NCBI GenBank assembly: GCA_949358305.1
Contig: OX442315.1
Location: forward strand, 29,598,427-29,662,426
From: Strigamia acuminata
Taxonomy: Eukaryota > Arthropoda > Chilopoda > Geophilomorpha > Linotaeniidae
Direction of reading: 5' to 3'
Length of the DNA: 64,000 nucleotides
The position numbers and the translations under genes were made by a program. Shown here piece after piece: positions 1 to 64,000 of this stretch. The notes beneath the pieces were generated by a model that did not search any database, was not told the DNA's origin, and saw only the letters and a list, made by a program, of their open reading frames with translations. The stretch's first letter is position 1. Each line of letters opens with the position of its first letter.

Positions 1-3000
1 CATGACTTATAAAAGTCATGCTTCAGAAGTCACTTAAACATAGGTACGAATTTGACCTTGTTATTTTCCTTATGTATAGAGAATGGGCAGTAGAGTTGTT
101 TCGCGTTTTAAGTTAAATTGGTGACTATTTTGAAAATTATCCAAAGTTACCGATATTCATTTGGATGTCTTGGATCAGGCTGTCATTCAGAAACAAATCA
201 AGTTGTTTGGTTTAAAATTCCAATGCAAGCTAAAAACGAATATTTGGGTTTGGAATCGGCATCTGAATCAATATTTGGTGTGTTGAAATGTATTACAAAT
301 TGTAATTGCTTTTTATTTGATTTTAAACTACTACTGTGTTGAGTGTTTTCTTTTAACCGTATAAAATTTGCGAGAAAAATAAGCTTTTAGACATCAGTAA
401 ACTTTATTGCTGGAGTTCATTTAGTATGTAGTATTGTAGATGTATCTGTTTTTACATTGACGCGGCATTCAGTGTTGATAAGTCGAAGCAGTGATAGAAC
501 TAGTCTTGGAATGTTACGTCATGAACCAATGATAACATGGACCCGTATTCACATGTTCAGTGCGTTTTGCCACCCACGGCGCCACATAATATATAGCTGC
601 ACTGTATTCTGGGATGACAACAGGTAACAAACATGTTTAGTTGGCAAGCAATGCATGTCACGTGATTGCTGTCATCCAATTAGCGCACAGAACAACGAAT
701 CAATAGGAAATAACATGGATACGTGTCCGTGTTATCCTTGGTTCATGGGTTACATCTTTTTTGCAAAAGAACTTGTGTTGTATTGGATTTACTGTCAAAT
801 GTCCAGCTGATATATAAAATAATTCTATATGAATATTTAAAAAAAATTTAAAAAAAATTTCTGGCTTTGATGTTCACAGAGATTAATACGGTAGAAAAGA
901 ATGTTGCATTGGGTTGGAATGCATTCAAGGTTAATTAATTAAGTAAACCTCTTTTTTAGATAAACTGTTTTGATGCGTGAAACATTTGATATATTGTTAT
1001 TTATGTTAAATAAATTGTGAATTAAGCAAATGTTAATTACGGAACTTTATGGTGTCAAATTGCTGAGTAATTGTGGATTTCAAATGAAACGAAAATTAAT
1101 ATTTAGGGCTGCTGTTTCAGGTCTACTGCGTATATGGGTTGTGCATACTATATTACTTTTTCTATGATTCCCCACTTGCTCTGCCAAAGGCACCGTTCTC
1201 AATATATCTACCGTATCTTTGAAGGGGCAAAAGTCTGTTGATCATCTTTAACGTGTTCTATTTAAACTTATCTTTATAGGCGAAGTCGAGCAGATAAAAA
1301 GGGGAAAAACAAAACATATTTAAAAAAAAAAAAAGGTTGGCGACACTTTAAATTGAGGTTGTAATTTTTAAAAATTGCATATTCATCTATTTGAAATTAG
1401 AAATATTGTTTCTATAAGTTATTAATGTAGGCCTAGTTCAAAACTGCTGTAATTATCGCTGCGCTTTTGTATGATGTGTGTTCTACTTTGATGCTAATGG
1501 AGAAATGCATGATAAATGCATTGAGGAAATGTTTGTACCATAGTAGTTGGCTTTTCGTTTATTTATTTTTATTTATTTACTTTTTTTTTTACGGTTTTAT
1601 TATTTAATGACATATGCATTAATGGGGTTAAGACTTTCACCCTAAATTCCTGAAATACAAAATTTTTTAAGAATATTTTTTCCCACGTTTCAATTTTATT
1701 TCACTCTGTGTCTGAAATGAAAAATTGAAAAACGGGTCAGAAAAGACAATCCTCCAAAAAGCAATGCCATTAATTTTTGTAAAAAAAAAAAATACAAGCC
1801 GATAATTATACGTCTACCGTCTATATGTTTATCGAAAATTTCATGAGTGACGGATAACGAGTCGAGGGGGAAAGTGATTTATTTTTGTTGCAATCTGCTT
1901 ATACTAGGACGATTCTGACCAATCTCTATCGAATTTTTTTATCCGTTGCAAATACGACCATGATATGATAATCAGCGTGCTAAATTGATTTCAACATCGA
2001 CTCGACTTGTTTATTCATATTGTGTCTTATACTGTTTAATGTAATATGATATGCAGTGGTAAATAACATTTTTAATTTGTCATTTCAGTACTACCGGTAG
2101 CGGCATTTAAAAATTAAAATAACAATTTTAGTTTAAGTGTATTTTAAGTTTTAACATGGGTTTAAACAGGAAATGATGTCATTTTTGATTTAAAATTGAA
2201 GTAAAATACAAAATATTTTAGTTTTTAAATTTACATTTATATATCATAAAAACTCATCCAAACAAAGTTTAAATCAATGTTGTTTCTATTCAATCAATTA
2301 TTTGAGCACATGCGAATTCCGATATGATCTTTTATTTATTTCATGGATCATGTGTAAATATCCGGCGAAGGCGTGTAAGGAACTAAAGATCGTTACTCAA
2401 GAAGTAATGAAGATATATAAAATTAATGAGGCAAATCGAAACCACAAAGTATGGCTCTCGTGCTATAAAAAAAAAGGAACTTGGTGATAGCCCCAAGATC
2501 GAAAAGCCTCGTTAATTAGATTTTTCAGTTAGTTTTTAAACTGAGCTTCGTGCAAACAAACTAAACATCAATGGAATTGTTTTTATAGTATTTTTTTGTC
2601 AATTTTCTCGCATAAAATTTAAATGTAAATATTTTGGCTGATGATTACAAGATGTCCTTCCTTTGGGATTCTCAATACCACAATCTGTGTGTCCTAGTTC
2701 TCTACATCTGGAAAGAAATTTTGAATTTCCCAGATTAACCAACACGTATCACGAAAGAAAAGTCTAACACTTGTTCCCAAAGCATTTGTTATTGTGATTA
2801 AATCTCGTGGTATGTGAATTATGTATTGGGCAGTATGAAAACACGGAAAATTATGAATCATTCTCGAGTCGTTTGTAGGAAGTGAGGTGAGGGCAGTTAG
2901 CTTTAGCAACAATAGAACCGTATCCACACTTGTGCCTAGATTATACGATATGAGAGATTTATGATGGAAATGAAGAGTTGTCAACTTTTTTTTTATTTTT

Positions 3001-6000
3001 GGGATTGTTGTCGACCTTTGCGAAACGAAAACTGCCATTTTAATTGGCCAGATATTATTTTTTTCGTGCATAAGGTCAACGCGTTATGGACTCCTGACCA
3101 ATTAGAAAAACTCCAACTGAGTTTGCGTGGGTTTTTCGCTCGATTGTGAATTTTGAAAGAGGTCAATGTCTTAAAACTCCTAATGTCCATGTTGTGGTCA
3201 ATTGAAGGTCATGGTTAGTTAAGAAGATAAGATAAATAAAGCTAAAAGTGGCGTTGAAACTTGCTCCTTTCCTTCCCCCTTTCGTACCACACTCACTTTC
3301 ATCAGAATTAGTTAAAAGTACTGCAAAACACGAGGGAAAACACGCGATTTCTCTTTCACCTCACGTTTTGAACCATCCCACGCTGTCTGGTGGAGGTCAT
3401 TCCTGTCCTTGTCATGACGCGTAACTGACGTCACAGGTGGTCATCTGTTTAAGGTAGTGAGAAAACTTTAGACAAATATTTTTCCTTTTTCATAAAATTT
3501 AATGCGTGTTGATAGGCTTGAACTAACTCATTGCTGGCAACGTTTAGATCGTTGGAGAGACTTTTCCATGCTAGATTGTCATCAGGTTTAATTTTGGAGG
3601 CAAACAACTCTGATTGATGAGTTTTTTACCAACAAATGTTCATCGTCGAATCCATGCACATCTATTCTCGCCCACTAACAAGGATGTCCTGTATCCTGTC
3701 ACAATAAAAATTCGTTTCTTTGCCCCACTTAAGCGCTAAACTAAGATCGCCGCACCTGGAAATGTAAAAACTTGTTATTTCGTCACCAATTCGACCAGTT
3801 ACTCCAGGTTTTGGTTTGAAGAAATGACTCGAGCATGTGATACGACTATACGAGTCTCGTAAATTCTGAAGCAGTGCTTTCTGGTAATTGACCTTGAACT
3901 CTAAATGAAGGAGCGTGAAATCCCCTCACTCGTTTCCCTCGGTTTTAAATCCCCACTAAAAACCAAAGCCTGTTTTTTCAATTTTTTTTTCTGTCTCCCT
4001 GCCTCTCTGGTTGTTAAAATTCAGGAGATTGAAGCGGTCTCGCTCTGTTTATGTCGTGGTTTACTTCCAGAAGTTTTGTACCTGGACACAGGAGGGCGCT
4101 GCAAGATGTGTATACGTTGAAGGTTCCACGAACCGCATGTGAGGGGAGGGACAAGGAACAACGTTTCGCTTCTCAAACGCATTCACAAGTTTGTGCTCGT
4201 ACTTTGATTAGAAGTTCCCACAGTTCTAGCCTTGAGAAATAGAGTGATTTTGGTTGCGTTTAAACCTGGAGATTTTGACTATCGAAACGCAGATGTAGTT
4301 TGAAGTTACGAGGTAAGTTGAATTTGAAAAAAAAGCGTGGACTTTGATTACCTATCTTACCGTATATCTACAAACTTCTAACTTATGTTGTCAGTGTGGG
4401 AAGTATAAAGGTGAGATCGAATCGTGTTTACACATGTAATTGGCCAACTGTACGCGAAATAAGGGTTCGATCTTTAAGTTTCTGCTTGAAAAGTTTGTTT
4501 AATTTTATTTTTCATCAACTTGAGAGTGTTCAGCAGTTAATTGAGGGTTGTGTTGATGGAAGGTGGAGGTGTGGAGGTGGAGGGGGTCCCTTTTTCACCT
4601 GACCCTATTCGCAGACATGTAGCTGTCTTTTGTTAGGGTTTTATGTGTTGAAAATAACACATTAAATTTGAGAAAAAAAACGTTTGTGGCATTTCAAAAG
4701 CAAAGTTTTGATAAGATAATGTGCTAATGTTAAATGGTGTTAAATTATAGAATGGCCAAACCGCCCATACCTGTCTGAGACACATAAATAAAACAAAGCA
4801 ATGAAATTTGATGGGAAATTTGAAGTTGGATATTTTCTAAAAAGAAAATTGCCAACCTCATTTAAACAAAACAAAAAAAACTTCTCCCAAGAAATTAATT
4901 GACCTGAAAAACGTTTATTGAAAAATTTCACTCTTTTGTTTTCAGCTGAGTGGCTTGTAAAGATAGAAATGAGATTGAGGTTTCAATTTATAGAAAGAGT
5001 GTAATAGCCAATTTGAAATTAACATATGATGAAGTAGTAATGGCTGCCACACCTCGGTTCGTATAAGATATTGCCTTGAATGTCTAAATACAGAAGCCTC
5101 TCATTGCTAAAAGATTTCGTCTTATCATGTGGTACTCCATGTCAAGTGATAAGAAGTTGGAAATAGAACCTACTTGAAATCACAACAGTTAGCTTATAGC
5201 ATCTCAAAAACGATCTCTAAATTTAGACTTACGGTATGCATAGTTTTGAAACTGTTTTCAATCATTCTTGCTTGATGTTTTCTTTTATTTTAGTTGTAAA
5301 CCTGTTTTCACATTTGGAAGAAATGCTTAATTGTGGAACTCTACAATATTGGTTGTGTCAGGACTTGTTTTTCTATAAATTTGTTTAAAGCCCAATCTGT
5401 TGGGTGTAATCGTATTACGAGACTAAACCACACACTTTGCACGATTTTCAAGTTGGTTGGAAACCAGTTTGTTACTTTTGCAAGTCAAAGATGACATTTG
5501 ATGCTTGCTGGGCTAAAGTAATGATGATGGCACTTCATTTATAAATAATTTAAAAACTCATTTCAATTATAAACAACTGTCTACTGCAATATTTAACGTC
5601 AGGATTATTTATTGTGCAGGAAACAAAAGAAGAAGAAACAAATTTTGTTCATTTTTTTTTTTTCAAATTGCAATACATAAAATATGTAAATAATTGCTTA
5701 GTTGTTGTTTTTTTTTTTCTATAAAAATAAGAAAAGAAAGATTTTTACAAAGAGGAGTGACCGTATGAACATAGTTTGGCCTTTACTTCCTAAGTGGGCA
5801 GGTTGAAAAAAGGTGTGTACTCCAAGAAAAAAGTCAACTAACCAAATATGGTGTGTGTATTGGACAAGTTCTTGGAGGTCTCGGGGATCCTGACCTTGAA
5901 GAAGCTATCATTTTCATTCAATTGAATGAGTTTACCACAGTTTGACAACCAAATTCCCTTCATTAAAATTACGACCTTTTTTTAATTTAAAAAACAAATA

Positions 6001-7920
6001 TTTAAGTTCACTCTACCCCGGCCTTTATTTATGGGACGGAACGTACGTTGAGATAAATTATATGTAATTTTAAGTATAAAATAGCTCTATTTTTAACGCA
6101 GCAGGTCATTAAAAGGTCACTTTGTTTCCTCTCTTTTTTGCAGTTTGTTCTTTGCAGTTTTTGCAGTAGTTTATTTTTGTTCTTTACTCGAGATTAGATG
6201 CAACTTAAGTAAGTTTGGTGGTAGTCATGAAGAGGGGTGAGCACTTCGTCCAATTAGAGTGGTCAAGCAGGCGCGAAAAGCCCTCGTACAACGCTGCTGA
6301 AAGGAAATTCCTGGGGGTATACAGTCGCGAAATGAGCAACATTCTTTACCCCCACTGTATTTCTTTCTGCACTTGTCCCCTTTTCACTTTCTTGTATTTC
6401 CGTTTGTTTTCTTTAGTAAAGGTTTTTAAGTCGACTTTATCCCACGGCAGGAAACTGATTTCTATGCAAATAAGCTTAGATAATTATAAAGTGAATTTTT
6501 AAATGTAAAAAATATATATATATATATATTTTTTTATTGTATTTGTTATTTTAACAAAACCACACGTGCTAGGGAAATCGTGAAGCGTATCGGCAGACCT
6601 GTCGAGTCCGCTTTTGAATTCTCTTTGCACTGAACCGCACCCATGGGTTGGTGAGTGGGATGGGTACGAATTGGAGAGGGGTCTGGCGGGAAAGGGCGGT
6701 TGCCATTTTTCCCAAAGGAAAAGTTGTAACCTGATCTTGTTTAGGATATGTAAAGGCCAAAGTAGTGCTCGTTATGCAAGTCTATTCAAAAGATGTGTTT
6801 CAAATGAGGTTTCTAAGTGAACATAAATTTTAATGGTTAACGGGAGCACTGGTGATGAATAAATAAGAATTTGAATTTCGTGCAAATTAAAATGTATTAA
6901 CCATCTTGCAGATAAATTAATGAAAAATTGGGCCAATTTATATAAAATGGTTTGGTTTTTTTTTTGTGAAAATGTATTGGAAACTAGTATATATCATTGC
7001 AAAATAAAGATGAGGCTATTGCACTGTGTTAACAGGTGTTGTTATGTACCTGCGCAGTGGAAATACATAGGTGTGGCTGCCTTTGCATTTGTTATCTTCA
7101 AAATCTGTCACAAGGATAAGGTCAAATTGGCAGTTGAAGTGGCCATTTGTCATTAATTGTCACCACCCGATTCGAATATTAATTGTTCTTTGGAAAGTAG
7201 ATCAAGTTTTATTGAGGAAGCAGCTTAATAAATGAATACATAAAAATCCTTATATGCGATATATTAAACCTTAAGCCTCTGTTCATATACACGTTTGGTT
7301 TCGAGCATGGTTTCAAGTGCGGTGACTTGAATGTGAAATGATTGGAAAAACCACTTGCCCTCGTCAATTTCACTTCGGATAATCATTGGAAATACTGTAC
7401 ACACACTCGTAAAAATAAACAATCGTGAAATCTAACTCTCAACCCCTTCTGCAATTTGATTTGCAAACTGATCTGATCTGTATGGTCAAAAGTTCAAGCA
7501 GAAAATAAAATTTTGCACATCCAGAACCGTGCAAAAGAATTTCAATCCCTTCCGTTTTCGAAGTGAATTATTTCAAATATCTCAAATATCTTCGCACGCT
7601 CGGAAATGTGTTTGGAATACAAAACAGAAATTGAAATTTGAAATTGAATTTGATGTTTACTATTTACGTATAGCATTGGAGTCTGAGTGTTTATTTAATG
7701 TTCTATCAGTTTAGTCTATACTTTATTTGTTGTCTGTGAAGACTAGTAAATGAATGTCTGATGACTTCACCCATAATAAACAGGTGTGTTGCGGAGTGGT
7801 CTAGCGAAAGCGCATATTCAGTTCCCAGGTGCAATTTCAATGACAGGCAGGAAGTTAAGGTGTCACGTGTCAAGGATAGTGTAGCACGGATGTTACAGGG
7901 ATGAATGAAAGTGAAAAGCG
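1..7920. other. Long non-coding region upstream of TANC
   Basis: No coding region is supportable here. The short open frames show no splice-linked partners, family motifs or non-random composition. The sequence is AT-rich with homopolymer runs and an (AT)n tract near 6509-6530. It may be intergenic or may hold distant 5' exons or enhancers of the TANC gene to the right; the sequence cannot decide this. One inverted-repeat element at 520-747 is listed separately. Confidence 0.6.
520..747. mobile_element. Candidate MITE with imperfect ~33-bp terminal inverted repeats
   Basis: The left end starts CATGAACCAATGATAACATG. The right end, read on the opposite strand, starts CATGAACCAAGGATAACACG, and similarity continues a further ~12 bases inward. 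The unit is about 228 bp and has no coding capacity. The flanks share GTTAC, but no clean target-site duplication is visible. Non-autonomous DNA transposon remnant is the likeliest reading; no superfamily is assigned. Confidence 0.5.
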
Positions 7921-7925
7921 AAAAG

Positions 7926-7998
7926 TATATATAAAAATTTTAATCTAGATGACTTTCTTGACAGTCAATAGATTAACAGAGTTGAGGTGAAAAGAAAA
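7926..7998 (+). promoter_or_regulatory. Candidate TATA promoter and non-coding exon 1 of TANC
   Basis: A TATATATAAA box lies at about 7926-7936. Roughly 60 bp downstream is a strong splice donor, AAAA|GTAAGT, at 7998/7999. This would give a short untranslated first exon of about 40 nt joined to the acceptor at 8818/8819, just before the TANC start-codon exon. It is inferred from motif spacing only, so other upstream promoters are possible. Confidence 0.25.
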
Positions 7999-8892
7999 GT
8001 AAGTCTGGCGTTTTATTTATCGTGACCCCTGTCAGATTATTATTACCTGTCTACCGTTAACCACAGATAAGAAAACGTTGAGGAATGTGTTTTCTGCTCT
8101 TGTATCTTGTTAACAGTTGTTTATGGAGCGTTGGATTAGGACACAGTTGTGACTGTTTCGAAATCTAAATTCAGAAAACACATTACAAACACCTTATAGA
8201 ATGTCTTCTGGGTCATCGTTTGACCTGAAAGAGACATTTTATTCCAATTTGACATTTTTAGGGCTGGAATGGTGTTTTCTTGTGTGGTATTTGGATCGTT
8301 AATTAACGTTAAGAAACTAACGACCGTCATAAAACCGCTTTTTAATTTTAAATGGTAATTAGTTAGGAGCATTAAAATATATTTTTCAGCTTGGAGGTGT
8401 TTACATTATACGAAAGGAGGAGTGTCTTTTGAATTGTATACATGTTGAAAGCTCCTTTGCATCTTCAACAGCTGTTACTAATGCATATTGCTTAGTTTTC
8501 CAGTGGTTTGTGTTCAGCAGTGTGTGTTTGTGCCTCCACATAGAACCTACTAAGAGTTTGTGATGCATCATCTTACCTTTTAGTACTTAAAATTAATGTA
8601 ATTTTTTTTTTTGTATAAACTTCTGTTTTTCACACACTGACAGCAATGACTTCTTAGAATGAGTTTAGTAGGTGGCACTTGGCACTTTGTCATTTTGATA
8701 AATTGTTCGGTTTGAAATCCATTAAGAGCTAGAAAAAAAAATTTATCAAGCACATGAAAAGGTTTTTTTTTTTTGTTTTGTTTTTTTTTTAAATTTGTAC
8801 CCATCACATTTATTTCAGAATGGACTAACTTGCATGTCATCTAACAAGATTTTTGCATGCCAAACAAGGAAATATTTTAAATACTTATCAAG

Positions 8893-17873
<8,981 letters not shown>

Positions 17874-17994
17874 CAAATCCAACATTTTAAGGATTTAAAA
17901 AAAGACTACAGTGATATCAATTTTCCTCGTTTTGTAATAATTTTTTTTATTTTTTTTATTGTGTAAATATCTCCTATTTAAGTTCCAAAGGCCT

Positions 17995-18000
17995 AATAAA
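17995..18000 (+). terminator. Poly(A) signal of TANC
   Basis: A canonical AATAAA lies about 120 bp after the TANC stop codon and about 115 bp before the convergent LACTB-like stop codon. The two genes therefore have abutting 3' ends. Confidence 0.6.
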
Positions 18001-18114
18001 TAATTTTGAAGTCTCATTCATTTTTAATGGGTGTTTACAAAGTCAACCAAAAATTTTAATTTTCAATCAAGATTCCAAAATTGTACATCAAATTACATGG
18101 TAGCCAAAAAAGAA

Positions 18115-20988
18115 TTAAGAATGTTGCCTGTACTTCTCGGGAATGCAATCCACGTTCTCAAAGATCTTGGCCACGCAAAGGGCAGTTTGAGTCAGCTGCA
18201 CTTCAGTCAAGTTGCTCAAAATCGTCACGACAACTCCTTTAGGTGGATTCAAAGCATTCATGCAGTTTTTGTCTTCTCTGGGCAAGATGAGCAGCACACT
18301 GCTGGCGCCGGCGCTTCCTCCGCTGTGAGTTGCGTAGAATCGTTGGTGGCGGCCGAACGCATGATTTTGGCTTTCCGGCACAACTCCCCAACCCATTCCG
18401 TACCATTCGTTTCCAATTGGTCTTCCGTCAGGTCCCAAAGTCTCCACGATGGGGGTCCACAACATCCTCACGGTGTCCTGCTTCAGGATACCAGGCAGAG
18501 GCGGGCACGGTGGTGGCGGTGGTGGACACGATTTCGCACAAGTAGCCAAACTTGAGCAATCCGTTGGGCACGGAGAGCACGGCGATGGGCACGGCGAGCA
18601 CGGCGATGGGCAAGCCGGGGGGCACGACGGCGGACACGGCGATGGGCAAGCCGGGGGGCACGACGGCGGACACGGCGATGGGCAAGCCGGAGGGCACGGC
18701 GATGGGCACGGCGGCGGACAGAGAGGTGGACAAGCAGGTTTGCATTTCTTCTCTCTCGGCATTGAAACCGGGCACATGGGTCTGAACTGGAAACTGTACA
18801 ACATCGCGTTACCGAACTTCACCATGTCTCCAACCGTCGACAAAATTCCATTGCTGGCCCATTTGCATGAATTGTCCACATACGGCGCGTTGATAAGACG
18901 ACACTTGTCTTTGATGTAAAACCTCGATCTGTTTGGAATAATTCTTTCGTGTTCGTCCATGTAAGAATGACACATTCCAATCATCTTGAACGTTTGTTTC
19001 ACCAGGCACACGAAAGGCGCATTCACAGCCGCTTCAGCTGCTGCGCTGAGCAAAACAAATCCCCAGGTCGAATACAAGAACTTGCAACCTACAAATATTT
19101 TCTTTCAATTAATTGAAAACAGCAATCAACCAATTAACCAAACCTGGTTTGTAAATCAAGGGATCATTCTTGAAAATACACAAAGCGTCGTTCACTGAAC
19201 AGCATCGTCGCGTCATGTAAAACTCCCTAATGGCATCATTTGGCTGCCAGCCTGGTGGTGGACACGGTAAACAGCACGGTGCACAAGGTCCGCATGGTCC
19301 ACAAGGTCCACATGGTCCACATGGTCCGCATGGTCCGCATGGTCCGCATGGTCCGCATGGTCCGCATGGTCCGCATGGTCCGCATGGTCCGCATGGTCCG
19401 CATGGTCCGCATGGTCCGCATGGTCCGCATGGTCCGCATGGTCCGCAAGGTCCACAAGGTCCACAAGGTGCACAAGGTAATGGTCCACAAGGTCCACAAG
19501 GTCCGCATGGTCCGCATGGTCCACAAGGTCCACAAGGTCCACAAGGTCCGCATGGTCCACAAGGTCCACAAGGTCCACATGGTCCACATGGTGATGGGCA
19601 TGGTCCACAAGGTCCACATGGTGATGGGCATGGTCCACAAGGTCCACATGGTGATGGGCAGCAAGAAGGCGGGGGGCAGCAAGAAGGTGGAGGGCAGCAA
19701 GAAGGCGGGGGGCAGCAAGAAGGCGGGGGGCAGCAATCCTTAGGAGGACAGCAAGGATCCTTTGGTGGGCAGCAAGGGGGTGGCGGGCAGCAAGATGGCG
19801 GCGGGCAGCATGGGGGTGGAGGGCAGCAATCCTTAGGAGGACAGCAAGGATCCTTTGGTGGGCAGCAAGGGGGTGGCGGGCAGCAAGAAGGCGGCGGGCA
19901 GCAAGGTGCCGGCGGGCAGCAAGGTGCCGGGCAGCAGGGATCTTTTGCACAGGGCGATGGACATTTTGGAGCGCATCGTTGAACGCCGTCCACTGGTGGT
20001 GGTGGACATTTGTCGTAGTGTCGGATACCACTCAAATGCGACACTAAATGACGCGGAGTGATGCAAACCTGAAATGTTCAATGTAGTTAAATTTAGTCAC
20101 AATTAGGATTGATTAGTGTTACTCTTTCGCATTGGAATGCTTTTTCTGGGAAACAAGGCACATAACACTGAATTGGTCTATCCAGGTCCAGTTTTCCTGC
20201 CTCCCAAATTCTGGCTACGATGGCCATGGTGACTGCATTACTAATACTAGCAATGCGCATAACCGTGTTTGCACACATTGGAACTCTGTTCTCCACATCG
20301 GCGTAACCGAAACCTGGAATCAGCAATAAACTCTAAACTCGCAAAAGTATTTACAATTAAAGTATTTTACATTACCTTCCTCCCAGACGAGGTTTCCATC
20401 AACACTAACTCCAACAACCAGGCCTGGAATACCGATTTCGTCCTAAAAGCAAAATCGAACGTTCGAAATTTGAAAAGGCCTAATTCGAATAAAAATTGAA
20501 GAAAATTTGGAAAAAAAACTTACTTTTAATCTGTTCACGATATCTCTGCATTGCGTGACTGCCGTGCACAATTCGATGGGATTTCCTTTGACAAAAGGCT
20601 TGCACTTATCGGGTAAGGGACACGGGGCCGGGGGACAGCATTTGGAGGCCGGTTTCGGGCAGCACACCGGCGGACAACACACCGGCGGTGGGCAACAAGG
20701 GGGTGGCGGGCAACATGATGGGGGTGGCGGGCAACAGGCAGTACATTCGGTTTGCAAAAATGGGCTTTGGAAAGGCCATTCTACTTTGTACTTTTGACTG
20801 GCGAATCTGGCTACTCCAGCTGCTCCTGCCGCTGCAGCGAAGAGTCCCACGTACTTGGTGATCGGGGATGTGGCATACTTGTTATGTCTCAGGGACTGCC
20901 AGTTGTAGAAGTTGCGGCTTTGAAAATTTTTGATGCTTTCACCGTTCAGTCTCGTCTTGCGAACGTGGTTCAAAATTCGCAAAAGCAT
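18115..20988 (-). CDS. LACTB-like: LACTB-like mitochondrial protein with three Cys/Pro/Gly repeat inserts; SxxK lysine lost
   Basis: Exons on the minus strand: 20988-20524, 20442-20376, 20313-20123, 20068-19144, 19088-18115. The total is 2622 nt, 873 aa against ~547 in human LACTB. The N-terminus is basic, Leu-rich and lacks acids, as in a mitochondrial presequence; an Ala/Gly-rich hydrophobic segment lies at ~47-62. The LACTB core is unmistakable: [75 protein letters not shown]. The catalytic S-x-x-K motif (SISK in human) is S200-I-S-N203 here, so the general-base lysine is missing. Three repeat blocks sit at loop positions: ~82-129 (CCPPP), ~262-515 (CCPPPxCCPPKD, then many GPC triplets) and ~666-740 (CPPxCPSP). 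The middle block falls where human LACTB has a charged insert. Known LACTB is an intermembrane-space filament former; the role of this version is inferred to be structural. Confidence 0.9.
18560..18735 (-). repeat. Coding tandem repeat, CPPxCPSP block (36-bp unit)
   Basis: On the plus strand a ~36-bp unit beginning GGCGATGGGCAAGCCGGGGG repeats at about 18601, 18637 and 18673, flanked by shorter GGCGATGGGCACGGCGAGCA copies. In the LACTB-like frame it encodes Cys-Pro-Pro-x-Cys-Pro-Ser-Pro. It is inserted between the conserved NAMLY segment and the [12 protein letters not shown] segment. Confidence 0.85.
19275..19660 (-). repeat. 9-bp coding minisatellite encoding (Gly-Pro-Cys)n
   Basis: The plus-strand unit CATGGTCCG, or its variant CAAGGTCCA, is reiterated for nearly 400 bp. 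About 15 units in a row are exact between ~19317 and ~19450. On the minus strand it reads GGA-CCA-TGC, or a T/TG variant, giving Gly-Pro-Cys triplets. The reading frame of the LACTB-like exon runs uninterrupted through it. Confidence 0.9.
19660..19945 (-). repeat. 15-bp coding repeat ([11 protein letters not shown]) with a 93-bp higher-order duplication
   Basis: Units of the form GGGCAGCAAGAAGGCGG repeat in tandem. A larger 93-bp block starting at 19731 recurs at 19824 almost unchanged, which adds 31 codons. In the minus-strand frame it encodes CCPPP-x and CCPPKD motifs. All unit lengths are multiples of three, so expansions keep the frame. Confidence 0.85.
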
Positions 20989-21646
20989 TTTGCAATTTTG
21001 TTAAAACAGGATTTTCACCAAAAGAGAATTGTAATTTTTTTCTAGTTAACTTTGAAAAACACTTTTTATAAAAATAAGGCCAACTCGGAAACTAATAAAA
21101 CATTTAAGAAATTAAGATAAGTTTTAAAAGAAATAATAAACTAAAGAAATGCGGACCGAGGAGGAGTTGGCCTGTTTAACGGCCTCGATCCTTTAAGTGT
21201 GAACTATAAAAATAATTTGGAACTGATGCTCGAGCTTAGGAGCTCGAGAATTTAGCGCGAGGAATCGATGTGAAAATCCTATCGGTAAATTATTAAAACT
21301 AAACAATGTATATACAAAAGTTTGAATTTTCCGTTCTAAATAGAATAAAAAGTGAAAAGAAAATAAGAAAAATCAATTTTTTAATTTTGATTATTAAATT
21401 TAAAAAATATATTTTTTGTTTGTTTCCTCCTTTTTTCAAAAGAAAATTATTTTGTACAGCGCATGAGGTAAAACATCGAGGAAAAAGTAAATAAAAATAG
21501 TATGACGTCAATGCTTCCTACCGCTATCTGACGGTAAAATTCTGAACTTATTCAAAACATAAATGTTCGCCGGCTAACCTTCGCCTTCTGTGTTCATTCT
21601 TTCCTGTCTCTGGGATTGGTTTTATTAGAAAAAAGAATTCGTTCCA

Positions 21647-22368
21647 ATGTCGGACATTGAATTTAAACGCTTAATTGCAGTAAAGCTAGCAGCAAATGAA
21701 GCTGTATCAATTATGAGCTTATCTTTGCCTTACTTCACTGCAGGGCCCGTAATTAAAGGATTCGGACGAGGAAGTTTAGAATTAGGAATTCCAACAGGTA
21801 TAAAAATACATTTTCCTCCATGACTAAACAACCTGACAATTTAAAATCACACATTCGTCTTTTCCTCAGCAAATTTCCCGGAGCATGTCGTGGATCAACT
21901 GCCTTCGGAATTCAATTGCGGTATTTATTTTGGCTGGGCCAACGTAGACGATGGACCCGTTTATAAAATGGTGATGAGTATTGGATGGAATCCGTTTTAT
22001 AAAAACGTAAAGAAGTCAATGGTGAATGCGGAAATGATTTATTTACTTCACAGTAAATATAATTCTATTTTATCTTGAAGGAAACTCACATTATTCATAG
22101 ATTCGATCAGGACTTCTACGGATCTATTTTGAAAGTAGCAATCGTAGGTTATATACGACCTGAAATGACTTTTAATTCACTTGGTAAAGCTAAACACTGA
22201 TTTTATATATTTTAAATCAAGTTATTAAAAAAAATTATCTTTTTTAATTAAGAGGAATTAATTGCTGCTATCAAAGATGACGTCAGAACAGCTGAAGAAG
22301 CATTAGATCAATTAGAATTTACACCATTTCGAAGTCATTCCTTTTTTGAAATCGAAAATCCTACATGA
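21647..22368 (+). CDS. RFK: Riboflavin kinase
   Basis: This cytosolic enzyme phosphorylates riboflavin to FMN using ATP. Exons: 21647-21797, 21870-22021, 22081-22183, 22253-22368. The total is 522 nt, 173 aa, close to the ~155 aa of the human enzyme. The family signature runs PYFTAGPVIKGFGRGS then LGIPTANFP, the PTAN nucleotide/metal-binding motif (~53-56), then CGIYFGWA, SIGWNPFY and the FDQDFYG helix. The final exon ends FEIENPT. The ATG lies ~660 bp from the divergent LACTB-like start and the stop 144 bp from the convergent mRpL9 stop. All motifs are intact. Confidence 0.95.
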
Positions 22369-22511
22369 AGATTTAAAAGATTGATTTTATCCAGTATTAT
22401 CTGCGGTTGCAATATATAATATTTTTTTAGAAATTGTACATGTATACGAGTTTAAGTTTTTTTAAAAAAAAGCAATCAAAATTTATTCTAATTAAAATAT
22501 AACTCAAAGAT

Positions 22512-23737
22512 TTATTGAAATTTCGTATCAACTACTTTTTTCGACGGTTTAGGCAATTCGTTTAATAATTCCGTGTCCTCTAGAAACAAAGGTTCAGCTG
22601 GGAAAAACCAGTAATCAAAAATAGGCGCGAGTTGTTTATTTTCTATCGCTGTCCAATGGTGAATCCTGCATCTAACATACGCCCACTCTTTGTTGTTAAT
22701 CTAAATAAAATCCATTGAATTATGACTGGTTATTATTCGAAAAAAAAAGAAATCACTTACTGTGACCTTAATTGGGAATTCTCTTCCCTCGTAATCCAAA
22801 TTTGGACCTGAGATTGTTTGCGTTGGCATGCTTATTGCATCCTCCGCAACCATATAACCCTTCAAATAACCAATCACAATATTAATATTTAAAAAACAAA
22901 TTCAAAATTCTTTGGTTATTTCTCATTCTACACTAAACTTACGGCAAATCTAAATGACACACGAATGTGCCACGCTTCTAATGTCCAAGAATTTTCGAGA
23001 TGCATAAAAACCGGGAGAATAAAAGCTGACAAAGTTTTTGCCGTCTAGAATTTTTTTTTAAAAAAAAAATGCATTTTTTACAAAGAAAAAATAGAAATAT
23101 TGTGATATTTGTGTACCAAAGGGGCCCATAATGTGCTGTTCCTCTTTTCTGGAATTAATCCCTTTGCCTATAAGAGAAATTCATTAAGTTCAATTATCCG
23201 ATGTTGATTATGAGATTCTGTCTGGCATTGCCAGAATATCAACATTTTAACATTTCACCTTATCTTCTTCCAATTTAGTTATATTAGTTGGAGAAGGATG
23301 AATGGCCTTGTTTGTGGGTAAAAGGTAATTCCGTGCTAAACTTGGTTTCACTGGGACTATTTCTCCCGCGCTACCAATTCCTAAAATTGACATCAAATTA
23401 AGCATCAAATTTTACATTTTCAAGTTTATTAATCAACCTTCCACATCTTCCGTAAGTATAACTGTGACTGGTGGATATTTCATCATGTCTGTGTTATATT
23501 GCCATAGATAAACTGAATTTCTCTGTTGTAATTTTCTAGCTTTTCCTTGGTGCTTCGACATGTGCGGCACATTTTTGCGATCGACCACATGAACTTTCTG
23601 AAAAGATACATTTCAAACAGTTTATTATTTTTTTTAAAGAAAATTTGATTACTCACTTTAGCTGGTTGAAACTGCGAAGATAACTGAAAATCCTTAATTA
23701 ACGATAATTTACTGTTGTTTACGAAAAGTCGGAACAT
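22512..23737 (-). CDS. mRpL9: Mitochondrial ribosomal protein bL9m
   Basis: This is a large-subunit protein of the mitochondrial ribosome. Minus-strand exons: 23737-23657, 23597-23438, 23380-23259, 23167-23117, 23044-22943, 22859-22761, 22700-22512. The total is 804 nt, 267 aa. The bL9 signature is IGSAGEIVPVKPSLARNYLLP, at ~81-101, matching the bacterial L9 N-domain connector. The first residues are basic and hydrophobic (MFRLFVNNSKLSL), fitting mitochondrial import. The start is the ATG at 23737; frame upstream opens only at a TTG. Its start lies 160 bp from the COMMD4 start on the other strand, so a shared bidirectional promoter is likely. Confidence 0.92.
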
Positions 23738-23897
23738 TTTGATACAAATCAAAACACTCAAACAAGCACTAACAGATTCACCAATCCGCCACTGCGAGCG
23801 CTAGTCTCAATCACTTCGCACGTGACCATGTTGTTGCCTGAGCTACGCTCGGCGTGAAGAAGGGGCGACTAAAGATACAAAGCGATTATCTCTTAAA
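23738..23897. promoter_or_regulatory. Bidirectional promoter region mRpL9 / COMMD4
   Basis: Only 160 bp separate the divergent start codons. The stretch is less AT-rich than its surroundings and has no TATA box. Both flanking genes are broadly expressed housekeeping types, so a shared TATA-less promoter is the simplest reading. Confidence 0.5.
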
Positions 23898-24992
23898 ATG
23901 GTACAAAAATACATTTGGAATATTTTGAAAAGAGCTTACAAGTGGCAATAAATTATTTATTTGCAGAAATTTAAATTTCGTGGTGATTTGGATTGTCCCG
24001 ATTGGATTTTAGCTGAAATTACAACATTATCGAAATTAGTACTCGAACAATATTACTTGTTTTCGATAAAATGACTTATTTTTTAATTAATTTCAGACTT
24101 CCGTCAAATTTAAACTGTTGTGTAGTCAAGTGCTGAATGAGGTTTTGGGTGGCAGCATAGACGTGAGCACGAATAGTGGTTATTTTTCGCCTGACTAAGA
24201 TTTTATATTTCGTGATTTATTTTATTTCAGTACGAAAAAGTCCAAAAACTAACATCCGATGCCAAATTAGGTATGATATAGGAAAAGAAAAATAAGCTAT
24301 TTGATTTAATTGTTATGATTCCATTACAGATATTGGAGGTATTAAAGCGAGTATAGCTGCAATTTCATTTATTTTTACTTCAGCAGTTAAATACAGTACG
24401 GAAGAACACACTTTATTGAATGAATTACAGCAATTGGGCTTACCCAAAGGTTAATATTTAGATGAAAATCTCCAAAACCGCAAAATTAGTTATTGAGGTT
24501 ACTTTTCACAGAACATTCCACTGCAATCTGCAAAGTATACGCTGACAATTACGCCAAATTACACAAAGAATTAAGTAACAACAGTTTACGACGTAATAAT
24601 TAATTTTTTTAAATGTTTTTAGTTAAATTTTATTCACTTTGATGCTTTATATTTTAAGTATCTTATTTGGATGATTTACAATGGAGAGTTGACTACATTA
24701 TTAGTTCTAGTCATTTATCTGTAAGTAGCGAATACAAATAGTAGTCAAAATAACGGATTTAGATCAAATTGTTATGATTTTAGGACGTAAGTGAACCGTT
24801 ATTACATCTCAGAATGAAAATTCGTTCACCGGAAATGCAAATCCACAAATTTTCAATGACGGCGGAAAAGTGTAGTGTCCTTTTGCATGGTATTAAAACT
24901 TTAAATGTCTTACTAATATTTCAATTAATTTGATCTTACAAAAAAAAACAGAATTAAAAGAAGCCTATAAAGTAATGGAGAATCTGAAATGA
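23898..24992 (+). CDS. COMMD4: COMM domain-containing protein 4
   Basis: COMMD4 is a subunit of the Commander complex, which recycles endosomal membrane proteins. Exons: 23898-23900, 23967-24038, 24097-24162, 24231-24270, 24330-24449, 24512-24592, 24659-24720, 24784-24889, 24952-24992. The total is 591 nt, 196 aa (human 199). The sequence opens [18 protein letters not shown], the COMMD4 hallmark. It continues [17 protein letters not shown] and the COMM domain with [12 protein letters not shown] near ~135-146, ending [13 protein letters not shown]. The first coding exon holds only the ATG, with the donor directly after it; without that splice the frame from the ATG ends after 18 codons. The stop lies ~160 bp from the convergent DHX8 stop. 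Confidence 0.95.
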
Positions 24993-25150
24993 TTCGAAGA
25001 GCACCGGTAATTTGTATTTAATCATGATATTAAATTGTATTTCATAAAATAAAGAAATTATGACCCTTAAATTATGTTTTAACGAAAGATTTATTATTAC
25101 TATATTTTACAAAGAACGATTAGATCATTAGAAATTACAATCATAAATGC

Positions 25151-28100
25151 TTAATTTCTTCTACGCCGAACTCTAGAAACTCGCCAAGCATTAGGCTCTT
25201 CGTATTTGTTATACAAAGGTTCCAGTTTCTGTTGTTTTTTATATTTGCTCAACTTGGTGGGATCGGCGAATTTAAAGAAAGCAGGAGCAAACTCCACGAG
25301 CCACTTTGGATCGGTCGTGGTCACCTCGCGCATGTACTCCTTGGTCGTCTGCACAAGTTCGTGGTAGACAACCCACTCAGGTTGTCTATTAAAAAGCGCA
25401 CTCGAAGGGTGAATATAAACCACCTGTCCATCTACAAGCGTCCTGTACCCTTCTTGCGGGTCCTTTTTTGCAGCGTTTCGGAAAAACCCACTGCAAATTG
25501 CTTTCTGAACTCTTGCTGTGTTTTTACCGCACGAGACCACATCCAATTTGTGCCTAAATAAGCATAAAAACATGGTTCAGCACTCTTTAAATTTAAAAAT
25601 AACAGATATAATTACCTGTCCATTATGCCCAACAATTGTTTTCGGACATCTTGTGCCCTCTTTAAAGTCCTGATCTGCACAAAGTTCTCATAACACCAGG
25701 GGTTGGAGAATTTATTCGCTTTCCACGAATTGTACACAGCTAATAATGTTAAATGGTCGCCTTCCAGTTGATTGAATTTCGCTTTTTTCTGGTCCGCCAA
25801 CGCTTGTTTGTCCTTCAGATAAAAAAAGAGAAACAATTAGCACCAATATTAGCATTTTTGACATTAAAATTTCCTTACCTTTGGTCGGTAAAACACATTT
25901 TGTACCGACAACATTGACACTATAGTTAAAATCTCATCGCTACACCCCAAGTGTACGGACATGATTAGCATTTTTGCAGGTGATGGGTCCATGGGAAATT
26001 CGGCCATTCTTCTACCGAGACGCGTAAGAAGACCTTCGTCATCAAGAGCACTTAAGGAGTGCAATTGTTCCAGCGCCATTAAAAGTGACTCCATCGGAGG
26101 GGCATCCATGAAGTCAAAAGACAGTAAATCATTAATGCCCATCGCCTTAAGCTGCAGTAAAGTGCTGGCTAGATTGGTCCGTTGAATCTCCGGCACCGGG
26201 GTCATAAGCATCTCGTCACGATAGGCACGTTCCGTGTAGAGACGATAAGTCTTTCCAGGACCAGTTCTTCCTGCACGACCAGCTCGTTGTTTAGCTTGAG
26301 CCTGAAATAAAAATCAAACGTTAAATAATTATCTAAAACGATTTCAAGTAAATTTTAAACATACTTGTGAAATTGGAGTAACGACGAGAGAGTCCATTCC
26401 AGTTTTAGAATTGTAAACTTTCTGTTTCACAAAACCCGGATCGACCACGTAATAAATCCCGTCGATCGTTAATGATGTTTCCGCGATATTCGTCGCAATC
26501 ACAACCTTTCTGGATCCAGGTGGCGCAGGTTCGAAAATTCTCGTCTGCATTTCACTCGGCAGAGCGGAATAAACCGGTAAAATAATCAATTCTGGAACTT
26601 CGGGTCCCAACGACTTCATTCTTTCAAATAAAATTTCGCACGACGTGTCAATTTCTTCCTGCCCCGTCAAAAAAAGTAAAACATCGCCAGGCGGTTCCGT
26701 CAAATGTATCTGCATGACCGTGATCAAAGACGCATCTAAATAATCAGTTTCGGGTTCCTTCGTGTACAGAATCTCAACTGAAAATGTTCGACCAGGAATT
26801 GTAAAAATCGGTGCCTTAAAAAAATACTGAGAGAATTTCGTAGCATCCAGCGTCGCCGATGTGACGATTAATTTTAATTCCGGCCTTTTCTTAACGGCTT
26901 GTTTCAACAGCCCAAACAGCACGTCCGTATGGATAGTTCTTTCATGAGCCTCGTCCAGCATGACTACCGAATAGCCCTTTAAGTCCGGATCAATCAGACA
27001 TTCTCTCAACAACATTCCGTCCGTCATGTATTTAATTACGGTCTCGGGACTCGTGCAATCTTCGAATCGAATTGTGTAGCCGACTTCTTGCCCCAACCGA
27101 CAACCAAACTCCTCCGCAACTCGCTTGGCAACCGACATTGCGGCCACTCTCCTGGGTTGGGTGCAACCAATCTTTCCTCTCGTAGTGAAACCTGCTTCGG
27201 CTAAATACTGCGTTATCTGCGTCGTCTTTCCAGATCCTGTTTCACCGATCACGACGAGTATCTGATTATCCGTGACTGCTTTGACAAGCTGGTCTTTCAG
27301 CTTGTACGTCGGCAAGCTTTGCCGCTGCTCTATGATAGACATTTGCGTCTTTTTCCCGTAAGAAGCTTTGCTTCCGCCAGTTATATGCTTCTTCCATTCG
27401 GGAATATCTTGAACACCCAACCCGATTCCCCTCATATTTGCGGCTAAAGTTCGTCCTTCAGCATCCGGCATCGGGTCTATCCAATGTTTATTCAGACCAG
27501 TTGGAATGGAATCCATTTCCTGCTCCCTTTGCTGCATTTTAATTTCACGTCTCTCCTTCGCTAATGCACTTTGCATCATTGCAGCTTGCGCTAATGAACC
27601 ATCCGGATTCTATAAAAATAAAGTAAAAATAATCAGCACCCAAGTTGAGCTAAATTTCAAAATTCATTAATTACCTTTACGATCCGAACTGGACTAAGAT
27701 CGAAATTAGACCTTCCGTGGCCCGTCAAAAAAGGAGGTTCTTCCTCGACCAATTCTAATTCGAGATCTTCGTCATCGTCCTCCTCATTGGGAAGCAAACC
27801 AGTGTCTTCATCAAAATCCGGCAACTCTGATTTGTCGATGCAATTCGCAGCTAGCATCTGCTTGATTTCCCATTTCTCTGGTGACGAGATTCTCTGCACT
27901 CGTCTTCTAGTGTTGACGTCATCGTCGTCAGGTGCACTAACCAAAGGCAAACTAGAAGGTCTGTCCGGATTCCTCGATATCTCCTCAGACATTTGTCCGT
28001 CTGGACCGGTTCTGCTTAATACGGGATTGAGATCCTCTCCAGTATCTTGATCAACATCTTTCATCGATAAACTCGTCTTCAGACCAGTGAAAGATAACAC

Positions 28101-29118
28101 TTTGACCTTAACTCTCTGTCCCCGCTGAACCACGTCGGAAACATTCGTGACTCTGCCTTCTCTACGAAGCTGCGATATATGCACGAGACCTTCCCATCGT
28201 TTCTGTAAACCTTCCAGCTGTACGAAGCAGCCGAATTGCATAATGTTGGTCACCTTTCCCTCCAATATTTTTCCAACTTCTGGCTCGAGAGCGGGCGCTC
28301 TGTCCGATTCTTTTTCTCGTTCACGTCGATTTTCCCAGCGAGAATGCTTTTCCTTAGATGATCGTCGATGCCGATGCGATTTACGATCCTTACTACGGGA
28401 TCTACGATGCCGATCGCGAGATCTCGACCGCGAATGACGTCTTTTCTTGCGATCGCGACTATGACTTCTGCTGCGACTGCGGTTTCGATGTGGTTTTCGG
28501 TCATTTCCTTTGTGTGACGATGATTTTGGGGCTAGAGCTTCGAGCTCTAGCATTGCATCTGCAGCTACTTTTAGGTCTTCATCTAACATGGTCTAAAATC
28601 AGAATAATTTGTGCTTTAGTTAATTAAATCTGTTTTTAATTTTTTTTTGAAATCTTACTCTCATGGATGGGTCATTTGGCATCGCTAAAAACGGAAAGCG
28701 ATCTTTCTTCACATCTACTTCCCATTCTATTTTGTCGCCAGATGATGAATGTATTTTTGGCTTCATATGTTGTATTATCCGCAATAAATTCGATGTAAAC
28801 GAATCCTGAAATTAAAAAATTAAAATTAGGAAAATGGTATAATGATAAATGACATTAAAACAAAGAAAATTGTTACGTACCGGAAATTCGGCTCCGTTTT
28901 CGACCAAAACCTGTTTAAATTTGTCAAAGGAATCATTTTTCTCGGATAAATGGATGATAAATTCGGCTAAAAATCACGAAAAATTAATTAGATGTTCGTT
29001 AGAATTCAAAACGTTTAGTCTTACCCAAATCTTTATCGTTAATCCCCAAATGGTTTTCAAGTTCCGTGCATATTTTTGAAACCAAAGACAAATGTTCAAG
29101 TTGTCTAAGTTCGTCCAT
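25151..29118 (-). CDS. DHX8: ATP-dependent RNA helicase DHX8/Prp22
   Basis: This DEAH-box helicase releases spliced mRNA from the spliceosome. Minus-strand exons: 29118-29025, 28966-28881, 28805-28659, 28592-27675, 27609-26365, 26301-25879, 25812-25616, 25553-25151. The total is 3513 nt, 1170 aa (human 1220). In order: the N-terminal domain ([19 protein letters not shown]), an RS/RD-rich linker, an S1 RNA-binding domain ([18 protein letters not shown]), then the helicase core. The core has Walker [25 protein letters not shown], the HA2/winged-helix region and an OB-fold, and the protein ends RRRRN. An acceptor-like TTTCAG sits directly before the ATG, so the 5' UTR is probably spliced; a few more upstream codons cannot be excluded. 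Confidence 0.96.
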
Positions 29119-30652
29119 CTGAAATAATTCGAAGTCCTTCGGCTGAGATACTAATTAATAAGAGCCTACAGATCACGACTCAGAAAGTAATCCACAGGTT
29201 CGACGGTGAAACGATACATGGCTGTATTTCTGTATTTAGCCACTATAGACCACAGAATTATTCTGTGATTAGACGACATAGTGGCGCCACGCAGCGGTAG
29301 TTTGTTCCGCATCCAAATTGACCAGTTGTTGCGATTTGCGAGTTGTTGTCAATTGATGTTATGGTTTATATATTTTTTTATTTAATGAGAACGAAAAAGT
29401 TCACAAATAAACATCTGGCACAATTGGATAATCAAGAGAAAACACACATTATTTTATTTGATTGCAGTCAGTTTTTTTTTTATGATTTGGTCCAAATCCT
29501 ATAAAATATTTCAAATACCGGCACCAAGTTGGTTGGCATTATTTACGTAGCACTATGTGATGAATTAAAAACAGACTTACAGACCTAATAAGAGCGTTTC
29601 CCATTTTTAGTACTGCCAAACGATCCAGTCATGACAGTAAAACTTTAAAACAAAATTCAAAATATATTTTAATTAACTGAATATAAATTAGTATTTTTAG
29701 GCAATGTTAGGCGAAGACATTAAAGCAGCTGCAGATGCGATGTTAGAACTTGAAGATCTTGCTCTAAAACTATCATCACATCAAGGAAATGATCGACGGC
29801 CACGGGATTTATTACGATCCTGGTTTTGTGAAACAGAAAGTTTACAATTCTATAACGAGAATAGACTCTCCAATTTCAAAAGTATGTGTAAAAATTAATT
29901 AAAGTTATTAAAATAGATTTGATTTTTGATTTTTATTTCAGGCTCAAGCTAAGTTAAACAACGAGCAGGCAGTGCAGGAAGGACGGATCCTGGAAAGGCT
30001 TATCGACTTTATTCAGAACTTGCTTACCGTGATGAAATGCTGACGATCCTAGTTCCGGAGATTCAACGGACCTATCTAGCCAGCACTTTACTGCAGCTTA
30101 AGGCGATGGGCATTAATGGTTTACTGTCTTTTAATTTCACGGTCACGCCTCCGATGGAGTCACTTTTAATGGCGCTGGAACAATTGCACTCCTTAAGTGC
30201 TCTTGATGACGAAGGTCTTATCACGCGTCTCGGTAGAAGAATGGCCGAATTCCCAATGGACCCATCACCTGCGAAAATGTTAATCATGTCCGTATACTTG
30301 GGATGCAGCGATGAAATTTTAACTATAGTGTCAATGTTATCGGTATAAAATGTGTTTTACCGACCAAAGGTAAGGAAATTTTAACGTCTACTAGTAGATG
30401 CTAATATTGGTGCTAATTATTTCCCTTTTTCTCTTATGGATAAACAAGCATTAGCTGACCAGAAAAAAAGCGAAATTTAATCAACTGGAAGGCGACGATT
30501 TGACATTGCAGAAAATTATCCGTATACATTTCGTGGAAAGCGAACAAATTTTCCAACCCTTACTTGTTAGTGTTATGAGAACTGTGTGCAGATCAGGACT
30601 TTAAAGAGGGCACAAGATGTCCGAAAACAATTATTGGGCGTTATGACAGGTA

Positions 30653-31383
30653 CAGCCGAAACTCTTTATAACGAATCGCAAGGGACCGGACGAATCGATT
30701 CGTTATAACAAGAATTCGTTAAAACGAATTAGGTGAAAAAATCAAATTTTAGCACCAAACACTAGGTGCATTCAATAAGTCTAAAACGTATGCAAAACTC
30801 GTTTCGTGTTTGCACGTGACGTCATTCCCATTGAATAACATGCTATTCAATGGGAATGGGAATGACGTCACGTGCAAACACGAAACGAGTTTTGCATACG
30901 TTTTAGACTTATTGAATGCACCTACTATTTTTTTGTAAACCTTGATTACCACTTGCAAGTTTCATGTTAATTTTATCCCGATTCCTTAAAATTGTTGGAA
31001 ATTGTAGAACGGGACAAATTAAACTCCTTTGCTACAATTGAGGGCTTCTTGCCATTGTCAATGGCATCAATAATGTTCAGCTTGTCGTAAATCAAAATTG
31101 CCTTTCATTTGGCAGCCATTTTCAATTTCCTTTGTTTTCTAAATATGGGCATCAGATGTTGTGAATGATGTGATCAGTTTTGAAAATTCGTTGTAACGAG
31201 AGATTGTGAGTATTATAGTGTACCTCAAACTTGTTTGTTATAACGAATAATTCGTTATATCGAAATTCGTTATAACGAAAATATTTAACATGGTGTTCTA
31301 TGGCTGGCCAACCAAGTCATTTTCAACAATTCGTTATAGCGATAATTCGTTATATCGCGATTCGTTATAAAGAGTTTCGACTG
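30653..31383 (-). mobile_element. Non-autonomous pogo/Tigger-like DNA transposon with CENP-B-type HTH remnant
   Basis: The ends are CAGCCGAAACTCTTTATAAC on the left and its near-exact reverse complement, ending GTTATAAAGAGTTTCGACTG, on the right; TA lies outside each end. The TIRs are ~24 bp and continue as imperfect TTCGTTATAACGAA-type subterminal repeats. Reading 31140-30975 on the minus strand gives a helix-turn-helix like the N-terminus of CENP-B/pogo transposases (KLNIIDAIDNGKKPSIVAKE then FNLSRSTISNNF), with a stop nearby and no DDE domain. The TA target site, CAG ends and HTH together indicate the Tc1/mariner-pogo superfamily. The element is dead by itself. Confidence 0.85.
30763..30924. 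mobile_element. Foldback MITE, near-perfect palindrome (TAGGTGCATTC family)
   Basis: The left arm, from TAGGTGCATTCAATAAGTC inward for ~75 bp, is repeated almost exactly as the reverse complement of the right arm. The main difference is a 6-bp repeat (CATTCC) near the centre. Each arm carries CACGTGACGTCA. It is nested inside the pogo-like element, hence younger than it. TA flanks the GGTGCATTC ends, consistent with a TA target duplication. Confidence 0.85.
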
Positions 31384-31443
31384 TAATATAAAGAATCTAA
31401 CGCATGGAGTTCGTCCTAGAAGAAAGAAGGGTCTGTAATTGTA

Positions 31444-32500
31444 ATTATTTATATCTAATTTATTTATATTCATGATATTTATTATATGTAATACTAAAAG
31501 TAATTAAATTTTGGTTAAAACACCCATTGGTGCATCAGAATTTCTTTATTGACTACGATTTGTGCCAATTTTGGATAACATTAGGATTACACAATCATAT
31601 AAGCTTATACCGGTATATATGTATTGGTTTTGTGTTGTTACGATGAAATTTTTTCTTTAGATTTTCTTATACTACGAAAAGGCAATTGGCTATCATATCT
31701 GAATCTCGTGGGGAATTACTTTCCATCCACGTTTCATCAATTATACAATTTTAATAATAATATTTAAGAAAGGAGCTTTGATTAAAGATCATTTTAAAGC
31801 AAAAATTTAGTAGAATTAGCATGTAAGTTGTAAGTTTATACCGGAGTGTTAATGACTGGATAAATTGGCAATCTCGAACCCAACGAATTAAATGTTAATT
31901 TTAACTTAAATTTATAGGTGCTGTTGTAAATAAGTAGAAGGAAAAATTCTGATAAATCTATATAATTGTTTTTGAATAAGTTAAAAAAAATTAAATATGA
32001 TTTTTCACGATGGCATGTTAATTAATTTTTTTTGGTTTTAAATTATATTTTAATGCAATTTATTATTTTTTAATCAGACATTGCCTGAAATTGAATAATC
32101 ATAAATGAAAACAAATTACTCTTTTAATGTAATAATAAAATTACACAGGCAGAGAAATCAATCACGTCTGATTATGACACGCGTAAACGTTTATTTGCGT
32201 CAACTCATTGGCGCTACGAAAACTATTTATTTGTTACGATTTTGTAGTTTTGTATTGACAAACACTTTCATAATTATTTATAATTAGCCACGACACTAAA
32301 GATTAGTTGATTACCCATTAAATGGGAAGTAATCTTTTAATCTTCTTTCTCCGAAAAGTTTATTTTCGATTTTTTGATGTGTTTATGTGCGGAGTCAAAT
32401 GCTAATGATATCATTAATTTTTACATTAATGAAACTCTTTTAACAGTTCAGAAAAAAATATTTAAATATAGTATGTGAGGAGAGACCTAAAGGGGGCGAC
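31444..32500. other. Intergenic AT-rich stretch
   Basis: Nothing recognisable lies between the DHX8 pseudogene and the tachykinin promoter. A 60-codon open frame at 32105-32287 has no motif or splice context and is taken as chance. Confidence 0.5.
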
Positions 32501-32510
32501 ATAAACATAT

Positions 32511-32598
32511 TGACGTCATATGCGAACGCACTTGGTCGCTTATATAGGTAAGAAAATGCGGAATGGATCGCCAAACACCTGGACACATCAACGAACAG
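32511..32598 (+). promoter_or_regulatory. Candidate CRE + TATA promoter and untranslated exon 1 of tachykinin gene
   Basis: A perfect palindromic cAMP response element, TGACGTCA, lies at 32511-32518. A TATATAG box follows at 32541-32547. The probable start site is near 32570, giving an untranslated exon ending AACGAACAG|GTAAGC at 32598. Splicing to the acceptor at 36496 places the ATG immediately after the junction. A CRE is common in neuropeptide promoters; that regulation here is inferred. Confidence 0.5.
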
Positions 32599-35500
32599 GT
32601 AAGCATGAATTTTTCAAGTTACTTTTTTAAATAATTAGTAGAATTAATCTAATTAAAGAAATTCTAAACTATTGTTTATGTTTATAATTTTCTAAATTCG
32701 GAGTAAATACCGCTTAAAAGTTAAAAATAAAATAACATAACAAACTTTTGAAATTCAAGAAAGAAATTACATTTTTGTTCAGGTATTACATGTATTTATA
32801 TTAATAACACAAACCAAATGTTAAATATATATCAGAAAATATACTTAATTTGAAATTTGCATAATCTCTTCATTTATTTTCTATGGTTTTTCTGCTGCGC
32901 TCAAAATTTCAAGTCACGTTCTTTCCACATTTGTTTCCTTTCCTGAACAGTTTTTCTTGAAAGTAATAAAAGCTTGCATTTTTAAATAATAAAACTATGT
33001 TCAGGCTTATTCACACTCAAAGAAAATTAATACAGAAAATTTATCTCCGAGAATGCTTAGCAGCAAAGCTTAAGGGCAGCGCAATAAATAATTTTCGTAC
33101 TTTCTGCATGTGGTAATTTGAAACAATTTAGCGGCTAATTTAGAGCCTAGGGTTACTACTCATTTCCATTTTTCACATAAAAATTGAAAACTGCTTAATC
33201 TCCAACTTTTCTACTCAAGTTTAGGCCAATTTTCTCATTTAATTAGAAAATAAATAATTAAATTGTGCATTCCATTACATTAGAAAAGAGTAGACGTAAC
33301 TGCAACGAGATGGCAAAAGGTTGAGAATTAAAAAAAAATTCTTTTTTAATTTCGTGTAAGTATTAAAGCCATACAAATTACCTTTTTTATTGTCGAGCAA
33401 GTTCATGTTAAATATCACTTGTTTGTAATGCGTGTTTTTATGCACAATGCATCTTGTAAAATGAATTAATTGATCCTTTCTTTTGTTTTTTACTACTGCG
33501 CTTCAACATTGATAAATTAAGGATTAGACGCAATAACAAACACTTAAAACAATAATAAAAATGTTGATTAATTGTGTGAAATTAATAGTTTGGCTTAGAA
33601 AATTTTGCTTAATTGGTGATTATAAATCGAAGAAACGGATACCTTATCTTGTTGCTTAATTCAATTTGTTTGATAAATCATTCAGCAGAAAGACCAAATT
33701 AAATTCTTAGTGCGTGTAACCTTTTAATCAAGAATTCAAGCTTGGCCGCTGATTGCTGACTGCTGACCACAGTTTGTAGCAAATTTCGATCTATATCACA
33801 GTTTTGTAAAGTCACATTGCACATACACATTACTAGTGTAATGGTTTTGTTTTGTCAGCTTCTAGTTATGTCAAACTAGTATCCACTCAAGCTTAATGAA
33901 AGCTTAGTTGGCTTAGCAATACGGAATTGTTTTGTAATAGATATAGTGACAGATGATTACTTTCTCATTAGTAAAGATGATCCGATGAATTAAGCAGATT
34001 GAATGTTTCCAATCTTTTAGTAATGAAATACCTTTGCTCCACATCACGCTGTGTACATAGGCAATGTTATTATTTATACTGACCTGGAATAGTGCACAAT
34101 AATATAATATAATATAATATTTTAATATAAAATTATTTTTATTCAAATTTAAAATTTGCGAGGGGGTTTTGTCTAGTTAGGGCCAAAAAAAATACATAAA
34201 TATTTTATTTTTGGGGCCTACAACAATCAAATGCAAACAATAAAGTTTTTCTGGTTTGAGATGGAATTGATTATCATTTCTGAATTCTGGGAAATTAAGA
34301 TAAAAAAAATTGTTCTTTCATCATTTTATTTCTTTGAAATTGTTATTTCACCATATCATTGCTTTGATGTGCTGCACATCAAAATACTGATGCTTCACTG
34401 CATTGCTTGTGTCAATCAAATAATGCAGTGAAGCACGCGTAGCTTGTTTTTCGAACGTTAAACAAGTGGTTGTAAATGTAAGCAAACAACTTTCTCATTG
34501 AAACTTTACTTTCATTCCTCTTAATTAAATAGAAAATAATTTAATTTCAACCCACGAACTTGGGCAAAGGTCATTTCTAGTGAAAATAGCTCTAAAATGA
34601 CCACTCGCAGAATCAGTACCATATTTGTTAATCAATTAGTATTATCTTTAATTGTGCTAAAAATATTAAACACTTTAAAGTAACTTAACTCCAGTGTATA
34701 TTCTAATTACATATATTGGTTGGGTGGTGAGAAAAACAAAAGAAAATGTCTTTATTTTAAAGCATTTTAGAAATTTATGACGTGTTTTGCAGAAATAATT
34801 AACTTGAGGAAATTAAACTAATAAATGGAAGAAAAGTTATTTTCCCATGAAGCTAAATTAAATTAATTGTACAAACTATATTAGTACATGAAATATCTAC
34901 AGTTGGGTCTTCATATAGAATGTATGTATGTCACGTGTTAAAAATTGACATGCGAAATATGTTTTCAATCAGCGTTTTGCTTCTATTAATGACTCACAGA
35001 ACACACAAGAATTAGCGTTGTTATCCATTCCCATTTCAAACATTTACAACCCGCCTGGTCATAACATAAGTTTGAAATTTGCATTCTCCTGCTACGAATT
35101 GAAAGCAAAACAAGCAAAAGAAAGTAAAAACTTTTAACAGTTACGCTGTCATAAAACCTTAGCTGAAATCCTAGAAATGGTTTCAAATATTTTTATTACA
35201 GATATTTATTCAGAAACCGGTATGATATTTAGTACCGTATGCAAATTCCTGCTCTTCGAGTTTTATCATATAACACATGGGATTATGTTTTTAGGTTACA
35301 CATAATAGCATATTGTACGCAAACTCCAGTAGGGAGTCTGCATATTGACCGAGCTTGCTCAGTTGGTTATTATCATCAAGAATAGATTCCTATCGCCATC
35401 AGCATCTGGCGAGGATTACCTGAAAAATGATCCACATAAAAGTATACAAATTGTCTGAATCAAAATCTGTGTCTAAAGTAGATATTTTTCTGAACAACAT

Positions 35501-36496
35501 TAAGTATCAAGTATTTAAAATTTAGCAGAAGAAACTATGAATCAAATGCAGTATAACAGTGACTAGAATATATATACAATGATTATGCAACAGCACATAA
35601 ATAATGTTGATCTCAGAACTAAACTTCCTTTTCATTCTCACTTCCTGTTCTTGACATTGTCTAATGCTAATGTACTAATAAATCTAAACACCAAAATGCC
35701 ATAATTTATTGTTCTATCTAAAGTGAAACCATCTTTGAAACTGATGTTTCTCTGTTACCGGTATTACTTTTATAACTTATGGTTATTTTGTGTTCATTCA
35801 TTTATTTTGTGTGAATAAAAAAGATTTTACGACTGTGTGTGCTACACATGGACAGCCAATTGCACATTAGCTTCATACTATTATTACTCTGTATAATCCA
35901 GCTCATAAACAAATTGCGTAGGTACTGTACACAGGAAATTAGATGAGGAGGCGTTTAGTTTACCATCAACATCCCATAAACAAAACTGTTATATGAAGTA
36001 CGATATATCGGGTAGACAGATTTTACCATTTGCTCAATTTTGCGGGTAATATCTGAGTGTTGAAAATTTAAAAAAAATAAAAACTCTTTTACGTATGTCA
36101 CTTTAGATTGAAGAAGTTTCTTACAAACTCAACCAATTAATTAATTTAAAATTGAACTCATTAAGAAAAAATCAATTAACTTGCTCATCAGTCATCATTC
36201 ATTAAGATTCAGCTGCAATCGGTATTTAGAATTGACTTTTTATTGGTAAATGCCTTCCCTTGATGCACTTTATAGACTCTCTTTTAAAAATAAAAATATC
36301 ATAAATTATGCATGAGCGGCACTTTGTGTGGAATATTACAATCACTATTTTATGCATTTTGTGCTTCATAAGTAATTGTTTGGTCAAAATATTTCCAAAA
36401 TCTAATCAAGTCAGATCACGTCTTTCTAGTTATATTTTTTTTCATACCAAAATATACATAATAATAAATATATTGTTTTGTTTGTCTGTTTTTCAG
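32599..36496 (+). other. Large 5' intron of the tachykinin gene (~3.9 kb)
   Basis: This is the probable intron between the untranslated exon and the start-codon exon. It is AT-rich with scattered short open frames lacking family features. Short pentanucleotide (TAATA)n repeats occur near 34100-34125. No coding sequence is visible. Confidence 0.45.
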
Positions 36497-37261
36497 ATGA
36501 TGAATTTTCAGGGTATTTGGACTCTTTTATTGTCCATTCTCATCATTTTCTTTTTTGGGTCAATTTTTGGCCAGCAAGTGCAATCTTCGAATGATAGATA
36601 TAAAAACGTAAAAATCAATCTATAAGAACAACTTATACAACTTTCAATAATTATTTTTTTGGTGGAATAGGACCAATTGGATGCTGACAATTTGTTGCGG
36701 AGATCTCGGAACGTATTTCTGGGAATGCGAGGCAAAAAGATGTCGATGGACCAAGACCGCGACTTACAAAAGGCTGCTGAGACTTCTATAGGAGAAATTA
36801 AAAAAATGGATGGCTTTCTGGCGATGCGTGGAAAAAAAATAAATTTATTTCGTAATACTATCGATGAAGTGGAAGATCCGGTACGAGAAACTAGTGAAAG
36901 CTGTTAATAAAAAACTTTCGCATATAAAAATGGATTTTATACGTAAAGTAGTTTTAACTTTTAATCTCGGCGTTTTGGTTAAAACAAATGGGAGTTTTTC
37001 TTTTTTAAAGACCATAAGCCGATTATAATTGTGAAGTTCATCAAAATTCCCAAAAGAAAAAATTAATTGCTGAATTGCTATACGTATGAGCTAATAAATA
37101 TGTTCAAAATTAATCGGTGAACTTTTTTTCAGTATATATTTCCGGAAACAAAAAAGACTAAAGGATTTTTAGGTATGCGGGGGGAAAAGGAACCACGGAA
37201 TGGTGAAATGAATCGTTGGAGTAACTCCAACTTCTTTGCAATGAGAGGAAAACGAGATTAA
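36497..37261 (+). CDS. Tk: Tachykinin-related neuropeptide precursor
   Basis: This is a secreted prohormone. Exons: 36497-36607, 36671-36880, 37133-37261. The total is 450 nt, 149 aa. A hydrophobic signal peptide (GIWTLLLSILIIFFFGSIFG) occupies ~6-25. Four peptide cores follow: NVFLGMR-GKK, MDGFLAMR-GKK, KGFLGMR-GEK and NFFAMR-GKR. Three have the Gly amidation donor and a dibasic site, predicting C-terminal Arg-amides; the third is followed by GEK, so its processing is doubtful. Tachykinin-related peptides of protostomes end FxGxR-amide; two cores here have Ala for Gly. Exon 2 carries the signal peptide, and exons 3 and 4 carry two cores each. The ATG directly follows a TTTTTCAG acceptor. Confidence 0.92.
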
Positions 37262-37621
37262 AAATAAGAAAAGAAATAAAAATTCAAAATTTAAATAAAC
37301 TATGTTATTTATTATTCATTCATATCAAGTCGTTTTATGATTGTTTTCTTACGCAAACGCAAAAGCAAAAGCAAAAGCAATTTGTTGCGTTCAGCATTTA
37401 AAAAAATTAATAAATTGCTTGAAGAAAATAACTTTAATGTATAGCATAAAAATGTATTATAAATAAATAAAAATATTATATTCGCTATTATAAAACATTA
37501 TAAAGCAAACAAAAAAACAAAATAATTTCTTCAATTATTTGTGGTGATGGCCTCAACCGACTTCCGTAGACAACGGCGCAAGCGCTGTAATTTCTAACAT
37601 CAGACCAGCGGGAATTTAGAC

Positions 37622-40061
37622 ATGGCGTTGGGCGGTCTCGAAACGGTTGTTAATAGGTAAAATTAAATCAATTGTCATTTATCAGTGCGATTTTTTAGTT
37701 GAATTTTGAATGAAATAAATTTTTAGATTATCGATGCAAACGGCAGGAATTAAAACTAATCCTGAAATTTACGAGGTAAGTAAATACAAAATTACAAGCA
37801 GTTTATGCTCAACAAATTACATCTTGAATGTGTTTTTCGCTAGGATTTTTCTTTTCAAGTCGAAGAGACTATTTCGTTTATTAGCACTTTATTTTATCTT
37901 CCGAGCCGCACTATTTTAGTTCAAAGGAAGGCAGTCGATTTTACAAGTGACGAACCCACTGATGATGGAAATGGGGGTCTTACGTGCACAAGTTTTGGAC
38001 GTTTTGACTTAACCGGTTCGCCATTAAAGGATAATTATAGAGATGATGATTTTGAAATCACCGAAGTTGTTTCCAAGCTAACTGCGGGTTACAGACCCGT
38101 GAATCTAAGACATGCCAGGTTTGAATAATATTTTTTATCTGCACAAAACACATTGCTAATGACGATTTTATTTTTATAGATGGTTGCTCTCTTGGTATAA
38201 TCGATACTGCGGATCTAAATCGATTCTTCCGATAGGAATTGTGTGTGATGGAATGAGAGAAAACATTATTTTTATGGGAAGCACGTTAGGAAGTAAAGAA
38301 TTAAATTGGAGAATTGTAACATTGAGTAAGGGTATATGAATATCAAATATTATAAACTTGAATCGTTTAAAGAAAAAAATATTTTTAGATCATAGTAATG
38401 AAAAGTCGAAAAACTCGTTTGAAAAATTGAAGTTAAAACATTGCTTGTGTTTAAAAAATAAAAAGGTATGCAGATCGACATGGATTTGATTTAATTTTAC
38501 AAGAATTTTGATAACTAGATAGACGAAATTGAAGTTACGGCGTCGTACGATCTGTCTGGTTCGCCCGGTTGTGAAGTGGATGGTAAAAGCAATTTTATCT
38601 TCGTCAATTTCAAGTGGGAAAAATGCGAAACAATTTTCGAGTTTCCGCCAAGTAATGCATCATCCAGTCTCGTGAGTTATTTTAATATTTTTTTTATATT
38701 TTACAATTACTAATTTAATATTTTCTTTGATTTATTAGGCAATGAAAGTAAATCCGAGTCGACCAGACAGCATTCTGCATACCAATTACGAAGAAATTAA
38801 AACTTTTGAGCTAATACAGCAGCAAATGTTATTAAGCAGCGTTCAAAATCAAAATGAATTTCAATTAGACGATGTTCTCACAGAGGAAAGTCTAATTACA
38901 AAAGTGAAAAATAAACTAGTCAATTTATTTCAAGGTATAAAGCCACTAAATTCGTATTTGTCAATATTTATTTACTTTTTCGTTTTTAGAATTGAAAGGA
39001 ACATCAATAATTGGATTAAGAAACAAAACATCTGCACGGGACAGAGAAACTGTTTTACCTTTTTCCACGAGACAGAGAGAATTAGACATAACTGATCAAC
39101 TGTGGAATATTTTAAAAGGTTATTAAACATACTGCTGTGAGTAATTCGCTAAAATTAATTTTTTTTAAATAATAGATTATTACCATACGCCTAAATTAAT
39201 TCTTCAGTGTATGGAAATTGTAAAGAATGACTGGAAATCTATTCAACATGTGGTATTTTTAGTGTTTTTATACATTTTGTAGGTTATAAATGATTGAGAT
39301 TAATTTTTTTTAGTTATTTAAAGACAATACAACGAAATTGGTAAAATTATTTTCCAATACGGGCCAAACTTGCCAGCTTACTGAGAATCTTTGCCTCGAA
39401 TTGTTGTTGGATATTGGGATCAAAAAAGTGCAGAGAGATTACGTCAATTTTATAGTTGGTTGGTTTTGGTTTAAAAAAACAATTTTTGGATTATTTAAAA
39501 TATAATTTTTATATAGGTAGGGAATTGGTTACAAAAGACTTGTTGGACCCGTTGTTACACCCCGCATCTATCGTGGATTGCGATATTATCAATCACTTGA
39601 AACGACTGCATTGTGCCGTGGATTTGATTAGTGTATGTGACATCACTTTTACATTGAGTGCGCAACAGCTCAGACTATTAACCAGGTAAATTTGTGTGTA
39701 TTTAATCCATTTTCTTGGTATTGATTTTAAAATGTAAAATATTTCAGGCACATTTTAACTGAAATGCAAACAAAGTCACCGGATGATGTCATTGATTATC
39801 AAATTCCTACTCATCTAGTGTTGCCATTGATCCGGAGGTGAGTCTATATAATATCACATAGATAACTAAGTTTTGATTGGTTTATTGTTATGGCTTAGTG
39901 AATATTTTGACAAATGGCAAGTTCGCTTGTCCTCCGATGAAAATTCGTATAAAAAAATGACAACTTATCGTATAAGTCGCTCGTGGCCAAATTGGATCGA
40001 GAGCGACGAAGAATATTGCCATGTTGTGTGTGAGGAAATGTGGGCTAAAGATATTGTTTAA
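37622..40061 (+). CDS. Zwilch: Zwilch, kinetochore RZZ-complex subunit
   Basis: Zwilch partners Rod and ZW10 at kinetochores and recruits dynein and checkpoint proteins. Exons: 37622-37656, 37727-37775, 37844-38118, 38180-38325, 38389-38465, 38519-38671, 38739-38934, 38990-39118, 39176-39252, 39314-39458, 39517-39685, 39748-39837, 39899-40061. The total is 1704 nt, 567 aa (human 591). Diagnostic similarity is strongest C-terminally: LELLLDIGIKKVQRDYVNFI, the RELVTKDLLDPLL helix, LKRLHCAVDLI, then YFDKWQVRLSS and a terminal strand YRISRSWPNW. There is no signal peptide or membrane segment. It lies ~360 bp after the tachykinin stop on the same strand, with its own start. Identification rests on recalled family similarity; the protein diverges fast. 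Confidence 0.82.
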
Positions 40062-40147
40062 TTTTATCTCGATATTTCACTACGGTGCCACTGTAATGAT
40101 GAGAGCGCAGTTGTGACAAAAAAAAAACAGTTTTATTACATTTATTC

Positions 40148-43100
40148 TTAATTTTGCATTTGCGCATCATATTCATCTTCATAGTTTGATGGTAAATTGT
40201 CGGATGCACGTTTCAGCCATTTATAATTAACAGAAATTGTACTTTTTCGTGCATCAATTTCCTCTTGTGTTGTCATTAGGTAATGGCGGTAGTCGGCTTC
40301 CTTTCCCATAATATACTTCTGCGGAATGCACGACAAAATGGCCGTCATCTGAAAAATTTGGAAATTAGAAATTGGAAATTAAAGAGAAATATAGAAAGAA
40401 AAACCTCATCGACATCGTGTTGTGTGATGGCAGTGTAAAAAAACGCTTGAATTACATACTCTGCATTGCTCCTTTGAATAAATAAAAAGGAATTTTCAAC
40501 AGTGTACATACAAATATAGATAGAAATATTACCATTTTGCAATTTCCATCAAGTTTTCTTTAAATACTCTGAGTGCAAGTTGTCGACTGAAAAAATTATT
40601 ATAAATGCTATTTACTAATAGTATAAAGCGGTCCTGCTGAGAATTTTGCTGATTTTCCATGTCCATTATATTGCTCAATAGTCTAATTTGGAATATAATG
40701 AATGTACAATACGAATAAACATATTAAATTCAAACTTACTTATACAGGAGATAGGGATTTTCAGTGCAAGAAAAACTTTTGAATATGAGATATCGAAAAT
40801 GAATAAAATTTCCAGTTAAATTATTTCTTGATGCCCATATTTCTTCCCATTTTTCTGCCGACACTTCACGCATCAGAGCACAGAAAGTGACCTCATCAAC
40901 AGTGTTTTTAAACACTTCGATATTCTCCTCGATTGGAGAGAACAATTTGTTTCCAACCTCTTCGATGCATTCTTTAACTCCCGCTATACAAGCCAATTTG
41001 TAAGTTAGACTTTGTAAGTACCTATCATAGAATATGTTTATTTAATGTTAGTTTAAAACACTAGGTGCATTCATAAAGTCATAAAGTCGCATGCCTACTG
41101 CGACTAAAAAAAGACTTAATTGGCCGCCATTTTTGAAGTTAGATCGAGACAAGCGGATTAAAAATCAGTTTAAATATGTGTTTAGTCTAAATGACTTTAT
41201 GAATGCGCCTACTGACAATATTTAGTCGAATATACGTAAATCCTAATTCTGATCTTTCTGTTGACTTGACGTGTTTCCATATTGGTAATATCACATACAG
41301 CAAATATTTCTAGTGTAACGAATGAAATATGTGACAAATATAATTTTAAATAAGGTATAAGCAAACCCGGAACAAGGGGTAGTGAGGAGTGGGTTTAAAT
41401 ATTCGCAGTAAATCCATAGTAGCTAGAAGTCCCACGCTGAGAATTTGTTCATTTCGTTCGTTCCGAATGTATTCCAATACTGAATATGCCAAGTGATGCG
41501 GGATAAGATCGTTTCTAGAAAAAGAAGGAAAATATAAACTTTAACTTTACATTTTTATATTTTTTTATTATATACTTTTTAAGCAACTGTAATGATTGAA
41601 CTAAATAAACTCTAACTAGAGGAGGCAGCTTCTAAAAATTCAAAAGTTTCGTGATTTTTAGTATTATCAACACATTTTTTAAAAGGTATTTACAGTGTGG
41701 TCTGTAATGAGTTGATTGAGCAGTAACTTCCAATTGCGGTTGTCATAATTCACTACATAATAGCCGTGTATAGAAGGATTGAAAAGTATCCATTCGTCGT
41801 ACGAAGGTACTCCATCATCACTTGTAAATTGAACGAAATCTAAGAACATTTAATTTTGTTTAAAAGTTATTATTAAATGGAGGGAATAATTTTTTACCTT
41901 CATGGTACATCCATTTTATGGGTTCTACATCAAAAGTATTCATGGATTTGGTGGTAAACATGAGTGGAATGGCCCATTTCGAGGTTTTACTATGAACAAA
42001 TGATTTGTCATATGAAAAATGACCGAATCAAAAACAATAATGAATACTTGAAATTTATTCGAGATCTCTTGTCTTGGAACAGTCTCTGTCGTACGTACGC
42101 TGTATTGTTTGCGTAATTTCGAGTTATTGTGACTATCGGGAGTCCTTGTTGCAATACCCAAGTGTCCATTATTTCTTTGACGTTTATGTCTTCAATTTGC
42201 GAGGCTTTCAATTCCTTTAAATACATCAAATGATATGTTTTTAACAACTTGCATTATTTATTTATTTCTTACTTGAGAAATGAAATACCAAAGGTCGTTT
42301 CTGTTCACATTTCCATACGTGTTTGATTTCAAATAATTCTAAAAGAAGAGAAAAACAAAATTTAAATTGTTTTTAACGAAATTATTTTCTGGTTAATAAT
42401 TCTCAAACTTTTAATCCATTTTGGAGTACTTTGGCACCGCCAAGCTTTTCCATCATTCGAATAATTATGGCGCCTTTGACATACGTTATTCGTGTAAATA
42501 TTTTTGATTTGATTTCATTTTGAGTAAGAGAACCCAAGGAAACTCTGTGCGACCGATAGTCAGTTTCCATTTGGGCTAATTCAAAAAAACGATATGAATA
42601 GTACAGTTCAAACTAATAAAATAAAAAATTAGAATTTAAATTTAAAAAATAAAAAATAAAAATTGTTTTTACCCCTTCAAGGTGGTTTGTAATGAGTTTG
42701 GTATACATTTCATCCGCGAAGTACGTACTGAGTCCTTCGTTTAACCAAATGTCATTCCACCATTCCATTGTGACTAAATTTCCGAACCACTAACAGACGT
42801 AATAGTAAGTAACACCATGTTAACATTTATCTATCAGTAAATGAATACTTGACTTGAACCTGATGAGCAATTTCGTGAGCTAAAAAAGATGAAACAGTAA
42901 AATTTCTTTGCGCTTGATTAGGTGTATCGTTAAAACACAGCAGGTTCTTTTCATCAAATGTAATCAATCCCCAGTTTTCCATGGCACCATAATTCACGTT
43001 GGGAATACCGATAATATCTAAAATAATGCATATTTTGACCAAATTTGTACGATTTATATTCCTAAATGTACAAATAATGACCTAGTTTTGGTAAAGTGTA

Positions 43101-44242
43101 AGGAATATCTAAATATTCCTCCATATATTTTAACAGAGGTCCAACTGTTGATAAAGCCAATTCGGTCCCATTTATTGCATTAGGCTTAACCCAAATTCGA
43201 AGCTAAAATTGGAGAAAAAAATTATGACAATAATAATGGCATTAAAATAAATTGTAATTTTTAAACTAACTGTTGTATTTCCAACTTGTTTTTCGACATA
43301 ATCAAAGTCCGACACAGCAATAGCTACAATGTACGTGGACATTTTAGGCGATTTTTCGAAATGGTCCGCAACCCAAACATCATCTCTGAAACACAAAGTT
43401 CACAATTTTTTTAAAGATGAAATCGATTTTGCTGTCACAACAAATTTATGTAACAAGATGTTACACCACATTTGTGCTTTGTGGTGTTGTAATAACCTTG
43501 GTTCGGATTCAAAAAGTGGCATGTTGGATAAAGATGTCATATTCTGCATCCTTACAACAGTGACACTAAAAGTGGCTTTCAATTGCGGCTCGTCGTAACA
43601 AGGAAACGTTGATCTCGCACTGATCGGTTCGAATTGCGTAATAGCTAGAAATCTAAACAAAATTCAATCAAAAATCCAAGAAAACTCAATTCCAACACAA
43701 TACCTCGTTTCGTTATCCATGTTATAAGAAGCAACGACGAATTCTTTGAAAGGTTCCTTGCTGAGTGCACCGCTGAACGATATCTGGACGCCATACACCT
43801 CACCGACATCTAAATAATCCTCTAAATCTGCTATCAAAAAGTCCCGTTGGGAATCCGTAGAGATGTTTGTGATATTGGGTCCTTGGTCGCCATTCGACAA
43901 GACCACGCCGATATAATGAATATCCAAACCACGTGAATGTAAAATTATTTGATCAGTTGTTTCCCTACATTGGCACCAAATGATGACTTCTCCATCGAAT
44001 GTGAAGTTTGGATACATTAGGTATGGTTGTATCTCCAAATCGTAATGAATTGGAATCAAAGCGGTTGGAAGACGGTAGTCAAGTATCACCTGCCGTGTTT
44101 CGTGGACCGTGTCATTGGTTTCGGTAATGTTGGGGGATTCATACATCCAATCGGAATCAGGGCAGGTACACTGTGCAGCACCCGTAGATAGCACGGATAA
44201 AAAAACAGCAAGTGTAATGCTAAAAAATGTTATTTTGTGCAT
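40148..44242 (-). CDS. Secreted/ectoenzyme M1 aminopeptidase N
   Basis: This zinc metallopeptidase removes N-terminal residues from peptides. Minus-strand exons: 44242-43704, 43652-43497, 43385-43271, 43202-43082, 43017-42860, 42789-42673, 42612-42409, 42338-42273, 42214-42048, 41989-41898, 41839-41694, 41631-41576, 41514-~41367, 41021-40740, 40682-40533, 40471-40405, 40348-40148. The protein is about 927 aa. A signal peptide or anchor covers ~1-22. Catalytic motifs are intact: GAMEN, HEIAHQ, and the third zinc-ligand Glu in WLNEG. C-terminal ERAP1_C-type helical repeats follow, ending DEYDAQMQN without a GPI-type hydrophobic tail. Many N-glycosylation sequons occur. The junction 41367/41021 is one base out of phase under any GT-AG pairing I can find. 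That intron holds a MITE. Mis-assembly, a non-canonical splice or a recent lesion are all possible. Confidence 0.9.
41062..41221. mobile_element. MITE copy, TAGGTGCATTCATAAAGTC family
   Basis: The element is about 160 bp. Ends are TAGGTGCATTCATAAAGTCA and, on the right, ATGACTTTATGAATGCGCCTA, mutually inverted. The interior (GGCCGCCATTTTTGAAG and onward) is shared with the 52.1-kb copy. It lies inside an aminopeptidase intron, the same one whose splice phase does not close. Confidence 0.8.
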
Positions 44243-44985
44243 TTCTTCTGTCGACAGCTGTAACGTTAAATGAAGCAGCAATCTTGAGTTGCATGTAGAT
44301 ATAAATTGACCCAAATTGAAAACAGATCGATTTCAGTGTTACAAAGATGAAAGATCGAGTTTGGTGAATTTTGGTACTTGTTTCATCTATGGGTTATCTA
44401 TATGTTCTTAATCGTAGGCAGGGGAAGGGAAATATAATACAAAACGTGTAAATGATAGAGAAATACGAAAAGCAAGAGATGAAATAATTATGTAAGCTAG
44501 TTTAGGCTTTTTCATGAAATGGAATTTAGTCTCATTTCATTTTAATTGATTTTTTTTTTTTATTTAAGAAAAAAAAAAAAAGAGAAAAAACTGGTGTTTT
44601 GTTTTGTAAATTTTATTACTTTTCTTATCTATTTCTGCTTCGCCATTTTCAAACTTCAGTGTTGTTGTCAGTTAAATTAAGAAACTTTTTAGGAAAAGTA
44701 TTTATTGTTTGTTCTTACAAAAAAAAATGGATAAATAAAAAAATAAAAACATTTTTGGGGGATTAAACTGAAAATTGACCCCAGATACCATTAAAAGTGC
44801 CATAAATTGGCGTATTAATAACACTTTTATTTCTGTATACAGTGTTGTCTTATCATTATCTCCTCCCCTGATCCTGAAAACTTTGTAAACATTTTTTAAA
44901 TCTGAAAATAAACATTCGTAAATGGCTCCCTCTATTGCGCTGTTTACAAGATTTATCTCCCATCTTCCTGGCATCCAGCATCCGG
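44243..44985. other. Divergent intergenic region APN / coiled-coil gene
   Basis: About 740 bp of AT-rich sequence with an (A)n run near 44568-44590. It must hold the promoters of the two divergent genes. No TATA box at a convincing distance from either start could be singled out. Confidence 0.4.
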
Positions 44986-46865
44986 ATGCAAAGCCACTCT
45001 GGCCCCAGCATGAAGAGTAGCAGACACCCTGCTGTTCTCGTGATGACCAAAACTGCAGGTAAATGAGTTTGAAATTTATTGAAAACAAAAACAATACAAA
45101 CTTGTTGCACTGCTTTAGAATCTCAAGTTTCAAACACGACGATGATTTCCAGCGAATGTTACAATTTGGGCGAATGTTCGCAAGTAGATGTTAGGTCTGT
45201 GACGAGGCAGAGAGTTTTAGAACAACGAGTGACGAGTCAAGCTAGAGAATTGGGAGCTTTGAGACACGTTCTCGAACGACTTAAGGGCGCTGTTTTTCAT
45301 TGCGATGCACAAAATACCGCGTTACAGGTGGCTTTAAAAAAACAGCAATGTTCTCCGAGTGCAACTGAAAGTTGTTGCGGTAACAATTGCAAAGATACAT
45401 TTCAAGAGTTGAACCAATTGAGAGGGACATTGGTATTCATTCTGCTCAAAGTGAGGGAGTTGGAGAAGAAAGTTAAAAGACAAAACTCGTTTTCATCTTC
45501 GACGGAGAATGATGCTCGCAGGTGCGTGCATTATTTTATTTCGTTTAATAAATAATTTTAGTTGTTTTAATTTTAATTTTAAAATATTAATGCAAAAGAT
45601 GTTTTGGAATGCAATTTGTGGATTCAGTTTTCCCACTGAATTGTTTTTGTGGGCAGAAATAAAATTCGGAACATGTTTGTTGGATATCTTTAGCCCATAC
45701 CTTCGCTAAATTATGCCAGCTGAAAGTATGCGGAGAAAAACTAAACCCTAATAAAAATACTCACTAGGGCAATGCACTCAACATGTGGATTTTTTGCACT
45801 GGGGAAATTCTAAGTTGAATTTAAAAATTAAGTAAATTAAAATTGGGTTTTTAGAATTACTATTTTTCTTCTTTGAAACTAATTTTTTTTTAAACTTGAG
45901 TTATTTTAAGTGTTAAGAGTAAAATTTGCTGTTTTCACCTAATCATTCGCCTCCCTTGATAATAACTTATATAGATTACTCAAAGTTAAATTTAACAACA
46001 CCAAAACAAAAATTCAGATGTTTCACTTCGTAAGATTAGAAAAATGAAGTCTGGGAAATGAAATGGAGACCATCTGTTTGGCATACCAGTTGGTCCATCA
46101 TTTTCTTTTACTTTTTATAAAGGCAACGGTAACGCAATATTTTTTTGTTTTGTAGGTTGGCAACGATCATAGCTCCAATTGGATTTCCAATTCCAACAAA
46201 CAGTAAATTATTAATTTATATTAGAAAAATTTCCAATAATAATAACAGCACCGTAAATAGATGAAGATACTCAACCTAAATGTTCATTTAACGACCATGA
46301 GCTGAACACTATTAAAAAGCAAATGAAAATGGCGGAAGAAGAATGGGATCAGGTATAAGAAACACAATTTCATTAAGCAAATGTGACACATGAAATATCG
46401 CAGGAGCGGTTGTGCTTATTGGATGAAATTAATTCGAGACAATTGGACTGCGAGGAGCAAGAAACAGAACTTCGATTAATCGAAGCTGAAAGAATCCGGT
46501 TAGCGATCCAGGAAAACAAGTTGGCTGAATGTCTTAAATTGCTGCGCAATTTGAAACTTGTGGTAAGTTAACGTTGGTGCCGCTTTTAATTAAAATTTCT
46601 AAATTATGCGCTTTGAAAATAGAATTTTCCCAAAAGAACACTGGGAAAAATTCTTGTCGATTCCCTCGATAGTTGCAGGAGTAAAAACGCAGGTAAAAAA
46701 AAATTAAATAAATTGAATAATTCAAATTTAATTGCAACAGAACTCGTTTTAGAGTTACAAGTCACAAAATTTTTGGACACCCTCTACGAAATCCTCATAA
46801 ATTATGACTTGGAACTTCGAGAAAGCTTAATCCCACTTGCTTTAAACATCAACACAGAGGACTAA
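44986..46865 (+). CDS. Unidentified coiled-coil protein
   Basis: I do not recognise the family. Exons: 44986-45058, 45119-45521, 46156-46202, 46261-46352, 46404-46562, 46623-46692, 46741-46865. The total is 969 nt, 322 aa, with splice phases closing throughout. Heptad-rich helices cover ~50-95 (RVLEQRVTSQARELGALRHV), ~115-145 (FQELNQLRGTLVFILLKVRE) and ~185-258 (NTIKKQMKMAEEEWDQERLC and onward). A Cys-rich patch near 97-112 includes ESCCGNNC. The C-terminus (LQVTKFLDTLYEILINYDLE) is a predicted helix. There is no signal peptide, membrane span or catalytic motif. The length and acidic/basic heptads would suit a centrosomal, ciliary or scaffold role, but that is a guess. It converges on CCT5. 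Confidence 0.72.
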
Positions 46866-47240
46866 CTTCTCGTTTCCATTTGTTTTATTTATATCTATGT
46901 ATTTACAAATCTAGAATTAAACATTTGTATGATCATCAGAGTTTTCCCTGTTTTCATCGTATTAAAAACCTGGTAGCAAGAAGATCAACTTTTAATGTAG
47001 CATTTCCTGTTCAATGCTGATTGGAACAATAAACCAACCAACAAGATCGTGGAATGCATGTGTTTGTGTATAGAAAATAAAATAATTACCATAAAAAAAA
47101 ATGAGGAATTAATTTTTTTTTTTATTATTCCTTGTATGCAGAATCTGAAACAAAACGAGAACCAATATTTTATAGCATCAAATCAGCAGTTATTTGTTTC
47201 CTTATGCAGCTTGAACAATGCGTTAATCTCATTCAAGCAA

Positions 47241-49705
47241 TTAGTAAAAACTATTATCCGGCGCACGAATATCATCGATTTTCAAGATCATTTTAACCAA
47301 CTGTGTTGCTAAACTAATCTGTTGCTTTTTGCCAATTAGGGTTTCAATAACGTGTTGTGTTTTCATATCTACAACAAATAAAAAAATTAATTAACAATCG
47401 TAAATTACTCACAAAACCAATTCCACGAAATACCATTATTTCCCTGTCCGGTGCAGTCGACACCAAGATTTGGGTTGTTTTCCTTCACTTGGCGCACTTT
47501 GACTTCGGTGAGAACTTGAATGGGACTGAGACCACAGTTCTCAGCAAGTGCCATTGGAATGCTTTCCAAAGCATCCGCGAACGAGCGGAAAGCATACTGC
47601 TCGATAGTAGAGATTTTATCTGCTTGCTGACTAACAGCCAATGCGCAGGAAATCTCTGCAGCCCCTCCACCGTGGACTATTCGATTGTCTCGAACTAAGT
47701 TTCGAATCACGCACACGGCATCGTGGATACTTCTCTTAGCCTCCTCTACAATCTGTCAACATATAGAAAATAAACACCAAAATTTTTAAAAGAAAAATTA
47801 ATTAATTTTATTACCATTTTGTTCCCTCCACGCAGAAATATTGTGACAGCTCGCGAGTTTTTGCATTCTTCAATGACCAACATGCGATCTTTGGTGGTAC
47901 CAAAGGACAATTCACGTACCAATCCGGCCGAACCAAGTTTAGTCGTGGTCAGTTCTTGGAATCGCGGCACAATTCGGCCACCAGTTGCAATAGCAATCAA
48001 CTAAAAGCAATGACCAACACATGTAACGATTTTACGACCAAAAATTTCAGCGGTTTTCTAATGCACCTCAATCTCCGGACCTCCGACCCAACGAACAGCC
48101 GGCAAATTTCGTTGAAGCAGCAAATGATTCGCTTCATCGTCAAATCCCCATTGGCAAATAACCAAATTGGCGCCGGCATCCTTCACTTGTTGAATCATCT
48201 CGTCGAATTTATCTTGTTCGTATTTTTGAAGCTTCTTGTAATCTTCAACAGATGTGATGTCCAACTTATGCTTGGTCTTTGGTTTCGGTGGTTCAAATGG
48301 GCAAGTTAAAATTGCCAATTTAACATCTTTCAAAACCTAAAAAAAAGTAAAAATTGATTAATTATTTGTATCTTATTATAAATAAAAGCATTTTTTGTTC
48401 GTCTCGTATCAGTAAGCCAAACCTGTAAACCGGTTTGTCAATGGTTCAGGACGAATTATTACTCTAGCATGTTTTTTGACTCTAATTACACGTTATATGT
48501 ACAATTAGATATCCAAAACATGCAGACATTAATAAATTTCTCCACTATTTCACTTACTTTAGGCATCTGGGGGTGACTGAAATCCTTGTCAACAATTACT
48601 CCTTTGACGAGCATCGAATCTTCTAATTTTCCACCAACTTTTCCCTCCACTTTAATCAATTCAAAATCGACGTCTTTCCGCTCTAAATCCGCTACCGAGA
48701 GAACTGCTTGGACCGCAATTTCGGCCATTTGACGATGACATCGGTTGATTCTTAAAAGCACATACGATATAGTAACAATACAATTAGCCAGGAATCGACA
48801 GTTTGACATACGACAGTTACATTTTAGACCCCAAAGTCGTCATAGCCATCTGAACAAGTGGTTCCACATTGTTCGAATCGATAGGGTATGCGTAATTAAT
48901 TTTGTCTAGATGCTCAATCGCGTGGCGTGCAGCCATTTCGAAGCCATCAGCGATTCGAATCGGATGAACTCCACGATCTAGCAGTTGTTCGGCTTGCTCC
49001 AGTAAAGCACCAGCCAAAACTAAATTAAATTTTAAACAAAAATTAACAAATATTCACTTTTTTTTCAATTTTAAACGAATTTACCTACAACACCGGTGGT
49101 TCCATCACCAATTTCGTCGTCTTGAGATTGAGATAGTTGCACCATCAGTTTAGCAACTTGATGGTCCACGTCCATCATTTTCAATATTGTCGCTCCATCG
49201 TTAGTTATGGTAATATCACCGTCAGAAGTTACCATTAATTTATCCAACCCTAAAAGTCGATATTAATAAATATTATATAAAAATATAAATATTTTTTACA
49301 GTAAATTTATGTTCCCAATTATTTTGTTAATCTGAAAACACAGACCATTATAAAGAAAACATTTGGGATGTTAATATTGCACAGTTCTGGCCCCCGATTC
49401 TTAGGTCGAAACTAGTACGGATCGGAATAGGGAAATTCGGCTGTGCGTGTTTTAGTGTAAAAATCTAAAATTTATTTCTACCTTTCGGGCCTAGAGATGT
49501 TCTCAACGTGTTGGCCACCGATCGAGCTGCAAGAATGTGCGACTGGAAAAAAACAAAGAAATTAATTTTAGGTTTAAAAATGCAACACAATGGATTTTAC
49601 CTTCAACGCATCCACGCCCGAAAGTCGTTTCTTTTTGTCTTGATCTCTAATAATAATAAATGGACGGCCATACTCATCGAATGCTAGGGCTCCCAACGCA
49701 GCCAT
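47241..49705 (-). CDS. CCT5: T-complex protein 1 subunit epsilon
   Basis: This is one of eight subunits of the cytosolic chaperonin TRiC/CCT, which folds actin and tubulin. Minus-strand exons: 49705-49601, 49542-49482, 49249-49085, 49019-48821, 48750-48558, 48336-48067, 48000-47815, 47752-47434, 47368-47241. The total is 1626 nt, 541 aa, the same length as human CCT5. ATPase motifs are intact: SLGPKG near ~50, NDGATIL, and GDGTT near ~105. The apical domain carries KVEGKVGG and [15 protein letters not shown], and the equatorial tail carries [20 protein letters not shown]. The start [16 protein letters not shown] matches the family start. Nothing is odd about it. Confidence 0.97.
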
Positions 49706-51518
49706 AATTATAGTAGATTTCTAAAACTTATGCACGATGGATGTGGATTAGATTCGATGAAATTTCAGTATAAGGTGTGACTGATGGCAGCCATATATGT
49801 AGTCATGTACACAGGCTGCTACTCTTGAGGCTTGAAGCGTAGAGTGCGTGTGACTGCGTTTGAGACTATTGCAGGAAACGGAAGTGACAAGTTTTTGTTT
49901 CCGTGTCCACATCGTATGTGCGAGTGGTTGTGCGCTCATATCACTGTGGTTCACAGACTTGCGCAATCATGGGTTCGAGAGTACGAGAGTAGGGTTGTTA
50001 AGAAAAACCGAGATGCAGCTTGTATTCGTTTTTAAAATTAGGTCCACCGCCTCATACACAAAAAGAAAGTCGTTCTTCTCTATTAATTTGCTTGGCTGCT
50101 GAAGTAATTTCAGTTCTTTTGTGGGCTGGCTTACCAAAAACGGAATGATAAAAACTTAAGGTGACCAGGTGAAAGAAATGAAAAATCACGACACCCGTTT
50201 TGGTAAATGGTCGCCATTGAGATTTTTTTTAAAAAAAAAAAGTCTATTTGACTAAAAAGTGAAAAAAGATAATAAAATCAAGAAGAAAAAAGGCAAAAAC
50301 AGTCCGTGGCAAAATATTCATGAAATTTGGTTGTTGAATCTGGTTTTGGTAGAAAGTTGAAATAGGATTCTCTTTAATTCTATTCCAATACCCCCTCCAT
50401 TACGAAAAGTTTTGCGTGTCCACTCTAGGCAGGTGGTCGCCGAATGGAGGTCGTCTACGCATTACCATATAGAGAAAATTTTGGTGCTAAAAGAAAACAA
50501 TTATTTGTCTTCAAAAAATTGTTTAAAATGCTTTATTAGGTGTTTTTGTTTTTGTATCTTTTATCATCACAAAAAACACAAACACCGAAAACACTAAAAA
50601 AACAGCGACTTTTTCTATGCACTAGTGGTTGCTGATACAGGTTTCACTGCACATGAATAAAATATTTTCTAAAAATAAAAGTGAAAATTTAAAATTAAAA
50701 AGCACAAAAAAACAGTTTATTTATTGAAAAAACCAGGACGACACATTGCGGATCTTATGGTCTGTTTCATCCTGACTTGAAAGTACTTTGCTGCTGGCAT
50801 TAGCCTTTTTACTACTACAACAAAAAAAAACACCCGGATATTATACTTGTGTTCAGCGCATGCGTACATTCAACTTTAGTTTTCGCGCCTTGTTCTATGC
50901 TTACTATACACTCCGGCATCTCACAAAGACAGGTCAGTACCAAATAAACCACTGTTTTGTAGGTAATATTTATTTCGCTGCTCGGATTACACACTAGGCG
51001 AGTTTGTGACAATTAAACTAACTGATGTGTGATAAGATCTTTATTCCGTATTAGCTGCACAAGTCAATGAAAATATTACTTTTGAAAGGGATGAAAAAGA
51101 CTTGGTAAAATGGCGTCATGTGCATGGCGGTTTTTAGTTTGAAAAGCGTGAAATTCAAAATGATCGAATTTTACACGTTTATTCAAACGAATGGTAATAA
51201 TTTAAATGAAAATGATCGGTTCAGTTTTTCTTTATTTGTGAAAATGACGCACCAAATCTCAGTGCTGCAATTTAAGCGATTGATTTGTTGCTGCTAACTA
51301 TTAAATATTTCAAACCTACTCTTCAGAAATAATGATTTTTGCCAATAAGTGCTAATTTTAAAGTTATTTTGGGTAAAGCAAAAATATTTAAGTATTTCAT
51401 TTGCATGATCAAATGACCTTGACTTAAAATAAACACGTTCACTGATTATAATTTTTATTTTTATTAACTTCAGTTAAAAACATCAAGTCAAGATTTAACT
51501 AATTTACCGTCAGTCATA
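49706..51518. other. Divergent intergenic region CCT5 / HP1
   Basis: This 1.8-kb stretch must hold both promoters. A TTATTAACTTCAG acceptor-like site ends at 51473, about 45 bp before the HP1 start, so HP1 probably has an untranslated upstream exon that I cannot place. The short open frames here show no family features. Confidence 0.4.
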
Positions 51519-53004
<1,486 letters not shown>

Positions 53005-54097
53005 GGAGTTCAGTAACTTTTTTTTTCCGTTAACATTGCTGCTATTTCGTCACTCATTAACTAGATCATCAGTAAAATGAAAAGTTTTCCAAAAAAAAGA
53101 AAGTATCTGTTCATAAATGGCTTGCTGTATAACAAATGTGTGAATTTATAGCACTGTAGTTTTAATTTCATTATGTATTGTCACTTGTATTTTAATTTGT
53201 TCAAATTGTAACTTTTTTTTAAAACATGAAAATAAAACATAATACTGTTTCAGAACTTTAATACAAATATGATAGAATTTGAATTGACTTTAAATGTACC
53301 GGTAACAGTCGATATTTGATAATGTTTTTGGTTAAAAAAAGAGTACAGAAAATTGTATTTTAGTGGCATGTCAGTGAATAAAGGAGAAGTTTTGATATTT
53401 TTGTGACAGTAGTTTTTAGTATTGCGCTAGTCGTGTTCATAAAGTCGTCTTTTGTGTTATAATTTTTGTATTTTTAAACATCAGAAGACAAAATCAAACA
53501 CTTGAAACATGGCTTTAGAATGCAGCAACTATTTAAACTAGCAAAATTGAGATATCATGACATGCTTATTCTGCTAGTAAGTGCTAATTCAAATATTGGA
53601 CATATTGGCAGTGCAGGATCAGAGATGCTGTTCGTCAAAACAAAAATTTTATTGAAGAAACAAACTTTTTCAAACAAATTTGAAATAAACTATTATTATT
53701 TATTCTTCATTCTTGATATTAACATATTAATTTCTCTAAATTAATCGTGGTATTTATTGTTCCTTATCTAAATTCTGATCACATGACTAGCTTATTTCCC
53801 GCGTTTAATTTCAGTTCTCACCGCAAGGCGGAAAGACGATTCAATCAAAATACGAAGCGGCGACGGAGCTTTTTTGCTTATATTTATATCAAATATAACG
53901 TAGACACGTCAGTTATATAGCAATCGTTAGGTGAACCTATTCACAGATTTTCATTTTTACTTGATTTGCGATTTCGAATTGTTTGCATCTCGATTTTTCG
54001 AAAAAAAGATCATATTCAAAAGTATCGACTATTCGATATTTCGATATCAACGTTTGTTAGCTTGTTAGAAACGAAAACAAACGCATTCTCTTCCGAT
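53005..54097. other. HP1 3' region and hnRNP promoter region
   Basis: This holds the HP1 3' UTR with its poly(A) signal, then AT-rich sequence up to the hnRNP start. A fragment TAGTCGTGTTCATAAAGTCG near 53428 resembles one end of the local MITE family. No coding region is supported. Confidence 0.45.
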
Positions 54098-56448
<2,351 letters not shown>

Positions 56449-57060
56449 GAATTTTTAGGACGTGAGACTGGAATCTCGAGGTAAACCTAAAACTGTCAGC
56501 TTAGCGACGGTTTTTTTCAGGCAATTAATGCAATTTAGTCGAGTTTGTTCAAGCGTTGTAAAGCTAATAAAATGTTGTTACATTTTAATTTAGGGAAACA
56601 GTTTTAAGCAATGGCAAGATATAAGCAATTTAGAGAAAAGTGGATTTGGAAAAAAAAAAAATGTAGGTTTAAGATAAGATTGAATTCCACCCAAATAGAT
56701 CAGCTGAGAAAGAAGGATTTGTGTGAAAGGAAATAAGTGTAGTGACCTACAACGTTGAATGGACTAAAAATAGGATATCGACGATGGAGATGACTTTTTT
56801 GTTTTAAACGTCTTAATTTTTTCCTTTCCCCCGAGATTCCATCAAATCTTTTGGTCATTTTTTGTCATTTATGCATTCCCCTGATTATCATCATAGTTAA
56901 GATGTAAATCCATGTGAGCCATTTTTATTATCGTCAAGAAAAAGTTTATACATCTTTGTAATTAAATTGAGTGTTCTATAATAATAATAAAGCTAAGCTG
57001 TATTTTTAATTCTTGTCATGGGGCTAAAGCGATTGGATTGTCAGTGTAATGTGTCAATAA
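56449..57060 (+). other. hnRNP 3' UTR with two poly(A) signals
   Basis: Past the stop codon are AATAAA hexamers at about 56987 and 57056, each near a plausible end. The region also carries T-rich tracts. A long, AU-rich 3' UTR with alternative ends is typical of this family; here it is inferred from the motifs alone. Confidence 0.45.
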
Positions 57061-57768
57061 AGTTTGTAATGCTTAGTTCTTACATATAAAGTTTGGTATT
57101 GATTTTTAGATTATTTGCGACAATTTATTCTAGCCAGATATGGAAATTGATTGGTAAATTAGAGCAGATTGTGGGATCGATGGTTAATCGGATCATGAAG
57201 TAAGCTTAGCAATTGGTGTTCCTTTTAAAAGAGGTTTTTTGTTTTTGTTGTTGTTTTTTTTAGTTAGTTTTTCATTAAGTACTTTTTTCCCATAATCGCT
57301 GTACATTATACGCAATACCATTTTTGTATGCCCCGGTGCTACAACGCCTTCGTGCTGTTTTACAAGATTTTTTTTTATTAATTTGTTTGGTTTTGTTGGC
57401 ACATTCCTGCTGGGGGAACCTCTAACTGTAGGGATGAACACGAACCATAGGATTATACGAGTGGAATCTCTTAGATTGTTAGCTCATCAGAGAAGCAGGT
57501 TGGTTGAAATTTTGGTCAAATTTCGTGAGATTTTTAAATATTTTTTATAGCAAATTGCCTAAAGAGAATTAGAAAGGTAAGGTTTAAAAATATAGCTGTG
57601 CTTGGAGTTAATTTTAAAACTTACATGTTGAAAAAATAATATTTACAGAATTATCTTTATTTTGTTTTGTTTTGTTTTGTTTATTCATGCAATATAAAGA
57701 GATATCCAAGTAACGTAATATGTTTAGAAACTGTTTTTTCAAGAGTTGATGTTTGGAAATGCAAAAAT

Positions 57769-57929
57769 TAGGCGCATTCATAAAGTCACTTATACTTAAA
57801 AACATTTTAAAAACATTTAAATTGTTTGTCTGAATCTTACTTCAGAAATGGTGGCTGTTTTCAGTCGACATTTTTAAACAATAAAATACGTTTAACTGCA
57901 AGTTGAACGTGCATTTGTGAATGCGCCTA
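57769..57929. mobile_element. MITE copy, TAGGCGCATTCATAAAGTC variant
   Basis: The left end TAGGCGCATTCATAAAGTCA and right end TGAATGCGCCTA are inverted matches of each other and of the copies at 30.8 and 41.1 kb. The length is ~161 bp, nearly identical to those copies. Its interior reads in the opposite orientation to the 41-kb copy (AGAAATGGTGGCTG). Confidence 0.75.
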
Positions 57930-59125
57930 CTACCGTAACTCCTTTTCGACAGCTATCCCAATTCATTAATATAATAAGTTAATACATGTTTTAAGATAAT
58001 ATTTAATTTCTAGAAATCAAAGAACTGAGTGAATAAAATAAGAAATTACCTGTAAAAGGTTTGAATTGTCGTCGATGAGATTGGACATGCAGAGATTATG
58101 GGAAATAGTAATTAATTGTATATAACTAGAAGGTGATCATGATCTCGTATTAAATTGAGGAAAGTTTATATTAGGCTAGAACTAAATTGGAGAAACTGGA
58201 TAAATCAGCGCAGTTCTGAACAATTTTTTAATAATGTAGAAGAGTTTATGCAGAGAGTATTTTTGCAGGCAGCTATTTATTAAGTCGTCATTGAGATTCA
58301 AGATGATAAGCTAAGGAAATATAAACAGTTTATAAAGTGAGTCCAGGTTAGTATTTAAAAAAAAACGATGTAATTGGTTAAATTTGTCGTACACAAGTCC
58401 AAATCGAGACACTGCAGCATTTTTGATGAGGAATTAATTGGGTAGATGATAGGAAATTATATTTCAGCCTCTAAATTTTTTCTTTTTTAATTGTATGCAG
58501 CAGTGAGGGAATGTCAGACTTGTGTTAGTCAATAACGGCTATTTAATAACAAGATGTCATTAGCATGTATATCCGAAGACATCAAATTGGTGTTGATTAG
58601 GATTCTTTTTTTGTTGCGTTTTCTTTATTTCAGTTTTTAGATTAATTAAGTTTTTATTTTCTGTTTATTAATTTTTGTTGATGGTGATTGATTTTTAACT
58701 AGCTACTGTTTTATTGCAGATTGAATTATCAGGGTGTGGAACTAATGGACAAACTTGTACAACATATAATTTATAAAATTTCTGCTATGTAATTGACCAA
58801 AAAGTTTGTATAATTATGCATTATTTTCTGCAAGAAAGTTGGGGCTAGGTTAAATTTTACAAGAAATACAAGAAATTTTAAATGGGGTAAAATAAATGAA
58901 TTGTTATTAATTAAAGACGGTATTTGGTATGAAAATTTATTATTTAATGACGCTGATCAGTGCTTGGATGGATTATTACAGGGAATGCCAGTTTGTTTTT
59001 ATAGCAAGAATATTCACTATCTGGGTTTTCTGTGAGGTCCCATTTCTTAGTGCAAAGGCTAGGTGGGAATTTACGAAAGCTGTCTCATGGTTTTGCACTG
59101 TACTTTTCCTCAAAATACTAGATAC

Positions 59126-59285
59126 CGTACCGCGCCGTTTAATAGCCCGGGCGTTTAATGGGTTTTCCCCCGGCGCTTATTTGAAACCCGGCGTTTATTC
59201 GGGCCTGGCGCATAAGCGAAAAGTGGTGATTTTTTCCATTAAAATCACCGATTTTTTGCGAAAACACCGGCCGCATTTGTGCGAT
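59126..59285. repeat. GC-rich interspersed repeat candidate
   Basis: It begins TACCGTACCGCGCCGTTTAA and carries GCGTTTAATGGG / GCGCTTATTTG / GCGTTTATTCGGGC quasi-repeats, in sharp contrast to its AT-rich surroundings. The pattern resembles dispersed elements of many invertebrate genomes. It has no coding potential. It is called from composition and internal repetition only. Confidence 0.4.
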
Positions 59286-59474
59286 TGAGGCGGATGTTCA
59301 GTCAATTTCCCGTTTTAAATAAATATTAATAATAAAAATAATTTATAGTAAACAACAACAATAATGACTATGGTTATTATTTGGGCTAATTTATTTACAC
59401 TTGAATTTACACACAAATTTATTTTTAAACTCGAAAATTGGGTCGTTTAACTTGATATTTACACTATCAGTTGC

Positions 59475-59600
59475 ACTGATCATTTAGTGCAAATTACTTT
59501 TCGAATGCACCTACTGATTCTCAGACTCTTTTGGCTTCAGAGCCCTTTACGTGTATTAAAATTTACGTGGAGCCCCAGACGCCCACTGGCTGTGTGAGTT
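59475..59600. mobile_element. Fragments of MITE end and hAT-like end
   Basis: TTCGAATGCACCTA (ending near 59513) matches the right end of the TAGGTGCATTC MITE family. Directly after it, GATTCTCAGACTCTTTTGGC with a later GGAGCCCC resembles a decayed Charlie-like hAT terminus. Both are partial and no full element can be bounded. Confidence 0.35.
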
Positions 59601-60270
59601 GAACCTATCAAGTATCACTGTTGGTTACGTTAGCGTTAGAGTATTATATATTGGAGTAGAGTTTGAACGACTTTTGTAGAGGGAACCCACACTTTCTTGC
59701 AGCAATCATTTTTGGCATAAACAAGTCTTATTTCTATAATTATTTTTAGATGATTTAAAAGCATTATATTTTCAAATATCTTTATTACACAACAATATCG
59801 AAAGGATTTAAGATCAATTTTCTCTTATTTCTGTATAAAAACTGGTAATAGTGTTTAATATCTTGTTAAGGTGTGTTTGCTATATTGTTTTATTATTACT
59901 ATTTACACAGGAAAGATTTATTGCAAAGCGAATGGTTTTGTGGATGAAACAATATCTGATCTAAAGTGGTAAGTATTGTGTAAATACTATAGATGACTAA
60001 GAATAAGATGAGCTAAAAATAGGTAAAATTAAACATTTTAATTTATTTTGAATTGGTTAGTTAATTAACAGTTTTCGAAGAAATAAAAATGTTTTATAAC
60101 TTGATTGATGTGCTAGCAGGGCAATGTAAACTTACAATATCCGAATTAAAAAATACAATTGCAAATATTTCTTGTTCATTTAACTGCTAATGGGAAGTAC
60201 ATCATAATACACTTGTTGTCCTGAAAGAAAAACTAAAAATAAATAAAGCAACCGGTTTTATTTTTCTGTG

Positions 60271-63563
<3,293 letters not shown>

Positions 63564-63835
63564 TTTGGTGATGGGATGAGGTCTGCAGGTTCGGATTCCG
63601 AGTCATAACCGGGAAGTCAATTGTAATTGCCAGTTGCAGTGAAATATTTTTTTTGTAATTTTATTAATGTGCCACTATTTTTAAAGATTCATTTTGAATA
63701 TTTTATTTTATAGTTTCGCTGGAATGAGGAACTAGCATGTGATAATTTTTGATATTTTTAGCAGTGAGAAACAGTTTGGAAACTTTCCAACAAGATGCTG
63801 AGTTTTATTCAATTGCTGCTAGGGTTTGCTCTAAC

Positions 63836-63874
63836 AGCAAAACAAACCAGAAAGTATTTCTGGTTTGTTTTGCT
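63836..63874. repeat. Perfect 17-bp inverted repeat (hairpin)
   Basis: AGCAAAACAAACCAGAA is followed by AGTAT and the exact reverse complement TTCTGGTTTGTTTTGCT. It lies ~270 bp upstream of the TMEM245 start. The stem is too short for a typical animal pre-miRNA. Confidence 0.85.
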
Positions 63875-63942
63875 CAAAACTGTATTATTACACGATAAAT
63901 TCGTAATTGTTGTCGTATGCGAGTTGTTAGATTACTAGCTAA

Positions 63943-63978
63943 GATCAGTAATTTAAACCTAAGTTTAAATTACTGATC
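63943..63978. repeat. Perfect 16-bp inverted repeat (hairpin)
   Basis: GATCAGTAATTTAAAC, a CTAA spacer, then GTTTAAATTACTGATC. It is the second perfect short palindrome within 110 bp at the window edge. Confidence 0.85.
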
Positions 63979-64000
63979 ATTGCAAAAGTAAGGGAATTAT

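What the first reader, a model, noticed from the sequence alone, without database searches (positions are those of the whole stretch)
18115..20988. LACTB scaffold fused with sperm-type Cys repeats: a possible structural sperm-mitochondrial LACTB
A mitochondrial LACTB-like core carries three separate inserts of [11 protein letters not shown], (Gly-Pro-Cys)n and CPPxCPSP. From established knowledge, CCPP(K) repeats characterise mammalian SMCP, a protein of the sperm mitochondrial capsule. Cys-Gly-Pro repeats characterise the Drosophila Mst(3)CGP proteins and ODF1 of sperm tails. Finding both repeat types on a mitochondrial filament-forming protein suggests a new disulfide-cross-linked coat of the sperm mitochondrial derivative. 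The fusion is seen in the sequence; the sperm role is inference.
Basis: partly seen in the sequence, partly recalled or inferred. Interest (0 to 1): 0.88.

Follow-up and report, generated by a model that had tools for sequence, protein, structure and literature searches.

The report
Dead mitochondrial enzyme with cysteine armour
An animal gene keeps the body of LACTB, a mitochondrial enzyme that forms filaments, but has lost a key catalytic residue and gained three long cysteine-proline stretches like those of sperm-tail proteins, which suggests an enzyme turned into a cross-linked building material, probably in sperm.

Summary
A five-exon minus-strand gene (CDS 20988-18115, introns GT-AG) encodes an 873-aa LACTB with three Cys/Pro inserts holding 114 of its 133 Cys. 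(1) The catalytic SxxK lysine is Asn; it is Lys in 236 of 236 listed homologues. (2) The catalytic domain itself has 15 Cys in 365 columns, against a mean of 4.3 and a maximum of 10. (3) The main insert replaces helix alpha4 and most of loop L6 of human LACTB, a loop reported as solvent-exposed on the filament. (4) No repeat-free LACTB was found in this 237.5-Mb assembly. (5) The same genome has other Cys-Gly-Pro or CCPP genes, one a small heat-shock protein with CCPP repeats, like the sperm protein ODF1.

Best reading: the genome's only detected LACTB became a disulfide-linked filament pseudoenzyme, probably of sperm mitochondria. The pseudoenzyme part is strong; sperm and disulfides are inferred. 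No expression data were available and the species is unknown. None of the 236 listed homologues carries such inserts.

The parts
18115..20988 (-). CDS of the Cys-rich LACTB (five exons, 873 aa, calculated 91.7 kDa)
20524..20988 (-). Exon 1: basic N-terminus (8 Lys/Arg, 1 Asp/Glu in 44 aa), weak hydrophobic stretch aa 46-64, insert I1
20376..20442 (-). Exon 2: start of catalytic domain
20123..20313 (-). Exon 3: carries SISN in place of SISK
19144..20068 (-). Exon 4: carries insert I2
18115..19088 (-). Exon 5: YST and HSG motifs, insert I3, C-terminus
20605..20745 (-). Insert I1, CCPPP type, 14 Cys in 47 aa, linker before the catalytic domain
19256..20008 (-). Insert I2, [11 protein letters not shown] then (Cys-Gly-Pro)n, 79 Cys in 251 aa, between human positions 226 and 227, in place of helix alpha4 and most of loop L6
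18499..18786 (-). Insert I3, CPPxCPSP type, 21 Cys in 96 aa, between human positions 424 and 425
20237..20248 (-). SISN (aa 200-203): catalytic Ser kept, SxxK Lys replaced by Asn
19066..19074 (-). YST motif (aa 555-557), kept
18319..18327 (-). HSG motif (aa 804-806), a variant seen in 10 of 236 homologues

Best explanation
The gene is the only LACTB detected in this genome, turned from an enzyme into a structural pseudoenzyme. It is imported into mitochondria like LACTB (inferred from its N-terminus and from human LACTB). The folded core, with LACTB dimer-interface residues kept, assembles into filaments in the intermembrane space (inferred from human LACTB). The active site is dead or crippled because the SxxK lysine is Asn (sequence shown; loss of activity inferred). 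Three flexible Cys-Pro arms leave the core at loop sites, the longest at the loop that faces solvent on the human filament, and extra Cys are spread over the core. In the oxidising intermembrane space these Cys would cross-link filaments to each other and to other Cys-Pro proteins into an insoluble lattice (inferred). The likely place is the sperm mitochondrion, where it would stiffen the mitochondrial part of the tail (inferred from the same repeat types in known sperm proteins and from an ODF1-like gene in the same genome).
For: Intact spliced frame. LACTB identity. K to N in SxxK against Lys in 236 of 236; GGG to SNG against GGG in 233 of 236. 15 core Cys against a mean of 4.3 and maximum of 10 in 365 columns; 15 of 159 departures from consensus are to Cys against 458 of 19508 pooled. 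Human filament residues identical: dimer 6 of 7, interface one 7 of 10, against 191 of 390 overall. PMC9815587 (abstract; passages): LACTB filaments in the intermembrane space; L6 exterior; L6-replacement mutant still forms filaments. Only LACTB detected in the assembly. Same repeat types elsewhere in the genome, with zero matches for reversed patterns, including HSP20 plus CCPPPP exons. Precedents: S-Lap inactive enzymes in the sperm mitochondrial crystal, Knon, Mst(3)CGP, ODF1 C-X-P repeats, SMCP capsule.
Against: No RNA, protein or localisation data. Species, and so its sperm type, unknown. Polymer interface two is poorly kept (4 of 14 identical). One ordinary homologue also reaches 9.3 percent of departures to Cys. 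The Cys-Gly-Pro array is recently amplified (36 of 36 Gly codons are GGA), so part of it could be drift. The hydrophobic stretch is weak (mean 1.28). Structure prediction of the C-terminal part was uninformative (mean pLDDT 54.8). Peroxide hindered human LACTB filaments in vitro (PMC9815587 passage). One search's CPxPCPxPC pattern was no commoner in the genome than its control (31 against 38).
Confidence: 0.57

Rival explanations
1. Structural pseudoenzyme, but in another hardened tissue or secretion (cuticle, egg shell, gland) and not in sperm.
For: Cys-Pro repeats also occur in skin barrier proteins: SMCP lies in the epidermal differentiation complex among other Cys/Pro-rich proteins (PMC10791643 passages). 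No expression data.
Against: The N-terminus and parent family point to mitochondria, and the genome's ODF1-like gene resembles a testis-specific protein.
Confidence: 0.14
2. A thiol or metal store: repeated CxxC (CGPC) and CC motifs bind copper or zinc, or buffer redox, in the mitochondrial intermembrane space, with LACTB as carrier.
For: 133 Cys in 873 aa, with 35 CGPC and 19 CCPP motifs.
Against: Pro-rich arms with nearly fixed Cys-Gly-Pro or CCPP spacing resemble the repeats of sperm structural proteins. Metallothionein resemblance was not tested.
Confidence: 0.1
3. Still an enzyme: another residue replaces the lysine, and the inserts are tolerated decoration.
For: Ser200, YST, an HSG seen in other homologues, and 5 of 6 pocket residues that I checked are kept.
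Against: Lys is invariant in 236 of 236 listed homologues; GGG is also changed; core Cys are raised.
Confidence: 0.1
4. The inserts are not part of the mature protein (spliced out), or the gene is a decaying pseudogene.
For: The arrays are tandem repeats and expand readily; other splice choices also stay open.
Against: No stop in 873 codons, all splice sites intact; a strict pattern finds no internal GTRAG donor plus Y-tract acceptor pair in exons 1, 4 or 5 (one such donor in exon 5, no acceptor); in the Cys-Gly-Pro array mismatches at lag 9 fall 8, 11, 27 on codon positions 1, 2, 3 of 109 each.
Confidence: 0.04

Closest known systems
Mitochondrial LACTB (human, PDB 7ulw)
   Same: Fold (by sequence), order of SxxK/YxT/HxG motif sites, basic N-terminus, dimer-interface residues
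   Different: Catalytic Lys lost, 15 core Cys, 251-aa Cys-Pro arm in place of alpha4 and most of the membrane-binding loop L6, two further arms
S-Lap (sperm leucylaminopeptidases, Drosophila)
   Same: Enzyme family with changed catalytic residues serving as structural material of sperm mitochondria
   Different: S-Lap are leucyl aminopeptidases of the M17 family; here a beta-lactamase fold with Cys-Pro arms (absence of such arms in S-Lap is recalled)
Mst(3)CGP family (Drosophila)
   Same: Repetitive Cys-Gly-Pro; loss of the Mst84D genes also deforms nebenkern derivatives (review passage)
   Different: Small proteins without an enzyme core (recalled)
ODF1/HSPB10 (mammals)
   Same: Cys-X-Pro repeats attached to a folded domain; a separate gene of this genome has an HSP20 domain plus CCPPPP repeats
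   Different: Heat-shock scaffold, outer dense fibres, not mitochondrial
SMCP (placental mammals)
   Same: Cys/Pro-rich, disulfide-linked, tied to sperm mitochondria
   Different: No enzyme core (recalled); capsule of sperm mitochondria rather than LACTB's intermembrane space; absent from monotremes and marsupials in the survey, so resemblance is convergent
Knon (Drosophila ATP synthase d paralog)
   Same: Mitochondrial protein with a large, mostly unstructured addition that shapes sperm mitochondria
   Different: Glu/Lys-rich C-terminal tail, not Cys-Pro inserts; a canonical subunit also exists

Membership tests
LACTB | Significant full-length similarity to mitochondrial LACTB | tested here: met
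   7ulw E 1.4e-109 in three pieces
LACTB | SxxK, [SY]x[NT] and [KH][ST]G active-site motifs, used by Peitsaro et al. to classify LACTB-family proteins (PMC2266909, first part of the results section read) | tested here: not met
   SISN instead of SISK; the other two are present. So it derives from LACTB but is not a LACTB enzyme by that definition
LACTB | Mitochondrial import sequence | tested here: inconclusive
   Basic N-terminus with a weak hydrophobic stretch; no targeting predictor available
LACTB | Filament formation | not testable with these tools
   Only residue conservation: dimer 6 of 7, interface one 7 of 10, interface two 4 of 14
Mst(3)CGP | Repeated Cys-Gly-Pro motif | tested here: met
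   36 CGP units
Mst(3)CGP | Male-specific germline transcription | not testable with these tools
   No RNA data
SMCP | Homology to the mammalian epidermal-complex gene | not tested
   No sequence comparison with SMCP was made. The core is LACTB, and a survey places the origin of SMCP within placental mammals, so membership is unlikely
Sperm structural pseudoenzyme (S-Lap-like in kind) | Enzyme fold with altered catalytic residues | tested here: met
Sperm structural pseudoenzyme (S-Lap-like in kind) | Located in sperm mitochondria | not testable with these tools
   No proteomic or imaging data

The most novel reading that the evidence does not exclude
One lineage gave up LACTB as an enzyme and kept the gene only as a filament-forming, disulfide-cross-linked pseudoenzyme in the intermembrane space of sperm mitochondria. 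It belongs to a genome-wide set of unrelated scaffolds (LACTB, small heat-shock protein, a 4,386-codon open frame) that carry the same Cys-Gly-Pro/CCPP cross-linking arms: an invertebrate counterpart of the mammalian mitochondrial capsule and outer dense fibres, built convergently.
Probability: 0.4. Interest if true: 0.88.

Novelty: new variant of a known kind. Interest (0 to 1): 0.74.

Why it matters
LACTB filaments are studied as an enzyme and tumour-suppressor system in which polymerisation supports catalysis. A natural LACTB that has lost the lysine but kept dimer-interface residues would show that the filament can be useful without catalysis. It would also give a second route, besides S-Lap, from mitochondrial enzyme to sperm structural material, and it would point to shared cross-linking arms on unrelated proteins, a testable principle for how sperm tails harden.

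Tried and rejected
Collagen: the (Gly-Pro-Cys) register scores Pfam Collagen at 28.7 bits, cut-off 27.2, and collagen and BclA chains in the PDB. Rejected as composition: a collagen triple helix needs trimers and, in animals, usually prolyl hydroxylation (recalled). AKAP14 chain 9d2f: the match is to Ala-Pro repeats, so not a sperm-axoneme link.

A recent paralogue of a normal LACTB: not supported. The Periplaneta LACTB query gives five matches, all inside the window gene, in exons 2 to 5. PF00144 finds one further gene, secreted-looking, with no significant tblastn match to the LACTB core (best E 0.26).

Synonymous-only variation among the 32 Cys-Gly-Pro units: dropped as evidence, because the units were picked by their peptide; only the lag test is free of that circularity.

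CPxPCPxPC genome pattern: 31 matches against 38 for the reversed control, so uninformative. Tree: the window row is a long branch (1.58) of unusual composition, next to chelicerates at 89/85, not starred; not used to name the species. Structure prediction of the exon-5 product with 31 homologues: mean pLDDT 54.8, unusable; no fold search was made. Osiris family search: 0 matches but the controls were silent too, so uninformative. Rfam and tRNA scans of the window: 0 matches. Paper searches for LACTB with testis, sperm, filament, insect, spermatid, paralogue, pseudoenzyme or arthropod terms: none of the listed titles and abstract starts describes this fusion; listed were 1 of 1, 8 of 8, 20 of 217 and 15 of 7,063, so the last two were seen only in part.

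Full report
What is there. The finding's interval is exactly one coding sequence on the minus strand. Five exons (20988-20524, 20442-20376, 20313-20123, 20068-19144, 19088-18115) join through GT-AG introns into 873 codons without a stop. Other splice choices also stayed open (30 combinations of over 700 codons); I chose the one whose junctions best match LACTB, and no RNA was available to confirm it. Pfam gives Beta-lactamase at 1.3e-36 and the best solved structure is human LACTB, 7ulw, E 1.4e-109, aligned in three pieces between the inserts. Inserts: I1 aa 82-128, I2 aa 262-512, I3 aa 651-746, together 114 of 133 Cys.

In 236 homologues (all that were listed together; left unlisted by the tool were 1 of 121, 150 of 270 and 634 of 754 hits) the SxxK lysine is Lys in 236 of 236; here it is Asn. 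The GGG motif (233 of 236) is SNG here. YST and HSG remain within family variation. Peitsaro et al. state that the residues needed for activity are conserved in all metazoan homologues (PMC2266909: abstract; first part of the results section). The list leans to vertebrates because only the best 120 per search are shown.

The core itself has gained Cys. Over 365 well-filled catalytic-domain columns the window has 15 Cys; homologues have a mean of 4.3 (sd 1.5, maximum 10). Of its 159 departures from consensus 15 are to Cys, against 458 of 19508 pooled over homologues (binomial 6e-6, ignoring relatedness); but one homologue reaches 9.3 percent, about as high as the window's 9.4. In a wider column set (420 columns, 198 homologues) the window has 22 Cys, and at 15 of those 22 the commonest residue in homologues is polar or charged, which suggests surface positions; no coordinates were available to check this.

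Where the inserts sit. I2 falls between human residues 226 and 227 and takes the place of helix alpha4 (227-242) and most of flexible loop L6 (243-290) (numbering from PMC9815587 passages). [quoted passage not shown] a mutant with K255-K284 replaced by a linker still made filaments and stayed active, at a lowered level, but lost more than 70 percent of membrane tethering (passages). Homologues have a median of 52 residues in this stretch (range 23-129); the window has 277 (whose script printed 278, one too many). I3 sits between human 424 and 425, where homologues have a median of 13 (range 4-135) and the window 98. So the arms grew at natural loop sites, and most of the membrane-binding loop was exchanged for a Cys-Pro arm.

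Filament residues. Of the human residues named in the paper that I mapped, identical here are: dimer interface 6 of 7, polymer interface one 7 of 10, polymer interface two 4 of 14; overall core identity is 191 of 390. The dimer is best kept; interface two, including loop L15, is not. I infer that dimers and some polymer form are plausible; an identical filament is not shown.

Repeats and selection. The Cys-Gly-Pro block is a 9-bp tandem array. Its 32 units differ only at synonymous third positions, but they were picked by their peptide, so this is no evidence of selection. The lag test is free of that: mismatches at lag 9 fall 8, 11, 27 on codon positions 1, 2, 3 of 109 each; the other blocks lean the same way more weakly (I1 lag 18: 18, 16, 31 of 39; I2a lag 18: 55, 47, 65 of 131; I3 lag 36: 38, 30, 44 of 79). 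All 36 CGP units in the gene use GGA for Gly, so the array was amplified recently. In two other genes of the genome the CGP units (75 and 78, also picked by peptide) use all four Gly codons, which suggests older arrays held to the peptide.

The genome. The assembly (237.5 Mb, 157 contigs) has the window at C3:29598427-29662426. PF00144 gives three matches in two genes: this one and a secreted-looking protein at C1:30918121-30920622 that reads AGITQ where ASISK would be expected (position aligned by eye). Periplaneta LACTB gives five matches, all inside the window gene, in exons 2 to 5. So no normal LACTB was found. A gap in the assembly or a very diverged copy cannot be excluded, and a repeat with human LACTB did not complete.

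Companions. An exact pattern for CGPCGPCGP matches 84 times at five places; CCPPPxCCP matches 22 times at three places; the window gene is one of the places in both, and the reversed patterns match 0 times. The other places are: a single open frame of 4,386 codons with 559 Cys at C3:23387004-23400161, sharing CCPPKD with LACTB (9 and 4 times); a 1,139-aa frame at C6:7413866-7417282; near-duplicate CGP frames at C1:51.10 Mb and C8:10.14 Mb; and at about C1:45094080-45095160 small CCPPPP-coding pieces with splice-site flanks, followed by a frame with an HSP20 domain (1.9e-9; the gene was not assembled). Three further HSP20 frames that I read, at C1:45090710, C1:45092655 and C3:29707076, have 6 to 12 percent Cys; the remaining 6 of the 10 HSP20 matches were not read. 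The CCPP-HSP20 gene has the plan of ODF1/HSPB10, described as a testis-specific small heat-shock protein with C-X-P repeats (PMC8913478 passages). This is the best indirect evidence for sperm, and it is resemblance, not expression. A looser pattern, CPxPCPxPC, was no commoner than its control (31 against 38).

Precedent. Drosophila S-Lap proteins have changed catalytic residues; [quoted passage not shown] Knon is a testis-enriched ATP synthase subunit paralogue with a 532-aa, mostly unstructured addition (PMC5364652, abstract and one section). Mst(3)CGP genes are male-specific, and loss of the Mst84D genes deforms axoneme and nebenkern derivatives (PMC10645079, one passage). SMCP helps form a disulfide-linked capsule of mammalian sperm mitochondria (PMC9956255, passages).

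Judgement. Shown: an open, spliceable fused gene, loss of a catalytic residue that is invariant in the homologues listed, Cys enrichment of the core, loop-site inserts, no second LACTB detected, companion Cys-Pro genes. Inferred: import, filament formation, disulfide cross-linking, sperm. The species is not identified. I place the fusion as a new variant of a known kind (structural pseudoenzyme; Cys-Pro sperm protein), because each half has precedent and the combination was found in none of 236 listed homologues and in none of the paper listings seen.

Noticed in passing
G000:C3:23387004-23400161 (L050, L051), minus strand: Open frame of 4,386 codons with 559 Cys, Cys-Gly-Pro and CCPPKD arrays, and recurring RLxxG(S/A)D and KxR(S/T)(L/I/V/M)DK(S/T)xxG motifs; its two parts gave no Pfam match.
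   Followed up: partly
G000:C1:45094080-45095160 (L053): HSP20 frame preceded by small CCPPPP-coding pieces with splice-site flanks, an ODF1/HSPB10-like plan; other Cys-rich HSP20 frames lie beside it and at C3:29707076, about 45 kb beyond the window end.
   Followed up: partly
G000:C6:7413866-7417282 (L052): 1,139-aa open frame, 15 percent Cys, 78 Cys-Gly-Pro units, no Pfam match.
   Followed up: partly
L054 and L055 (C1:51.10 Mb and C8:10.14 Mb): Near-duplicate genes with Cys-Gly-Pro blocks and RLAGGGxK repeats on two contigs.
   Followed up: no
L061:3590-4528 (C4:5588289 on): 313-aa Cys-Pro repeat protein whose N-terminus weakly resembles a linker histone (16 bits, below the cut-off of 22.4).
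   Followed up: no
L004:4014-4352 (C1:30918013 on): The only other Beta-lactamase-family gene found looks secreted and also lacks a recognisable SxxK motif (AGITQ, aligned by eye).
   Followed up: partly
window 29953-30348: Isolated plus-strand fragment resembling the helicase-associated part of the DEAH-box helicase gene at 25151-28592, probably a partial duplicate.
   Followed up: no
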